Assembly (NCBI GenBank): GCA_030425145.1
Contig: JAUHVK010000013.1
Coordinates: 1 to 64,000, forward strand
Length of the DNA: 64,000 nucleotides
Reading direction: 5' to 3'
Source of the DNA: Alphaproteobacteria bacterium
Lineage (GTDB): Bacteria; Pseudomonadota; Alphaproteobacteria; Rhodobacterales; Rhodobacteraceae
Program-made: the position numbers and the translations under genes
Notes under the pieces: generated by a model
What the model was told of the DNA's origin: nothing
Seen by the model: only the letters and a program-made list of their open reading frames with translations
Database searches by the model: none
Shown: positions 1 to 64,000 of the stretch, piece by piece
Position numbering within the stretch: the stretch's first letter is position 1
How the letters are laid out: every line of letters begins with the position of its first letter

Positions 1-216
1 CCGAACAGGTCTTGATGCCCTGCGAAACTGGATCATCCATTACCCGGGCCGCGCGCTCAATGCCTGGGCATGTAAATGCCCTCGAAGGATCATAAAGGCT
101 GCCGAATGAGGCGAGTCGTGTACCGTGCAGAATTCAAAGAAAAGACTTGACGCGGTGCGCAGCTAAATTTGCTGTTTTGCGCACTCTTATGCCCCATCCA
201 CAAAATTTGGAAAAGT
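1..216. other. Left edge, no certain gene
   Basis: No complete gene is visible between the window edge and the tRNA. Plus-strand frame 2 stays open from base 2 to a TGA at 107-109 (35 sense codons, including a stretch reading ALRNWIIHYPGRALN) and could be the 3' end of a gene beginning outside the window. It is too short to identify. The region downstream of the tRNA (about 130-216) is AT-richer and shows no clear terminator hairpin. Confidence 0.3.
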
Positions 217-293
217 TGGCGATCCCTGAAGGACTCGAACCCTCAACCTGCTGATTAGAAGTCAGCTGCTCTATCCAGTTGAGCTAAGGGACC
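217..293 (-). tRNA. tRNA-Arg (anticodon TCT)
   Basis: The minus strand folds into a full cloverleaf. Acceptor strand GGTCCCT pairs with AGGGATC (one G-U pair), the anticodon stem GCTGA/TCAGC closes the loop CTTCTAA so the anticodon is TCT, and the T arm contains GGTTCGAGTCC. The discriminator is G and the 3' CCA is genomically encoded (complement of 217-219). It reads AGA arginine codons. Confidence 0.95.
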
Positions 294-338
294 GCTAGGG
301 GGTATTTGCAGGTTTTGCCGTCGTGGGGCAAGAGACCG

Positions 339-860
339 TCACAGCGTTCTTGTCATAAAAACGCTGAGTGGGTCCGGGTTGTAACCAGCGAAGGGCGGGC
401 AGTAGGTGAACCCGTAGCGTTCATAGAGGCGGCGGGCAGAGGCGAAGGGGGCTTCCGAGCCGGTTTCGAGGCTGACGCGCGTCAGTCCAAGTTCACCTGC
501 CGCATCGAGGATCTGTCTGACCAACGCGGCGCCGACCCCCCTGCCCCGCGCTTCGGCGCGCGTGTGCATGGACTTCAGCTCTCCATGCTCTGCGTCCAGC
601 GGTTTGAGTGCGGCAATCCCGAGTGTCATGGTGTCGTCCCGTGCGGCGAAGACCTGAGCGCCGGCGGCGAATAGATCGTCCGCGCTCATCACATGGCAGC
701 TTTCCGACGGGGTCTGGGCGCTCATCAGTTCGATATGGCGTGTGACCAGTTCCGCGACATCCGATGTCAAAGCAACCACCGGATCGATCCGAAAGGACAA
801 TTGGGCCTTCCCGGGCTGCCCCGTCACCGAGTTAGTATTGTCGGACAAAGCCGCCTCCAT
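339..860 (-). CDS. GNAT family N-acetyltransferase
   Basis: A 173-residue GCN5-related acetyltransferase, probably a cytoplasmic enzyme that moves acetyl from acetyl-CoA to an amine; the substrate cannot be told. The acetyl-CoA pyrophosphate-binding motif A is visible at about residues 107-118 (RGRGVGAALVRQ), followed by the usual C-terminal YERYGF segment. The length is normal for a single-domain GNAT. The first 20-25 residues are poor in family features and the ribosome site before this ATG is weak, so translation may start further in. It lies downstream of tex on the same strand with a gap of about 170 bases, so it may be cotranscribed or independent. Confidence 0.85.
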   Translation of the reverse strand: MEAALSDNTNSVTGQPGKAQLSFRIDPVVALTSDVAELVTRHIELMSAQTPSESCHVMSADDLFAAGAQVFAARDDTMTLGIAALKPLDAEHGELKSMHTRAEARGRGVGAALVRQILDAAGELGLTRVSLETGSEAPFASARRLYERYGFTYCPPFAGYNPDPLSVFMTRTL

Positions 861-1027
861 TCAGTTTTTTCCGACTTAAACTCAAGGCGTTGATTTAAGC
901 CACCTCGAACTCGGAGCTACGCTCCCACGAAACGGACGAAGCAACAACCAATTCCCGCCTGTCCTAACTTGGAAAGACGCCCGGATCATGTGCTGCGTTT
1001 TCAAGCAATTCCACTGCTGCGCTGCGC

Positions 1028-3337
1028 CTACTTCCGTTTCATTGCAGCCAAGAGCGCATCACCCAAAGCCCCTTTGGACGCAGGTTTCGCTTGCTGGTTG
1101 CCTTTCACGGGTTTGGCCTTGCCGCTCTTTGCGCCGCTTTTTGGCGGCGTTGCCCGATCCGGAGCAGGTTTTCCACCTCCATCCTTGCGCATACTAAGCC
1201 CGATGCGCTTGCGCGCGATGTCCACTTCTGTGACGCGTACCCGCACCACATCGCCGGCTTTCACAACCTCATGTGGGTCTTTCACGAAGCGATCCGCGAG
1301 TTGGCTCACGTGCACCAACCCGTCCTGATGCACGCCAATATCCACAAAGGCACCGAAGGCCGCGACGTTGGTTACGGTGCCTTCGAGCATCATCCCGGGT
1401 TTGAGGGCTTTGATGTCCTCGACACCCTCGGCAAAGGTCGCTGTCCGGAATTCAGGTCTCGGGTCGCGTCCGGGCTTGGCCAGTTCATCGAGAATATCGC
1501 GAACGGTGGGCAAGCCGAACCGGTCGTCAACGAAGTCCTGTGGCTTTACCGAGCCGAGCGCATCTGGCCGTCCCATGATGTCGCGGATGTCTCGCCCGCA
1601 GGCCGCAACGATGCGCCGGGCAACCTCATAGGCTTCCGGGTGAACCGCCGAGGCGTCAAGCGGTTCGTCTCCGCCTTGAATCCGCAGAAAGCCTGCGCAT
1701 TGTTCAAATGCCCTTGGGCCAAGTCCCGTCACCTTGAGCAACGATTTCCGCGAAGCGAAGGCTCCGTGCGCATCGCGATGGGCAACGATGGCGGCAGCGA
1801 CCGAGGGGCTCAGCCCCGCGATGTGCGAGAGAAGTGGAGCCGAGGCCATGTTGAGATCGACACCCACGGCGTTCACCGCATCCTCAACCACGCCTTCCAA
1901 AGCATGTGACAGGCGGCGCTGGTCGACGTCGTGCTGGTACTGGCCGACACCGATGCTTTCGGGCGGAACTTTCACGAGTTCGGCCAGCGGATCCTGCAAG
2001 CGCCGCGCGATGCTGACGGCGCCGCGCAAGCTCACGTCGAGGTTGGGGAATTCGTGCGCTGCCAATTCAGACGCGGAATAGACGCTGGCCCCTGCTTCGG
2101 AGACAACAACCTTGGTCGGTTTGCGCCCCTCGATCAGCTTCATGGTGTCGGCCACCATGCGCTCGGTCTCGCGGCTCGCCGTGCCGTTTCCGATAGCGAT
2201 CAGCTCGATCCCGTGACGCTTTACCGCCGAGGCAATCCAGGCCTGCGCGCCGCGTAAGTCCATCTTTGGCTGGAAAGGATAGAGCGTTGCAGTTTCCACA
2301 AGCTTGCCGGTGGCATCGACCACCGCAGCCTTCACGCCGGTGCGGATCCCTGGATCGAGACCCAGCGTCGGCTTATTGCCTGCCGGAGCGGCCAGAAAAA
2401 GGTCGCGCAGGTTTCGGGCGAACACTGCGATGGCTTCTTCATGTGCGCGGCGGCGCAACTCGCTCAGGAGGTCGACATACATGGTGAGCGACAGCTTGAC
2501 ACGCCACGTCCACGCGGCCGCTTCGCGCAGCCAATGGTCGCCCGGGCCGTCGCCCGGAATGCCGATTGCGGTGCAAATGATCCCCACGGCACGATCAGAG
2601 CCAGTTTCAGGCTCGGGTGCGATATCGATCGTGACGATCTCTTCTTTTCCGGCCCGCAGGATCGCAAGCGCCCGATGCGACGGGATCGTCGCCCAGGACT
2701 CGCTGTGGTCGAAATAGTCCGAGAATTTCGACCCCGCCTCTTCCTTGCCGGAAACCACGCGCGCGGTGATCCGTGCCTCGGCCTGCATGAAATCGCGAAG
2801 CCGTCCTAGTAGCGTTGCGTTTTCCGACAGCTCCTCAGCAAGGATGTCACGTGCACCGTCGAGCGCGGCAGCGACGGTCTCGACGTTCTCGGACAAATAG
2901 GTTTCGGCCAGCGTAGCGGGTGTGGCCTGCCGGTCTGCCTCGATTGCCCGAAGAAGAGGCTCCAACCCGTTTTCTCGAGCGATCATCGCCTTGGTACGGC
3001 GCTTTGGCTTGTAGGGCAGGTAAATGTCTTCGAGCGCGGCCTTCGTATCGGCCTGCGCAATGGTGCGAGCCAGATCGTCTGTGAGTTTGCCCTGTCCGCG
3101 GATCGACTCGATGATTGCGGCGCGGCGCTTTTCCATCTCGCGCAGATAGCCCAGCCTATCGCCAAGCGTCCTGAGCTGCGTGTCGTCTAGACCCCCTGTG
3201 GCTTCCTTCCGGTACCGTGCAATAAAAGGCACCGTTGCCCCTTCGTCGAGAAGCGCAATCGCTGCGGCGACCTGCTTGTCGCTGGCAGAAATCTCGGTTG
3301 CGATGGTGCGGGAGATGCGGTCGGCGGTCTGGGTCAA
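1028..3337 (-). CDS. tex: Tex-family RNA-binding protein
   Basis: A 769-residue homologue of the Tex/YhgF protein, a nucleic-acid-binding factor linked to transcription and stress tolerance. It shows the family order: N-terminal helical Tex domain (about 1-200), a YqgF/RuvC-like fold starting around LGLDPGIRTG (about 330-450), helix-hairpin-helix repeats (about 490-570), and a C-terminal S1 domain (about 650-720, with GTVTNVAAFGAFVDIG). The tail after S1 is basic and Lys/Pro-rich. The start is TTG at 3337 with AGGAG about 8 bases upstream, a better choice than internal ATGs, which would cut into the N-terminal domain. The length matches the family. Confidence 0.95.
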   Translation of the reverse strand: MTQTADRISRTIATEISASDKQVAAAIALLDEGATVPFIARYRKEATGGLDDTQLRTLGDRLGYLREMEKRRAAIIESIRGQGKLTDDLARTIAQADTKAALEDIYLPYKPKRRTKAMIARENGLEPLLRAIEADRQATPATLAETYLSENVETVAAALDGARDILAEELSENATLLGRLRDFMQAEARITARVVSGKEEAGSKFSDYFDHSESWATIPSHRALAILRAGKEEIVTIDIAPEPETGSDRAVGIICTAIGIPGDGPGDHWLREAAAWTWRVKLSLTMYVDLLSELRRRAHEEAIAVFARNLRDLFLAAPAGNKPTLGLDPGIRTGVKAAVVDATGKLVETATLYPFQPKMDLRGAQAWIASAVKRHGIELIAIGNGTASRETERMVADTMKLIEGRKPTKVVVSEAGASVYSASELAAHEFPNLDVSLRGAVSIARRLQDPLAELVKVPPESIGVGQYQHDVDQRRLSHALEGVVEDAVNAVGVDLNMASAPLLSHIAGLSPSVAAAIVAHRDAHGAFASRKSLLKVTGLGPRAFEQCAGFLRIQGGDEPLDASAVHPEAYEVARRIVAACGRDIRDIMGRPDALGSVKPQDFVDDRFGLPTVRDILDELAKPGRDPRPEFRTATFAEGVEDIKALKPGMMLEGTVTNVAAFGAFVDIGVHQDGLVHVSQLADRFVKDPHEVVKAGDVVRVRVTEVDIARKRIGLSMRKDGGGKPAPDRATPPKSGAKSGKAKPVKGNQQAKPASKGALGDALLAAMKRK

Positions 3338-3679
3338 CGGGGGGCTCCTGTGCGTCGGACCGCCTTTCTATCCAAGCCATGTCGAGCCGCCAAGACCTCA
3401 GATCATGGCGTCCGACTTCCCCGAAAAATCGATGTCTTGTTTGGTTCGGACAAGCCCGGATTCGGCGGAAATCACGGGTTTGATGTGGATCATGGCAAAA
3501 ACAGGAGAGAATGCGTCACCCTGCATCGTGAGACAAGGGGGGGATCGCTTTGGGCGCAGGACGTGCTTGGGCGTTGATATTCTTCCAACTCAACCGATGA
3601 AACGCGCGAAAACCTGATCCTTGAAACGCATTCAGCAATATGCATATGAGGCATCAGAAGAATACCGGAGTTACAGCCA
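3338..3679. other. Intergenic region between tex and the RND operon
   Basis: These 342 bases separate two divergent genes and should hold both promoters. The open frames here have no ribosome sites or recognisable products. A small AT palindrome ATATGCATAT sits near 3638-3647, about 30 bases before the efflux adaptor start, and might be a regulator site, but nothing else supports it. Confidence 0.4.
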
Positions 3680-4660
3680 ATGCCGAAAAGCATCCTGATA
3701 GGCACACTGATCACTTTGCTCCCCATGCTGGCATGGGCGCAGGAAAATGTAACGGCCAGTACCGTTGAAGTGACCGACTGGAAGGCCGTGTTCGGCCGGA
3801 TCGAAGCACGCGATCAAATCCCTGCGCGGTCGCGCCTTGGCGGAACGCTTGTCGAAGTCTCGGTCGTTGAAGGGTCAAAGGTCGGCGCCGGTCAGGAAAT
3901 CGGTCGCGTGGTCGATGAAAAACTCGCGCTGCAACTGAGCGCGGTGGATGCGACTCTATCGTCCCTGACATCCCAGCTGCAAAACGCGGAAGCTGAAGTT
4001 GCACGAGGCGAGAACCTTTTGGAACGCGGTGTGACCACGGCCCAGCGTTTGGATGCTTTGCGGACCCAGGTGGATGTGATCCGGGGCCAGATCGGTGCAG
4101 CACAGGCCGAACGCAACGTATTGGAACAGCGTGAGGCTGAAGGCGCGATCCTTGCGCCAATTGAAGGTACCGTCCTTACGGTGCCGGTCACTGCCGGTTC
4201 CGTTGTAATGCCCGGTGAGGTGATTGCGCATATTGGCGGTGGCGGCTTTTACCTCAGGCTGGCTGTCCCGGAACGTCACGCCATGTATCTGAACGAGGGC
4301 GACACGATCCGCATAGAAAGCCCAGACGGCGAACAGGACGGGCGCCTTGCCAAGGTTTACCCCCAGATTCAAAATGGTCGCGTCATTGCTGACGTCGACG
4401 TGCCGGGACTTGAGACAGATTTCGTGGATGCTCGCGTCCTTGTCCGACTCCCCGTGGCAACGTCCTCGGCAATTGTTGTTCCTGAAAATGCCCTGACATC
4501 GCGGATGGGTTTGGATTTTGTGGCCGTGAAAGCGTCAGATGGGACCATCATGCCGCGCACCGTGGTTGTCGGATCCGAACGCAGCGTGAATGGAGAACTT
4601 TTCATTGAAATTCTCTCCGGTCTCGAAGGCGGCGAGCAGTTGGTGACCGGCCATGAGTGA
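3680..4660 (+). CDS. RND efflux periplasmic adaptor subunit
   Basis: A 326-residue membrane-fusion (HlyD/AcrA-type) protein that would link the inner-membrane RND pump to an outer-membrane channel. It has an N-terminal signal peptide ending at about residue 21 (MLAWAQ), a split biotinyl-lipoyl domain (GGTLVEVSVVEGSKVGAGQ and APIEGTVLTVPVTAGSVV), an intervening alpha-helical hairpin (about 85-150) and a beta-barrel. It is short for an AcrA homologue and lacks a clear extended C-terminal membrane-proximal domain. The stop overlaps the pump gene by 8 bases, so the two are translationally coupled. The substrate is unknown. No outer-membrane component is encoded nearby. Confidence 0.9.
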   Translation: MPKSILIGTLITLLPMLAWAQENVTASTVEVTDWKAVFGRIEARDQIPARSRLGGTLVEVSVVEGSKVGAGQEIGRVVDEKLALQLSAVDATLSSLTSQLQNAEAEVARGENLLERGVTTAQRLDALRTQVDVIRGQIGAAQAERNVLEQREAEGAILAPIEGTVLTVPVTAGSVVMPGEVIAHIGGGGFYLRLAVPERHAMYLNEGDTIRIESPDGEQDGRLAKVYPQIQNGRVIADVDVPGLETDFVDARVLVRLPVATSSAIVVPENALTSRMGLDFVAVKASDGTIMPRTVVVGSERSVNGELFIEILSGLEGGEQLVTGHE

Positions 4661-7600
4661 ACAAAAGCCCAGCACATCGCTTGGCATTGCAGGCGGTCTC
4701 ACCAAATCATTTATCCATTCGGCGCTGACGCCGCTGATGATCCTCGCGGCATTGGCTGTTGGTTTGGTTGCTCTCGCCAGTTTGCCGCGAGAAGAGGAAC
4801 CGCAAATCTCGGTTCCTCTTGTTGACATTCACATTCAGGCACCGGGTTTGAAATCCGAGGACGCCGTCAAATTGGTGACTGAACCGATGGAGACCATCGT
4901 TCAGGGGATTAATGGCGTCGAACATGTGTATTCACAGACGTCCGACGATCAGGCGATGGTCACCGCCCGCTTTGTCGTGGGTACGTCGGCGGATTCGGCA
5001 ATCCTGCGTGTGCACGAAAAGGTCCGGGCCAATCTGGATCGCATACCGGTCGGCATCGAACAACCACTGATTGTCGGACGCGGCATCGATGATGTCGCCA
5101 TCGTTGCGCTGACGCTTTCGCCCAAGTCGGGTGACAACAATATCACGGCTAATGACCTGACCCGCGTGGCACGCGAACTTCAGGTCGAACTTGCCAAGAT
5201 CAGCAATGTCGGCTTGACCTACCTTGTCGGTGACGCGCCCGAAGCCATTCGAATTGCTCCGGACCCAGAGCGGCTTTCGCTCTACGGCGTCACGCTTCAG
5301 CAGCTGGCGGGAAAGGTCGAAGGAGCAAACCGGTCCTTCTCAACCGGTCTTGTTCGCGATGGTGGCGAGCAGATCGCGCTGGTCGCCGGGGAAACCCTCC
5401 GCGCCCCTTCTGACGTGGCGAACCTCCTGCTCACCACTAGAGACAACCGCCCTGTCTATGTTCGGGATGTTGCGGATGTCAGTTTTGTTCCCAACACATC
5501 TGATCGAATCGTGGCAAACGTTTCGCGCGGCGAGAATGGAGAGACCATTCGCACGCCAGCGGTCACTCTGGCCATTGCAAAGCGTGCAGGCGCAAACGCC
5601 GTTGTCGTTGCAGAGGAAATCCTGCATCGGACACACCTTCTTGAAGGCGACCTGATCCCCGAGACCATCCAAGTCGACATCACGCGCGACTATGGCGAAA
5701 CCGCAGATGAAAAAGCCAACGAGTTGCTTTTTCACCTCGGCCTTGCCACGGTCTCGATCGTCGCATTGGTGCTGTTCTCGATCGGGTGGAGAGAGGCTCT
5801 TGTCGTCGCGGTGGTAATCCCGGTTACCATCCTACTCACGCTCTTTGCCGCCTGGATCATGGGCTACACCCTCAACCGCGTGTCGCTTTTTGCGCTGATC
5901 TTTTCCATCGGCATCTTGGTGGACGACGCAATCGTCGTGATTGAGAACATCGCCCGCCACTGGGCCATGCCCGACAAGGCCAGCCGAACCGAGAAGGCCA
6001 TTCGCGCCGTTGCAGAGGTTGGAAACCCAACCATTGTGGCGACGCTGACCGTGGTTGCGGCATTGCTGCCCATGCTCTTCGTCTCGGGGCTGATGGGCCC
6101 CTACATGAGCCCGATCCCGGCCAACGCCTCGGCCGCCATGGTGTTTTCCTTCTTCGTGGCGGTGATGATCACACCGTGGCTGATGATGAAGATTGCTGGC
6201 CGTGCCCCCGCACATGCGCATGACCACGGCGGTGAAGCCCATCACGGCGGTGGACTGGGACGCATCTATTCTGTCGTCGCGCGGCCATTGCTGCGCACGA
6301 AGTCCGGCAGTCTTGCATTCCTCTTGCTTGCGGCCGTCTTGTCCTTCGGATCGCTCGGCGCGCTGTACACGAAAGACGTGACAGTCAAGCTTCTGCCGTT
6401 CGACAACAAGTCCGAGCTGTCCGTTGTCATTGATCTGCCCGAGGGATCATCGGTCGAAACAACGGATGCCGTCGCGCAAGACGTCGCGCGCGTTGCGCTG
6501 CAAATTCCGGAGGTCTTGTCGGCTCAAACCCATGCGGGGGACGCTGCACCGTTCAATTTTAACGGTCTCGTTCGGCACTATTACCTTCGAGCGCGCCCGG
6601 AGATGGGCGACGTACAAATCAATCTCGACCACAAAGCGCATCGGGATCGCACTAGCCACGAGATCGCTCTTGAGCTGCGTGAGAAGATTGCGAACATCGA
6701 CGTCCCCGCTGGGACCAGCCTCAAGACGGTTGAACCACCTCCCGGGCCACCCGTTATCGCGACGCTGCTGGCCGAGGTTTATGGACCGGACGGCGAAACC
6801 CGCCGCGAAGCTGCGACAAAGATCAGAGACGCATTCGAGAGCGTGCCATTCATCGTCGATGTCGATGACAGCTTCGGTGTGCAACCCCGACGCCTCAGAG
6901 CGACGATCTCGACCGACCAACTGGAATTCTTTGGAGTTCAGGAACAGGACGTGTTTACCACACTCGGCATCCTGAACGCCGGAACCACGGTTGGGTATTC
7001 TCACCGAGGTGAAGGACGCTACCCGATCCCGATCACAGTGGAACGCGACAAGTCAGATCGCGTCGTGGATGAGCGTTTTCTGTCGACCCCCATCCCGGCC
7101 AATGTATTACCGGGCGCGCGCGGTGTGGTTGAATTGGGCGATGTCGTGCAGATCCGCGAGGAAAACGCATCATTCCCGATCTTCCGTCACAACGGACGCG
7201 AAGCTGAAATGGTCATGGCCGAACTTGCGGGCGACTTTGAAGCGCCTCTTTACGGGATGCTGGCCGTTGCGGACGCACTGGATGCGATGGAATGGGAAGA
7301 CGGCACCAAGCCTGAAATCCGTCTGAACGGACAGCCGGAAGATGAAAGCGTCGTGACCCTGCTTTGGGATGGTGAATGGGAAGTCACCTGGATCACCTTC
7401 CGCGATATGGGTGCCGCATTCGCGGTGGCGCTGCTCGCCATTTACATTCTGGTTGTCGGTCAATTCGGCTCATTCAAATTGCCGCTCGTGATCCTCACAC
7501 CGATCCCGCTTACTTTTCTTGGGATCATTGCAGGTCACTGGCTGTTCAATGCGCCGTTCTCGGCCCCGTCGATGATCGGATTCATCGCCCTTGCCGGGAT

Positions 7601-7865
7601 CATTGTCCGCAACTCGATCCTGTTGGTCGATTTCATCCGCCACGCAGATCCGGAAAAGGACAAAGTCGAAACGCTGATCGAAGCCGGAGCCATTCGCTTC
7701 AAACCGATCCTTTTGACCGCGATTGCGGCGATGATTGGCGCGGCCGTGATCTTGACGGATCCGATCTTTCAGGGACTCGCGCTATCCCTGCTGTTCGGAT
7801 TGCTCAGCTCCACTTTGCTGACTGTCTTGGTGATCCCTGCGATTTACCGCGTATTCAGAACGTGA
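4653..7865 (+). CDS. RND efflux transporter permease (HAE-1/AcrB type)
   Basis: A 1070-residue proton-driven inner-membrane pump. It has the twofold RND layout: TM1 near residues 20-40, a large periplasmic porter loop, TM2-6 (about 345-510), TM7 (about 545), a second porter loop and TM8-12 to the end. The TM4 acidic pair typical of the family is seen in GILVDDAIVVIEN. An unusual cytoplasmic TM6-TM7 loop holds five histidines at residues 521-531 (HAHDHGGEAHH). Gene order and overlap with the adaptor support a two-gene operon. Drug, lipid and metal substrates are all possible; the TM4 DD motif fits hydrophobe efflux better than the CusA metal class. Confidence 0.93.
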   Translation: MSEQKPSTSLGIAGGLTKSFIHSALTPLMILAALAVGLVALASLPREEEPQISVPLVDIHIQAPGLKSEDAVKLVTEPMETIVQGINGVEHVYSQTSDDQAMVTARFVVGTSADSAILRVHEKVRANLDRIPVGIEQPLIVGRGIDDVAIVALTLSPKSGDNNITANDLTRVARELQVELAKISNVGLTYLVGDAPEAIRIAPDPERLSLYGVTLQQLAGKVEGANRSFSTGLVRDGGEQIALVAGETLRAPSDVANLLLTTRDNRPVYVRDVADVSFVPNTSDRIVANVSRGENGETIRTPAVTLAIAKRAGANAVVVAEEILHRTHLLEGDLIPETIQVDITRDYGETADEKANELLFHLGLATVSIVALVLFSIGWREALVVAVVIPVTILLTLFAAWIMGYTLNRVSLFALIFSIGILVDDAIVVIENIARHWAMPDKASRTEKAIRAVAEVGNPTIVATLTVVAALLPMLFVSGLMGPYMSPIPANASAAMVFSFFVAVMITPWLMMKIAGRAPAHAHDHGGEAHHGGGLGRIYSVVARPLLRTKSGSLAFLLLAAVLSFGSLGALYTKDVTVKLLPFDNKSELSVVIDLPEGSSVETTDAVAQDVARVALQIPEVLSAQTHAGDAAPFNFNGLVRHYYLRARPEMGDVQINLDHKAHRDRTSHEIALELREKIANIDVPAGTSLKTVEPPPGPPVIATLLAEVYGPDGETRREAATKIRDAFESVPFIVDVDDSFGVQPRRLRATISTDQLEFFGVQEQDVFTTLGILNAGTTVGYSHRGEGRYPIPITVERDKSDRVVDERFLSTPIPANVLPGARGVVELGDVVQIREENASFPIFRHNGREAEMVMAELAGDFEAPLYGMLAVADALDAMEWEDGTKPEIRLNGQPEDESVVTLLWDGEWEVTWITFRDMGAAFAVALLAIYILVVGQFGSFKLPLVILTPIPLTFLGIIAGHWLFNAPFSAPSMIGFIALAGIIVRNSILLVDFIRHADPEKDKVETLIEAGAIRFKPILLTAIAAMIGAAVILTDPIFQGLALSLLFGLLSSTLLTVLVIPAIYRVFRT

Positions 7866-7874
7866 CGCGCTTCA

Positions 7875-7940
7875 TTCCGCAAAGCGGCCTAAGCGACAGT
7901 CAAAACCAAACTGTCATGGCAATACCCCCGCTTTGCGGAA
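7875..7940. repeat. Nested inverted repeat after the RND operon
   Basis: Perfect 13-base arms TTCCGCAAAGCGG (7875-7887) and CCGCTTTGCGGAA (7928-7940) flank a 40-base interior. The interior holds a second inverted pair, GACAGT (7895-7900) and ACTGTC (7910-7915). No T-run follows, so it is not a classical terminator. It could be a transcript 3'-end structure or a regulator site ahead of the ABC operon. Confidence 0.6.
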
Positions 7941-8009
7941 CTTGATAAGGGTCAAGGCGCAGGCATGAAGTAAGTGACACATGTTCTTAAAAAGAGCATC
8001 GTGTCCATC

Positions 8010-8741
8010 ATGTCGGAAAACGTCGTGTCGAAAGACATCCCTGCTTTCAGAACGCGGGCTATAACCAAGGTCTACGGAGGCCATGGCACGGCAAAGGTGC
8101 ACGCGCTGGACGGTGTGGATCTGGACCTGCCCGAAGGCGAGTTGGTGGTTCTCTTGGGGCCATCCGGCAGTGGAAAGTCCACCCTTCTGAACATCCTAGG
8201 GGGTCTTGATCACGCGACTTCAGGCCAAGCGTGGTTTCGCGATCAGGACCTAACGACGATGACAGACCGTCAACTGACACGTTACCGGCGTGACAATGTT
8301 GGCTTTGTGTTTCAGTTCTACAATCTTGTGGCGAGCCTGACCGCCGCCGAGAACGTCGCCTTGGTGACGGATATCGCTCCGAACCCAATGCCTGCCGAAG
8401 AAGCGCTGGCCCTCGTCGGTCTGCAGGACAGGCAGCACCATTTCCCGGCCCAGATGTCCGGCGGCGAGCAACAGCGCGTGGCAATCGCGCGTGCCATCGC
8501 AAAACGTCCGGGTGTCTTGTTGTGTGACGAGCCGACAGGCGCGCTCGACAGCAAAACGGGAACCGCTGTCCTCGCGGCGTTGGAAGACGTGAATACTCAA
8601 TTCGGAACGACCACTCTTGTGATCACGCACAACGCGGGCATCCGTAAGATGGCACACCGTGTCATCCGATTTCAGGATGGCCGGGTTGTGGAGATCGAAG
8701 AAAACAAGACGCGCATCCGCGCCCATGAGGTGACGTGGTGA
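8010..8741 (+). CDS. MacB/LolD-type ABC transporter ATP-binding protein
   Basis: A cytoplasmic ATPase of about 243 residues that powers the adjacent FtsX-type permease. It has Walker [11 protein letters not shown]-loop FVFQFYN, signature MSGGEQQR, Walker [13 protein letters not shown] and the H-loop histidine in ITHN, the pattern of the LolD/MacB/FtsE subfamily. The start at 8010 (MSENVV) was chosen over an upstream in-frame ATG at 7974, which would add 12 residues not typical of the family. The stop overlaps the permease start by 7 bases. It is the first gene of an ATPase–permease–adaptor operon, the arrangement of MacAB-like and DevBCA-like exporters. Confidence 0.92.
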
Positions 8742-11104
8742 GGTTGCACGCACTTGACCTAAAGCTGTTGCGCGACCTGTGGCGCTTGAAGGCACAGGCG
8801 CTTGCGATTGCGCTCGTGCTGGCCTGCGGGGTCGCGATTTTCATGACCGGGTTGGGCATGGTGCGCGCATTGGATGCCACGTTGGAAGACTACTACAACC
8901 GCCAGCATTTCGCGGATGTCTTCGCCAGCGCACGCCGCGCCCCGATCTCCCTGCTCCGCGATGTGGAAGCAATTGACGGCGTCCAGTCAGCCCAAGCCCG
9001 GGTGGTCGGGTCTGTGGTCCTGGACTTGCCCGGTCGCGCGGCGCCCGCTTCGGGCCGGGTAATTTCATTGCCAACCGCCGGACCGACGCTGAACATACCA
9101 CTCTTGGTGTCCGGTCGGTTTCCACTTGAATCCTCGCGTGACGAGGTTTTGGTCACCGCTCGGTTTGCGGAAGCTAATGGCTATCATCCGGGCGACCGCT
9201 TCGCCGCTATCGCCGATGGAAAGCGACTGACGCTCACCGTCACCGGTACAGTTCGATCTCCGGAATTCATCTACACGCTTCCCCCGGGTGGCTTGATGCC
9301 CGACGACGCTGGCTATGCGATCATCTGGATGCCTGAAACCGCTGCGGCTGGCGTCTTCGACATGTCCGGAGCGTTCAACGATCTGTCCGTCAGGTTGCGA
9401 CGTGATGCAAATCGAGAGGCGATGATCGACGAGATCGACAAGCTTCTCGAACCGTGGGGCGGTATTGGGGCGCATGAGCGAGATCAGCAAATGAGCCACG
9501 CTTTCATGCAGGCAGAGCTGGATCAGCTGCGGAACATGTCGGCAGTCCTGCCACCGATCCTGTTCGGCATCACTGTCTTTCTGGTCAACATGGTCCTGGG
9601 CCGGATCGTCGCCTTGGAGCGTTCTGAAATCGGTTTGCTCAAAGCACTTGGATACCGGGACAGTGAAATCGCTATCCACTATCTGATGCTGGCCTTACTT
9701 ATCGCTGCATTCGGCGTTTGTCTGGGGTGGGCCGCTGGCGCGTGGCTTTCTTCCGGTATGTCGCGGCTTTATGCCAAGTTCTTCGATTTCCCATGGCTTG
9801 TGCATCCGCACTCCATCGACGTCTATGCCATCGCTGGCATGATTGGTCTTGTCGCTGCAGGCATCGGCGCGCTGCGCGCGGCTTGGGCGGCAGCCGTATT
9901 GGCTCCGGCCGTCGCCATGTCGCCCCCAGTCCCGCCCAGCTTCCGACATGGATTTCTGGATGCCGTTTCAGATCGGCTGCATATTCCGCAAACCATGATG
10001 ATGGTACTCCGCGGTCTCCGGCGTTGGCCTTTCCGCACGGCTTTCACATCGCTGGGCTTGTCTTTGGGCGTGGCCATCCTGGTCGCGTCGAATTTCATGT
10101 TGGATTCGCTGGACGCTGTGATCGACACCGCTTTCTTCAAGTCGAACCGCCAACACGCCACTCTGGTGCTTGCCCACGAACGCCCATTGTCCGCCGTGGC
10201 TGACGCACGTCACCTGCCCGGCGTTCTGATGGTTGAGCCGCAATTCGATCTGCCGGTAACCATGTCTGTTGGCCCGCGCGAAAAGAAGCTTGCCATATCT
10301 GCACGGCCAGCCGGTGGCGATCTGGCCCGCACCTTGGACATTGATGAAAAACCAGTCGCGCTGCCGGAAAACGGCGTCTTACTGTCCGCTAAACTCGCCC
10401 AGCATCTTGGTGTCGGTCCCGGCGATCAGGTTCACGTGACCCTTTCGGGATCACGCCAAGGTCAGACATTTCTGCCGGTCGCCGCAGTCACCCAGCAGTA
10501 TATCGGAATTGGTGCGTATATGCGCCTTGATACCCTGGCCGCGCAGTTGAATGAAGAACCGCGCGTGACATCACTCAACCTTTGGATCGACACTGACAAA
10601 CTGCCAGAGTTGCAAGCTGCGCTGAAATCCATGCCAGCGCTCGCGACCTCGGTCATGCTGACGGATGTCCGCGAAAGCTTCCAAGACACGATCAGCGAGA
10701 ATGTTCGCATTAACACTGTCCTGTTCCTGACGATATCGGCCCTCATCACTATTGGCGTGGCCTACAATGGTGCCCGCATTCAGTTGTCCGAGCGCGCCCG
10801 CGAATTGGCCAGCCTGCGCATCCTCGGATTCACCCGAGCCGAAGTCTCGACCATCCTGCTTGGCGAAACGGCTATTCTTGCCTTGATTGCCCAGCCTTTG
10901 GGTTGGCTGATCGGCGGTTGGATCGCTTGGGCCATGGTGACGGGCTTTGACAGCGACCTTTACCGGATACCTCTCGTCCTCACGCGTCAGAACTTTGCAA
11001 ACGCAAGCCTCGTCACACTTGCCGCCGTCACGGCTGCCGCATTGCTCGTCCGGAGACGATTGGACAAGGCCGATCTCATCGCCGTTTTGAAAACACGGGA
11101 GTAA
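8735..11104 (+). CDS. FtsX-like ABC transporter permease
   Basis: A 789-residue inner-membrane permease with two FtsX/MacB-type modules. Helices are seen near residues 15-35, 270-295, 320-345 and 370-395, and again near 435-455, 665-685, 705-730 and 760-775. Each half has a large extracytoplasmic loop. This duplicated form is typical of lipoprotein, lipid or peptide exporters acting by a mechanotransmission mechanism. Translation starts with tandem GTG GTG codons inside the end of the ATPase gene. Together with the downstream HlyD-like adaptor it forms a complete inner-membrane and periplasmic exporter. The cargo is unknown. Confidence 0.9.
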
Positions 11105-11107
11105 GTC

Positions 11108-12334
11108 ATGCACAGAAGAACACGTCTGGCCCTCATCCTTGGCTTTTCGGCCGTCGTCATCGGCGGCCTCTCGTGGACCGCGATGCGGCCAGTGCCCGTC
11201 ATGGTAAACATCGTGCCTGTCACTCGTGGCCCCATGCAGGTGACACTTGACGTGGATGGCACGACACGAATTCGGGAAATCTTTGAGGTGTCTGCCCCGA
11301 TCACGGGCACTGCGAAACGCTCACCGGTTCGGGTCGGGGACAGTGTTGTCGCTGGGGATACGGTGGTTGCCATCGTCCAACCCGTTGCCCCAAGCCTGCT
11401 TGATGCGCGAAGCCGCCAGCAGGCCGAGGCCGCCGTTCACGAGGCACAGGCCGCGCTTGCTGTTGCCGACAGCCGCCTGACACAGGCCGAAGAAGAGTTG
11501 AGCTACGCCCAAAGTCAGTTCGACCGCGCCCAGGAACTCGTCGAACGCGGCGTGGCATCGCTTGTGCGGCTTGAGGATGCGGCGCAAATCCTCAATGTTC
11601 GCAAATCCGCACGGGAGGCAGCGCAGTCTGCCCGGGCGATGGCGCAAAGCACGTTGGAGCGCACAGAAGCCGCACTGATCATGCCTGATGTGACCTCAGA
11701 CGGGAACAGTGAATGCTGCATCACATTGCGCGCACCAACAGATGGTGCGGTGCTGTCGGTCGAACATGTCAGCGAACGGCCGGTGCTTGCCGGAGAGACA
11801 CTCCTGTCCGTCGGAGATCCTTCCGACCTGGAAATCGTGGCTGAAGTCTTGTCGCGCGATGCCGTGCAGATACCAGACGGGGCCAACGCCCATATCGATC
11901 GTTGGGGCGGCGATGATCAACTCACCGCGAAACTGCGCCGGATTGATCCCTCCGCGCGCACCGATATCTCAGCTTTAGGCATTGAGGAACAACGGGTCGA
12001 AACTGTTTTCGACATCGTCTCGCCCCCCGAAGACCGCGCAGGATTGGGGAATGGCTACGCGCTGCGGCTCTCAATAGTCATGTGGGAGACAGAGGACGCC
12101 GTGCAGGTGCCTCTGGGAGCAGTCTTCCGTCTTGGATCAGACTGGGCGCTGTTCAAAGTCGAGAATGGTGTGGCCAATCAAGTCGTGGTCGAAACCGGCG
12201 CACGCAACGATCGGATGGTTCAGATCACCTCCGGCCTGCAAGAGACCGACAGCGTGATCGTCCATCCCGGTGACAAGGTCGCGTCGGGGTCGCGCGTTTC
12301 ATCAAGCAATGACGCAAACGCCACCAGTCGGTGA
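11108..12334 (+). CDS. HlyD/MacA-like efflux adaptor
   Basis: A 408-residue periplasmic adaptor anchored by an N-terminal helix (about 8-25). It carries a lipoyl half-motif around residues 60-90 (VRVGDSVVAGD), a long Ala/Gln/Glu-rich coiled-coil hairpin (about 95-185), the second lipoyl half (LRAPTDGAVLSVEHVSERPV) and a beta-barrel. It begins 3 bases after the permease stop, so it is the third gene of the ABC exporter operon. A short CC pair at about residue 202 in the segment after the hairpin is unusual. An outer-membrane TolC-type partner is presumably encoded elsewhere. Confidence 0.9.
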   Translation: MHRRTRLALILGFSAVVIGGLSWTAMRPVPVMVNIVPVTRGPMQVTLDVDGTTRIREIFEVSAPITGTAKRSPVRVGDSVVAGDTVVAIVQPVAPSLLDARSRQQAEAAVHEAQAALAVADSRLTQAEEELSYAQSQFDRAQELVERGVASLVRLEDAAQILNVRKSAREAAQSARAMAQSTLERTEAALIMPDVTSDGNSECCITLRAPTDGAVLSVEHVSERPVLAGETLLSVGDPSDLEIVAEVLSRDAVQIPDGANAHIDRWGGDDQLTAKLRRIDPSARTDISALGIEEQRVETVFDIVSPPEDRAGLGNGYALRLSIVMWETEDAVQVPLGAVFRLGSDWALFKVENGVANQVVVETGARNDRMVQITSGLQETDSVIVHPGDKVASGSRVSSSNDANATSR

Positions 12335-12589
12335 CCGCGTGTCATACGGCTCTTGGTGCTTGCCGGATTTGTTGACTGAAGTGTACTGGCCTTCGAAGCG
12401 ATGGTCACGAAATCGGACGGCCGGGTCAGGGTAGTTTTGCATGATCATCTGCGCACTGGCCGCGCCGCAGTACTAGCTGGTGTTCTGACCATATCCCGGC
12501 CCGTTAAGGTCCAAGCTGAATTCCGCATGTACTGGCGCGGCCATGATGACCCGTCGCTGTTCTAAAGCGACGTCCCATAGGTAAGTTAC
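12335..12589 (-). pseudogene. Decayed C39/papain-like cysteine-protease ORF
   Basis: The minus strand stays open from 12589 to a stop at 12302 except for one amber codon (12475-12473). Just after the amber the frame reads YCGAASAQMIMQNYPDP, which resembles the active-site Cys region of papain-like/C39-like peptidases, where a Trp usually precedes; TGG to TAG would explain the stop. An ATG at 12544 begins MAAPVHAEFSLDLNG. No catalytic His or Asp region remains and the far end runs into the adaptor gene, so it looks like a truncated remnant. The identification rests on one short motif. Confidence 0.4.
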
Positions 12590-12902
12590 TCAATGGACAG
12601 TACCCAAGAAGTTCGCCAATGACCGTCCAAGTCATTCGGGGTTGTTTGGGCAATCGGAAATAAAGGTCGGGTGTGATGGCCCAGCCGCAGCGACCTGAAC
12701 CACAAAATCGCGCCTAACGCGTGTCCGCTCTCAATGTGACGGCCTAAACGGTCCGCATTCGCAGCGAACGGCCGCTTCCCGCCATAGGTGCAAAGACATG
12801 TTTCCGAGCCATCCCGCGTTAAGCGCTATCTCTGAGATAACGTCGATTGAACTGGCCGCGATCAACTCGTCAATTCGGCCAATTTTCACAATAGTCAACA
12901 TA
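12590..12902. other. Intergenic region without a supported gene
   Basis: No open frame here has a ribosome site or a recognisable product on either strand. It may be remnant sequence continuing from the decayed ORF. A 13-base palindrome, TATCTCTGAGATA, lies near 12828-12840. GC is lower towards 12880-12905, just before the complex I gene terminator. Confidence 0.4.
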
Positions 12903-12930
12903 TAGAAAAGGCGCCCAATGGGCGCCTAGA
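12903..12930 (-). terminator. Rho-independent terminator of the complex I subunit gene
   Basis: GGCGCCC (12910-12916), loop AAT, GGGCGCC (12920-12926). On the minus strand the stem is followed directly by TTTTCTATA. It lies about 75 bases beyond the stop of the NDUFS4-like gene. Confidence 0.8.
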
Positions 12931-13002
12931 TTTTGTACTGACAAATCCGTCGCGGGATCCTTGCCCCGATTTCGAGACAGCTTTGCCTCGATTTACACAA
13001 AA

Positions 13003-13314
13003 TCAGTGGGTCCAAGCGCCCTTGCGGTCGACCGCAAAATTCTCAGCATAACCACGGGGGCGGATGTTGGGTTTGCGCTTGTTCGGGGTGAGCTGGATCA
13101 CCTCGATGCCGTGTTCCTTGGCATAGGCTTTCGCCGCATCGAGCGAGTCGAACTTAAGGCGCACCTGGCTCTGAGTGTCCGACGACGATGTCCAACCCAT
13201 TAGGGGGTCAATCTCGCGAGGGCTGTCAGGAGCGAATTCCAGAACCCAGTGACGTGTCTTCGCTGTGCCTGAAGACATTGCGGTTTTCGACGGCTGATAA
13301 ATCCGGGCGCGCAT
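13003..13314 (-). CDS. NDUFS4-like complex I accessory subunit (ETC complex I subunit)
   Basis: A protein of about 103 residues homologous to the 18-kDa NDUFS4 subunit of mitochondrial complex I, known as a supernumerary subunit in alphaproteobacterial NADH:ubiquinone oxidoreductase. The family features are an N-terminal [16 protein letters not shown], the central WVLEFAP and MGWTSSSDT segments, and the terminal RPRGYAENF. The start at 13314 has AGGTGA about 7 bases upstream; the longer frame to 13368 adds an unrelated tail. It is a single gene, away from any nuo operon, with its own terminator. Confidence 0.92.
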
Positions 13315-13726
13315 AGTGTTCACCTGTTTGGCTCTTTTCGGCAGGTATGGGCAAAAACGGCCTGACACGCAAGATCATGTAATTGTCGCAGGTGCCGCTG
13401 CCGCAAGTGCAAGCAGGGTGTCATTCACATACGAGCCGCGGGGAGCGAGGGGTGGGTGTGTGCCGCCCGAAAACAAACGATACCAACTGCTTGCGCAAAA
13501 AAGGTACTTTGTTCGTACAACTTTTAAAGAAAAAAACTTATCTAAAACCAACCGGCAGGTATCGATCCGTCCAACTGAGATGCGAACACATCTTTTTTTC
13601 AATGCTTTAGATCATTCATCGCCCCATATACGACTATGGTTGCATTTCACGCGTTTACTGCCCATTTTGACTTTCCTCCTTTTGAATGCACCTCTTTCCG
13701 CAGCAACCGATTCCGCCAGGTGACCC
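13315..13726. other. Divergent intergenic region upstream of uvrB
   Basis: These 412 bases separate the complex I subunit gene (minus) from uvrB (plus) and should carry both promoters. The overlapping open frames lack ribosome sites and known motifs. A distinct AT-rich stretch covers about 13495-13600. I looked for the alphaproteobacterial SOS box GTTC-N7-GTTC before uvrB and found no full match. Confidence 0.4.
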
Positions 13727-15907
<2,181 letters not shown>

Positions 15908-16056
15908 CTCCAAGCTTTGGACTCTGAAGAAACCGCCGCAGGCAACGTGGGTGGATATTTGCCCCTATGCGAAGCCTTCCTGCCAACGCCTCAAAGCTTC
16001 ACAGCCACGCGACCTTGGCCTACACAGTTCAAACACTCTAGCAAGGTCCAACATCT

Positions 16057-16812
16057 GTGATCCCTGCTCTACGCGCTTTGATCGTCTGTTGCCTGCTTTT
16101 GCAGGGTGCGCCCGTGCGGGCGGAGATGACATGTGCTGCGCCACCGTTTGACCAAGACACGCGGATCGCGGCGATTGTGGAGAGAACATCCGAAACCGTA
16201 CGGGGATTCGACGGTCTGGAAGCTACGCTGAACACGACACTTGGCGGGATCTGCATTTCGGATCACCTGCACGTCGCCCGCGGGTATTTCGAACCTGACA
16301 CCCGTCGCATCGTGCTTGCCCCCGAATTGGAGGGCGGATTGCTGCAGGCGGTGATGGTTCACGAATTGCGACATGCGGAACAACATACGCTTGGGCTGTG
16401 CCCAACTTTGTCACTGGGGATGAAAGATTACGCGCAGGCCGTGTTCGCGATGGAGGCTGACGCCACTGTCACCAATCTCGTGGTCGCGAGCCATTTGAAG
16501 GCCGAAGGGGATCCAGCGATGTGGATGGCCTTGGAGAACTGGCCAATGCAGTCGGATATCGTGGACGTTTTTGCTGCCTCTCTCGAAGAGACTGGCAACC
16601 TGTCTCTGGCGGCACATGCTGCGTTCGACGCGTGGTTCGATGGCGAGGTCCGCACACATGCCTATTACGTGGCAAGCTGCCTCGATTACCTAGACCAGAC
16701 CGAAAAAGCGCATCTGCTGCCGCAATACGACCGCGTTGCGCCGGATTTCCTGACCCGGCTTTGCACGCTGCCAGATGGCACCGGCTACGCCTGCAACTTG
16801 CCTTTAGAGTGA
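16057..16812 (+). CDS. Secreted putative zinc metallopeptidase (HExxH)
   Basis: A 251-residue exported protein of the kind annotated in Rhodobacterales as a putative metallopeptidase (DUF6782-like). It starts with GTG and has a signal peptide cleaved after about residue 22 (APVRA-EM). A short zinc-protease motif HELRH occurs at about residue 106 (MVHELRHAEQH), followed by an alpha-helical region with Glu residues that could supply the third ligand. Cysteines near both ends suggest periplasmic disulfides. It is a single gene about 150 bases after uvrB and probably not functionally linked to it. The substrate is unknown. Confidence 0.75.
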   Translation: MIPALRALIVCCLLLQGAPVRAEMTCAAPPFDQDTRIAAIVERTSETVRGFDGLEATLNTTLGGICISDHLHVARGYFEPDTRRIVLAPELEGGLLQAVMVHELRHAEQHTLGLCPTLSLGMKDYAQAVFAMEADATVTNLVVASHLKAEGDPAMWMALENWPMQSDIVDVFAASLEETGNLSLAAHAAFDAWFDGEVRTHAYYVASCLDYLDQTEKAHLLPQYDRVAPDFLTRLCTLPDGTGYACNLPLE

Positions 16813-16862
16813 ACGCCTCGGCTTGGACATCATAAGTCCAGCCCGCACCGATCACGCAGGCG

Positions 16863-16937
16863 TCAGATGAAGGGCAGAAATGGCACGCCACACGCGCTCA
16901 GTGTCATCAATACTCCCAATGCGAACCACACACGCAT
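16863..16937 (-). CDS. Possible 24-residue micro-lipoprotein
   Basis: A tiny minus-strand frame encodes MRVWFALGVLMTLSACGVPFLPFI and no more. It has a basic start, a hydrophobic core and a consensus lipobox LSAC at residues 13-16, so the mature part after Cys would be only 9 residues. GGAGG lies 4 bases before the ATG. It sits alone between two plus-strand genes. Very short lipoproteins of this type occur in Rhodobacteraceae as far as I recall, but I cannot search. An upstream in-frame ATG at 16952 has a weaker ribosome site. Confidence 0.5.
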   Translation of the reverse strand: MRVWFALGVLMTLSACGVPFLPFI

Positions 16938-17123
16938 ACCGCCTCCAATCATCGGATCTTGTATCTGTCCTAGGCGAGAAAGTGCGCGAAGTCGAACGGG
17001 TCTTTGTACCACACCACAGAGTGGCCTGCCGAGGAACAAGGGGGACACGGCGATCCGGCGACACTTCCGATCCGCCCTTACATTCAGACTGGCTCAAATT
17101 CCGCGACACGCTACCATAGCGAT

Positions 17124-17594
17124 ATGCGTGCATTTGCCTTTGCCTTGTTCTGTCTGACAGTTGCCACTCCGGTGGCGGCATGGGAATTCACGCCTGTCCC
17201 CATCTGCACCTTGTTCCATCAGGGCGCAGATATGGCGGTGATGGTCACCTACGACCCGAAAGCGGGCGAATACGCCATTCACCTGTCACGCGAAGGCGGC
17301 TGGCCCTCGGCAGCGGTGTTTGTCATGCGGTTCGAAGGGCCGCGGTCGCTCACGATCTCGACCACACGCCATTTGATCGAGACCGAGGACACCCGCACCC
17401 TGACCGTTCGGGACCGGGGATTTGGCAATGTGCTGAACGGTTTACACTATAACCTCCGCGCGGTTGCCGTGCTGGGCGATCTGGAAGTGCCGGTCTCACT
17501 GGACGGGGCGGCGCCGGCGGTCGAAGAATTCCGGGCCTGCCCCAGCGACCAAATGGTTCTTGGCCCCGGCCGCTCTACTGAACCGCAGTCCTGA
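17124..17594 (+). CDS. Secreted protein of unknown function
   Basis: A 156-residue protein with a cleavable signal peptide (MRAFAFALFCLTVATPVAA-W). The mature part is beta-rich with one Cys near each end (PICTLFH and FRACPSD), consistent with a periplasmic disulfide. No catalytic motif is visible and I do not recognise a named family. The start at 17124 gives a proper signal peptide, whereas the longer upstream frame adds 40 non-signal residues. It ends 42 bases before hrpB and may share its transcript. Confidence 0.7.
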   Translation: MRAFAFALFCLTVATPVAAWEFTPVPICTLFHQGADMAVMVTYDPKAGEYAIHLSREGGWPSAAVFVMRFEGPRSLTISTTRHLIETEDTRTLTVRDRGFGNVLNGLHYNLRAVAVLGDLEVPVSLDGAAPAVEEFRACPSDQMVLGPGRSTEPQS

Positions 17595-17636
17595 GCCACG
17601 CTTGCGGCAGCGGCGCAGACCGGCTTAGAAGACGCC

Positions 17637-20090
17637 ATGATCCAGCTTCCCATCGACCATGTCCTGCCCGAACTTGTGGCGCATCTACGCGACCGTGGCC
17701 GGGCCGTGCTGCAGGCGCCGCCCGGTGCAGGCAAGACCACACGCGTGCCCTTGGCGATGCTGGACGCAGACCTGACACCGCAGCGGATCATTATGCTGGA
17801 ACCCAGGCGCCTTGCCGCGCGGGCGGCGGCCGAACGCATGGCCGAAACGCTGGGGGAACCCGTCGGTCAAACGGTCGGCTACCGCGTACGCGGAGAGGCA
17901 AAACGTTCGGCAAGCACACGCATCGAAGTTGTGACCGAAGGCATCCTGACCCGCATGATCCAGTCGGACCCGGAGTTGGCGGGGATCGGGGCGGTGATCT
18001 TTGATGAATTTCACGAACGCTCCCTCAATGCCGATCTGGGGTTGGCTCTGTGTCTTGAGATCGCCGACGCGTTGCGGGGCGACCTGATCCTTGTGGCCAT
18101 GTCGGCGACCCTGGATGCCGATCCGGTTGCGGCCTTGATGGACGCGCCCATCGTAACGTCGGAAGGGCGCAGTTATCCTGTCGATACCCTCTGGTTGGAC
18201 AAACCCGTTGCGAAGTCGGTTCGCTTTGAAACCGCGATGGCCGATCTGATCTGCCGCGCGGCCAACGAGACCGAGGGCGGAATCCTCGCGTTTCTGCCAG
18301 GCGAAGGCGAGATACGTCGGGTACAGTCACTGATCGAAGGAGCTTTGCCAAAGGTCTGCCACGTGCGGCCACTATACGGCGCAATGCCGTTCAAAGCCCA
18401 GCAGGAGGCCATTCGACCCGAGACCATGGGGCGCAAAGTGGTTCTGGCCACGTCGATTGCCGAAACATCGCTGACCATCGAAGACATTCGGGTCGTCGTG
18501 GATGGCGGGCTGGCGCGTCGGTCCCGGTTCGATCCGGGGTCCGGCATGTCACGGCTTGTCACCGAGAAGGTCACGAAAGCCGAAGCCCTTCAACGTGCAG
18601 GCCGCGCAGGACGGATTGCACCGGGCGTTGCCTATCGGCTTTGGACCAAAGGCGAGGACGGGGCGCTTTCAGCATTTCCGCCAGCGGAGATCGAGGCCGC
18701 CGATCTTGCCAGCCTCGTGCTCGAATTGGCCCTGTGGGGCGCGCAACCAGGTGATCTGGCCTTTCTCACACCACCGCCGGACGGCGCATACGCTGAAGCC
18801 CAGTCGCTGTTACACATGTTGGGCGCCTTGGATGCCGACAATCGGATCACGGAACATGGCCGCACGCTCTGCGCACTGCCCTTGCACCCGCGATTGGCCC
18901 ACATGGTCGGCATCGCCGGGGCCGACGCGGCTCCGCTAGCGGCACTGCTGGCCGAGCGCGACCCGGTTCAGGGGTGCGGTGTTGATCTCAACCTTCGTAT
19001 CGAAGCCATGCGCGACGCCAAACGTTTTTCGCAGCAGCGACACGCAACACTCAATCGCGGCGCATTAGAGCGCATTCGCATCGAAGCCAAACGCCTTGAA
19101 AAGATGGCCCCGAAGCGCAGTAACCCATCATTGAGCATTGGCGAGATGGCCGCCCTGGCCTACCCGGACCGGATCGGTCTGCGTCGGAAGGGTGATGCGC
19201 CGCGCTATCAGTTGTCAGGCGGCAAAGGCGCGGTGATGGACAATGGTGACGCGCTTGCCGGAGCGCGGTTGATCGTGACCACCGATCTGGACGGCAATCC
19301 ACGCGAGGCACGCATCCGACAGGCCATCCAGGTGACCGACAGCACGGTCCGCGCACTGTTCGCGGATCAGATCGGTTGGGTCGACATCTGCGAATGGTCG
19401 AAACGCGACCGGCGTGTGATTGCGCGGCAGCAAGAGAAATTCGGAGCGATCGCTCTGGATGACCGGGTCTGGAAAGATGCATCGACTGAGCAGATCGCAT
19501 TTGCGATGCTCGACGGTGTGCGGGATCTGGGGCTGGCACCGGCGATGAGTGATGCTGCGCGTCGTTTTATTGCGCGGGTTGCGCTGGGGCGCGATGCGGG
19601 GTTGTCTCTACCAGACATGTCGGACAAGGGGTTGTTGGCAACTCTCGACGATTGGCTGCTCCCACATTTGAGTGGTGTTCGAACTGCGGAGGACTGGAAA
19701 CGGTTTGACGTTTTACCCGCCCTGCGCGCCATGCTGGATTGGTCACAGATGCACGAGCTCGACCAGCTGGTCCCCGGCAAATTCACAACGCCCCTCGGGC
19801 GCGACATTCCCATCGACTATTCGGGCGAACATCCGGAAATCTCACTCCGGCTCCAAGAGATGTTCGGCCAGAAAACGCACCCTTGCGTCGGCAAGACCCC
19901 CTTACGCGTGACGCTTTTGTCGCCAGCGCAGCGTCCGGTGCAGACAACACTCGACCTTCCCGGCTTTTGGTCCGGCTCTTACGCGGATGTGCGCAAAGAC
20001 ATGCGTGCGGCCTATCCGAAACACCCCTGGCCCGAAGACCCGACGCAAGCCGACCCAACCTTGCGCGCCAAGCGCAAACAGGGAAACTGA
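17637..20090 (+). CDS. hrpB: ATP-dependent helicase HrpB
   Basis: An 817-residue DEAH-box (DExH) helicase of the HrpB family. It shows Walker A APPGAGKTT (about residue 25), motif II DEFHERS, motif III SATL, motif VI QRAGRAGR, then the HA2 and the HrpB-specific C-terminal domain with LPGKFTTPLG-like and PCVGKTPLRV segments. Length is normal. The biological role in most bacteria is unclear; RNA processing and adhesion phenotypes are reported for the family. The ATG at 17637 agrees with the usual N terminus (HVLPELVAHLRD). Confidence 0.96.
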   Translation: MIQLPIDHVLPELVAHLRDRGRAVLQAPPGAGKTTRVPLAMLDADLTPQRIIMLEPRRLAARAAAERMAETLGEPVGQTVGYRVRGEAKRSASTRIEVVTEGILTRMIQSDPELAGIGAVIFDEFHERSLNADLGLALCLEIADALRGDLILVAMSATLDADPVAALMDAPIVTSEGRSYPVDTLWLDKPVAKSVRFETAMADLICRAANETEGGILAFLPGEGEIRRVQSLIEGALPKVCHVRPLYGAMPFKAQQEAIRPETMGRKVVLATSIAETSLTIEDIRVVVDGGLARRSRFDPGSGMSRLVTEKVTKAEALQRAGRAGRIAPGVAYRLWTKGEDGALSAFPPAEIEAADLASLVLELALWGAQPGDLAFLTPPPDGAYAEAQSLLHMLGALDADNRITEHGRTLCALPLHPRLAHMVGIAGADAAPLAALLAERDPVQGCGVDLNLRIEAMRDAKRFSQQRHATLNRGALERIRIEAKRLEKMAPKRSNPSLSIGEMAALAYPDRIGLRRKGDAPRYQLSGGKGAVMDNGDALAGARLIVTTDLDGNPREARIRQAIQVTDSTVRALFADQIGWVDICEWSKRDRRVIARQQEKFGAIALDDRVWKDASTEQIAFAMLDGVRDLGLAPAMSDAARRFIARVALGRDAGLSLPDMSDKGLLATLDDWLLPHLSGVRTAEDWKRFDVLPALRAMLDWSQMHELDQLVPGKFTTPLGRDIPIDYSGEHPEISLRLQEMFGQKTHPCVGKTPLRVTLLSPAQRPVQTTLDLPGFWSGSYADVRKDMRAAYPKHPWPEDPTQADPTLRAKRKQGN

Positions 20091-20116
20091 CGGGACAGCG
20101 ATCGCCGGAGAGCGAA

Positions 20117-20254
20117 ATGTTGATCACCCTGATCGACGACATCGTAGCGGAGCCTCCGTTCCACTACATCCAGTTCGGTAGCAAAGTTGACGCGTCAGCC
20201 GACCCGCGCACTTGCCGAAACAGCGGAACCGCCGTACATGCGGCCCATGCTTGA
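20117..20254 (+). CDS. Possible small ORF upstream of ttcA
   Basis: A 45-codon frame begins [20 protein letters not shown] with GGAG about 6 bases before the ATG, while the likely ttcA start lacks a ribosome site. Its TGA (20252-20254) lies inside the first codons of ttcA, so translation of this frame could deliver ribosomes to ttcA. The product is not recognised. It may equally be a chance frame; the C-terminal half looks low in coding character. Confidence 0.3.
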
Positions 20255-21128
20255 TGATGCTGACGATATACACCCTCTGTTCTACGGTGCGCCGAAATCC
20301 ACCGAGTTCAAGAAGCTGCGCAAACGCATCGTGCAAAACGTGCGTGAAGCCATCGAGCATTATGGCATGGTCGAGCGTGACCCAGCCAAAACGCCGAAAT
20401 GGCTGGTCTGCCTGTCGGGCGGAAAAGACAGCTACACCCTGTTGGCCGTTCTCTATGAACTGAAATGGCGCGGGCTGCTTCCTGTCGATCTCCTCGCATG
20501 TAATCTTGATCAGGGACAACCTGGCTTTCCAGCGACAGTCCTGCCGGAATTCCTTGAAAAGATGGGGGTTCCGCACCGGATCGAGTATCAGGACACGTAT
20601 TCGATTGTGGTCGACAAGGTTCCTCAGGGGCGCACCTTTTGCGCACTCTGTTCCCGCCTGCGTCGCGGCAACCTCTATCGCATTGCACGCGAAGAAGGGT
20701 GTGATGCAGTGGTTTTGGGCCATCACCGTGATGACATTCTCGAAACCTTTTTCATGAACCTGTTTCACGGAGGCCGCCTTGCGACGATGCCGCCGAAACT
20801 GGTTAACGAGGAAGGTGACCTCTTCGTGTACCGTCCGCTTGCACATGTGGCAGAGGCGGATTGCGAGAAATTCGCCACGTCGATGCAATATCCGATCATC
20901 CCCTGTGACCTGTGCGGTAGCCAGGACGGCCTGCAACGCCAACAGGTGAAAGCCATTCTTGATGGGTGGGAGAAGAACAGCCCAGGCCGGCGGCAGGTGA
21001 TTTTCCGGGCACTCACAAACGCGCGGCCTTCACACCTTTTGGACAGTGATCTTTTTGATTTCAAAGGCTTGTCGCTTCGATCAGAAGAAGACAGCGACAA
21101 TTCGCAGGATATTCGCATGCTGCGTTAA
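20247..21128 (+). CDS. ttcA: tRNA 2-thiocytidine(32) synthetase TtcA
   Basis: A protein of about 293 residues that thiolates C32 of certain tRNAs using ATP and an Fe-S cluster. It has the PP-loop motif [10 protein letters not shown] (about residue 56) and the two CxxC pairs that bind the cluster, CALC (about 130) and CDLC (about 220). The start is uncertain: TTG at 20187, ATG at 20238 and ATG at 20247 are in frame, none with a good ribosome site. I chose 20247 because the [12 protein letters not shown] beginning fits roseobacter homologues as I remember them. Translational coupling to the small upstream frame would explain the missing ribosome site. Confidence 0.93.
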
Positions 21129-21186
21129 AGCTTCGCTTACCCTCCCGCGCGATGCTGCCCGAAATTTGACTTTGGGCACACCAGCG

Positions 21187-22713
21187 ATGCGAAGACTATC
21201 GGCACTTTCCACTCTCAGGGGGGCACTGACTAAGGGCTTGTTCGGTCCACAAATGCTCGCGTTCCTGCCAGCACTCTGTCTTTCGGCCTATTGGGTTGGC
21301 GGTGAGGCACTGCTGGTGCTCTGCGCCTTGGGTGTGCCGCTGATCTACGCCACATTTGGCGGGGCCGGGCATTGGTTTGAGGCGCCAGCACCCCAGACGC
21401 GCGGACCGAGCCTTCACACCGTGGCTCAGGAATTTCTCGAGATTGCGCAGCACAATGGGCAGACCACGGCCTGTCTCCAAATCACTATCCCCGACATTGC
21501 TCAGTTGACCGAACGTCTTGGGTCGGACGCTTCTACCGAAATCTGCGGATTGCTCACCGCGAGGATAAAGTCCTCTCTGCGCCCATCGGACCATGTTTTC
21601 CACGATGGGAAGCATCAGTTCACGATCCTGATTTCCCCCGGATATCGGCTTCGGATCGACGGTCTTGTCGACTTGGGCAACCGACTGCGCAAGGTTTTGG
21701 AAAGTCCGGTGGCCGTGAACGGCGCACCGCAGGCAATGTCGGCCTGTATCGGCATTGCTTCATCCCTGAGTTTTGGCCGCAATATCACCGCTGAAGCATG
21801 GTTGTCTTCCGCGACTGATGCGATGGACGAAGCCGTGCTGGCCGGGCACAGCGCGACACGCCTCTGGTCCGATCGGCTTTCGCGCCACAACAAGTGCCGC
21901 TCTGATCTGCAAACAGATTTCATTGCTGCGCTCGACCAAGGGTTAATCCGCGCGGTGTTCCAACCTCAGATCAGTGTCCGAACCGGCAATGTGGTGGGCA
22001 TGGAGGCCTTTGCACGCTGGGAGCACCCGACGCGCGGCGTGTTGACTGCATCTGAATTTCTGGACGCTGCGCGTGACAGCGGGCAGTTGCCGCGCATGGG
22101 GCGCACGATCTTTCTCCAGGCTGTGAACGCCCTGACGGATTGGGGCGCAGCCGGTTTCGAAGTGAAGAGTGTGAGCGTCAATCTCTCGGTAGAAGAGTTG
22201 CGAGACCCCGATATTGCCTCTCGCATCAAAGGTGATCTGGAGCGATGTACCCTGCCCGCGCACCGCGTTGTGTTCGAGGTGCCCGAAACCGTTTTGGTGC
22301 CGGATGGCGATGACATGACACGCCGCAACATCACCGCTTTGGCAGAGCTTGGTTGCAGGATTGACCTTGACGGGTTCGGAACGGGAGGATGCAACGTCAT
22401 TGCCCTGCAGGCCACCCCTCTGACCCGCGTCAAGCTTGACAAAAGCCTCGTTCGGAACGTCGCGACCGCAGAAGACAAGAAACGCGCACTTGATGCGCTA
22501 GTCGGACTTTGTAAACGACTGGAGCTTCCCATTTTGGCAACCGGTGTCGAAAGCCATGAAGAAAATGGCGTGCTTCGAGAGCTCGGCTGTGACGTTGCGC
22601 AGGGCCACCTTTTTGCAGAACCCGCAAGTGCAGACGACATCAAACTCTGGCTGGCCGATCGGCATGAAGAGTACCGCAAGGCTAACGACGCGAAGATCCG
22701 CCGGATTAAGTAG
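21187..22713 (+). CDS. Degenerate GGDEF–EAL domain protein
   Basis: A 508-residue membrane-associated protein with two N-terminal hydrophobic segments (about 18-55), a GGDEF-like domain (about 80-270) and an EAL domain (about 280-495). The diguanylate-cyclase signature is replaced (HDGKHQF in place of GGDEF), so synthesis is unlikely. The EAL domain keeps Glu of EAF, NLS, the KLD lysine and the QGH glutamine, but the metal-binding DDFGTG is DGFGTG and the AEGVE loop is ATGVE. It is therefore probably a c-di-GMP or other ligand receptor, or a regulatory scaffold, not an enzyme. The start at 21187 gives the two membrane helices; the longer frame overlaps ttcA. Confidence 0.85.
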   Translation: MRRLSALSTLRGALTKGLFGPQMLAFLPALCLSAYWVGGEALLVLCALGVPLIYATFGGAGHWFEAPAPQTRGPSLHTVAQEFLEIAQHNGQTTACLQITIPDIAQLTERLGSDASTEICGLLTARIKSSLRPSDHVFHDGKHQFTILISPGYRLRIDGLVDLGNRLRKVLESPVAVNGAPQAMSACIGIASSLSFGRNITAEAWLSSATDAMDEAVLAGHSATRLWSDRLSRHNKCRSDLQTDFIAALDQGLIRAVFQPQISVRTGNVVGMEAFARWEHPTRGVLTASEFLDAARDSGQLPRMGRTIFLQAVNALTDWGAAGFEVKSVSVNLSVEELRDPDIASRIKGDLERCTLPAHRVVFEVPETVLVPDGDDMTRRNITALAELGCRIDLDGFGTGGCNVIALQATPLTRVKLDKSLVRNVATAEDKKRALDALVGLCKRLELPILATGVESHEENGVLRELGCDVAQGHLFAEPASADDIKLWLADRHEEYRKANDAKIRRIK

Positions 22714-22856
22714 GTGCGCAGGCAGTGACAGTTGCCATCACAAGACGCTGAACAAATGCCGCACCGGTCCCGTCTTTCCTGTGAATCCGCTTGACCTTCA
22801 TGCACAGTGCCTGTTGAACGCACCGGTAATCTCAAAACCACAGGCGGCGGGCCCCT

Positions 22857-24671
22857 ATGGACGATCAGAACAAGAACCTTCTTATCGCAACAGCACTGAG
22901 CTTTGCGGTCATCCTGATATGGTTTGTCTTGTTTCCACCGCCCGAGCCGACCGTCGATCCCGATGTGGCCGTCATTGCTGGGACCGAAGGCACAACTCCG
23001 ACCATCGCAGCGACCCCAGACGCTGCTCCCGGCAGCGCGCCGGCGGTAACCCAGACCGGGCCAAGCCCTGTTGAGGACGCACCGCGCGTTCCGATCGAAA
23101 CCGATCGTGTTGTCGGGTCGATCTCGCTTGTCGGTGGACGGATCGATGACCTGTCGCTCAAGAATTACCGCGTCAGCCTTGCCGATGATGCGGACGTGGT
23201 TCACCTGCTGAATCCCGTTGGCTCTGACCGACCCTACTACGCCCTCTTCGGCTGGGCACCCGGTGGAGGTCTGACGCTTGAGGATGTGCCCAGCGTCACC
23301 ACCAACTGGACCGTCGAAGAGGGCGAAACACTGACCGCCGACAGCCCGATCACACTGCGCTGGGACAGCCCCAACGGCACCATCTTCCGGCGCCTGATCG
23401 AGATCGACGACGACTTCATGTTCACGGTGACCCAATCGGTCGAAAATGCCAGTGATGCGGCGCTGACCATGGCGCCTTACGGCCTGATCGCCCGGCATGG
23501 CGAACCCGTTGATCTCAAGAACTTCTTCATTCTACATGAAGGTGTAGTCGCCATGGCCGACGGCACACTGGCCGAGATCGACTATTCCGACATCACGGAT
23601 CTCGCCGTGAACCCTGCGGAAGGTGCGCGGGCCGAGGTGACGCAGGTCACCGAAAACGGCTGGATCGGCTTTACTGACCACTACTGGATGACCACGCTGA
23701 TCCCGGAAAACGGTACACCGTTCCGGCAGGTCGCGAAATACAGCGATGCCAGCAATATATACCAGACCGAGGCTGTTCAGCCGACGGTGACCATTGCGCC
23801 GGGCGAAACACAGGAAGTGTCGACTCAACTCTTTGCCGGTGCAAAGGAATGGGACACCATCCGCGAGTATCAGAACCGCGGCGTCGACCGGTTTATCGAC
23901 AGCATCGACTGGGGTTGGTTCTTCTTCCTGACAAAGCCGATCTTCTGGCTGCTGCACAACCTGAACCTGCTGATCGGCAATATGGGCTGGTCCATTATCG
24001 GCCTGACACTGATCATCAAGGCGATCCTCTTCCCGCTGGCGTACAAGTCCTACGTCTCGATGGCGAAGATGAAAGAGCTTCAGCCCGAGATGGAAAAGAT
24101 CAAGGAGCGTTCCGGCGACGACCGTCAGAAGCTTCAGCAGGAGATGATGGAGCTTTACAAGAAAGAAAAGGTAAACCCGGCTTCGGGCTGCCTGCCGATC
24201 CTTCTCCAGATCCCGATCTTCTTCTCGCTCTACAAGGTGATTTTCGTCACGCTTGAACTGCGCCACGCGCCTTGGCTTGGCCCGTTCCAGGATCTGTCGG
24301 CACCAGACCCCACATCGATCATGAACCTGTTCGGCCTGTTGCCCTGGGCCGCGCCGACACCGGGATCGCTGCTCGCGCTGATCTTTATTGGTATTCTGCC
24401 GCTGCTTCTGGGTATCTCGATGTGGCTGCAACAGAAACTGAACCCGGCGCCCACTGACGCGACACAGGCCATGATCTTTGCGTGGATGCCGTGGGTGTTC
24501 ATGTTCATGCTCGGCGGTTTTGCCAGCGGTCTTGTGGTCTACTGGATTGCGAACAACACGATCACCTTTACCCAGCAGTACCTGATCATGCGCTCGCAGG
24601 GCTACAAGCCGGACGTCTTCGGAAACATCAAATCGAGCGTAAAGCGCAAACCTAAAACAGGCGCAAAATGA
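22857..24671 (+). CDS. yidC: Membrane protein insertase YidC
   Basis: A 604-residue inner-membrane insertase that works with SecYEG or alone. It has an N-terminal anchor (about 8-22), a Pro/Thr-rich linker, a large periplasmic beta-sandwich (about 75-345) and five core helices (from about 370). The hydrophilic-groove arginine is expected in the IIKAILFPLAYKSY region, which keeps a Lys/Arg-containing helix. The cytoplasmic helical hairpin with MAKMKELQPEMEKIKE is clear. The C terminus is basic. The ATG at 22857 directly begins the anchor. It overlaps the MOSC gene by 4 bases (ATGA), the usual arrangement in Rhodobacteraceae. Confidence 0.97.
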   Translation: MDDQNKNLLIATALSFAVILIWFVLFPPPEPTVDPDVAVIAGTEGTTPTIAATPDAAPGSAPAVTQTGPSPVEDAPRVPIETDRVVGSISLVGGRIDDLSLKNYRVSLADDADVVHLLNPVGSDRPYYALFGWAPGGGLTLEDVPSVTTNWTVEEGETLTADSPITLRWDSPNGTIFRRLIEIDDDFMFTVTQSVENASDAALTMAPYGLIARHGEPVDLKNFFILHEGVVAMADGTLAEIDYSDITDLAVNPAEGARAEVTQVTENGWIGFTDHYWMTTLIPENGTPFRQVAKYSDASNIYQTEAVQPTVTIAPGETQEVSTQLFAGAKEWDTIREYQNRGVDRFIDSIDWGWFFFLTKPIFWLLHNLNLLIGNMGWSIIGLTLIIKAILFPLAYKSYVSMAKMKELQPEMEKIKERSGDDRQKLQQEMMELYKKEKVNPASGCLPILLQIPIFFSLYKVIFVTLELRHAPWLGPFQDLSAPDPTSIMNLFGLLPWAAPTPGSLLALIFIGILPLLLGISMWLQQKLNPAPTDATQAMIFAWMPWVFMFMLGGFASGLVVYWIANNTITFTQQYLIMRSQGYKPDVFGNIKSSVKRKPKTGAK

Positions 24672-25411
24672 CCGCTACCGTCACCGAGATCTGGCGTCAC
24701 CCGATCAAAAGCCATGGCCGGGAAAAGCTGGACTCGGTGACGATTGCGACGGGCGGGACAATCCCGTTCGATCGCGTGTGGGCGGTTGCGCATGAACGGT
24801 CCAAAGCCGACGGATCAGAATGGGTCAGCTGCGGGCATTTCTGCCGGGTGGCCAAGCTGCCAAGCCTGATGGCGGTCACTGCCCAGTTCGACGAAGCATC
24901 CGGCCAGATCACGCTCCGCCATCCCCATGCGGACGATCTGACCTTTCAGCCTGAGAAAGACAGCGAGGCGTTCATCGCTTGGGCCAAAAGCCTCGTACCC
25001 GATGACACACTGCAACCCACGCGACTTGTCAAAGCGCAGGCGCAGGCGTTTACCGACAGCGACTTTCCCAGCGTAACGCTGTGCAATCACGCCTCGCATC
25101 GCGCGGTGGAACAGCGCGTCGGGCGGCCCTTGTCGCATCTGCGGTGGCGCGGAAATATCTGGATCGACGGACTTGCGCCGTGGGAAGAGTTCGATTGGGA
25201 TGACCGCGAAATTCGGATCGGCGAGACATTGCTGCGTGTTCGCGAACGCACGGATCGCTGCAAGTCGACCCATAGTAACCCGGAGACCGGGCAGCGGGAC
25301 GCGGATGTTCTGGGCGCTCTGGATAGCTGGGGCCATCAGGACTTTTCGGTTCGGGCCGAAGTGCTTGAGGGTGGCGTTGTGAAAACTGGCGACGAGGTGA
25401 CCCGTGTCTGA
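24668..25411 (+). CDS. MOSC domain-containing protein
   Basis: A 247-residue protein with an N-terminal MOSC_N beta-barrel (EIWRHPIKSHGREKL) and a C-terminal MOSC sulfurtransferase-like domain. The conserved cysteine expected to bind molybdenum cofactor or carry sulfur is in ERTDRCKSTHSNP (about residue 198). It resembles YcbX and the mARC proteins, but no reductase partner is encoded here. It starts within the yidC stop (ATGA) and ends 8 bases inside engB, so it is cotranslated with both. Confidence 0.9.
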   Translation: MTATVTEIWRHPIKSHGREKLDSVTIATGGTIPFDRVWAVAHERSKADGSEWVSCGHFCRVAKLPSLMAVTAQFDEASGQITLRHPHADDLTFQPEKDSEAFIAWAKSLVPDDTLQPTRLVKAQAQAFTDSDFPSVTLCNHASHRAVEQRVGRPLSHLRWRGNIWIDGLAPWEEFDWDDREIRIGETLLRVRERTDRCKSTHSNPETGQRDADVLGALDSWGHQDFSVRAEVLEGGVVKTGDEVTRV

Positions 25412-26063
25412 CATGCAGCTTCCCTTTCCCCTTTCGGAAGAACCCGACGAGCTCAGCCTAGAAGTTGGGCGCAAGCTCTTTGCCGGTGATGTCGATTTCC
25501 TCAAGGGCGTTGTCGCCATGTCCGGTCTGCCACCGGATGACCGGATCGAGGTGTGCTTCGCCGGACGATCGAATGTCGGGAAATCATCCTTGATCAACGC
25601 GATCACTGGCCGCAAGGCGCTGGCCCGGGCGTCGAACACGCCAGGACGGACGCAAGAGATCAACTATTTCACCCTTGGTGACGAACGGTATCTCGTCGAC
25701 CTGCCCGGCTATGGCTATGCCAACGCGCCGGTCAAGGTCGTCGAGAAATGGCAGGCACTGCTCAAGCAGTACCTGTCCGGCCGTGCCAGCCTGCGTCGCG
25801 CTTTTGTTCTGGTAGATAGCCGTCACGGGATCAAACCTGTGGACGAAGAGATCATGACCCTGCTCGACAAAAGCGCGGTCACTTTTCAGGTTGTCCTGAC
25901 CAAGGCTGACAAGATCAAGCCGTCACAGTATGATAGCGTCTTGAAACAGGTGCGAGGCAAGCTGGCAAAACACCCGGCGGCCTATCCTGAGCTGGTGCTG
26001 ACCAGCAGCGACAAGGGTGAAGGTATCGCCACCTTGCGCAGCATCATCGCCGGGATCGCGTGA
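25404..26063 (+). CDS. engB: Ribosome biogenesis GTPase YihA/EngB
   Basis: A 219-residue TrmE-Era-EngA-YihA-type GTPase needed for late large-subunit assembly. G1 is GRSNVGKSS (about residue 55), G2 includes the PGRTQEINYF threonine, G3 is DLPGYG, G4 is TKADK and G5 is TSS. The start is GTG at 25404, overlapping the MOSC stop; an ATG three codons later is an alternative. The position between the MOSC gene and argB is a common alphaproteobacterial order. Confidence 0.95.
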   Translation: MSDMQLPFPLSEEPDELSLEVGRKLFAGDVDFLKGVVAMSGLPPDDRIEVCFAGRSNVGKSSLINAITGRKALARASNTPGRTQEINYFTLGDERYLVDLPGYGYANAPVKVVEKWQALLKQYLSGRASLRRAFVLVDSRHGIKPVDEEIMTLLDKSAVTFQVVLTKADKIKPSQYDSVLKQVRGKLAKHPAAYPELVLTSSDKGEGIATLRSIIAGIA

Positions 26064-26146
26064 TCGCAAAAGGCTTGCCTCTGGGGAAGCCATGACGCAC
26101 ACAAGGTGAGTGCCGGGCGCAGGTCCGGTTTGGATCGAGAACAGAC

Positions 26147-27016
26147 ATGAAATCCCGAGATATGCACCACGACTGGATCGCAACCGCCCGCACCCTCTCA
26201 GAAGCACTGCCATTCATGCAGCGCTACGCAGGGGCCATTGTGGTGGTCAAGTTTGGCGGCAACGCGATGGGCGATGAGGCCGCAATGGCAGAATTTGCGC
26301 GTGACATCGTTCTGATGCGCCAGGTCGGCATCAACCCGATTGTCGTCCATGGCGGCGGGCCGATGATCAACGACATGCTGAACAAGCTTGGGATCAAGTC
26401 GGAGTTCGTGCGCGGCAAGCGCGTGACAGACAAAGCGACCGTCGAAGTGGTCGAGATGGTTCTGACGGGTCTCGTGAACAAACGCATCGTACAGGCGATC
26501 ATGGACGAAGGCGGGCGCGCTGTGGGCCTGTCGGGTAAGGACGATGACCTCATGGTCTGCGAGGCGGACGATCCCGAACTCGGGTTTGTCGGTCGCCCGG
26601 TCGAAATGAACCCGCAGGTGCTGCGTGACCTGTTCAAAGCGGGAATCATCCCCGTTGTCGCCCCCGTAGCGACGGGCATGAACCCCAACGAGACCTTTAA
26701 CGTGAACGGAGACACCGCCGCTGGCGCTATCGCCGGAGCATTGAAGGCCGACCGTCTGCTTCTGCTGACCGATGTCAGCGGCGTGAAGGATGCCAGCGGC
26801 AATGTCGTGACCGCGATGACCCCGGAAGAGGTCTCCGCCATGATCGACGACGGCACCATCGCGGGCGGCATGATCCCGAAAACGGAAACCGCGCTGAAAG
26901 CAATCGAAGAGGGCGTGCGCGCGGTTGTCATTCTGGATGGGCGTGTGGCCAATGCCTGCCTGCTGGAACTGTTCACCGAACACGGCGCAGGATCACTGAT
27001 CCGTCCCAAACGGTGA
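26147..27016 (+). CDS. argB: Acetylglutamate kinase
   Basis: A 289-residue amino-acid kinase catalysing the second step of arginine synthesis, phosphorylation of N-acetyl-L-glutamate. The N-terminal [10 protein letters not shown], the [11 protein letters not shown] glycine loop, [15 protein letters not shown] and the terminal [11 protein letters not shown] segment are all diagnostic. The N-terminal helix preceding the core is the type found in hexameric arginine-inhibited enzymes, so feedback inhibition by arginine is likely. A second ATG five codons in (26162) is an alternative start. The stop overlaps the next GTG start (GTGA). Confidence 0.96.
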
Positions 27017-27666
27017 CTCTAACAGAACTGGACGCTTTAGCCCGGGAGGTCGGACTTGCACTGCGGGGTGCGTTTCACCCGACTGAACAAGATGGTGCGC
27101 CAGACGGCACCCAGACGCTTGTCTTGCTGGGGCCGGACGAACCTGCGTTCTGGGAAACCTTTACGGCGTCTGACGAATACCGCGATGGTCAGCCAGATTC
27201 GCTGGATCGGTGGTCTAGACGGGTAGCCACAACAGTGGCGAGCCCTTTCCGGGGCACCGTGATCCTGCCCTATGACGGCCCGCCCTATGCGCCGTTCCTA
27301 CGCTGGGCGGACCGTAGCGGCGAAAGCTGGTCATCGCCCGTGGGCTTGCTTGTCCATCGCACAGCGGGCCTGTTCATCAGCTTCCGTGCCGCGCTCGCAC
27401 TCCCGATCCGGCTCGACTTGTCGCAGCAGAACTCAAGCCCGTGCCTGTCCTGCGCCACGCGTCCCTGCGAGACCGCTTGTCCCGTAGGGGCACTGGCACC
27501 GGGGAGAGAGTACGACGTTCCGGCGTGCATGGCGCATATCAGGTCCGACGAAGGAACAACGTGTAGAAACGGCTGCCTCGTACGCCGCGCCTGCCCGGTG
27601 TCACAGGAGTTTGGCCGCCTGCCGGAACAATCCGCTTTCCACATGCGCGCATTTTTGGGAGAGTGA
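27013..27666 (+). CDS. QueG-like 4Fe-4S ferredoxin domain protein
   Basis: A 217-residue iron-sulfur protein. Residues from about 145 hold [18 protein letters not shown] and then [24 protein letters not shown], giving two Cys groups like those in epoxyqueuosine reductase (QueG) and related ferredoxin-like proteins. The first 140 residues resemble the N-terminal part of such proteins, but the cobalamin-binding core of QueG is absent, so it is not QueG itself. Its function is unknown. It starts with GTG overlapping the argB stop. Confidence 0.75.
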
Positions 27667-27696
27667 CATCCATCCCAAAAGAAGGCGTGACCCACT

Positions 27697-28203
27697 GTGA
27701 AACGACTGATCCTCATGCGTCATGCCAAATCGGATTGGTCAGCCAGCGGCGACGATCACAGCAGGCCGTTGAATGCGCGGGGCACGGACAGCGCACCAGC
27801 TATGGGCCGCTGGCTCGCCGAGCATGGCTGGCTGCCGGACGAGATACTGTGTTCCTCTGCAACGCGTACCCGTCAGACCTTGGCGCTTCTTGACCTTCCG
27901 CAGGTTCCGACACGGTTCGAACGGGTGCTTTACCTCGCTGAACCGGATGAGATCCTCGAAACGGTGCAAACGGCGACGGCGGACACAGTTCTGGTCTTGG
28001 GGCACAATTCCGGGATTGCGGAATTTGCTCATCAACTGATTGACGACTGGCCCGAGCATCCGCGCTTCGACGATTACCCGACATGCGCGACCACCTTGAT
28101 CACATTTGAAGTGACAGACTGGACCGCACTGCGCTGGGGTATGGGGCGATGCGAAGACTTCGCGATCCCGCGAGAGGTCATGTCACCAGAAGACTCCGAC
28201 TGA
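27697..28203 (+). CDS. SixA-like histidine phosphatase family protein
   Basis: A 168-residue member of the histidine phosphatase superfamily branch 1, near SixA (phosphohistidine phosphatase). The catalytic motif appears as LMRHAKSDW (RHA instead of RHG, as in SixA), with arginine in SATRTRQT and the second histidine in VLGHNSG. Translation starts with GTG at 27697. It is the last gene of the run beginning at yidC and stops 13 bases before a strong terminator. Confidence 0.88.
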   Translation: MKRLILMRHAKSDWSASGDDHSRPLNARGTDSAPAMGRWLAEHGWLPDEILCSSATRTRQTLALLDLPQVPTRFERVLYLAEPDEILETVQTATADTVLVLGHNSGIAEFAHQLIDDWPEHPRFDDYPTCATTLITFEVTDWTALRWGMGRCEDFAIPREVMSPEDSD

Positions 28204-28215
28204 GCCACGAATAGA

Positions 28216-28250
28216 AAAACGCCCCGGATATGCTCCGGGGCGTTTTGTTT
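28216..28250. terminator. Bidirectional terminator between the sixA-like gene and aapP
   Basis: Thirteen-base arms AAAACGCCCCGGA (28216-28228) and TCCGGGGCGTTTT (28234-28246) with loop TATGC. TTTTGTTT follows on the plus strand and TTTTTC on the minus strand, so it serves both convergent transcripts. Confidence 0.9.
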
Positions 28251-28264
28251 TGTTGTGCAGAGTA

Positions 28265-29038
28265 TCAGTGACCGAGGATCTGGCTCAGGAAGAGCTTGGT
28301 CCGTTCGTTTTGCGGATTGTTGAAGAACTCTTCGGGTTCGTTCTGTTCCACAATCTGGCCTGCATCCATAAAGATCACACGGTTTGCGACCTGACGGGCA
28401 AAGCCCATCTCGTGGGTCACGCAGAGCATGGTCATGCCCTCTTCCGCGAGGCTCACCATCGTGTCGAGCACTTCCTTGATCATTTCCGGGTCGAGCGCCG
28501 ATGTCGGTTCATCGAATAACATGATGCGCGGACGCATGCACAGCGAGCGGGCAATCGCCACACGCTGCTGCTGACCACCTGAAAGCTGGCCGGGGTACTT
28601 GTTGGCCTGCTCGGGGATTTTCACCTTCTCGAGGAAGTGCATAGCCGTTTCTTCGGCCTCGCGCTTGGGGATCTTACGAACCCAGATCGGGGCCAGTGTG
28701 CAGTTCTCCAAGATGGTCAGATGCGGGAACAGGTTGAAGTGCTGGAACACCATCCCGACTTCGGAACGGATGGTGTCGATGTTCTTGATGTCCGAGGACA
28801 GCAAAGTGCCATCAACCGTGATCGAGCCCTTCTGGTGCTCTTCCAGAGCGTTGATGCAACGGATCAGTGTCGACTTGCCGGACCCGGAGGGTCCCGCAAT
28901 CACGATCCGTTCGCCCCGGTTCACGGTCAGGTCGATGTCACGCAGAACGTGGAACGACCCGTACCACTTGTTCATCTTTTCAATCTGGATCGCCACCTCA
29001 TCCGAGACAGCCATTTGTGCATGTGCAGTATCAGCCAT
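28265..29038 (-). CDS. aapP: General L-amino acid ABC transporter ATPase
   Basis: A 257-residue cytoplasmic ATPase of the polar amino-acid family. Walker A is GPSGSGKST, the signature is LSGGQQQR, Walker B is [12 protein letters not shown] and the H-loop is VTHEMGFA. It is the last gene of aapJQMP and energises uptake of a broad range of L-amino acids in alphaproteobacteria. The start ATG at 29038 gives an N-terminal extension of about 18 residues before the family core; ATG codons near residue 9 are alternatives. Confidence 0.96.
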
Positions 29039-29086
29039 GGTTTGGCCTCCTGTTTCTTGCCCTATCGCAATTGCGGATTGCGGGCA

Positions 29087-30382
29087 TTATCGGTGATCGG
29101 TGGCAAGCTGACGCTCGAGCCACTGCGAGTATTTCGAAATGCTGAAGCAGACGATGAAGAACAAGAAGACCGCAAAGCCCCAGAGTTCCCAATAGACGCC
29201 GTTCCATTCTGTCGATGCGAGGATCGGCCCGCGGATCATCCCCACGAGGTCGAACATCGAAATCACCGACACAAGCGTGGTGTCCTTGAACAGCCCCACC
29301 GCCACGTTCACGATCCCGGGAATCGAGATCTTCAGTGCCTGCGGGAGAATGATCAGACGCATCGACTGCGCGTAATCGAGACCAAGGCTGTCCGCCGCTT
29401 CGTACTGGCCACGTGGCAACGCCGCCAAACCACCCCGGATCACCTCCGCGATATATGCGGCCGAGAACATTGTGATCATGATGATGACCCGCAGAACGAG
29501 GTCGATATTCGAGCCCGGCGGGAAGAAGTAGGCGAGAACCACGTTCGCAACGAAGAGCAGGGTGATGAGTGGCACACCCCGGATGAACTCGATGAAGATC
29601 ACACAGATCCACTTGATGATCGGCATGGACGACTGACGACCCAAGGCCAGCATGATTCCAAGCGGCAGGGACAGCGACACGCAGACCGTGCCGAGGATCA
29701 TGTTCAGCATGAAGCCGCCCAGATCACGCGACTGGATCGCCTGCAACGCCAGCACATCCGGCATGGACGCCGGAATGACGCCGCCTGCCCAGATCACCAC
29801 GATGGCCGCGACGATCCCCGCCAACATACCCATGGCAAAGCTCTGGCGTTCGAACTGTTTGAAAGCGAAATAGCCGGCAATCAATCCGACGAGAACCATC
29901 AGCGGCGCAAGCAATGTGCCGCCCCAGATCAGCCAGTAGGCCAGGAACGGGTAAATCCCTGTGAAAATCAGCAGTTGCCGCGGCGCCTTCGGATAGAGGA
30001 CCGGGGCAATCGCCACGATCAACATGAAGAAGGCCAGAGTCGGACGCCAATAGGCTTCGGGCGGATAGGTGAAGCCAAAGAGCAGCTGGTTCCAGCGTTC
30101 GGTCAGAACCGAGAAACACGCGCCTGTCGCGCCGTCGAGTATCTCGCGACACTCGGCAAGCGAATTGGTGGTCCAGATTCCGTTGGCGAACCAAGGGAAT
30201 GCCCCGGTCACGATCTTAAAGATGAAGTAGACCGACACAATTGTCAGGATTGAGTTGAACCAACCTTTGAACAGGTTTTCCCGCATCCACTTGATGACAC
30301 CGGCCTCAGAGGCGGGCGGTGGCTGCTCGGGTAGCATCGTGTCGCGCACGAAGGCAACGGACTGTGCATGTGTATCTGACAT
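29087..30382 (-). CDS. aapM: General L-amino acid ABC transporter permease
   Basis: A 431-residue inner-membrane permease, long for the HisM family because of extra N-terminal helices, as is normal for AapM/BztC. The EAA loop is visible near the C terminus (EAADSLGLDYAQSMRLIILPQ, split in the family alignment), which docks on AapP. It follows aapQ with one base between the stop and start, so the two permeases are coupled and act as a heterodimer. Confidence 0.95.
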   Translation of the reverse strand: MSDTHAQSVAFVRDTMLPEQPPPASEAGVIKWMRENLFKGWFNSILTIVSVYFIFKIVTGAFPWFANGIWTTNSLAECREILDGATGACFSVLTERWNQLLFGFTYPPEAYWRPTLAFFMLIVAIAPVLYPKAPRQLLIFTGIYPFLAYWLIWGGTLLAPLMVLVGLIAGYFAFKQFERQSFAMGMLAGIVAAIVVIWAGGVIPASMPDVLALQAIQSRDLGGFMLNMILGTVCVSLSLPLGIMLALGRQSSMPIIKWICVIFIEFIRGVPLITLLFVANVVLAYFFPPGSNIDLVLRVIIMITMFSAAYIAEVIRGGLAALPRGQYEAADSLGLDYAQSMRLIILPQALKISIPGIVNVAVGLFKDTTLVSVISMFDLVGMIRGPILASTEWNGVYWELWGFAVFLFFIVCFSISKYSQWLERQLATDHR

Positions 30383-30383
30383 C

Positions 30384-31598
30384 TCAGCGCTCCTTCAGCT
30401 TAACGGCATTGTTGTAGACGTTCATGATCGCCGAAATCCCGAGCGAGATGGCGAGATAGAACAGCATGAGTAGGAAGATCGCTTCGATCGCACGGCCGGT
30501 CTGGTTCAAAGTAATGCCCCCCAGCGTACCGGTCAGGTCCATGTAACCCACCGCAATCGCCAGCGACGAGTTCTTGGTCAGGTTCAGATACTGAGAAATC
30601 AGGGGCGGAATGATCACACGCAGCGCCTGCGGCAGCACGACGAGGTTCATGATCCGACCCGGACGCAGGCCCAAGGACGCGGCCGCCTCGGTTTGGCCCT
30701 TGCTGACGGCGAGAATACCTGCGCGGACGTTTTCCGCGATGAAGGCCGCGGTGTAGATCGACAGGGCAAACCAGAGCGCAATCAGTGAGTTGCGCATAAA
30801 GATCCCGCCCTGGAAGTTGAACCCCTTGAGTTCAGGGTATTCCAGAGAAATCGGCCGCCCGAGGATGAAGTAGGCGATGATCGACGGGATGAAGAAAATC
30901 GCCAGCGACGGCCAGAAGGTCGGGATCAGTTGCCCACGCTCGTAAAGCGCTTTCTTGGCGTAGTTGCGGAACGCGAAAATACCCGCTATCGAAGCAAGGA
31001 AAACGGCGACCACAACACCCGAACCGGCGCCGAACACAGGTGCGGGCAGATAGAAGCCACGGCCCGTGAACGCGAACATGCCAAGCACCATCGACGCTTC
31101 GGCGTCATCGCCACGGAAGTCACGCGGCTGCGGCAGAACGGCGATGAAAACCGCCATGATAATTAGGATCCAGATCAAAACCGGAACGTTTCTGAAGATT
31201 TCGACATAGATCGACATCAATTGGCGCACGAGCCAGTTGTTGCTCAACCTCAGGACGCCAACAACAACTCCGATGATCGTCGCCATGATACATCCCAGAA
31301 AGGCGACAAGCAGGGTGTTCAGCACCCCAACGAGCGAGGCTTGCCAATGAGTCGATTGGCTGGTGTACGGGATCAGCGTCTGGTTGATGTCGTAACCGGC
31401 AGGTTCGCCAAGGAATTTGTACGAGATATTCAGGCCGGCGGCCTGAAGGTTCGCCAAAAGGTTATAGCCCAGATAGGCGAAAGCCAGAATGAGCAGGATC
31501 AGCGCGATGAATTGAAACGTATAGGACCGGTAACGCGTGTCGTTGATCAGCATCGACAGCTGAAACGACCCCGACGGTGGGTCTGAAATCGTGGACAT
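30384..31598 (-). CDS. aapQ: General L-amino acid ABC transporter permease
   Basis: A 404-residue permease partner of AapM. It has about eight membrane segments and the EAA loop at about residue 335 (EAAASLGLRPGRIMNLVVLPQ, split in the alignment). The large periplasmic region between the first helix and the core is typical of AapQ/BztB. It follows aapJ after a 128-base gap that contains a strong hairpin, which probably lowers its expression relative to the binding protein. Confidence 0.95.
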   Translation of the reverse strand: MSTISDPPSGSFQLSMLINDTRYRSYTFQFIALILLILAFAYLGYNLLANLQAAGLNISYKFLGEPAGYDINQTLIPYTSQSTHWQASLVGVLNTLLVAFLGCIMATIIGVVVGVLRLSNNWLVRQLMSIYVEIFRNVPVLIWILIIMAVFIAVLPQPRDFRGDDAEASMVLGMFAFTGRGFYLPAPVFGAGSGVVVAVFLASIAGIFAFRNYAKKALYERGQLIPTFWPSLAIFFIPSIIAYFILGRPISLEYPELKGFNFQGGIFMRNSLIALWFALSIYTAAFIAENVRAGILAVSKGQTEAAASLGLRPGRIMNLVVLPQALRVIIPPLISQYLNLTKNSSLAIAVGYMDLTGTLGGITLNQTGRAIEAIFLLMLFYLAISLGISAIMNVYNNAVKLKER

Positions 31599-31682
31599 TG
31601 TTTTATCCCTGTGTATCCGGACTCTCTTGGCGGCGCTTGTCGCGCTCTACTGCCGAATCCGAAGGCTTTTTGTTTGATTTGA

Positions 31683-31712
31683 AAAAGGGCGCGGAGTGAT
31701 CCGCGCCCTTTT
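31683..31712 (-). terminator. Partial terminator between aapJ and aapQ
   Basis: Arms AAAAGGGCGCGGA (31683-31695) and TCCGCGCCCTTTT (31700-31712), loop GTGA. On the minus strand it is followed by a T-rich run. It lies 15 bases after the aapJ stop and before aapQ, the position where binding-protein operons reduce downstream expression. Confidence 0.85.
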
Positions 31713-31726
31713 CCGTAGTCGCTGTA

Positions 31727-32746
31727 TTAGCGGAAGGGCGGGCTGTAGAGCAGGCCACCTTCGGTCCACTGTGCGTTCAGACCACGCGCCAGACCGATCG
31801 GTGTGTTCTCACCGATGTTCTTTTCGAACAGTTCACCGTAGTTGCCGCCGGCAGCAATTGCCTTAACGGCCCAGTCTGCATCGAGACCCAGCATCGCGCC
31901 GAGCGTACCTTCGGTACCCAGCAGACGGTTGATTTCCGGGTTGCTGCCCGCTGCTGCTGCCAGTTCTGCAACGTTAGCCGAGGTCACACCCAGTTCTTCT
32001 GCCGCGATGAGCGCGTTCAGCGTCCAGCGTGCGATGTCGCCCCACTGGTTGTCGCCGTGACGGACGAGCGGACCCAGCGGCTCTTTCGAAATGATTTCCG
32101 GCAGAACGACGTGGTCGCCCGGGTTTTCGAAAGCAGCACGTGTCGCGGCGAGACCGGACGCGTCTGTTGTGTAAACGTCGCATGCACCTTCGAGGTACAG
32201 CGGCTGTGCTTCAGCGTTGGTTTCGATCGGAACCGGCTCGTAGCTGATGTTGTTTGCACGGAAGAAGTCCGCGAGGTTCAGCTCGGTTGTGGTGCCGGTC
32301 TGAATGCAGACAGTCGCGCCGTCGAGTTCTTTCGCCGAGGAAACACCCAGCTCCTTCGGAACCATGAAGCCCTGACCGTCGTAGTAGTTGACGCCAACGA
32401 ATTCAAAGCCGAGATCGACATCACGCGAGAACGTCCATGTGGTGTTCCGTGCCAGCAGGTCGATTTCGCCGGACGCCAGAGCGGTGAAGCGTGTCTTGCC
32501 TGTGGTCGGCACGAATTCAACTGCGGCCGGATCGCCGAGAACGGCGGCGGCGACGGCGCGGCATACGCCTACGTCAAAGCCTTCCCATTCGCCGTTCGCG
32601 TTCGGCGCTGCAAAACCGACGAGACCGGTTGTCACACCGCAGTTCAGCTTGCCGCGTGCTTTCACGTCGTCAAGCGTGGCGGCGGACGCAACACCAGCCG
32701 AAAGGCCGGCCACGGTCATCGCGCCAAGAATTGCAATTTTTTTCAT
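31727..32746 (-). CDS. aapJ: General L-amino acid ABC transporter binding protein
   Basis: A 339-residue periplasmic solute-binding protein of family 3. The signal peptide is MKKIAILGAMTVAGLSAGVASA, followed by ATLDDVKARGKLNCGVTTGL, a classic AapJ/BztA start. The start at 32746 has AGGAAGAGG 6 or more bases upstream; the longer frame to 32800 has no signal at its N terminus. It heads the aap operon. A hairpin-like palindrome lies about 75 bases upstream. Confidence 0.96.
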   Translation of the reverse strand: MKKIAILGAMTVAGLSAGVASAATLDDVKARGKLNCGVTTGLVGFAAPNANGEWEGFDVGVCRAVAAAVLGDPAAVEFVPTTGKTRFTALASGEIDLLARNTTWTFSRDVDLGFEFVGVNYYDGQGFMVPKELGVSSAKELDGATVCIQTGTTTELNLADFFRANNISYEPVPIETNAEAQPLYLEGACDVYTTDASGLAATRAAFENPGDHVVLPEIISKEPLGPLVRHGDNQWGDIARWTLNALIAAEELGVTSANVAELAAAAGSNPEINRLLGTEGTLGAMLGLDADWAVKAIAAGGNYGELFEKNIGENTPIGLARGLNAQWTEGGLLYSPPFR

Positions 32747-32818
32747 GTTTACCTCTTCCTGTTTACCCGCACCTTTGAGTGCGGTTTCTGACGAACGCAT
32801 ATGCGCTCATACGACGAA

Positions 32819-32836
32819 AGTAGGGAACCCCCTACT
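32819..32836. promoter_or_regulatory. Palindrome in the aapJ promoter region
   Basis: AGTAGGG (32819-32825), AACC, CCCTACT (32830-32836) is a perfect inverted repeat 73 bases before the aapJ start and downstream of the ATP12 stop. It could be an operator for aap regulation or a short hairpin ending the ATP12 operon. There is no T-run, which favours a protein-binding site. Confidence 0.45.
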
Positions 32837-32915
32837 CGCGATGGCCGTGATTTTGCGGGAATTCAACTGCGAAGGTCAAGCCGCATGGCCTAATTTTTGA
32901 TCAGAACTCTTCAGA

Positions 32916-33647
32916 TTACCCAGCGTCAGCCCGGCTTTGCTCGTTCAACAATCGCATGAATTCGAAGGCGTGCAAAAAGGCTGCTTTTTTGTACTCGGCC
33001 ATTTCCATCGCCTCTTCGTCTTCACCCCATTGTTCTTGCTGCCAAATTTCATCGACGCGCGACAATTCCCAAAGCTCTTGATCTGGCTTGAGCTCCGCTT
33101 TCGCGGCAAATCCGATGATTAATGAACCGCTGATCGCAACCAGATCGTGAAATGCCGCAAGTTCGAAAACCGTCATATCGTGTACGATTTTCCGCAGTGT
33201 CGCCACCGCCTGCGGGTCCTGCGGACTGTGCATGACACCAATCCGAGGCTCCAGACGGGCGCCAAAGGTGTTTACGGCCCACTCCAACAACGGATCCCAC
33301 GCAGCGGCCTGTCGGGCGACAAGCTCTTCCGGCATGTCCGCGCGGTAGCACAACAGATCGCTGTCGCCATAATCTGCAAGCATATCAGCGACTTCCGCAT
33401 GCTGGATCGCAACCTTGTCGACAGCCGCATTGGCGGTTCTGGTAAACGGCATGGTGCGCGGGTCAATGCGCTCCTCCTGCGAGTCGAACTCGTGGGCGAT
33501 TCTCTCGGCGACAACCTGCGTCGGGACATTCAGAACCGCTTTTGCAGGTGTCCGTACCGGACGGCCATCTAAGAAAATCCCGTAACCCTGATCTGTCGCC
33601 TTTGTGCTTGCAGATGTCCAAAAGCGTTTCGGTGCCCATTCACTCAT
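32916..33647 (-). CDS. ATP12 family F1-ATPase assembly chaperone
   Basis: A 243-residue homologue of mitochondrial Atp12, which chaperones the F1 alpha subunit. The family beginning RFWTSASTKATDQGYGIFLDGRPVRTP is clear (split here at residues 9-35), as are the EFDSQEERIDPRTMPFTR segment and the acidic C-terminal region (WGEDEEAMEMAEYKKAA). It is the last gene of a four-gene operon whose members overlap by 1-4 bases, far from the atp genes. Confidence 0.93.
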   Translation of the reverse strand: MSEWAPKRFWTSASTKATDQGYGIFLDGRPVRTPAKAVLNVPTQVVAERIAHEFDSQEERIDPRTMPFTRTANAAVDKVAIQHAEVADMLADYGDSDLLCYRADMPEELVARQAAAWDPLLEWAVNTFGARLEPRIGVMHSPQDPQAVATLRKIVHDMTVFELAAFHDLVAISGSLIIGFAAKAELKPDQELWELSRVDEIWQQEQWGEDEEAMEMAEYKKAAFLHAFEFMRLLNEQSRADAG

Positions 33648-34327
33648 GCGCGTTCCTCAATCCAACGTTCCAGTGCGACCATCAACTCATCCGTTGTGTT
33701 CACGATCATGTCTGCATCGGCAAGGTATTCGGCGGGGTGATTGCCCCAGGTCACGCCTATAGCGCGAGTGCCGGCAGCCTTGGCCATCATCATGTCATAG
33801 CTGGTGTCCCCAACCATGATCGCGTCTTCCGCCGCAACGCCGGTATCGCTCAATGCGGCAAACAACATGCTTGGGTGCGGTTTCGACGGATGCGTATCTG
33901 CGACCTGAGTCGACTGGAAATATCCCTCCAACCCATGCTGTGCGATGATCCGGTCAAGTCCGCGGCGCGACATGCCTGTCGCCGTGGCCATCAAAGCGAA
34001 GTCTTCGCGACGCAACCGGTCGAGAATGTCGCGAATGCCAGGGAAGAACACTACCTTGGCGTCCTGTCCCGCAGCTGTGTGACGGGCGAACGACGCGGAT
34101 TTGTAACCGACAGCCAAAGCATTATGCACTGATGTCGGCTGATCCGGCACCAACTGCGCCATCAACTCCGGCAAGGACAACCCAACGCCATGAAGGATGG
34201 CATCCCGCGACGGCACTGGAAGCCCAACGCCCGCAAAGGCGGTTTCCATCGCGTCGATGATATGCACCCGACTGTCTACAAGCGTCCCATCGACATCAAA
34301 CACGACCAGTCGAAGACGGTCGGGCAT
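33644..34327 (-). CDS. HAD-IA hydrolase, phosphoglycolate phosphatase-like
   Basis: A 227-residue haloacid dehalogenase-superfamily phosphatase. Motif I is FDVDGTLVDS, motif II TATGMSRRG (Thr), motif III includes KPHPSM, and motif IV is MVGDTSYDM. The substrate may be phosphoglycolate or pyrophosphate-like small phosphoesters; sequence alone does not decide. The ATG at 34327 overlaps the rluC stop by one base (TGATG); a preceding TTG is a weaker alternative. The gene ends 4 bases inside the ATP12 gene. Confidence 0.9.
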   Translation of the reverse strand: MPDRLRLVVFDVDGTLVDSRVHIIDAMETAFAGVGLPVPSRDAILHGVGLSLPELMAQLVPDQPTSVHNALAVGYKSASFARHTAAGQDAKVVFFPGIRDILDRLRREDFALMATATGMSRRGLDRIIAQHGLEGYFQSTQVADTHPSKPHPSMLFAALSDTGVAAEDAIMVGDTSYDMMMAKAAGTRAIGVTWGNHPAEYLADADMIVNTTDELMVALERWIEERA

Positions 34328-35370
34328 CAATCGATATCCTCAAACGGGTCAGCAGGCACATCGCGTGGATCCCATTGCAGGAAATTCCAAGTGTGCTCCA
34401 TGTGTTCGGGTAGAGGGGCAGTAATGGTCAGCTGCGATCCGGTGACCGGATGGCGCAACGAGATCGACCGTGCGTGGAGGTGCAGCTTACGGCTGATACC
34501 GCCGCCCAGCATAGCCCCCCACCCATCGCCAAGGTTCTCCTGCCCCGATCCGCCGTACTTGCCATCGCCGATAATCGGATGACCGATTTCCGCCATATGT
34601 GCGCGCAGCTGGTGGGTACGCCCGGTGATCGGCACCATCGCCACCCATGCCGCGCGCTTCGCCAGCGCGCTAAGAACGGCGTAGTCTGTCGTCGCATGTT
34701 TGGCACCTTCGGTGGTGGCAACGTCACGCGGATGCACAGCGCGCATCTTTTCGTTCTCCCCGCCAGACCCATGCCCCGGCGCCTTGACCAGTCCCAGCTT
34801 GATCGTCCCCATCTGCGGTGACGGCACACCTGCCACGGCGGCCCAGTAGATCTTGCGGGTCTCGCGTGCGCGGAACGCCTCGGTCAACGCGCCAGCGACC
34901 GCGCGGGTCCGCGCGAGCAGCAGAACTCCGGATGTGTCTTTGTCCAGACGATGCACCAGCCGGGGCTTTTCATCATACCCGAAGGTCAGTGCTTCAGCGA
35001 GCCCGTCAACGTGGCGAGTTTGCTTGCTCCCACCTTGGGTCGGCAGACCCGGCGGCTTGTTCAACGCGATGATGTAATCGTCTTTATACAGCACCAGAGA
35101 TTTCATCATCTCAGCGTCCTTATCGGACACGGCAGGCTTGGGACGCGACTCGACCTCACCCGGCGCTGGCAGCGGCGGGATGCGCACCTCCTGCCCGGTG
35201 GCAAGGCGGGTGCTGGCCTTTACGCGGCCCCCATCGACCCGCAGTTCACCTTTGCGGCACATCTTTTCGATCCGCCCCTGCGCAAGATGCGGGAAAAGGC
35301 GTTTCAGCCAACGGTCAAGGCGCTGGTCCGAATCCCCCGGCCCAACAGTGATGATCTGAACCTGACTCAT
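34327..35370 (-). CDS. rluC: RluA-family 23S rRNA pseudouridine synthase (RluC-like)
   Basis: A 347-residue pseudouridine synthase. An N-terminal S4 RNA-binding domain (about 12-75, RLDRWLKRLFPHL) precedes the catalytic domain, whose Asp is in RLVHRLDKDTSGVLLLA (about residue 145). The GRTHQLRAHM segment and PIIGDGKYGG are family marks. The RluA/RluC/RluD subclasses are close, so RluC is a probable rather than certain assignment. It overlaps crcB and the HAD gene at its ends. Confidence 0.9.
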   Translation of the reverse strand: MSQVQIITVGPGDSDQRLDRWLKRLFPHLAQGRIEKMCRKGELRVDGGRVKASTRLATGQEVRIPPLPAPGEVESRPKPAVSDKDAEMMKSLVLYKDDYIIALNKPPGLPTQGGSKQTRHVDGLAEALTFGYDEKPRLVHRLDKDTSGVLLLARTRAVAGALTEAFRARETRKIYWAAVAGVPSPQMGTIKLGLVKAPGHGSGGENEKMRAVHPRDVATTEGAKHATTDYAVLSALAKRAAWVAMVPITGRTHQLRAHMAEIGHPIIGDGKYGGSGQENLGDGWGAMLGGGISRKLHLHARSISLRHPVTGSQLTITAPLPEHMEHTWNFLQWDPRDVPADPFEDID

Positions 35371-35747
35371 GCAAAGACACTCCGTGCCACCAAAAGGCCC
35401 AAGGCCAATCCGCCCACCGACAGAACGACCGAAAGCACGACATATAACAGAGCCGAACCCACCTGTCCGCGCTCGATTAACGTCATGGTTTCAAGCGAAA
35501 ACGCCGAGAACGTGGTAAACCCGCCCAGAACCCCCGTCATCACAAAGGGCGATAAATGTGTGATACCGCGATGGGCTGCAGCGGCAGCAAACACGCCCAT
35601 CAGAAACGATCCCAGAATGTTGACCGCCATAATGGCGAACGGAAAATCAGTTGGCCCGACAAGGCGCAGAATACCCACCCCGGACAAATACCGAAGGGAT
35701 GCGCCAATGGCGCCGCCAAGGGCGACAAGGGACAGGGTGGTCAACAT
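35367..35747 (-). CDS. crcB: Fluoride efflux channel CrcB (Fluc)
   Basis: A 126-residue four-helix membrane protein that exports fluoride as a dual-topology dimer. It shows the family marks GGAIGASLRYL, the NILGSFLMG asparagine pore motif and GVLGGFTTFSAFS (phenylalanine box). The start at 35747 fits the family; a longer open frame reaching into the divergent gene is not credible. It is the first gene of the crcB–rluC–HAD–ATP12 operon. I saw no fluoride riboswitch in the roughly 100-base leader. Confidence 0.93.
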   Translation of the reverse strand: MLTTLSLVALGGAIGASLRYLSGVGILRLVGPTDFPFAIMAVNILGSFLMGVFAAAAAHRGITHLSPFVMTGVLGGFTTFSAFSLETMTLIERGQVGSALLYVVLSVVLSVGGLALGLLVARSVFA

Positions 35748-35781
35748 GCAGGCTCTCTCGCGCGGCCTCAGAAAGATGTCA

Positions 35782-35798
35782 AGCAATGGCCCATTGCT
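35782..35798. promoter_or_regulatory. Palindrome between crcB and the multicopper oxidase
   Basis: AGCAATGG, a central C, then CCATTGCT form a perfect 8+1+8 inverted repeat in the 102-base gap between the divergent genes. A TTGACA lies next to it on the minus strand. The position suits an operator that acts on one or both promoters. The regulator is unknown. Confidence 0.45.
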
Positions 35799-35849
35799 CT
35801 TTCCAGTGCGCCAACTAAGCTTTTCAACAACAGTATTGGAGGAGCCGAC

Positions 35850-37214
35850 ATGCAGCGTCGTCAGTTTTTGGGCAGTCTTGCAGCAGCGAGCCTTTTTCCG
35901 CGCGGCGGAATAGCCCAGACGGCCCCGATGCGATTGATCGCGGCGCCGCATCGGCAACAGGTCCTGCCCGTCGGCTATCCCGATACCGCGATGTGGAGCT
36001 TTGACGCCACCTTCCCCGGTAAGGCGCTTCGCTTCAAACAGGGGGACCGCCTTGGCATCACCGTGGAAAACCAACTGCCACAGCCGACCTCGGTTCACTG
36101 GCACGGCCTGAGACTGGATAACGCCATGGACGGCGTGCCGGGTCTGACACAAGCTCCGATAGAACAGGGCGCGTCGTTTGAGTACGATTTCGCCCTGCCG
36201 GATGCGGGCACCTATTGGTACCACAGCCACGCGAAAAGCATGGAGCAGGTCGAACGTGGACTCTACGGCCCACTGATCATTGACGAGACCGAGCCGCCGG
36301 ACGTGGATCAGGACATAACCCTGATGATCGACGACATTCGGCTAGAGCAGGATGGCAACCTTGCCGCCTTCGACAATTTCCACGACCTCAGCCACGCAGG
36401 GCGGATTGGCAATCTCTGGCTTGCCAACGGACAGATCGACCCGGCCTACCCGTTAAAACGCGGTGACCGGGTGCGCCTCAGATTGATCAGCGCCGCCAAT
36501 GCGCGAGTATTTACACTTGGCTTACAAGGGTTTGACGGCTGGGTCGTGGCGCTGGACGGGATGCCATTGAAAGACCCCCGAACCCTGCCCGAAGAACTTG
36601 TTCTTGCCCCGGCCCAGCGGATGGACCTGATCCTCGACGTAACGACCGACAGCGAAGAGGCTTTTCTTATCACGTTCGAGCGCGACGGCGGCTATGCCAT
36701 CGCGCACTTCCCGGTCACGGGCCCTTCCAAAGCGGCGCGGTCGGAAAAGGTAATCCTGCCGCCAAACCCGGACTTCCCGATTGATCTGGCGAATGCCCGC
36801 ACGGCAACACTCATGATCGAAGGCGGGGCGATGGGCGGAATGCGCGCGGCTCGCGTCGACGGGCAGGAGTTGGACGCACGCGAACTTGCCGGGCGCGGTC
36901 TTTTCTGGGCGCTGAACGGCGTGGCGGGACGGCCCGAGACACCGCTGCTGGATGTCTCGCTTGGGGAAACCGTGCGCATCGGCATGGCCAACAACACGGC
37001 TTTCCCGCACGGGATGCACCTGCACGGGATGCATTTCTCGGAAGTGTTCTCCGATGGAACGCTTGGCCCCTTGCGCGATACGATCCTGCTCAACCCGCAA
37101 GACACCCGCGAGATCGCGTTTCAGGCGCATAATCCGGGCGATTGGCTGTTCCATTGCCACATGCTCGCGCATCATCAGGCTGGCATGGGCACATGGATCC
37201 GGGTGTCAGCCTGA
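35850..37214 (+). CDS. Tat-exported multicopper oxidase
   Basis: A 454-residue three-domain multicopper oxidase. The N terminus carries a Tat signal (RRQFLGSLAAASLFP). All copper motifs are present: HWHG (residues 83-86), HSH (125-127), a C-terminal HGMHLHG (HxxHxH) and HCHMLAHHQAGM supplying trinuclear and type 1 ligands with an axial Met. This favours a real oxidase (CueO/laccase-like, perhaps cuprous or phenol oxidation), not the copper-free SufI. GGAGGAG precedes the ATG at 35850. It is divergent from crcB and convergent with rarA, only 4 bases away. No methionine-rich copper-response loop was noticed. Confidence 0.92.
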   Translation: MQRRQFLGSLAAASLFPRGGIAQTAPMRLIAAPHRQQVLPVGYPDTAMWSFDATFPGKALRFKQGDRLGITVENQLPQPTSVHWHGLRLDNAMDGVPGLTQAPIEQGASFEYDFALPDAGTYWYHSHAKSMEQVERGLYGPLIIDETEPPDVDQDITLMIDDIRLEQDGNLAAFDNFHDLSHAGRIGNLWLANGQIDPAYPLKRGDRVRLRLISAANARVFTLGLQGFDGWVVALDGMPLKDPRTLPEELVLAPAQRMDLILDVTTDSEEAFLITFERDGGYAIAHFPVTGPSKAARSEKVILPPNPDFPIDLANARTATLMIEGGAMGGMRAARVDGQELDARELAGRGLFWALNGVAGRPETPLLDVSLGETVRIGMANNTAFPHGMHLHGMHFSEVFSDGTLGPLRDTILLNPQDTREIAFQAHNPGDWLFHCHMLAHHQAGMGTWIRVSA

Positions 37215-37218
37215 CCGA

Positions 37219-38523
37219 TCAGCCGTTTCGCTTGGCGCGCAGTTTGGCGAAATATTCGATGCGCTTTTTCAGGTCGCGCTCGAACCCGCGTTCCACGGGC
37301 GCATAGAAGTCCGTGCGCCCCATCGACTCGGGGAAATAGTCCTGCCCGGAAAACCCGTCATCGGCGTCGTGGTCATAGGCATAGCCCGACCCGTAGCCCT
37401 GATCCTTCATAAGCTTGGTCGGCGCATTCAGGATGTGTTTGGGCGGCACCAGTGATCCGGTCTTCTTCGCTGCTGCCCGCGCTGCCTTGTAGGCCACGTA
37501 AACGCCGTTCGATTTCGGAGCGAGGGCGATGTAGACCAGCGCCTGCGCGATGGCCAATTCGCCTTCGGGGCTACCCAGCCTTTCAAAGGTTTCCCAGCTT
37601 TGCAGGCACACCGCCTGCGCCTGCGGATCGGCCAGGCCGATGTCTTCGACCGCCATGCGGGTGATGCGACGCGCCAGATAGCGTGGGTCTTCGCCCGCAT
37701 CGAGCATCCGCGCAAACCAGTAGAGCGCCGCATCCGGGTCCGACCCTCGGACCGATTTGTGCAGTGCAGAAATCAGGTTGTAATGCGCATCGCCTGACTT
37801 GTCGTATTGCGCCGCGCGCTTCATAAGCCGTTGGCCGAGCGCCGCGCTGTCGAGCGGTTTATCGACATGCCATGCCATGACCTGTTCAATCAGGTTGAGC
37901 AGCGCGCGACCGTCGCCATCGGCCATCTCAAGCAGGTTTTCCCGCGCCGGACCATCGAGAGGTAGCGTGCGGCCCAGCTCAACCTCGGCCCGTTGCGCCA
38001 GTCGCTCAAGATCCGCGAGTTCAAGCCGTTCCAACACGAGAACCTGAGCCCGACTGAGCAAAGCGGCGTTGAGTTCGAATGACGGGTTCTCCGTCGTCGC
38101 CCCCACCAAGAGGATCGTGCCATCCTCCATATGCGGCAGGAACCCGTCCTGCTGTGCTTTGTTGAAGCGGTGAATTTCGTCCACAAACAACAGCGTGCCC
38201 TGCCCCGCCTTGCGCCGTTGCTTGGCCGCGTCAAAGACTTTGCGTAATTCCGGCACACCAGAAAAGATCGCGCTGATCTGGACGAAATGCAGGTCAGTCT
38301 CATCCGCCAGCAGCCGCGCAATTGTGGTCTTGCCGACACCCGGCGGCCCCCAGAAAATCACCGACCCGAGGCTTCCCGCCTCTAGCATCACCGTCAGCGG
38401 GGCATCCGGGCCAATAACTTGCGACTGGCCGATCACGTCGGAAAGCTTACGGGGGCGCAACCGATCCGCCAGCGGTCGGGGCGCATCCTTGGTCGCGTCA
38501 TCCGTATCGAAGAGATCCGCCAC
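37219..38523 (-). CDS. rarA: Replication-associated recombination protein A
   Basis: A 434-residue AAA+ ATPase related to clamp loaders, acting at stalled forks. Walker A is WGPPGVGKTT, Walker B LLFVDEIHRFN, sensor 1 GATTENPS, and the C-terminal MgsA domain includes SALHKSVRGSDPDAALYW. The N-terminal PLADRLRPRKLSDVIGQ is typical. It begins 3 bases after the stop of the Deg protease gene, so the two are cotranscribed. Confidence 0.96.
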   Translation of the reverse strand: MADLFDTDDATKDAPRPLADRLRPRKLSDVIGQSQVIGPDAPLTVMLEAGSLGSVIFWGPPGVGKTTIARLLADETDLHFVQISAIFSGVPELRKVFDAAKQRRKAGQGTLLFVDEIHRFNKAQQDGFLPHMEDGTILLVGATTENPSFELNAALLSRAQVLVLERLELADLERLAQRAEVELGRTLPLDGPARENLLEMADGDGRALLNLIEQVMAWHVDKPLDSAALGQRLMKRAAQYDKSGDAHYNLISALHKSVRGSDPDAALYWFARMLDAGEDPRYLARRITRMAVEDIGLADPQAQAVCLQSWETFERLGSPEGELAIAQALVYIALAPKSNGVYVAYKAARAAAKKTGSLVPPKHILNAPTKLMKDQGYGSGYAYDHDADDGFSGQDYFPESMGRTDFYAPVERGFERDLKKRIEYFAKLRAKRNG

Positions 38524-38526
38524 CGT

Positions 38527-39924
38527 TCAGGCCCGGAACCGCAGGATAAGGCGCTGGCCACCACGCTCGGCTTCGATCAACACGTTCGGGGCGGCCTGCC
38601 TGAGCGCCGGACCCACATCGGTTGGCGACTGGATAACAAAGCGATCCACCCGGCGGATCACGTCGCCGATCCGAAGCCCAACCCGGCGCCCCAACGGTCC
38701 CGGTTCAATCACCACGACGCCATCCTTGTTCAACGGCAGCCCCAGTTGGGCTGACACCGCCGGATTGATCCGCGCCACTTCCAGCCCAGTCAATAGCTCG
38801 CGCTCTGACAGAACGCGTGCTTCGCGCGGCGGATCATCGGGCGGCGCGATCAGGTCGACATTCGTGCGGAACAGGTCTCCATTCCGCAGGTACACCATCT
38901 CGACCTCTTCTCCCAAACCTTCGACCGACATTCGGAACAACATCTCGGCAGGCGTGTTCACCGGCTTGCCCGCGACCTCGACCACCACATCACCCACGTC
39001 AATGCCCGCGGCAGCCAACGGGCTGGCGCGATGCAAAGCGGTGATGATGACGCCTTCGGGACGCAACAAGCCAAGGCCGTCGGACAGGTCTGCATCCACT
39101 GGCTGCCCAGTTGCCCCCGCCCAAGGACGCTCAAAGGCAGTCTTACCGTTGCGGGCCTGATCCAGAAATTCGGCAACCAACACAGCTGGAATGGCGAAGC
39201 CGATTCCGTTCGATCCGCCCGATCGGGTGAGGATTGACGTGTTGATCCCGATCATCCGGCCCGCGATGTCGATCAGTGCACCGCCGGAATTGCCCGGGTT
39301 GATCGGCGCGTCCGTCTGGATGAAATACCCCCGGCCATTGCCCGTCGCGGTGCCAGAGCGCGCGAGGCCCGACACGATCCCCGACGAGACTGTCTGGCCC
39401 ACGCCGAAGGGATTGCCGATAGCGAGGACCAGCTCCCCGACCTCGACCGTGTCGCTGTCGCGGAGTTCGAGATACGGCATTTCCTCGGCGTCGATCTTGA
39501 GGATGGCGAGGTCCGACTCTTCGTCCCCTATCAACACGCGCGCCTGATATTCGCGGCGATCATTCAACACGACTCGAATGTCATCGGCTTGTCCCACCAC
39601 ATGATAATTCGACACGACGAACCCATTCGGTGACACGATCACGCCAGAACCAAGCGAGTTCTGGACCCGAGGGCGCGGCGCGCCGAAGTCTCTGAAAAGC
39701 CCGCCAAAAAACGGATCATCCTCGAACGGGCTGCGCCGTGTCTGAACGATGCGACGGGCGTAGATGTTCACGACCGCGGGTGCGGCTTCCTTGACCAAAG
39801 GCGCAAAGGAGAGGCTGATTTCAGCGGCAGATTCCGGCACGCGCGGCGCGCTGTCCGATTGCGCAAGCCCCTGCCCGGCCAGAAGGCCAAATGCGACAAA
39901 GCATATAATTCTGATCCCAGCCAT
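38527..39924 (-). CDS. Deg/HtrA family periplasmic serine protease
   Basis: A 465-residue Do-like protease for protein quality control. It has a signal peptide (about 1-22), a trypsin-fold domain with the His/Asp/Ser triad in SNYHVV (about 106), DLAIL (about 138) and GNSGGAL (about 213), and two C-terminal PDZ domains (about 260-350 and 375-460). Length and double PDZ fit DegP/DegQ. Upstream lies tRNA-Glu on the same strand; downstream is rarA in the same transcript. Confidence 0.94.
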   Translation of the reverse strand: MAGIRIICFVAFGLLAGQGLAQSDSAPRVPESAAEISLSFAPLVKEAAPAVVNIYARRIVQTRRSPFEDDPFFGGLFRDFGAPRPRVQNSLGSGVIVSPNGFVVSNYHVVGQADDIRVVLNDRREYQARVLIGDEESDLAILKIDAEEMPYLELRDSDTVEVGELVLAIGNPFGVGQTVSSGIVSGLARSGTATGNGRGYFIQTDAPINPGNSGGALIDIAGRMIGINTSILTRSGGSNGIGFAIPAVLVAEFLDQARNGKTAFERPWAGATGQPVDADLSDGLGLLRPEGVIITALHRASPLAAAGIDVGDVVVEVAGKPVNTPAEMLFRMSVEGLGEEVEMVYLRNGDLFRTNVDLIAPPDDPPREARVLSERELLTGLEVARINPAVSAQLGLPLNKDGVVVIEPGPLGRRVGLRIGDVIRRVDRFVIQSPTDVGPALRQAAPNVLIEAERGGQRLILRFRA

Positions 39925-39983
39925 GGCGTGGATATGTCGCCAGCCCGTGGGTTTTGCAAGTCTGCTTGTAGGGGAAAAACCAG

Positions 39984-40058
39984 TGGCAGCCCGTAGGGGA
40001 ATCGAACCCCTCTTTCCAGGTTGAAAACCTGGCGTCCTAACCGATAGACGAACGGGCC
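39984..40058 (-). tRNA. tRNA-Glu (anticodon TTC)
   Basis: The minus strand folds as a 75-base tRNA with encoded CCA. GGCCCGT pairs with ACGGGCT, the anticodon stem CCAGG/CCTGG encloses TTTTCAA (anticodon TTC), and the T arm has GGTTCGATTCC. The discriminator is G, as expected for tRNA-Glu. Confidence 0.96.
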
Positions 40059-40200
40059 ACTCTTGGTGAAGCGGTGTTTATGCAATGGCGCGAGGCCATG
40101 CAAGTGGAAATTCGAAGGTTTCTTGCTGTTTTTTCTTTCTTTGCGAAAAAAATTTTATCACTTGGTAAAGTTGTTTTAAAACAGATGCTTACCAAATTCG

Positions 40201-41946
40201 TCAACCAGCAACCGCCGCATCTTCCAGCCGCAACTGCACTGACCGACGGCCGCCCCATTCGTTGATCTCGAGTCGGCCTGCCAAATGGAATCGTGCGCCA
40301 CCGTGCTGTTCGAGTGTCGGACCCAGCGGTCCGTCGAAAGCCCCGAAGCAAATCGCGTCGATCCGCGCGCCCAGCCCGTCCCCAAAGCTTATCTTGAGAT
40401 GCGCGCTACCCACACGTTTCGCGAAACCAATCTGCATGTCAGGAAACACAAACCGAGGTGCTGCGGCTCCCGCCCCGAAGGGTCCGGCCTCTTCCAGCAT
40501 CTCGACCAACTCCGGCGTCGCCGCTCCCGGCATTAAAGGTCCGTCCAAACGCAGATCAGACGCGCCCAACTGGTCTGCGCCCTGCTTTGCGAGAATCTCT
40601 GACAAACGCGCCATCGCCGGTTCCAGTTGAGAGCGGGTCAAGGAAAGCCCGGCAGCCATCTTGTGACCCCCACCCTTTTCCAGATGCCCTTCGGCAGCAA
40701 GTTTCTGGATTGCGGCCCCAAGGTCGATACCACTCACTGACCGTCCAGAACCCTTGCCCGCATCGCCATCGAACCCGATCACGATGGACGGGCGATTTGT
40801 CCGCTCTTTGAGCCGCGAAGCGACAATCCCCACAACACCGGGATGCCAGCCTTCTCCCGCTGCCCAGACAAGCGGCGCGTCAAAGCCGCGCTCTTCGGCC
40901 TGCTCCAAGGCTTGTGCCCGCACCGCCTCTTCGATTTCGCGGCGTTCGGTGTTGAGCGCATCGAGCCGTTCGGCAATGGATTTTGCTTCATGCGGATCGG
41001 TGCAGGCCAAGAGCCGCGCGCCAAGATCGGCTTTGCCGATCCTGCCGCCCGCATTGACCCTTGGGCCGAGCACAAATCCAAGGTGATAGGATTTCGGAGC
41101 CGTATCGAGACGCCCCACATCGCAGAGCGCCACCAAACCCGGGCGCGCTCTTTGCGCCATGACTTTGAGCCCCTGCCGCACCAACGCCCGGTTCACGCCT
41201 TTGAGCGGAGCAACATCGGCCACTGTGGCCAACGCCACAAGATCGAGCATCGACATGAGGTCCGGTCCTTGTGCCCCTGCTTCGCGCATCTGGCGACCCG
41301 CTTCTACCAAAGCCAGGAACACCACACCTGCCGCACAGAGATGCGCAAGAGCACCGTCTTCGTCCTGACGGTTCGGATTCACCACGGCAAACGCATCAGG
41401 AAGGGTCTCGCCGCCCAAATGGTGGTCGAGCACAACGACATCCGCCCCGCGCGCGGCTGCAATGGGTCCGTGAGACAAGGTTCCGCAATCGACACAGACG
41501 ATAAGGTCGTGATCCGTCGCCAATGCTGCCATCGCGGTCTCGTTCGGGCCGTAACCTTCGTCGATGCGGTCAGGCACGTAGAGCGTTGCGCTGCGGTCAA
41601 GCTGCCGCAACCAGTCTATCAGAAGGGCTGCCGATGACCCGCCGTCCACATCGTAATCGGCAAAAATCGCGACGCGTTCGCGGTTGCGGACGGCGGCCAG
41701 CATGCGCGCCGCCGCTTTTTCCATGTCCCGCAGGCTGCGCGGGTCAGGCAAAAGCGCACGCAGCGTCGGTTCAAGATAGGTGGAGACGTCGTCCGCTGGC
41801 ACACCCAAGCGTGCAAGCGTTTGGCAGAGCGCAGGCGGCAGTCCCGTCTGTTGCGCCAACGCTTCGGCGTGGCGTGTAATGTCGGGCGCGGGACCGACCC
41901 AGTGCCGCCCGGTCAGTGACCTGTCAACGCCAAGGTATGCGGTCAC
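40201..41946 (-). CDS. recJ: Single-stranded-DNA-specific exonuclease RecJ
   Basis: A 581-residue 5'-3' ssDNA exonuclease used in recombination and mismatch repair. It has the DHH phosphoesterase core: FADYDVDGGSSA (motif I, about residue 79), VDCGT, DHHLGG (motif III) and the DHHA1 region with GRIGKADLGARLL and GGHKMAAGLSL. The OB-fold is C-terminal. It starts 10 bases after glpX, so hom–glpX–recJ is one transcript. Confidence 0.95.
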   Translation of the reverse strand: MTAYLGVDRSLTGRHWVGPAPDITRHAEALAQQTGLPPALCQTLARLGVPADDVSTYLEPTLRALLPDPRSLRDMEKAAARMLAAVRNRERVAIFADYDVDGGSSAALLIDWLRQLDRSATLYVPDRIDEGYGPNETAMAALATDHDLIVCVDCGTLSHGPIAAARGADVVVLDHHLGGETLPDAFAVVNPNRQDEDGALAHLCAAGVVFLALVEAGRQMREAGAQGPDLMSMLDLVALATVADVAPLKGVNRALVRQGLKVMAQRARPGLVALCDVGRLDTAPKSYHLGFVLGPRVNAGGRIGKADLGARLLACTDPHEAKSIAERLDALNTERREIEEAVRAQALEQAEERGFDAPLVWAAGEGWHPGVVGIVASRLKERTNRPSIVIGFDGDAGKGSGRSVSGIDLGAAIQKLAAEGHLEKGGGHKMAAGLSLTRSQLEPAMARLSEILAKQGADQLGASDLRLDGPLMPGAATPELVEMLEEAGPFGAGAAAPRFVFPDMQIGFAKRVGSAHLKISFGDGLGARIDAICFGAFDGPLGPTLEQHGGARFHLAGRLEINEWGGRRSVQLRLEDAAVAG

Positions 41947-41956
41947 GCCTGCCCCA

Positions 41957-42934
41957 TCAATTCGTCGGGTTCCGGTATGTCATCCGACGGACCGACCCGG
42001 TCTTAGACCGCATCAGCAGTGTTTCGGTGGTGTAGAAACCGACCTCACGTTTGATCCCTGCAAGCAGCGATCCGGTGGTGACACCTGTCGCGGCGAAGAT
42101 TACATCCTGCGTGACCATTTCATCGCGCGAATAAATCTTGTCGAGATCGGTGATCCCCGCCTTTGCGGCACGCCCTTTTTCGTCGTCATTGCGGAAAAGC
42201 AGACGGCCCTGAATCTGGCCCCCCATACATTTCAGCGCAGCAGCTGCCAGAACGCCCTCGGGAGCGCCGCCGGTGCCCATGTACATGTCGATGCCAGTAA
42301 GGTGGGGTTCAGCGCAGTGCATCACACCGGCCACATCGCCATCGGTGATCAGGCGGATCGCAGCGCCAGTAGAGCGGATTTCGGCAATCATGTCTTCGTG
42401 GCGGGGACGCTCAAGAACGCAGACGGTAATGTCGCTCGGGCTGCACCCTTTGACCTTGGCCAGTGCGGTAACGCGTTCGCGAGGCGACATATCGAGAGTC
42501 ACCAGACCTTCGGCAAAACCCGGACCAATGGCCAGCTTTTCCATATATACGTCCGGCGCGTGAAGCATCGATCCGCGCGGCCCCATGGCGATCACAGTCA
42601 GCGCGTTAGGCATGTCTTTCGCGGTCAGCGTCGTGCCTTCCAGCGGATCGAGCGCGATATCCACACCCGGGCCAGTACCGGTGCCGACCTCTTCGCCGAT
42701 GTAGAGCATCGGGGCTTCATCGCGTTCGCCTTCACCGATCACAACAACCCCAGCGATGTCGAGCAGGTTCAGCTGTTGGCGCATGGCATTCACCGCCGCC
42801 TGATCCGCAGCCTTCTCGTCGCCTCGCCCGATCAGGTTCACCGTCGCAATGGCGGCTTGCTCCGCCACCCGCGCCAAACCAAGGGACAACATACGGTCGT
42901 TGAAATCAGCGCGTGCGGTCATGAAACTCTCCAA
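41957..42934 (-). CDS. glpX: Class II fructose-1,6-bisphosphatase
   Basis: A 325-residue GlpX-type phosphatase of gluconeogenesis. Family marks include IGEGERDEAPMLYIGEEVG, DPLEGTTLTA metal-binding residues and the GTGGAPEGVLAAAALKC segment. It sits between hom and recJ, an order shared by several Rhodobacteraceae. In some related bacteria this type also acts on sedoheptulose bisphosphate. The ATG at 42934 begins the usual MTARADFNDRM-like N terminus after a short MESF leader. Confidence 0.95.
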   Translation of the reverse strand: MESFMTARADFNDRMLSLGLARVAEQAAIATVNLIGRGDEKAADQAAVNAMRQQLNLLDIAGVVVIGEGERDEAPMLYIGEEVGTGTGPGVDIALDPLEGTTLTAKDMPNALTVIAMGPRGSMLHAPDVYMEKLAIGPGFAEGLVTLDMSPRERVTALAKVKGCSPSDITVCVLERPRHEDMIAEIRSTGAAIRLITDGDVAGVMHCAEPHLTGIDMYMGTGGAPEGVLAAAALKCMGGQIQGRLLFRNDDEKGRAAKAGITDLDKIYSRDEMVTQDVIFAATGVTTGSLLAGIKREVGFYTTETLLMRSKTGSVRRMTYRNPTN

Positions 42935-43009
42935 TCACGAAAAAAGTTCGGTTGGGAAGCCTGTTAAGGGTGCGCCACCCGGCTGACAAGGTTGATTGCG
43001 CTTAAGATG

Positions 43010-44296
43010 TCAGACCTGCTCGATCCGGAGCGCGACAGGTTCGCCCTCGACGACATTTGTGCCGACCATTGCCGCCAAAGCCGTGTCGAGCTCCGCGCGA
43101 GTGGTCTTATGGGTGACAATCAGGACCGGAGCGGTGTCTTGATCGTGGCTGCGCTGGCGCATCCGGTTGATCGACACACCTGCCTCGCCCAGCACAGCAG
43201 CGACCTTGGCCAACGCACCAGGTTTGTCCAGAAGGATCAGACGCAGGTAATAGGGCGCAGGAGTTGCTGTCTGTGCCGGAGTAGCCTTGGACAGCGTTGC
43301 CGCGGGCTGACCGAAGGTCGAGACCCGTGTACCACGCGCGATGTCGATCACGTCCCCCATGACCGCGCTGGCTGTTGGGCCTTCGCCCGCACCGGCACCA
43401 CGCAGAACCAGTTGCCCGACCTGATCGCCTTCGATAACCACCATATTGGTGCCACCGTCCAACTGGCCCAGAGGCGAGGTGGCTGGGACGAGGCAGGGCG
43501 ACATGCGCTGTTCAAGGCCGCGCCCGGTCATCCGGCAGACGCCAAGCAGCTTGACCTTATAGCCCATGTCCGCGGCCTGTCGGATATCTTCGATGCTGAC
43601 CCGACCGATGCCTTCAAGCTCGACCGCATCAAAGGCAACCTGCGTGCCAAAGGCGATTGAGGCCAGAAGCGACAGTTTGTGCCCAGCGTCGATACCGCCG
43701 ACATCGAGGTTCGGGTCGGCTTCGAGGTATCCCAGGCCATCCGCTTCGGCAAAAGCCTGATCGTAGGTCAGACCCGCCGATTCCATCCGTGTCAGGATGT
43801 AGTTGCAGGTGCCATTCATCACACCCATCACGCGGGTGATCTCATTGCCGGCCAATCCCTCGGTCAAAGCCTTGACCACAGGGATGCCGCCCGCAACGGC
43901 AGCTTCGAACCGAAGAACCGCGCCGGCCTTTTCGGCCGCTTCAGCAAGGTCCTGACCGTGATGCGCCAGCAATGCCTTGTTCGCGGTGACTACATCTTTG
44001 CCCGCCTTCAGCGCAGCTTCAGTCGCAGCTTTGGCCGGACCGTCGCTACCGCCGACCAGTTCGACAAACACATCGACGTCGTCGCGCTGCGCCAGCGCCA
44101 CTGGATCGTCTTCCCAATCGTAGCTGTCGAGAGGCACACCGCGATCCTTGACCCGGTTGCGGGCGGACACGGCAGAAATCGTGATCGGACGCCCGCCTCG
44201 GGCCTCGAGCAGCGCGGCTTTCTGGCGGACGATTTTGACGACGCCGGCTCCGACAGTGCCCAGACCTGCAATTCCAAGGCGCAGAGGTTTAGTCAT
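43010..44296 (-). CDS. hom: Homoserine dehydrogenase
   Basis: A 428-residue NAD(P)-dependent enzyme that converts aspartate semialdehyde to homoserine for threonine and methionine. The N-terminal Rossmann glycine motif is GIAGLGTVGAG, the substrate-binding region reads GVMNGTCNYILT, and a C-terminal ACT domain (about 345-425) suggests threonine feedback. The start at 44296 directly begins MTKPLRLGIAGLG; a longer frame to 44362 is less likely. Downstream genes are glpX and recJ; a small lipoprotein gene lies upstream. Confidence 0.95.
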   Translation of the reverse strand: MTKPLRLGIAGLGTVGAGVVKIVRQKAALLEARGGRPITISAVSARNRVKDRGVPLDSYDWEDDPVALAQRDDVDVFVELVGGSDGPAKAATEAALKAGKDVVTANKALLAHHGQDLAEAAEKAGAVLRFEAAVAGGIPVVKALTEGLAGNEITRVMGVMNGTCNYILTRMESAGLTYDQAFAEADGLGYLEADPNLDVGGIDAGHKLSLLASIAFGTQVAFDAVELEGIGRVSIEDIRQAADMGYKVKLLGVCRMTGRGLEQRMSPCLVPATSPLGQLDGGTNMVVIEGDQVGQLVLRGAGAGEGPTASAVMGDVIDIARGTRVSTFGQPAATLSKATPAQTATPAPYYLRLILLDKPGALAKVAAVLGEAGVSINRMRQRSHDQDTAPVLIVTHKTTRAELDTALAAMVGTNVVEGEPVALRIEQV

Positions 44297-44371
44297 TCGG
44301 GCAATCCTTTTGCAGTCGGCAGTGATTTCGCCCGCAATAGCGTCTTGCGTTCTGCGCTGCAACGGCCCTGA

Positions 44372-44653
44372 TCAGGGTTGCTTCACGCCGTCGTCCATTC
44401 GGTCACGGGTGCCGGTGTCAATCACGGGGCCACGCAAACCGTTCGCGCGGTTGCGCAGGTCGGCCGCGCGGGTCAGCAAGGCGTCATCATCCGCTTCGGT
44501 GAGTTGTGCTTCCCGCTCCGAGACAAGCTGCTCAAACGGCAGCAACTCCGGATACTCGGCAGAGGGATCGCCCGCAGCAAGCGCTGCATCCACCTCGGGA
44601 AATTCCGCACAGGCAGTCACGAGAAACCCAAGGATGATCGCCGCACGCCACAT
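44372..44653 (-). CDS. Small putative lipoprotein
   Basis: A 93-residue protein with a short hydrophobic start and lipobox-like LVTAC (Cys at about residue 15). The mature part is acidic and helix-forming, rich in Ala, Asp, Glu and Leu, with no recognised domain. GAGGGAG precedes the ATG at 44653. It may be the first gene of the hom–glpX–recJ transcript and is divergent from the TetR gene, sharing a control region that contains a palindromic operator candidate. Confidence 0.65.
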   Translation of the reverse strand: MWRAAIILGFLVTACAEFPEVDAALAAGDPSAEYPELLPFEQLVSEREAQLTEADDDALLTRAADLRNRANGLRGPVIDTGTRDRMDDGVKQP

Positions 44654-44717
44654 CAGACTGCTCCCTCTGTCTCGTCTGTCATGCCGCAGCGCAGGCACGT
44701 GCGCAACCGCAGGCTTG

Positions 44718-44737
44718 ATCTGAACAGGCGTTCAGAT
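44718..44737. promoter_or_regulatory. Operator candidate for the TetR regulator
   Basis: ATCTGAAC-AGGC-GTTCAGAT is a perfect 8+4+8 inverted repeat ending 11 bases before the tetR ATG and about 65 bases before the divergent lipoprotein start. Size, symmetry and position fit a TetR autoregulatory site. Confidence 0.7.
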
Positions 44738-44748
44738 AATCTGCCCGC

Positions 44749-45333
44749 ATGGCACGCACGGCTGGCTCACATTCGGATATCACCGGCCCCCGGGTGCGCG
44801 AGGCGGCCCTGAAACTCTTTGCGCAGCACGGCTACGCGGCGGTTTCGATGCGCCGGATCGCGCAGGAAGTGGGCGTTCAGGCGGGCGCGCTTTACAATTA
44901 CACTCCGGACAAGCAGTCGCTTCTCTTTGACCTGATGCGCGGCCACATGGACGAATTGATGGCAGCCCGGTCAAGCGAACCCGAGTGCAACACGCCTCTC
45001 GACTGTCTTGAAGCGTTCAGCCGTTTCCACATCCGGTTTCACCTTGAACGGCCACAAGCGGTCTTCATTTCCTACATGGAACTGCGGAACCTGACGCCTG
45101 AGAACTTTGCCGCTATCGAAGATCTGCGCCGCCGATACGAAAGCGAGTTGGAAACGATCCTGCGCGATGGGCGAGATGCTGGGGTGTTCCATGTTGCCGA
45201 CACCAAGATCACCACGCTGGCGATCATTGCCATGCTGAACGGGGTGAATACATGGTATCGCAGTGGTGGGCGACTGTCGCTGCCCGAGGTGGAAGCGATC
45301 TATTGGGACATGGTGCGCAAGGCGGTGACCTAA
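44749..45333 (+). CDS. TetR/AcrR family transcriptional regulator
   Basis: A 194-residue repressor-type regulator. The N-terminal helix-turn-helix (about 17-62) reads ALKLFAQHGYAAVSMRRIAQEVGV, with GALYNYTPDKQSLLF as the recognition end (both shown split). The C-terminal ligand domain is helical and resembles regulators of acyl-CoA or fatty-acid metabolism, but no such genes are adjacent. A perfect palindrome lies just upstream, so autoregulation is likely, possibly with control of the divergent lipoprotein gene. Confidence 0.9.
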   Translation: MARTAGSHSDITGPRVREAALKLFAQHGYAAVSMRRIAQEVGVQAGALYNYTPDKQSLLFDLMRGHMDELMAARSSEPECNTPLDCLEAFSRFHIRFHLERPQAVFISYMELRNLTPENFAAIEDLRRRYESELETILRDGRDAGVFHVADTKITTLAIIAMLNGVNTWYRSGGRLSLPEVEAIYWDMVRKAVT

Positions 45334-45334
45334 G

Positions 45335-45380
45335 AAGAGATTTCAAAATCTCTTTGTCCAAGCGCGTTCGAACGCGCTTG
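45335..45380. terminator. Tandem hairpins between tetR and the CMD gene
   Basis: The first hairpin is AAGAGATTT (45335-45343), CA, AAATCTCTT (45346-45354), just after the tetR stop. The second is the perfect 22-base palindrome CAAGCGCGTTCGAACGCGCTTG (45359-45380), 8 bases before the convergent gene end. T-runs are short, so termination strength is uncertain. Confidence 0.6.
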
Positions 45381-45387
45381 CCCTCTC

Positions 45388-45744
45388 TCAGACCGATGTG
45401 CCCGGTACCCCAACCGTAAACTCGTCATAGGCCTCAAGCGCCTTGGCGCTGAACGCCACAGACGGCCCTCCGCCCATATAGGCGATCATCGCCAGCGCTT
45501 CGCAAAACTCCTCGCGATTGGTCTTGAGTCGCACCAGCGATTTGACGTGGAACGCGATACAACTGTCGCAGCGGGTGGCAATGGCTATGCCCAGCGCGAT
45601 CAGTTCCTTGGTCTTTTCATCCAAAGCGCCGTTTGTCTTGGCGGCCCGACCCATTTGATTGAAGCCAGCAAAGGTCTCGGGCGTTTCCTTTTGCAGAACG
45701 TCAAGACGTCCCACCGTGTCCTTCATGAAGTCCGACCAACTCAT
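45388..45744 (-). CDS. Carboxymuconolactone decarboxylase/AhpD-like protein
   Basis: A 118-residue helical protein of the CMD/AhpD superfamily. It has the redox CxxC followed by His in RCDSCIAFHV (about residue 57), as in peroxidase-active AhpD-type proteins rather than true gamma-carboxymuconolactone decarboxylase, where the Cys pair is absent. It probably has peroxidase or disulfide-reductase activity. It lies 11 bases downstream of the ABC permease gene on the same strand. Confidence 0.85.
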   Translation of the reverse strand: MSWSDFMKDTVGRLDVLQKETPETFAGFNQMGRAAKTNGALDEKTKELIALGIAIATRCDSCIAFHVKSLVRLKTNREEFCEALAMIAYMGGGPSVAFSAKALEAYDEFTVGVPGTSV

Positions 45745-45755
45745 CGCGCTCTCCT

Positions 45756-46526
45756 TCAGCGGTTTTCATCTGAACCCATTTTCCGTTCCAGCCACCGCAC
45801 GAAGAAACTGATGATCAGAACCAGAACAAGGTATTCCAGGATCAACAGCGTGTAGATCTCCAGCGGTCTGTATTCCGTCACCACCAACTCATTCGCGCGG
45901 CGTGTCAGTTCCTGCATTCCGATGACCGAGGCAAAAGCCGACATCTTGACGATGTAGATGAACTGGTTGGCCAGAGGCGGAAGAATGCGCCGGATCGCCT
46001 GTGGCAGGATCACGTAGCGCATGGTTTGGCTGTAGGTCAGGCCCACGGTTCGCGCGGCCTCGGTCTGGCCTTTCGGGATCGACTGGATGCCGGAGCGATA
46101 AATCTCTGCCGTGAACGCACTGTCCGATATCGCCAGCGTGATGATCGCACCCCAGAAAGCGTCGATGGTGATGGGGAACCCGAGCGATTTCATCACCACG
46201 GGCAAGCCATAGAACACCCAGAAGAGCATAGGTAGAAGGGGAATGGCGCGGACGAACTCGATATAGACCCGCGACGGCAAACGTACCCAGCGGTTGGACG
46301 ACATGCCCGGCAGCGCCACCAAGAGCCCCAGTGTCATCGACAGAACCGTAGCGATCAACGAAAGCTGGATCGTTGCCCAGAAGCCGCCGACAAGGAACCA
46401 GATGTTCGATTGCCCCGCTGGCGTTGACGGGTCGATCACGTACCATCCCCATGTGCCATCCCCCGAACAGGCGGCGAGAAACAGACAGGCGCCAAGCAGG
46501 ATCCAGATTTTGAAAAACCGTGTCAT
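45756..46526 (-). CDS. Polar amino-acid ABC transporter permease
   Basis: A 256-residue HisM-type permease. The EAA loop is in TEAARTVGLTYSQTMRYVILPQ (split across residues 160-181 in the alignment), and five core helices are visible. The N terminus is unusual: its first hydrophobic segment ends in LFLAAC-SGDG, which resembles a lipobox, before a periplasmic stretch WGWYVIDPSTPAGQ. The start at 46526 agrees with this segment; a longer frame reads back into the ATPase gene. A single permease suggests a homodimer. It follows the ATPase gene by 10 bases. Confidence 0.88.
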   Translation of the reverse strand: MTRFFKIWILLGACLFLAACSGDGTWGWYVIDPSTPAGQSNIWFLVGGFWATIQLSLIATVLSMTLGLLVALPGMSSNRWVRLPSRVYIEFVRAIPLLPMLFWVFYGLPVVMKSLGFPITIDAFWGAIITLAISDSAFTAEIYRSGIQSIPKGQTEAARTVGLTYSQTMRYVILPQAIRRILPPLANQFIYIVKMSAFASVIGMQELTRRANELVVTEYRPLEIYTLLILEYLVLVLIISFFVRWLERKMGSDENR

Positions 46527-46536
46527 TCCCAAAACC

Positions 46537-47277
46537 TCAATGCTGAAGGATCTTGTCGAGGAAGGTCTTGAAGCGCTGGGTCTTGGGCGCTTCGAACACC
46601 TCTGCAGGGGTTCCGGTCTCGACGATTTCGCCGCCGTCCATGAACACCATCCGATCCGCCACCTTGCGGGCAAAACCCATCTCATGTGTGACCACCAGCA
46701 TGGTCATGCCATCGCGGGCCAGTTCCACCATGACATCCAGCACTTCCGAAATCATCTCGGGATCAAGAGCCGAGGTGGGTTCGTCGAACAGCATGATTTT
46801 GGGCTTCATGCACAAGGACCTGGCAATTGCCACACGCTGCTGCTGACCGCCAGACAGGTCGCGCGGGCGTTTTCGTGCCTGTTCAGGGATCTTCACCCGT
46901 TCGAGATATTCCATCGCCTGCGCTTCGGCGTCCTTGCGCGACAGCCCCCGCGCCTTCATCGGGCCAAGTGTCAGATTGTCGATCACGCTCAGATGCGGAA
47001 ACAGGTTGAACTGCTGGAACACCATGCCGACCTCGGCACGTACCCGGTCCACTCCGCCCGGTTCCGACAGTGAAATTCCGTCGACCGTGATGCTGCCGGA
47101 ATCATACTGTTCCAATCCGTTGACACATCGGATTAAGGTGGACTTGCCCGAACCGGAAGGTCCGCAAATGACGATACGTTCGCCCAGACTGACATTCAGG
47201 TCGACATTGGTCAGGACTTGGAAATCCCCGAAAGACTTGTTCAGCGAGGCGATTTCTATGACGCGGTCAGCGGTCAT
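46537..47277 (-). CDS. Polar amino-acid ABC transporter ATPase
   Basis: A 246-residue ATPase of the GlnQ/HisP type. Walker A is GPSGSGKST, signature LSGGQQQR, Walker [14 protein letters not shown]-loop VTHEMGFA. It is about half identical by eye to AapP in this window. The ATG at 47277 has GGAG 6 bases upstream; a start at 47307 has no ribosome site. The binding-protein gene is divergent, about 130 bases away, so the transporter is controlled from a shared intergenic region. Confidence 0.93.
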
Positions 47278-47406
47278 CTCACACTCCGATCCACCAGATT
47301 TGCTCATATGATAGCGCGCGCGCCAAAAAATCAGCGTGTCGTTATGGCCGTCGGAGCTCTTCCAGTTATGTAACCTCATGAAGACAGACACGAAAAGGGA
47401 AATACC

Positions 47407-48183
47407 ATGCGCTTTCTGAAAACACTTGGCCTAGCGGCAGCCGTTGCGGCGTCGTTCCTCGGCGCTCCGGCGTCGGCGCAATCGGCACTTCAGGAGATCC
47501 TGAGCGGCGGCGTCCTGAAGGTTGGCACAACCGGCGACTGGAACCCGATGTCGGTGCGCGACCCGGCCACCAACAGCTATGTCGGCTACGACATCGACGT
47601 GATGACCGAACTGGCAACCGACCTTGGCGTGGAACTGGAATTCGTGCCGACCGACTGGAAAACGCTGGTGAACGGTGTGGTTGCCGGGAACTATCACATG
47701 ACCGGCTCCGCTTCGATCAGCCCGGCGCGGATGAAGGCCGCCGGGTTCTCGGACAGCTATATCTCGGTCGAGATCTTCCCGTTCACGACAGAAGATAAGG
47801 CGGATCGCTTTTCCGGGTGGGACTCGATCAATGCGGCTGACGTAAAGGTAGCAACCACGCTGGGCACGACGTTTGAGAAATTGGTCAACGAATGGTTCCC
47901 CGACGCCGAGATCACTGTCGTCGAAGCCCCCGCGCGTGGCTATCAGGAAGTGCTCTCCGGTCGTTCTGACGTGTTCATCACGTCAAACATCGAAGGTGCA
48001 ACACTGGTTTCCAAATTCCCGAACCTGCGCCAAATCGAAACTGACGGTCCGCGCGCACCATCGCCCATTGCGATGCTGCTGCCGCAGGATGATCAGGTCT
48101 GGATCAACTATGTGAACAGCTGGATCGAACTGAAGAAAACGCAGGGTTTCTTCGAGCGTACAGCCGAGAAATGGGGCCTTTGA
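47407..48183 (+). CDS. Periplasmic amino-acid binding protein (family 3)
   Basis: A 258-residue solute-binding protein with a signal peptide ([25 protein letters not shown]). The mature part begins [20 protein letters not shown] and resembles the binding proteins near cyclohexadienyl dehydratase (PheC), an enzyme of this fold; [10 protein letters not shown] with YDIDVM fits that branch, so an enzymatic role is a minor alternative. It is divergent from the ATPase–permease pair and presumably supplies it. A T-tailed terminator follows. Confidence 0.88.
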
Positions 48184-48205
48184 CCGCGCGCCAGATTACC
48201 AAAAG

Positions 48206-48233
48206 AAAAACCGGCCACGTGCCGGTTTTTTTT
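48206..48233 (+). terminator. Terminator of the binding-protein gene
   Basis: Arms AAAAACCGGC (48206-48215) and GCCGGTTTTT (48221-48230), loop CACGT, followed by a T-run to 48233. It lies 23 bases after the stop and before the convergent small gene. Confidence 0.9.
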
Positions 48234-48247
48234 GCGCCACACACAGA

Positions 48248-48439
48248 TCAGCGATCACGTTTGACGTCGTGGGGGCCGACCATGTCAACTACTTTGATCA
48301 TCCAGCGCAGCACTTCTGCATCGTCATCATCGAGGGACCGGGTTTCTAGCAACTGCTCTGCATTTGTGCGCAGCCTTGGCCACTGCCTGTAAAAATCCAC
48401 GGCGTCGGAAATCTCTAGCGGTGCGCGCTGCTCGGACAT
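48248..48439 (-). CDS. Small acidic protein of unknown function
   Basis: A 63-residue protein. It is helical, acidic and has no membrane or signal segment; the C-terminal half (DDDDAEVLRWMIKVVDMVGP) looks structured. AGGA precedes the ATG by about 8 bases. I do not recognise a named family. It ends just after the binding-protein terminator and is the last chromosomal-type gene before the accessory block; it is transcribed away from it. Confidence 0.6.
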   Translation of the reverse strand: MSEQRAPLEISDAVDFYRQWPRLRTNAEQLLETRSLDDDDAEVLRWMIKVVDMVGPHDVKRDR

Positions 48440-48573
48440 GAATTGGTCCTTTTGTCTAAACGTTCCCGGAGGTTAGCAAATGCGATACGCGACCTGCTGT
48501 GAAATAAGTGTGAACAGCTTGGTTCCAGCGCAGACCGGAGATAGCATCACCTTACTCGACGAAAGGGGCTAAC

Positions 48574-50214
48574 GTGGCCACAGGGCTGGAGATTTCCTTG
48601 TTCGGAACATGCGTGCTGCGGCGCGTCGATGGGCCTGTGAAGGAAATCACCGGAGCAAAACACCGCGCCTTCTTTGCCTTACTCGTGACCGCGCCGCTGA
48701 ACCGTCGATCCCGCAGCTTCCTGCAGGAAACGCTCTGGGGCTTCGCCGACTATGAAAGTGGTCATCAGAACCTGCGCCGCGCGCTTTCCGATCTGCGCAA
48801 GATCATCGGGGCCGATTTCGACAAGATCCTGAGCGTAACCAACAAGGAAATCGAGATCGACATGTCGCGAGTCAAGGTGATCGGTCACCCCTCCGACGGC
48901 CCTTTCCTCGACGACCTCAACGTGCGTGAACCGTCTTTCATAACATGGCGCGACAGCATCCGCGCCGATCCCAGTTCCGTCAAGGCGCTGTGCTTCATGT
49001 CGAACAAGCCCGGACCGATCCGGATCAGGCCGCGTATCTGCGCCTTGCCGCTGACCGTACCGCCCGGCGATTCAGAGCTTGCCATCGCGGGCGACTGGAT
49101 CGCCGAAGAAACCAGTCGCATGATGTCACGCTCCAGCCTGCTGTCAGTGATCTCGCACCTGTCGGGACGGGCCATGTCGCAGCGGTTCATCGACATCGTC
49201 AATGTGCGCGACACGCTGGACGTGGACTACCTGTTGACCGGCAGTATGCGGCGGCAGGGTGACTTGGTGATCGCAGATGTCGATCTGACCGATGTTCAGA
49301 GCGGGACACTGTTGTGGAACCGGCACCTATCATGCCGCTTGGCCCACTTTGGGCAGGAAGCCTCTGGCTGGCTAGTGAACGTGGTGCAATCCGTGGGGCG
49401 GGCAATCGCGGAAACCACACTGCACGCGGGACGGCAGACGCCCTTGCCCGATCTGCCCGACCATAAGTTGCTGATCGCGGGTGCCACGGCGATGCACCAC
49501 CCCAAGCTCGGAGATTTTCTGCGCGCCCGTCAGTTCCTGGACGAAGCTGCCACACGGGCCCCGGCCAATCCGCACGTGTTTGCCTGGCTTGGCAAATGGT
49601 ACGTTCTCAGCATCTTTAAAAACTACAGCACGGATCGGCAGGGCGACACGCAAAAGGCGCTGGACTGTACCGCACGTGCACTGGACCTTGATCCTCAATC
49701 CAGCTTCGGTCTGACCATCGACGGCTTTGTGAACGGCAATATCCTCAAGAACATGGACGTGGCCGAACGCCGCTACAGCGCCGCGCAGGAAATCAATCCG
49801 AGCGAAAGTCTGTCATGGTTGCTGCGTGGCTCACTGATGGCGTTCCGCGATGAAGGCCAATCCGCCATCCGCGCCACGACCATGGCCCGCGACCTGTCTC
49901 CAATCGACCCGTTTGGCTATTATTTCGACAGCCTCGCCAGCTCTGCGCATCTTGCGGGGGGCGACTATGAAAAGGCGCTGGAACTGGCGGATCGGTCGCT
50001 TGAATCCAACGACCGTCATATTTCGACACTCAGAACACGGATCGCCGCCCTGCACGCGCTGGATCGGGGCGCGGAGGCGCGCGAGACCGCGCAAGATCTG
50101 CTGCGGCGGTTCCCTTATTTCAGTCTGGAAGATTATCGAAAAACGCACCCCTCTGCGGACAGCAAGACCGGCAAGCTCGTGATCCGGGCGCTGGCCGAAG
50201 CGGGGCTTTCCTAA
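48574..50214 (+). CDS. SARP/CadC-like winged-helix regulator with TPR repeats
   Basis: A 546-residue cytoplasmic regulator without membrane segments. Residues about 1-95 form a SARP-type winged helix (LFGTCVLRRVDGPV, LQETLWGF and NLRRALSDLRKIIG are typical). Residues about 165-275 match the TolB-like region common in CadC-type TPR regulators (VDYLLTGSMRRQGDLVIADV and SGTLLWNRHL). From about 290 there are TPR-like helices (ALDCTARALDLDPQSS, YEKALELADRSLE). It starts with GTG at 48574 after AAGGGG. It is the first gene of the accessory block, 28 bases before the PAP2 gene, and is the probable activator. Confidence 0.85.
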   Translation: MATGLEISLFGTCVLRRVDGPVKEITGAKHRAFFALLVTAPLNRRSRSFLQETLWGFADYESGHQNLRRALSDLRKIIGADFDKILSVTNKEIEIDMSRVKVIGHPSDGPFLDDLNVREPSFITWRDSIRADPSSVKALCFMSNKPGPIRIRPRICALPLTVPPGDSELAIAGDWIAEETSRMMSRSSLLSVISHLSGRAMSQRFIDIVNVRDTLDVDYLLTGSMRRQGDLVIADVDLTDVQSGTLLWNRHLSCRLAHFGQEASGWLVNVVQSVGRAIAETTLHAGRQTPLPDLPDHKLLIAGATAMHHPKLGDFLRARQFLDEAATRAPANPHVFAWLGKWYVLSIFKNYSTDRQGDTQKALDCTARALDLDPQSSFGLTIDGFVNGNILKNMDVAERRYSAAQEINPSESLSWLLRGSLMAFRDEGQSAIRATTMARDLSPIDPFGYYFDSLASSAHLAGGDYEKALELADRSLESNDRHISTLRTRIAALHALDRGAEARETAQDLLRRFPYFSLEDYRKTHPSADSKTGKLVIRALAEAGLS

Positions 50215-50242
50215 AGCAATTTAAACACAGGGGATATGTCAC

Positions 50243-51361
50243 ATGGCTCAGTACGGTGGATTTGGCGGGTTCGGCGGATTTGGTGGGTTCGGCGGATTTG
50301 GAGGCTTCGGTGGATTTGGCGGTTTCGGCGGCGGTACGAACTTCACTGGGTTGGGTGGCTTTCTGGGCAGCGAAGACCCCGGCGGATATGATCCGGCGAC
50401 AACGCTGGGCCTTCAGACCACAGCCGAGGGATTGCGCCATCTGACCGAAGGCGGCGCAACGCCGACAGACAAGGAACTGGGGTTCTCGGATCCGAACAAC
50501 CTTGCCGGACTGGCGACATGGGTGCGCGGATCGCTCTACGTCAGCGAATATCTTGCAGGCATCGGATCGGATGCAGTGGTGGGGACAGGCGGCGCGCCCG
50601 ACCGGGTGGCGCTGTCTTTCGACGGCACCACGTTCTTGACGCTGAACCGCCCGGCGAACGACCTGTTACGCTCGCAGTGCCGCCTTGTATCGGACTACGC
50701 CACGCTACGCGCCGAGCGCAGCGCCGAGATCACATCGCAGTTAGGCTTCCCAACCGCCTATTTCGCGATGATGCTCGGACTGCACAGCGCACAGAACAAA
50801 AAGACGTTCGAGCTGATCACCGCGACCCAGGTCGCTGCCGCGCACACGGCGATGATCGTCAAGAACCACCTCGCCATTCGCCGTCCCGACCAGCTCGACG
50901 CCCGTCTGATGCCGATGATCCCGACACCGGGTCACGGCAGCTTTCCTTCGGCACACGCGACCGAAGCCTATGCGGTGCTCACCGTACTCGAAGCTTTGGT
51001 GGCGGCATGGGACAGCCTAGCTGACGGCGAACAGCGCATCAAAGCCTTGCGCGGTTTGGCCGAACGCATTGCCGTCAACCGCACAGTGGCGGGTGTGCAC
51101 TACCCCATCGACAGTTGGGCGGGTGCAGCGCTTGGCCGGATCGTCGGTCAGGCTGTGCTGAACCGCGCTGGTGCAGGCGGACCTATCGCGGAAGTGGCCT
51201 ACAGCGCAGGCGATCACGACTTCTTTGACGAAGACCAGCGCGATCCGGCTACTGCCGCGACCAAGGGACTGACCGCCACAGGCGCCACCGCCACACTGTC
51301 CGCCAAGCCTGCGTTCTCGTGGCTCTGGTCCGGGGCCGTGGCCGAAGCGCAGAAGGCCTGA
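50243..51361 (+). CDS. GGF-repeat PAP2/vanadium-haloperoxidase-fold protein
   Basis: A 372-residue protein in two parts. Residues 5-28 are eight GGF triplets followed by GGG, a low-complexity, probably disordered tail. The rest is a PAP2/vanadium-haloperoxidase-type acid phosphatase domain with all three motifs: K207 NHLAIR R214 P, P235 S A H238, and R280 TVAGV H286 YPI D290. It could be a phosphatase or a haloperoxidase; both share these residues. There is no signal peptide and no membrane helix like those in lipid PAP2 enzymes. The stop is 3 bases from the S8 peptidase start. Confidence 0.85.
   Translation: MAQYGGFGGFGGFGGFGGFGGFGGFGGFGGGTNFTGLGGFLGSEDPGGYDPATTLGLQTTAEGLRHLTEGGATPTDKELGFSDPNNLAGLATWVRGSLYVSEYLAGIGSDAVVGTGGAPDRVALSFDGTTFLTLNRPANDLLRSQCRLVSDYATLRAERSAEITSQLGFPTAYFAMMLGLHSAQNKKTFELITATQVAAAHTAMIVKNHLAIRRPDQLDARLMPMIPTPGHGSFPSAHATEAYAVLTVLEALVAAWDSLADGEQRIKALRGLAERIAVNRTVAGVHYPIDSWAGAALGRIVGQAVLNRAGAGGPIAEVAYSAGDHDFFDEDQRDPATAATKGLTATGATATLSAKPAFSWLWSGAVAEAQKA
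50255..50326 (+). repeat. Eight GGF-coding triplet repeats
   Basis: Seventy-two bases encode eight consecutive Gly-Gly-Phe units. Codons vary between units (GGT, GGC, GGA and GGG; TTT and TTC), so the array is held at protein level and is not a fresh DNA slippage product. Confidence 0.95.
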
Positions 51362-51364
51362 GCC

Positions 51365-53431
51365 ATGTTTCCGCATCGCCATGACCAAGAACGGATCGAC
51401 AAGTACACCGGTCCCTATGAACGCTGGATCTTTTCAGAAGAGTTGGGACGGCCTTTTGCCTTCCCCGCCATCCGCAAGGGTCCGTCCAGCCACATCACCG
51501 CGCTGATGGAAGGCGAAGGAATGCTTGCGGGAACGGAGGATGTCGAAATCCGCATCCCGCCGCTCTGGAAGGACAATCCAGAGGTCACGCCCTTCGCCAT
51601 GTGGAACAAGTCGGTCAGCCCGGATTCCGATCCGGCGCAGGACGACGTGGAACTGGCCCGCTGCCTGCACGCACTGAATGGAACACGTTACCGGCTCAAT
51701 ATGCCGATTGATCCTGTGACATGGCCGGAGAGTTACGACCCGAACGCCACGCCGGAGGGATGGCAAAAACCCAAAGTCAAACCGCGCGTGATCATCGGGG
51801 TGATCGACGACGGCATCCCGTTCCTGCACCGCGCGTTCCGCGATGCGGCAGGCGATACGCGGATCAACCTGTGTTGGCTTCAGGCTGCGCGGGCCGAAAC
51901 GTCCGCCGCTGTTCCGTTTGGATGCGAGATCACGGGCACACGGATCGACCAGTTGCGCGCCCAATACGGTGATCAGGAAATCCGCGCCTACAAGGCGGCC
52001 CATGCCATCGACGCTGATCTGCCGGAAGTGGACACTGTGCTCATGCACCACGCAACGCACGGCGCGCATATTGCCGGAATTGCTGCCGGGAATGATCCCT
52101 ATGTGGGTGCCATTGATCTGCCTGACGACGCGGCGGTGATTGCCGTTCAACTGCCGAACACCATCGCTTGGGACACGTCAGGCTTTGGCAAGGAAATGAT
52201 GATGCTCAGCGCGATTGAGTACATCTTCAACCGCGCTCGCATGATCGCCCAGGCCTATGACTGCCAAGAGCTGCCTCTGGTGATCAATTTCAGCTACGGC
52301 TGGAGCGCCAATCGCCATGACGGTCAGTCGAGTTTCGAACGCGCTGTGGAGGCGCTTATCACAGACAGGCGCGAGGTTCAGCCCCGCACCGAACTGGTCA
52401 TGCCTACCGGCAACAACTTTGCCAATGACATGCACGCAAGGTTTGGGTCCAGCGATTTGACCGACGGCGTGGCCCGTTTTGGTTGGCAGCTCAAACCAGA
52501 CGATCGCACGTCGAGTTATCTGGAAATCTGGCTTCCTGCGGGGCGCGATCCGCTAGGCTGGACCGTTACCGTGACGCCACCTTCCGGAAGTCCGCCGGAG
52601 TTGGAAACCAGCATAGAGATCGCGCCCGATCCGCTGCTCAAAGATGGTGACCCACGTCGCTTTGTCGAGATCGAAAGCGGCGGCAAAAACATCGGCCAGC
52701 TTTCTGCGGACAAGCACTTGGGCAACCGCTGGCGTGTGATGCTCGCGATGATCCCGACTGCGAGCAATCTGGGGGCCGGTCGGCGCACGCCCGTTGGGCA
52801 GTGGGCAGTTACCATCGACACAGGCTCCGATCCGCTTGGCGCAGGCGAACACATCGATGTCTGGGTGCAACGGGATGATGACCCGACACAGCTTGGCACG
52901 GGTGGGCAGCAAAGTTACCTGATTGATCTGTCACACCCGAAACCGCCACGCGTGTTCGAGCCGCCCGCCCTGACCCCGGTGCGCGGGTTTGGCTGCCTCA
53001 ACGGCATAGGCACCGCGCCTTCGGTGTTTCGCATTGCGGGCTATATGCAATCGACGCTCAAGCCCTCCGGTTATAGCGGCAGCGCGTCGATCGCGGTCGA
53101 TCCACAAGACGGCGCGCGTGTGGACGCGAATTTGCCCGCAGCGACAGCGACAGCCGATCAAGGGTGGTTCCGACCCGGTTTGCCGTCCATCGGCGTGTTG
53201 TCCGGTTCAGGCGCGCGGATCATCGGAACAAGTGCTGCTGCAGCCACCGCAACGCGGTTGATCGCGCTGAATTTCTTTGCAGGCAATCCGGCGCGGCATG
53301 GGTTTACCGAACTCTATCAGGGATCCGCCCCCGACGCCCGAACACTCGCCAGAACAGGGCCTTACCGTGTGCCGCCCGTCTGCGGCACCACCCTGAAACA
53401 CGCAGAGGAGCAGCCGTTCATCGGGGTGTGA
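51365..53431 (+). CDS. Leaderless S8 subtilase
   Basis: A 688-residue serine peptidase with a complete S8 triad: D148 in GVIDDGIP, H232 in THGAHIAGIAAG, S623 in IIGTSAAA. The oxyanion Asn is in PTGNN (about 350). An inserted beta-rich region (about 370-520) separates the Asn from the Ser part, as in large subtilases. The first 140 residues could be a propeptide-like or substrate-binding extension. There is no signal peptide. The gene starts 3 bases after the PAP2 stop and is probably coupled to it. It may process other products of the block or act as an effector. Confidence 0.88.
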   Translation: MFPHRHDQERIDKYTGPYERWIFSEELGRPFAFPAIRKGPSSHITALMEGEGMLAGTEDVEIRIPPLWKDNPEVTPFAMWNKSVSPDSDPAQDDVELARCLHALNGTRYRLNMPIDPVTWPESYDPNATPEGWQKPKVKPRVIIGVIDDGIPFLHRAFRDAAGDTRINLCWLQAARAETSAAVPFGCEITGTRIDQLRAQYGDQEIRAYKAAHAIDADLPEVDTVLMHHATHGAHIAGIAAGNDPYVGAIDLPDDAAVIAVQLPNTIAWDTSGFGKEMMMLSAIEYIFNRARMIAQAYDCQELPLVINFSYGWSANRHDGQSSFERAVEALITDRREVQPRTELVMPTGNNFANDMHARFGSSDLTDGVARFGWQLKPDDRTSSYLEIWLPAGRDPLGWTVTVTPPSGSPPELETSIEIAPDPLLKDGDPRRFVEIESGGKNIGQLSADKHLGNRWRVMLAMIPTASNLGAGRRTPVGQWAVTIDTGSDPLGAGEHIDVWVQRDDDPTQLGTGGQQSYLIDLSHPKPPRVFEPPALTPVRGFGCLNGIGTAPSVFRIAGYMQSTLKPSGYSGSASIAVDPQDGARVDANLPAATATADQGWFRPGLPSIGVLSGSGARIIGTSAAAATATRLIALNFFAGNPARHGFTELYQGSAPDARTLARTGPYRVPPVCGTTLKHAEEQPFIGV

Positions 53432-53542
53432 AAAACGCGTTCACAGTGTCCTCACTCACCCTACGTCAACCAACTCTTTACCCTTTCGATCGTGTCGAGC
53501 GGCTGCTGCCCCTGCCGCGCACGATCCCTCGGAGTAAAGACG

Positions 53543-55336
53543 ATGACGTTCCAAATGCAATCACATGGTGGAGCGCAGAAGAAACGCGCGCCCACCGAAA
53601 AACCCCAAATTCTCGAAGCACTAATCCCCACCGGCGGCGATATTGCCGTGGACGAAGCCGCCGATTTCGGCTTCCTGCTCCCGCCGGGTGGCGACGCCAG
53701 CCAATACCTGCCCGATGTGCCGGACACAGAACTCGACGAACTCGGCAATCTGATGGTGCCCGATACCAACGACATCGACGCCACTCCCGATGGCGGGATG
53801 GCCCCCGTGATGACCTACTGGGGGCAGTTCCTCGACCACGAATTGACCGCCCGCACCGACCGCGAAAGCTCTCTGACCGGGATCGACGACCCGACGCCCA
53901 AGGCCTCGGGACAAGAGATTGAACGCCAACTGAAGAACGCGCGCACGCCGCGCTTTGATCTGGACTCGGTTTATGGCGGCCTTCCTGTCGGCACGTTCGC
54001 CGCCCCATCCATCCAACACGCCGCATCCGTCCTTCGCACCGGGATGCGCCATCCAGTTCACACTGCCAAGATGCGCGTCGGCACAGCGGTCGACCCCGGC
54101 CCACTGCCCGACGACACGCTTGACCCGCACCGCGACCTGCCGCGCTTTCATCAGGTTGAACAAAAGGTCCGCGACGCCGCGCTCGACATCGCCCGCGCGC
54201 AGATGGACGAAGATGCCTTTGCCAAGTTCGAGGCCGGATTGCCGAAACGCGCGGTGATCGGCGACATGCGCAATGACGAGAACATCATCATCGCCCAATT
54301 CCACTTGAGCTTTCTGCGTTTCCACAACAAGGTCGTGGACTTCCTGACCGAAAACGACACCGGGTGGATTGCCGATTTCGACGCCGCCAAATCCCTGACC
54401 AAACTGCATTACCAATGGCTGGTCGTGCATGGCTATCTCAAGGAGATCTGCGACCCGACGGTCGTGACTCGTATCATCGACACCCGCAACGCGAATTACG
54501 ACGCCTTCCGCGCCGACTATGCCGCACGCAATCCGGGGCGTGTGGTGGGCAACGTCATCCCGCTCGAATTCTCGACCGCCGTCTATCGCTTCGGCCACTC
54601 GATGGTGCGCAACATCTATGACTACAACCGTACGTTTGGACGCCCGAACGGTACGGCTCCGTTCGATCAGGTCTTCGCCTTCACCGGCGGCGGAGGCATT
54701 GGCGCGCGATTTGGGTTGAACCTGAACAGCATCCCAAAGAACTGGGTGATTGACTGGGCACGGTTCGTGACCCCGGATGCCAGCTTTACAGATGGTGGCC
54801 CGCAGCGCGTGGCGCGTGCCGTGGACACGGTGATCGCGCCTCCTCTGGGCGACATGGTCAACGAAGGCGGTGAATTTGACGCCGGCACACCCGACGGAGC
54901 CGCGCTGCGTGCGCTCTTCCGCAACCTCGCCCGGCGCAACCTGCGGCGCGGCAAGAGCCTGCGCCTTCCGACGGGACAGGCGTTGCATGCCCATCTCCAG
55001 AACATCGGCGCAATCACAAGCAGCCCGCAGAATGACGTGCGGGCGTGGCTCGACAACAAGCCCGAGCTGGCATCCTTCCTTGATGGCCATGCGTTCAACA
55101 GCGCGACGCCGCTCTGGTTCTACTGCCTTGCCGAAGCCGAAGGCACACCAGGCCCCGGCCTTGGTGAGATGGGCAGTTGGATCGTTGCCGCGACCTTCAT
55201 CGGCGCACTGATGGACGACGCGGACTCCGCCCTGTCACGCGAGTTCTCGCCAGATCAAAGCCCTTTGCGCACCCCCGACGGCGATCCGATCGACACAATC
55301 GAACGCTGGATGCGCTTTGCGGCGGTCCTCGACTGA
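53543..55336 (+). CDS. Animal-type haem peroxidase (leaderless)
   Basis: A 597-residue member of the peroxidase-cyclooxygenase superfamily. Distal His is H99 in YWGQFLDHEL; the distal Arg and haem-linking Glu region is R243 NDE N; proximal His is H352 in YRFGHSMVRN. All catalytic marks are therefore present. Such enzymes oxidise halides, thiocyanate or phenols with H2O2. No signal peptide is visible, which is unusual for the family. The start at 53543 has GGAG 8 bases upstream; the longer frame to 53492 has no ribosome site. It lies 111 bases after the S8 gene and may be in the same transcript. Confidence 0.9.
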   Translation: MTFQMQSHGGAQKKRAPTEKPQILEALIPTGGDIAVDEAADFGFLLPPGGDASQYLPDVPDTELDELGNLMVPDTNDIDATPDGGMAPVMTYWGQFLDHELTARTDRESSLTGIDDPTPKASGQEIERQLKNARTPRFDLDSVYGGLPVGTFAAPSIQHAASVLRTGMRHPVHTAKMRVGTAVDPGPLPDDTLDPHRDLPRFHQVEQKVRDAALDIARAQMDEDAFAKFEAGLPKRAVIGDMRNDENIIIAQFHLSFLRFHNKVVDFLTENDTGWIADFDAAKSLTKLHYQWLVVHGYLKEICDPTVVTRIIDTRNANYDAFRADYAARNPGRVVGNVIPLEFSTAVYRFGHSMVRNIYDYNRTFGRPNGTAPFDQVFAFTGGGGIGARFGLNLNSIPKNWVIDWARFVTPDASFTDGGPQRVARAVDTVIAPPLGDMVNEGGEFDAGTPDGAALRALFRNLARRNLRRGKSLRLPTGQALHAHLQNIGAITSSPQNDVRAWLDNKPELASFLDGHAFNSATPLWFYCLAEAEGTPGPGLGEMGSWIVAATFIGALMDDADSALSREFSPDQSPLRTPDGDPIDTIERWMRFAAVLD

Positions 55337-55342
55337 CCGCCT

Positions 55343-55374
55343 TGGCCGGTCCTTTTCCTCCCGGGGACCGGCCA
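55343..55374 (+). terminator. Hairpin between the peroxidase and hydrolase genes
   Basis: TGGCCGGTCC (55343-55352) and GGACCGGCCA (55365-55374) pair around a 12-base loop, followed by CCCTTTTCC. It may reduce read-through into the next gene, whose ribosome site lies 20 bases further on. Confidence 0.65.
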
Positions 55375-55403
55375 CCCTTTTCCTTCTGCGACAGGAGAAC
55401 ACC

Positions 55404-57932
55404 ATGCTTGCCTTTGACGACTTTCAGGTTGAGACCTTTCTGCGCACAGGGGAGCACGAGACAGCCCTGCGCGCGGAATTCGGAGACGCGCTTTACGAAG
55501 AACTGACGCAACTTGCGCAGGAAGCTGGGCGCAAAGCACCCCTGTTCGAAGCCCGGCGGCGCAAGGTGTTCATCTTGCCCGGCATCATGGGTTCGCGGCT
55601 GAGTGCGATCCGAAATGGGCAAGCCGATCTGGTCTGGATACACCCCTCCGATCTGGCGTCCGGCGGAATTGCCAAGCTCAAGTGGGGCGCGACCGTTGCC
55701 GCCACTGGCACGGTTCTGGCCCCCTATCTGCGGATGAAGCTGCGCCTGACGCTAGCCGGGTTCGATGCCGAGTTCATGCCCTTCGACTGGCGGCAATCCC
55801 CTGCCGTGACCGGCAAGATGTTGATCGACCGCATCCGTCATCGCGGGCTGAGCGACGTGTCCCTGGTCTGTCACTCGATGGGCGGGTTGGTCGCGCGCCA
55901 GATGGCGGCAGAGGATGGAGACCGCTCCGTGATCTCTCGGGTCGTGACCATAGGCACGCCGAACCACGGGTCATACGCGCCAGTGCAGGTGTTCGACCTG
56001 AGTCACGACATGCTGGGTCCACTTGGCTTTGCCGATCAGCTTCATGATCGTGAAACGATCGTTGAAAAATACCTGCGCGGATTTCCCGGACTGATCGAGA
56101 TGATGCCGGACCCGAACAAGCGACCGAATGAAACTTTCTTCACGCGTGGCTTCTGGCCGGAAGGCGCGGTGCCTCCGACCGCCAATGTCCTGCGCGCAGC
56201 GAAACTGGGGCGGGGCGATTTGCCGGAACCGGATGCGCGGTTTCACCAGATCATCGGCACCGGCGAAGAAACCGTTGTCGCTGCAAACAAGACGGCGGCG
56301 GGTTTTGTTTACCACTTGTCCTTTGACGGCGACGGAACCGTGCCGCGCGATCTGGCGGAAATGGGTAATGTCGCCCGCTACTACTGCGAAGGCACACATG
56401 GCTGGCTGTGCAACCGCTCTGACGTGATTGCCGCGAGCATCGACCTGATCGGAACAGGGGCCACCCACGCCCTGAATGACAGGCCCCGCATCAACGCAGT
56501 CGAACGCGCCATGCCTGATGTATTCAGCGCCGATCTGCGGCTTGAAACCATCTCGGCGTTGCCGCCCCTGCGCGAAACCGATTTTGCCGGTACGTTCCTT
56601 TCGGGTCAGGCCGATATCGCTGAACCAATTGGCGCAGTCATCTCGGATGCTCCAGCAACCGACCAAAACGCCTATCCCCGCTCCATCGTCGATGCGGCGA
56701 GCCTGCGGTGGAAAGCGTCGGATGCCGAGCGCAAGACGGTCATCCAGTCACAGCACGAGGCACGTCCGCTCAGCGCGGAAACACCCGAACGGATCGACGC
56801 CTACACGCGCCGCCTCTTGGCCATCGTAGACGCCGCAAGCGCAAATGGTCAGGGCCGCAAACTTAGCCGCGAGTTGGAAACAGCGCTCGAGAGTTTGGAA
56901 AAGGCCACTCCTGGTGTGCTTCCGCCGACTGGCCCCACAGCGGCGATTTTGGAACGGGTGATCGGCGAGGCTGAAGAATTCCTCTCAGTCATGTTCATCA
57001 AACGCGCCCTTGTCGCAGCCCGCGCCGTTGGGCGGATCGTGGCCACTGCGACCGGAGAGGGCTTTGGGACCGGGTTCCTGATCGCGCCGGGCGTCTTGAT
57101 GACGAACCATCATGTTCTGCAAAACCATTTCGCCGCCAGTCGGGCCTCGGTGCAGTTCCGCTTTGAGCTTGAGATCGACAGTCGGCAGACGACCGGTCAT
57201 TGCTTTACGCTGGAGCCGCAGCGCCTTTTCTACGCGAATGAACGGCTGGACATGGCCATCATAGCCGTGGCGCCGACAAGCGAGGATGGCGTCAGTCTTG
57301 AGGACTTCGGGTATTTGCCGCTGATCGGAGTCGAGGGCAAAATCCGCAAAGGCCAACCAGTCAACATCGTGCAGCACCCACTCGCGGGTCGAAAACAGGT
57401 GGTGTTCCGCGAAAGCCTTCTGACCGCCCTTCCCCCCGATAACGACCACGTCGCGCATTACACAGGCGACACACAGCCCGGTTCCTCTGGCGCGCCTGTT
57501 TTCAGCGATCTGTGGGAAGTTGTGGCGCTGCATCACTCCGGTGTGCCGGACCAGACGGAAACCGGACATTACGTGACGGTGGATGGCGGCATCTGGAACC
57601 CGTCTGTCGATCCGGACATGAAAACGGTCAAATGGATCGCGAACGAAGGTATCCGCGTGTCGCGGCTAGTTGCGCATCTCAAGACGCTTGCAGACCGCCT
57701 GTCGCGCGACGGAACGCCCGGAGCCGAACTCGTGGAAGACGTTCTCGCCGTTGGCCGGGACGCGGTTCACACAGGTGGGTTTCAGACACCACCTGCAAGC
57801 ACGTGGGAACGCGCGCCTGCGCCCCCCGGATCAGGGACATTCGCTGACCATAAAGCAGGCATCACGATCCCTGTCCGGTTCGACATTTCCTTCGCCTTTC
57901 CAGACCAGCCCCCTTTCCCCAACTCGTCCTAG
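55404..57932 (+). CDS. LCAT-like hydrolase fused to a trypsin-like protease
   Basis: An 842-residue two-enzyme fusion. The N-terminal alpha/beta hydrolase (about 50-345) resembles lecithin:cholesterol acyltransferase-type lipases: VFILPGIMGSRLS, nucleophile S158 in VCHSMGGLVA, Asp in DGDGTVPR (308 or 310) and H332 in CEGTHGW. A helical linker follows (about 360-540). The C-terminal domain (about 545-760) is a V8/trypsin-type protease: H570 in TNHHV, D616 in RLDMAII, S695 in GSSGAPVF. No signal peptide. ACAGGAGAAC precedes the ATG at 55404. Its own transcript or read-through past the upstream hairpin are both possible. Confidence 0.88.
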   Translation: MLAFDDFQVETFLRTGEHETALRAEFGDALYEELTQLAQEAGRKAPLFEARRRKVFILPGIMGSRLSAIRNGQADLVWIHPSDLASGGIAKLKWGATVAATGTVLAPYLRMKLRLTLAGFDAEFMPFDWRQSPAVTGKMLIDRIRHRGLSDVSLVCHSMGGLVARQMAAEDGDRSVISRVVTIGTPNHGSYAPVQVFDLSHDMLGPLGFADQLHDRETIVEKYLRGFPGLIEMMPDPNKRPNETFFTRGFWPEGAVPPTANVLRAAKLGRGDLPEPDARFHQIIGTGEETVVAANKTAAGFVYHLSFDGDGTVPRDLAEMGNVARYYCEGTHGWLCNRSDVIAASIDLIGTGATHALNDRPRINAVERAMPDVFSADLRLETISALPPLRETDFAGTFLSGQADIAEPIGAVISDAPATDQNAYPRSIVDAASLRWKASDAERKTVIQSQHEARPLSAETPERIDAYTRRLLAIVDAASANGQGRKLSRELETALESLEKATPGVLPPTGPTAAILERVIGEAEEFLSVMFIKRALVAARAVGRIVATATGEGFGTGFLIAPGVLMTNHHVLQNHFAASRASVQFRFELEIDSRQTTGHCFTLEPQRLFYANERLDMAIIAVAPTSEDGVSLEDFGYLPLIGVEGKIRKGQPVNIVQHPLAGRKQVVFRESLLTALPPDNDHVAHYTGDTQPGSSGAPVFSDLWEVVALHHSGVPDQTETGHYVTVDGGIWNPSVDPDMKTVKWIANEGIRVSRLVAHLKTLADRLSRDGTPGAELVEDVLAVGRDAVHTGGFQTPPASTWERAPAPPGSGTFADHKAGITIPVRFDISFAFPDQPPFPNSS

Positions 57933-58033
57933 GGGCGGCGCCTCTGGCTGGCACGCGATCGGGCCAGGCTGTTCCGCTTCGGACCAGCGAACCGGTCGCA
58001 ATTTCAAAACACATTTCAACAAGGACTTTAGAC

Positions 58034-59620
58034 ATGGCTAAATCAAAGAAAGAGGGCGTCGGCCACGTGCAGGAGAGCCCGAGCGATCCGATTTTCGTTC
58101 CGAATTTCGATGACATCGAGCACCTCAAGAAAAAGATGCTGCAGGAGGCGCTGACCCCTGATCGTCTGGACTACGACGACATCCGCGAGACGATATGCGG
58201 CGCCACTGACGACAGTCAGCCGGTGGAGCAATATGATGGCAGTCTTGGTGTCACCCGCTCGTTCGTCGATGCGCATCAGGCACCGGTCGGGGTGCTGCGC
58301 TGGCACACCAATCTCGCCAGCATCTACACCAACCCCGGCAATGTTGCCGGCCAGCGCTGGTGCACCGGAACACTGATCTCGGACAACCTGTTCCTGACGG
58401 CAGGCCATTGCTTTGACCAGACCGGTGGCGGCTGGAGCCGTCCGCGCATCAACGGCACGACCAACATCATCTCCTCCCAGGAAATCGCGACGCGGATGAA
58501 TGTGGAGTTCAACTTCCAGGTCGACAGCAACGGTGTTCAGCAAAGCCCGGTCTCCTTTGCCGTGGAAGAGCTGATCGAATACCGTCTGGATGGTCTCGAC
58601 TTTGCCATCGTGCGTCTGTCCGGCAATCCGGGCCAGCAGTTCGGCGTGACCCGTCTGGCCGAGGATGACGGCAATCAGGGCGACATGATCTGCATCATCG
58701 GCCACCCGGCCGGGCAACCAAAGCGGATCGAGGCCGGCCCCATCACCAGCTTCGAGGACTTCCGCGTCCGGTATAATGATATCGACACGCTGGGCGGCAA
58801 TTCCGGCTCGGGGATCCTGCGGGCTAGCGATGGCTGTATTGTCGGCATCCACACCAATGGCGGCTGTAACGCGGCGATGACCGGTTCGAACTTTGGCCTG
58901 CGCATCACCCGTGTTCGGGCGGCGTCGCCGACTATTCAGAGCATCGGCACGCATACCAATACGATCCGGGATATCCTGACCAGCCCGTCGGCAGATCAGA
59001 TCACAAGCATTTTGGCTGATCGTCTGACAACGGTGCGCGACGACCGGATCCATTCACTGCCTCAACTTGATCGGCCTCCGACAAATATCGTCCTCGACAG
59101 GCGTCCGACCAACATCATCGACGATCGCGGTCCGACGAACATCCTGCGGGATCTGCGGCCGACCTCCATCATTGATGACCGGAGGCCGACAAATGTCCTT
59201 TTGGACCGGGGCCCAACCAGCATCCTGGATGATCGAGGCCCAACCAATGTGCTGATGGACCAGGGCACCAACATCATCGCGGATCGCGGCACTAGCGCCA
59301 TTCTTGATCAGGGCACCGACCCCATCGGTGACCGCAAGGTCAGCGGACTCGACAAGCAGTTCTCGGACCGCATTCCGGATCGGCTTGGCGGTCTGATCAG
59401 TGGACGGTTCCGCGAAGGTGGCGCGATGCCCTTTGTCATGGCGACGCCGCATCACGCGGCGGGCGCGATGGCCGGGTTGCAGCAGACCTATACCGGCGAT
59501 GCCGAAGCGCAGCAGATCGAAGAGCTGGTGGTCTACTACGAAGAGCTCTCGGCGATGGCCGAGGAGATCCTGGCCGAGATGGCCGAGATCGAAGCGCTGT
59601 TCGACGATTCCGAAAGCTGA
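58034..59620 (+). CDS. Trypsin-like protease with Asp/Thr nine-residue repeat array
   Basis: A 528-residue protein. Residues about 75-305 are a trypsin-fold protease with H125 in TAGHC, D189 in LDFAIV and S257 in GGNSGSG, plus Cys pairs suggesting disulfides. From about 319 to 439 a repeat array follows: seven regular 9-residue units of the form xDRxPTNIx (345-407), then four degenerate 8-residue units (408-439), with faint related units before. The C-terminal 90 residues contain MPFVMATPHH and an acidic helix (EELSAMAEEILAEMAEIEAL). There is no classical signal peptide. The next gene is an ATP-grasp ligase, so the array is a candidate substrate. Confidence 0.88.
   Translation: MAKSKKEGVGHVQESPSDPIFVPNFDDIEHLKKKMLQEALTPDRLDYDDIRETICGATDDSQPVEQYDGSLGVTRSFVDAHQAPVGVLRWHTNLASIYTNPGNVAGQRWCTGTLISDNLFLTAGHCFDQTGGGWSRPRINGTTNIISSQEIATRMNVEFNFQVDSNGVQQSPVSFAVEELIEYRLDGLDFAIVRLSGNPGQQFGVTRLAEDDGNQGDMICIIGHPAGQPKRIEAGPITSFEDFRVRYNDIDTLGGNSGSGILRASDGCIVGIHTNGGCNAAMTGSNFGLRITRVRAASPTIQSIGTHTNTIRDILTSPSADQITSILADRLTTVRDDRIHSLPQLDRPPTNIVLDRRPTNIIDDRGPTNILRDLRPTSIIDDRRPTNVLLDRGPTSILDDRGPTNVLMDQGTNIIADRGTSAILDQGTDPIGDRKVSGLDKQFSDRIPDRLGGLISGRFREGGAMPFVMATPHHAAGAMAGLQQTYTGDAEAQQIEELVVYYEELSAMAEEILAEMAEIEALFDDSES
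59066..59254 (+). repeat. Seven 27-base repeat units encoding xDRxPTNIx
   Basis: The protein units are LDRPPTNIV, LDRRPTNII, DDRGPTNIL, RDLRPTSII, DDRRPTNVL, LDRGPTSIL and DDRGPTNVL. Degenerate units extend it to about 58988-59350. Thr is invariant in all seven and Asp at position 2 is invariant. Synonymous codons differ strongly between units, so selection acts on the peptide. Confidence 0.95.
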
Positions 59621-59628
59621 AGACACAC

Positions 59629-59653
59629 GGAAAGGGCCAACCCGGCCCTTTCC
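59629..59653 (+). terminator. Hairpin between the repeat protease and ATP-grasp genes
   Basis: GGAAAGGGCC (59629-59638), loop AACCC, GGCCCTTTCC (59644-59653). There is no T-run. It sits between the stop and the next ribosome site and could attenuate expression of the ligase relative to its neighbour, as expected for a substrate–enzyme pair. Confidence 0.65.
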
Positions 59654-59678
59654 GACTTCCCCCGACAGGAGATTTCCC

Positions 59679-60719
59679 ATGATCCTCATTCTTTCCAGTG
59701 ATGACGACGTTCACGCACGCCAGGTCATGCACCACATCGCGGAACGCGGGCACAGCGCCACGCTTCTCAACCTCGCCGATTTCCCCAAGGACGCGAATCT
59801 GATCTTCGAGGCAGGCCAGTCCAAGTCCCGCCGTGAGATGCACTATAGGGGCAAGACGATTGACCTTTCCAAAGTGTCCTCCGTCTGGTGGCGCCGCCCG
59901 CAGCCCTACGGCATACACCCGGACGTGACTGATCCCGTTCTCGACAATTTCGCCATCCGCGAAGTCGACGAGGCCATCCAAGGTCTCTGGCTCTCACTTG
60001 ATGCAGAATGGATCAACGTGCCCCGCCGCGATGAAGACGCCAGCCGCAAGGCATGGCAGCTTGATGTGGCGCGATCGGTTGGCCTGACCGTGCCCCGCAC
60101 ACTTATCACCACGGATCCCGAGGCGGCCCGCACGTTTATCGACCGCGAAGGGGTAGACCGTACGATCTACAAGCCATTTCAAGGCAGCGAGGATGCCTGG
60201 CGCGAAACGCGGCTTCTCAAGCTCGAAGAATTGGAAAAGATCGACGCCGTGAAATACGCGCCGGTGATTTTTCAGGAGTACATCGAAGCCACCTGCGATC
60301 TGCGTGTGACCGTTGTCGGCGAACAGATCTTTGCCGCCGCCATAGACAGTCAAAAGGCCGCCTATCGCGTCGATTTCCGCATGGACATGAACGTGGCGAT
60401 AACGCCCACGACGCTGGCCCCGGAAACCGAGATGGGCATACGCAAACTGATGAAAGCCTTGGACCTCACCTATGGAGCCATCGACTTCCGTCGACGCCCA
60501 AATGGCGAAGAAGTGTTCCTCGAAATCAATCCGGCTGGCCAATGGCTGTTTGTCGAAGACCAGACCGGCCAACCGATTGGCAAAGCAGTGGCGGATTGCC
60601 TGATCGACCGGGTCAGAACGGATAGCATTCCAAGGCTAACCCATCCTTTGATGAACACTATTCCGATGCCGCCCGCGACGTCTGCGGTCAGAACAAACCA
60701 GACCGTCGCCGCGAGATGA
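59679..60719 (+). CDS. ATP-grasp ligase, graspetide maturase-like (MvdC/MvdD type)
   Basis: A 346-residue ATP-grasp protein resembling ribosomal-peptide maturases of the microviridin/graspetide group. The N-terminal domain has the family-like VWWRRPQPYG (about 69-78). ATP-grasp features are YKPF (Lys165), FQEYIEATCDLRVTVVG (about 198-214) and the metal-binding LEINPAGQWLF (Glu282, Asn284). Such enzymes join Ser/Thr or Lys side chains to Asp/Glu in precursor peptides. ACAGGAG precedes the ATG at 59679; the longer frame to 59400 lies in the protease gene and is a shadow. Alternative roles are a RimK-like amino-acid ligase. Its 3' end overlaps the convergent permease gene. Confidence 0.85.
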   Translation: MILILSSDDDVHARQVMHHIAERGHSATLLNLADFPKDANLIFEAGQSKSRREMHYRGKTIDLSKVSSVWWRRPQPYGIHPDVTDPVLDNFAIREVDEAIQGLWLSLDAEWINVPRRDEDASRKAWQLDVARSVGLTVPRTLITTDPEAARTFIDREGVDRTIYKPFQGSEDAWRETRLLKLEELEKIDAVKYAPVIFQEYIEATCDLRVTVVGEQIFAAAIDSQKAAYRVDFRMDMNVAITPTTLAPETEMGIRKLMKALDLTYGAIDFRRRPNGEEVFLEINPAGQWLFVEDQTGQPIGKAVADCLIDRVRTDSIPRLTHPLMNTIPMPPATSAVRTNQTVAAR

Positions 60720-61563
60720 CAACCAGCATCAGAATGGTGACCAGATACGGCAAGCTCGACAGCACTTGCGAGGGCAGACCCACGCCCATCGCTTGGGCTG
60801 TCAGCTCGCCTAAGGACAGGATGCCGAAAAGCAGCGCGCCGAAGGCCACCCGCCCGGTTTGCCACGTGCCGAAAACCACCAGCGCCAGTGCGATCCAACC
60901 GCGCCCGGCGATCATGCCGTCAGCCCAAAGCGGCGTGTAAACGGTAGAGGCATAAGCCCCTGCCAACCCGCACATAGCGCCCCCGAAAGCCACGGCACAT
61001 AACCGAATCAGAACCACCGGGTAGCCAATGGACCGCGCTGCATCCGCGTTTTCGCCCACCGCCGCGATGATGAGACCCAACTTGGTGCGGTTAAGCACCC
61101 ACCAAAGCGCAATGCTGCCTAAGACCGCCAACCAGACCACAATGTCCTGCGTCAGAAGTGTCGGCCCGATCAGGGGAATGTCCGACAGACCCGGAATGTC
61201 GATCTTGGGCAAGCCACTGATGGTCCGACTTTCATAGGACTTGCCGAAGAGCGCCGACAGTCCAAGTCCCAGAACGCCAATGGCCAAACCTGCAGCCACT
61301 TCGTTGGCCTTCACGCCAATCACGAGGATCGCAAAGAACATCGCAACAACCGTGCTGATCAGGGCTGCGGCGGCGAAACCTAGAGTGTGTGATCCGGTAT
61401 GGAAGACACAGATGAACGCAATCGCAGCACCAATCGCCATCATGCCTTCCAGCCCGAGGTTCAGAAGGCCAGTCTTTTCGACGACCATCTCTCCCAGTGC
61501 GGCCAGAAGCAGCGGGAGGGACGCGGCGAGCGTGCCCGCTAGAAGAAATTCCAGCCCGCTCAT
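60688..61563 (-). CDS. Nucleoside-type ABC transporter permease
   Basis: A 291-residue branched-chain/ribose-like (BPD_transp_2) permease with about nine hydrophobic helices. LLNLGLEGMMAIGA and GENADAARSIGYPV are typical of the YufQ/NupQ-type nucleoside permeases. It starts 4 bases inside the preceding permease gene (ATGA). Its stop lies 32 bases inside the end of the convergent ATP-grasp gene, with no terminator between them. Confidence 0.9.
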   Translation of the reverse strand: MSGLEFLLAGTLAASLPLLLAALGEMVVEKTGLLNLGLEGMMAIGAAIAFICVFHTGSHTLGFAAAALISTVVAMFFAILVIGVKANEVAAGLAIGVLGLGLSALFGKSYESRTISGLPKIDIPGLSDIPLIGPTLLTQDIVVWLAVLGSIALWWVLNRTKLGLIIAAVGENADAARSIGYPVVLIRLCAVAFGGAMCGLAGAYASTVYTPLWADGMIAGRGWIALALVVFGTWQTGRVAFGALLFGILSLGELTAQAMGVGLPSQVLSSLPYLVTILMLVVISRRRSGLF

Positions 61564-62630
61564 GCAGGCACCTTACGGTCAAACTCGATGCGGAAACGGA
61601 TCAGCGTAAAGGTCAGCAGGTAGAAGAACAGAAGCAGCCCCTGGAACACCTCGACCGCCGCAACGGGAAGCCCAGCGGATACGGTGGCATTGTCGCCGCC
61701 GATATAGATCACCGAAATCAGGAAGCTCGACGCGATGATTCCCAGCGGATTTAACCCGCCGACATAAGCGACGATGATTGCGGCGTAGCCGTAACCAGAA
61801 GTGACCGAACGTTGGAGTTGCCCCAATGGTCCGGCGACTTCGCTGGCCCCGGCGATCCCCGCCGCGAGGCCGCCCAACCCCAGACCCAGCCACACCATGC
61901 GCGAGGCAGAGAACCCGGCGTAAAGTGCGGCGCGGGGGGCCAACCCGGCGGTGCGTAGCTGATAGCCTCGGAAGTGGTGCTGCATCATCAGGTAGGCAAA
62001 GACGCTGGCCAGCAGCGAAAAGATAAGTGAGATGTTTGTCCGCGTCCCGTCAAAAAGAATCGGTAGCATCGCGTTGTCGGGGAACATAACTGTCTGCGGA
62101 AAATTGAACCCGCGAGGGTCTTTCCACGGGCCGAGAAGAAGGTAGTTCAGAATCTGCACAGCGATCAGCGCCATCATCAGCGTGACAAGGATTTCCGACG
62201 CGCCGAACCGGGTGCGCAAGGCAGCTGCGATCAAAGCATAGACCGTGCCGCCCAACGCCCCAAAGGCGATCATTGCGGGCAGCATCAACGGAAAATCCCC
62301 ATCGGGGAAATAGACCGGCAGTGCGGACGCGCAGAGCGCACCGACGATGAACTGCCCCTCTGCGCCGATATTAAAGACGTTCGCGCGGAACCCGATGGCC
62401 AACCCCTGCGCGATCAATAGCAGTGGCGCCATCTTCAGCAGGACTTCGGAAAAGCTGTACCAACTCAGAAACGGTTTGAGCAGCAGCGCATACAACGCAG
62501 CACCGGCGTCTTTGCCCAGCGCGGCAAAGAGCACGAGGCTCGCCACACAGGTAAAGACCAGCGCCAGAACGGGCGCGGTGAACATTGCAAGGCGCGAGGC
62601 GGTGTCGCGGCGGATCAGTCGGAATTTCAC
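61560..62630 (-). CDS. Nucleoside-type ABC transporter permease
   Basis: A 356-residue partner permease of the YufP/NupP type, with GLAIGFRANVFNIGAEGQFI as a diagnostic stretch. It starts with GTG at 62630, overlapping the ATPase stop (GTGA); the longer frame to 62849 is a shadow inside the ATPase gene. The two different permeases form a heterodimer with the next gene. Confidence 0.9.
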   Translation of the reverse strand: MKFRLIRRDTASRLAMFTAPVLALVFTCVASLVLFAALGKDAGAALYALLLKPFLSWYSFSEVLLKMAPLLLIAQGLAIGFRANVFNIGAEGQFIVGALCASALPVYFPDGDFPLMLPAMIAFGALGGTVYALIAAALRTRFGASEILVTLMMALIAVQILNYLLLGPWKDPRGFNFPQTVMFPDNAMLPILFDGTRTNISLIFSLLASVFAYLMMQHHFRGYQLRTAGLAPRAALYAGFSASRMVWLGLGLGGLAAGIAGASEVAGPLGQLQRSVTSGYGYAAIIVAYVGGLNPLGIIASSFLISVIYIGGDNATVSAGLPVAAVEVFQGLLLFFYLLTFTLIRFRIEFDRKVPA

Positions 62631-64000
62631 GTCGCAGCCCCAATCATGTAGCGCCCAATTTCCTGCGGGGTCGTCTCCGCCGCATCCAAGGCGGGCGACA
62701 GATGCCCATTGTGGAGCACATGCAATTTGCTGCACATCTCGAACAGCTCGTCCATTTCCTCGGAAATCACGAGGATCGCACAGCCCTGATCCCGCATGTC
62801 GAGCAAACGCTTGCGAATGGCCGTCGCGGCCCCGATATCGACGCCCCATGTGGGTTGCGACACCAGCATCACATCCGGGTTCAGCATGATCTCCCGACCG
62901 AGAATGAACTTCTGCAAATTGCCCCCTGACATCGCGCCTGCCTCGGCATCCGGTCCGGGCGTGCGCACATCAAACGCCTCGATACACTCGCGGGTAAAGG
63001 CGCGCTCAACGCTGCGGCGGATGAACCCGCGCGACAACATATTGCGACTATGGGCGGTCAGAAGGCTGTTGTCGGCCAGCGACATCTCGGGCACCGCCCC
63101 ACGCCCAAGCCGTTCCTCGGGTACAAAAGCAAAACCCAGCTTGCGCCGCGCCATCGGGCCAAGGTGCCCGACCTTCTTGCCCATGATCTCGACCATTCCC
63201 GGTTCCTGCGCTCGGGTCTCGCCGGAAATCAGCGCCGCCAATTCCTGCTGCCCGTTACCGGAAATCCCTGCGATTCCGACAATCTCGCCGCTGCGCAGTT
63301 TGAGGTCGATGCCCTCAAGCGTCGTCCCGAACCGGCTCGCCCGCGGATGGCTCAGCGCATTCAGACGCAGCCGCTCTTCCCCCGGCGGACGCGGCGCGGC
63401 ATGGGCCACGTTCGGCATTTCGCGCCCGATCATCAACTGCGCCAGAGACCGCGCATCGTGCTCGCGTGGATCGACGCGGCCCGTCACCTCTCCGCCGCGC
63501 AGAACGCTCGCGGTGTCACACAGCTCGCGGATCTCATCCAGCTTGTGCGAAATGAACAGGATCGCCATCCCATCGGCCTGCAACTTGCGCAGGGTCTCGA
63601 ACAGGCGGCGCACGCTTTGCGGCGGCAGGACCGAGGTCGGCTCATCCAGAATGAGAAGCTTTGGATTGAGCAGCAGGCAACGGATGATTTCCACCCGCTG
63701 GCGTTCGCCCACCGACAGGCGATGCACCATCGCGTGTGGATCGACGGATAGGCCGAACTGGTCGCCCAGATCGGTGATCTTCTGCGCCAGGTCCGCCGGT
63801 TTGCCGGGGATCATCAGCGACACGTTCTGCACGACGCTCAGCGTCTCGAACAGCGAGAAATGCTGGAACACCATGCCGATGCCCAACGCCTGCGCGTCGG
63901 AGGGTCGGGCAAGATGCACCTCTTGCCCGTTCCAGTAGATATGGCCCACATCCGGCTGTTCGACACCGTAGATGAGCTTCATCAGAGTGGATTTCCCGGC
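62627..64000 (-). CDS. Nucleoside-type ABC transporter ATPase (5' end outside window)
   Basis: A double-domain ATPase of the YufO/NupO type, cut by the window edge. The visible part begins AGKSTLMKLIYG, the end of Walker A of the first domain, and continues for about 457 residues. First-domain signature is LSVGERQRVE, Walker B LLILDEPTS. Second-domain glycine-rich region is GISGNGQQE and signature MSGGNLQKF. A substrate-binding (BMP-type) gene would be expected beyond the edge. Confidence 0.92.
   Translation of the reverse strand, partial: AGKSTLMKLIYGVEQPDVGHIYWNGQEVHLARPSDAQALGIGMVFQHFSLFETLSVVQNVSLMIPGKPADLAQKITDLGDQFGLSVDPHAMVHRLSVGERQRVEIIRCLLLNPKLLILDEPTSVLPPQSVRRLFETLRKLQADGMAILFISHKLDEIRELCDTASVLRGGEVTGRVDPREHDARSLAQLMIGREMPNVAHAAPRPPGEERLRLNALSHPRASRFGTTLEGIDLKLRSGEIVGIAGISGNGQQELAALISGETRAQEPGMVEIMGKKVGHLGPMARRKLGFAFVPEERLGRGAVPEMSLADNSLLTAHSRNMLSRGFIRRSVERAFTRECIEAFDVRTPGPDAEAGAMSGGNLQKFILGREIMLNPDVMLVSQPTWGVDIGAATAIRKRLLDMRDQGCAILVISEEMDELFEMCSKLHVLHNGHLSPALDAAETTPQEIGRYMIGAAT

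Follow-up and report, generated by a model that had tools for sequence, protein, structure and literature searches.

Proteases with repetitive Thr/Asp tails as candidate substrates of MvdD-like ATP-grasp ligases

Introduction

A protease gene that ends in a regular Thr/Asp array and directly precedes an ATP-grasp ligase gene raises the question of what the ligase modifies: a separate peptide or the protease itself. The pair lies in a 64,000-nucleotide stretch of Rhodobacteraceae DNA, here referred to as the window (Table 1). The explanation favored here, with good confidence, is that proteases of this kind are themselves graspetide-ligase substrates, recognized through a C-terminal “follower” and modified on ring-forming tails.

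Table 1. Features of the protease-ligase locus in the window
Feature	Coordinates	Strand	Basis
V8/trypsin-like protease fused to array and C-terminal motif	58034..59620	+	ORF, 528 aa; domain and structure-profile matches
Trypsin-like catalytic domain, aa 103-281	58340..58876	+	Pfam and structure matches, motifs
T-x4-D array (ten units; aa 350-433), putative site of ring formation	59081..59332	+	Unit listing, shuffles
PFVMATPHH motif (aa 466-474), putative “follower” for recognition by the ligase	59429..59455	+	Alignment, pattern and profile searches
Acidic, helix-predicted C-terminal end beyond motif	59480..59617	+	AlphaFold block pLDDT 53-70
Intergenic gap, 58 nt	59621..59678	+	Between protease and ligase genes
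MvdD-like ATP-grasp ligase, proposed ring-forming enzyme, 346 aa	59679..60719	+	Domain, model and structure-profile matches

The protease and its array

The window protease matches the Pfam domains Trypsin_2 (E=2e-14, aa 110-272) and Trypsin (3e-9, aa 103-281) and, by structure profile, the glutamyl endopeptidase 1p3c (1.7e-9). It carries the motifs TAGHC, LDFAI, and GNSGSG, which point to His125, Asp189, and Ser257 as candidate catalytic residues, and it and its counterparts at other loci are presumably active. The earlier note had placed a trypsin-like protease gene directly upstream of the ATP-grasp gene, as the ORF, the Trypsin_2 match, and the 58-nt gap bear out. A separate precursor gene would not fit into a gap of that length.

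The array comprises ten units whose Thr residues (aa 350, 359, 368, 377, 386, 395, 404, 412, 420, and 428) are each followed by an Asp at i,i+5. Thr and Asp are invariant in 10/10 units, as previously claimed for a 9-residue array; the period, however, is 9 and then 8, and the spacing given as “four apart” holds only in the sense of four residues between the two. Shuffling the composition of the 120-residue tail 20,000 times never gave a chain of more than 4 T....D units, against ten in the protein. Thr is encoded by ACA, ACC, ACG, and ACT, Asp by GAC and GAT, and Tandem Repeats Finder reports only 2.6 copies in the array DNA; mean DNA identity between units is 58%, which argues against a fresh DNA duplication. 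The array has the repeated donors (Thr/Ser/Lys) ahead of acceptors (Asp/Glu) and the small loop of graspetide precursors, with the proviso that in a periodic array the donor-before-acceptor order is not independent proof.

The ATP-grasp ligase

The ligase coding sequence is read from the ATG at 59679, the program-called ORF beginning at 59400. Its product combines an MvdD pre-ATP-grasp domain (Pfam, 2.6e-15) with similarity to TIGR04184/4185/4187, the traits of a graspetide synthetase. Among the graspetide-maturase models, TIGR04187 matches at 2e-74, MvdC at 3e-57, and MvdD at 4e-57; since all three TIGR models score the ligase below their curated cut-offs (TIGR04187: 251 vs 350 bits), subfamily membership is not claimed. 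In the structure profile, the graspetide-type entries 5ig8, 5ig9, 7m4s, 7mgv, 9bou, and 7drm match at 6e-62 (5ig8) to 2e-33, whereas RimK-type chains reach 4e-11 or worse. The entries 5ig8, 5ig9, and 7drm, which the structure table gives as ATP-grasp proteins, are presumably MdnB, MdnC, and PsnB. The HMM comparison (TIGR04187 2e-74 vs RimK 2e-15) agrees with these structure matches, and the earlier assignment to the graspetide-maturase type is thereby upheld.

The C-terminal motif

The PFVMATPHH motif was absent from the earlier note and proved key to the analysis. Across four protease families, the near-invariant alignment columns are three Gly and the P, F, T, and H of the motif. A motif profile built without S1 rows picks the window protease alone from 706 window ORFs (E=2.7e-7; runner-up 0.94). 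In each of 16/19 genomes or records, the ligase locus holds the one follower-profile match with E<=0.001; 14 of these 16 supplied profile rows, so that the news is the singleness of the follower and not the match itself. An order represented by 119 genomes has the ligase in three and the follower in two of these three (both suppliers of profile rows) and none elsewhere; the third ligase genome (G504) has the divergent end PFILTTNWPY. Weakened motifs occur at L020 (PFVLAGPSR), L015 (PFAVTTVHQ), and L038 (PFILTTNWPY).

The motif may serve as a ligase-recognition site. The PF[VI]LxTPHH-like pattern resembles PFFARFL only loosely, and the protein departs from a short peptide with an N-terminal leader (PFFARFL or Phhx(1,2)h) in having 528 aa, a protease domain, and a C-terminal motif. 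The AlphaFold model of the window protease has a mean pLDDT of 28 (53-70 from about residue 490, <50 elsewhere) and that of an M43 relative 37 (57-84 in the last helices); both models are useless outside the predicted C-terminal helices.

Homologous loci

At 24/24 module loci, spread over six phyla, a gene with an array and a PF[VI]LxTPHH-like motif lies directly upstream of the ligase on the same strand, with a gap of -4 to 115 nt. One module carries several protease families: the N-terminal part is S1 at 7 loci, S8 at 4, M43 at 6, astacin at 5, an unassigned domain at one (L038), and a fragment at one (L017), where L007 counts as S1 by inference because its contig ends before the catalytic domain. 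Families were assigned by Pfam, by 56% identity to L055 (L050), or by similarity to the window protease (L005-L010). Ligase and array occur together at 18/20 loci of the genome scan and beside 4/4 further close ligases (L002, L048, L050, L055), the co-occurrence for which a survey had been suggested. Plasmid records, 21 of them with a ligase match, contributed one close locus, L055 from Burkholderia stagnalis, the one in which the module was looked for. On virus contigs, three more distant ligases (30-35% identity) gave 0/3 with the module by motif pattern; L024 likewise has no match to this pattern, which also misses L020 and L038. The ligases L051 (330 bits) and L049 (275 bits) are about as close as that of L038 (327) and lack the module, and more distant ligases adjoin short ORFs with an N-terminal PF motif (MKPFIFQA at L051, KPFG at L040/L043, KPFFARYLE at L042/L046).

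The TLKFRDD array type is found on M43 and on astacin (L012), the T-x4-D type on S1, S8, and M43 (L055); array type does not track protease family. On the ligase tree, protease family changes at least 5 times, on branches that are weakly supported (4/18 well supported). That one kind of tail occurs on unrelated protease families in different bacteria suggests the protease itself as the target of the ligase. Clustering of ORFs of at least 70 residues from 18 loci yielded no short ORF common to most. Small genes at the loci are lipocalin-like (M43 loci) or YscW-like (two astacin loci), neither with such an array; the YscW-like genes lie near L012 (7e-7) and L023 (0.002, under cut-off), i.e., at 2/18 loci compared, several of them short.

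In 18 arrays, with limits set by hand and many of them related to each other, Thr/Ser/Lys at -5 of Asp is commoner than in circular shifts (p=5e-5), and repeating the spacing test with one array per type (11) again gives p=5e-5. Individual arrays deviate: L038 (0.14 of Asp) and L017 (0.00) do not follow i,i+5 and are better fitted by distance 3, while L013, L016, and L023 fit distance 4 better, and L013 and L016 have mostly Glu at the acceptor place.

Comparison with known graspetides

Corallotide (graspetide group 15), as described in passages of PMC13097080, resembles the present systems in its TIGR04187 ligase and its long precursor (~22 kDa) that combines an N-terminal domain with tandem repeats. 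Five KxxxD sites are cyclised by the TIGR04187 enzyme; the K-x3-D lactam is proven there, and KFRDD units of the relatives here contain KxxxD. In contrast, its N-terminal part (residues 1-86) is predicted to be helical and is not a protease, its cluster contains an oxygenase and a beta-lactamase homologue, and section 10 of PMC13097080 mentions no C-terminal PF..TPHH motif for it. Microviridin and plesiocin share the ligase family, Thr/Ser/Lys-to-Asp/Glu rings, and small loops (typically 3-4 residues in graspetides), plesiocin also the repeated units, but these are leader-core peptides (microviridin leader motif PFFARFL), whereas in the window protein the proposed core has the protease on one side and the C-terminal motif on the other.

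Unrelated peptidase families beside a ligase are also described, in the main-text passages considered, for branch 7 of Makarova 2022 (PMC8939145) and group 32 of Carter 2026 (PMC13097080). The present loci are tentatively likened to branch 7 by description: their peptidases belong to unrelated families, a search among ORFs of at least 70 residues found no short precursor, and the YscW homologue often accompanying branch 7 has candidate counterparts near L012 and L023. In those passages, however, the proteases are peptide suppliers or maturation/resistance enzymes, not precursors. A recognition sequence C-terminal to the core also directs an ATP-grasp graspetide ligase in fuscimiditide, where, in the part of PMC13003496 considered, a C-terminal leader works for ThfB; that follower is engineered, and the arrangement here would be natural. 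The literature searched, supplements of PMC8939145 and PMC13097080 aside, yielded no report of a protease-fused graspetide precursor and no paper joining “graspetide” with “astacin”.

Proposed mechanism and alternative explanations

Recognition, ring formation, and ring connectivity are envisaged as follows. The protease and ligase genes would form a self-contained cassette, in which the ligase binds the C-terminal PF[VI]LxTPHH-like stretch, the follower replacing the N-terminal leader of known graspetides. The ligase would activate the Asp of every unit by phosphorylation, for attack by the Thr that stands five residues ahead (Lys in some relatives). Each unit would close into a macrolactone (or lactam) with a loop of four residues, up to ten rings in the window protein. 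The end product would be a stapled-tail protease, whichever of the several families it belongs to.

The published view of ligase loci with diverse proteases (passages of PMC8939145 and PMC13097080) offers another reading, in which the protease matures, or confers resistance to, a graspetide precursor that has a gene of its own, near the locus or at another place, and the array is only a linker. There, branch 7/8 peptidases are proposed to supply peptides from other proteins, and maturation or resistance is proposed for proteases such as those of group 32. This reading is improbable for the present loci, where no short ORF of at least 70 residues is widely common, the gap to the ligase is tight, four unrelated protease families share arrays and motif, and donor/acceptor spacing is constrained.

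Less probable still are two further readings. RTX repeats are GGxGxDxUx nonapeptides, and the nine-residue Asp-containing units are like them in length, so the array could be a folded or metal-binding repeat with an incidental ligase; yet the arrays vary in length and sequence, mostly keep the T/K-to-D spacing, and adjoin the ligase. An RTX-like repeat was rejected, the GGxGxD pattern being absent from the array units. Least probable of all is a RimK-like ligase that extends the acidic C-terminal end of the protease by further amino acids. The RimK Pfam domain scores above its cut-off (1e-7), but the MvdD pre-ATP-grasp domain and the far stronger TIGR04187 (vs rimK_fam) and 5ig8 matches place the closest similarity with the graspetide type, and RimK-type tailing and family membership were rejected on this profile comparison.

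Role of the tail

What the stapled tail does is the least certain part of the explanation. Ranked first, though tentatively, is a stiff stalk that would resist self-cutting and join the catalytic domain to the helical C-terminal part. A tethered inhibitor, which would hold the enzyme latent inside the cell up to cleavage of the tail, ranks second and is rather unlikely. Microviridins and plesiocin inhibit serine proteases, and hydropathy suggests no signal peptide in the window protease (maximum 0.51 vs 2.28 for a solute-binding protein encoded in the window), though its family is often secreted. That array type does not track protease family, however, weakens an inhibitor matched to the active site, and the six M43 members in the alignment share an N-terminal Cys-Gly like the mirolysin cysteine switch, so they may own another latency device. 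Released peptides rank third and are slightly less likely still.

Significance

These loci probably encode rare, scattered “stapled proteases”, i.e., at least four protease families that are graspetide-ligase substrates with up to about ten rings and a natural follower. Possibly they supply the substrates missing from a published ligase branch in which nothing but neighboring peptidases had been seen. If this is true, graspetide chemistry would reach beyond small peptides to whole enzymes and their tails, the C-terminal recognition sequence engineered in 2026 would have a natural counterpart already in use, and ligases without a known substrate would gain a testable one. The array, motif, and ligase would then be a possible genetic tag for protein stapling, and their role in proteases would be directly testable.

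Ligase and protease of the window

The window ligase carries an MvdD pre-ATP-grasp domain (2.6e-15) and is matched by the NCBI models TIGR04187 (2e-74), MvdC (3e-57), MvdD (4e-57), and rimK_fam (2e-15), all four scores falling under the curated cut-offs. In the ligase tree set, the named sequence closest to it comes from Marivita cryptomonadis (89% across 317 columns). A profile built on 13 relatives matches 5ig8, 5ig9, 7m4s (AMdnB), 7mgv (CdnC), and 9bou at 6e-62 to 9e-54 and 7drm at 2e-33, with RimK-type chains at 4e-11 or worse; 5ig8, 5ig9, and 7drm are MdnB, MdnC, and PsnB. All 13 relatives share D269, E282, and N284, and residues of this kind bind the metal in ATP-grasp enzymes.

The solved structure closest in sequence to the window protease is a glutamyl endopeptidase, and a motif search finds the catalytic motifs. 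The tail consists of ten T-x4-D units, the longest chain being 10 as opposed to 4 in 20,000 shuffles. Only the Thr and Asp are invariant; because their codons differ between units and DNA identity among units averages just 58%, the pattern is maintained as protein sequence. A simple hydropathy scan indicates no signal peptide (maximum 0.51 vs 2.28 for a solute-binding protein). Relatives with complete N-termini are mostly low as well; three (L015, L020, L022) reach 1.6-2.0 and so may have a signal peptide.

The genes preceding the protease include four enzymes in which hydropathy reveals no clear signal peptide, and the peroxidase and LCAT-trypsin genes also lie upstream of the array gene in two related loci (L005, L006). 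The C-terminal end of the window subtilase, EEQPFIGV, faintly resembles the start of the C-terminal motif (EQPFVLST in L002), probably by chance.

Features of the window and of related ligase loci (L-numbers)
Feature	Source	Position	Strand	Remark
Protease gene	Window	58034-59620	+	Trypsin-like domain and array; ORF, Pfam domain match
ATP-grasp ligase gene	Window	59679-60719	+	58 nt past protease gene
Upstream genes	Window	48574-57932	+	TPR protein (weak match to HilA-type regulator model); PAP2 enzyme with (GGF)n N-terminus; subtilase; animal-type haem peroxidase; LCAT-like hydrolase fused to trypsin domain
Subtilase	Window	51365-53431		
YscW-like small protein	L012	5107-5466	-	7e-7
YscW-like small protein	L023	5912-6265	-	0.0019, under cut-off
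Short frame	L017	1686-2072		Array and motif, directly before ligase; fragment contig
375-residue frame	L038	2447-3577	-	47 DPK tripeptides; ends exactly in PFILTTNWPY
Ligase and preceding ORF	L053	4661-5966		Virus-labelled contig; graspetide-like ligase directly after ORF with three TKT...E(T/E)D units
Aligned ligase start	L014	2778		GTG or TTG
Aligned ligase start	L015	5031		GTG or TTG
Aligned ligase start	L017	2080		GTG or TTG
Aligned ligase start	L018	5152		GTG or TTG
Aligned ligase start	L023	7654		GTG or TTG

Distribution of the module

The array and a C-terminal PF[VI]LxTPHH-like motif form a module that recurs directly upstream of related ligases. One scan of genome contigs yields 20 ligase loci, 18 of which have the module on the gene directly upstream, including L020 (PFVLAGPSR), counted by eye, and L017, where it occupies a short frame with no visible protease, which is either an independent precursor or a disrupted gene. 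The other two are L024, whose ATP-grasp is distant (23% identity) and which was judged by motif pattern alone, and L021, whose ligase is truncated and rearranged. In L021 (Marivita XM-24bin2), remnants of the subtilase, peroxidase, hydrolase, protease, and ligase are joined or truncated; the cassette seems to have been lost, or the assembly is faulty. Sampled genomes and plasmids add four loci with protease, array, and motif (L002, L048, L050, L055) and L038, whose N-terminal domain has no Pfam match, whose array ends in PFILTTNWPY, and which is perhaps a module without protease.

Including the window, 24 loci carry the module, distributed by record or sampled group over Pseudomonadota, Acidobacteriota, Verrucomicrobiota, Planctomycetota, Bacteroidota, and Actinomycetota. 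In each of the 24, the module gene and the ligase are between -4 and 115 nt apart. Five aligned ligase starts fall on GTG or TTG, and the true starts there may be some codons off.

ORF inspection or pattern finds no module at the more distant ligases L003, L004, L039-L046, L049, and L051 or at the virus loci L052-L054. At several module-free ligases, a short upstream ORF carries a PF motif close to its N-terminus (KPFLFEI in L004, KPFGIEF in L040, KPFGVEF in L043, KPFGLEY in L045, KPFFARYLE in L042/L046, and MKPFIFQA in L051). The ORF preceding the L053 ligase looks like a repeated graspetide precursor.

The ligase is rare. With centre genomes included in all counts, it occurs in 4/295 genomes of the window's family (E<=1e-20), two of them with the module on the upstream gene (G000, G283), and in 1/318 of its class, this being the window's own genome. 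Further samples give 6/327 (two with the module, G297 and G504) and 1/326 at 1e-60, and 2/194 (one with the module) and 3/216 (two) at 1e-80.

Protease families and published ligase branches

The proteases bearing the module belong to four families: S8 (L002, L018, L022, L048), M43 (L011, L013, L014, L016, L055), and astacin (L012, L015, L019, L020, L023) by Pfam, with L050 assigned to M43 by similarity, and S1, comprising the window protease by Pfam and L005, L006, and L008-L010, which align with it at 85-91%. The L007 protein begins inside the array. Zinc-binding motifs are present in 6/6 M43 proteases and 5/5 astacins, and GTSxAxP in 4/4 S8 proteases; a loose S8 His-box pattern missed L018. 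The best ligase tree requires at least five changes of protease family, but only 4 of its 18 inner branches have good support; exchange of protease domains among ligase loci is therefore likely, with a weakly supported history.

A small related protein (HxHEEDxxG...SRGR-like) is encoded directly upstream of the M43 gene in all five M43 loci that cover the site (L011, L013, L014, L016, L055). Lipocalin_4 matches it weakly, below threshold, in 2/3 tested, and it is possibly an inhibitor or chaperone.

As excerpted, Makarova 2022 (PMC8939145) describes ligase branches 7 and 8 as lacking identified precursors but having peptidases of unrelated families, with a YscW homologue often in branch 7, and Carter 2026 (PMC13097080) reports that diverse proteases neighbour group 32 and that more than half of group 9 has a serine proteinase. 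The excerpts of the two papers contain no proposal that the protease is the ligase substrate. YscW-like genes lie near two of the astacin loci (L012, L023), a hint that these loci may belong to branch 7.

Array geometry and C-terminal motif

In 18 arrays, one per locus and with limits set by the author, the mean fraction of Asp with Thr, Ser, or Lys at distance 5 is 0.60 (0.59 circular), compared with 0.37 at 4, 0.31 at 3, 0.30 at 6, and <=0.19 for the rest up to 10. Circular shifting with each array's period preserved gives 0.23 (sd 0.05) at distance 5, and 0/20,000 reach the observed value, either there or at the best of distances 3-8. To allow for the kinship of many arrays, the test was redone with 11 arrays, one per type, with a similar outcome (0.63 vs 0.23, sd 0.06; 0/20,000). 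The spacing does not fit L038 and L017; in L013 and L016 the position is mostly Glu, and in these two and L023 distance 4 fits better. Four residues separate the partners, matching known graspetide loops, "typically 3 or 4 aa" in the excerpt of PMC12291112. KFRDD-type units include KxxxD, which forms a lactam in corallotide (PMC13097080, excerpt).

Three Gly and the motif residues P, F, T, and H are the near-invariant columns of a 13-protein alignment. A 12-sequence motif profile from S8, M43, and astacin loci only, searched against the 706 stop-to-stop ORFs of >=50 residues in the window, matches the window protease (PFVMATPHH) at 2.7e-7, the next best being 0.94. A 14-row profile of this putative recognition motif, or follower, gives one match each (E<=0.001), at the ligase locus, in 16/19 genomes or records; as 14 of the 16 had contributed rows (that of L050 beginning after PFVL), what the search teaches is the absence of a second copy at this threshold in the 16. 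G307 (0.004) matches weakly at the ligase locus, G305 (0.7) weakly at another place, and G504 not at all. In the order of G298 (119 genomes for each search), the ligase occurs in three genomes and the follower in two of those three, and in no other of the 119 at E<=0.001.

Proposed mechanism and role

What computation establishes is the ligase family, the arrays, the common motif, the tight linkage, and the presence of different protease families on one module. The ligase would dock on the C-terminal motif, in place of an N-terminal leader, and close one ring per array unit. A natural follower is chemically reasonable by analogy, since ThfB accepts a leader engineered to the C-terminal side, with RPFG as the short recognition element (PMC13003496, excerpt). 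That array type is not tied to protease family favours a general function of the tail, which may for example be a stalk that withstands self-cutting, over a matched inhibitor.
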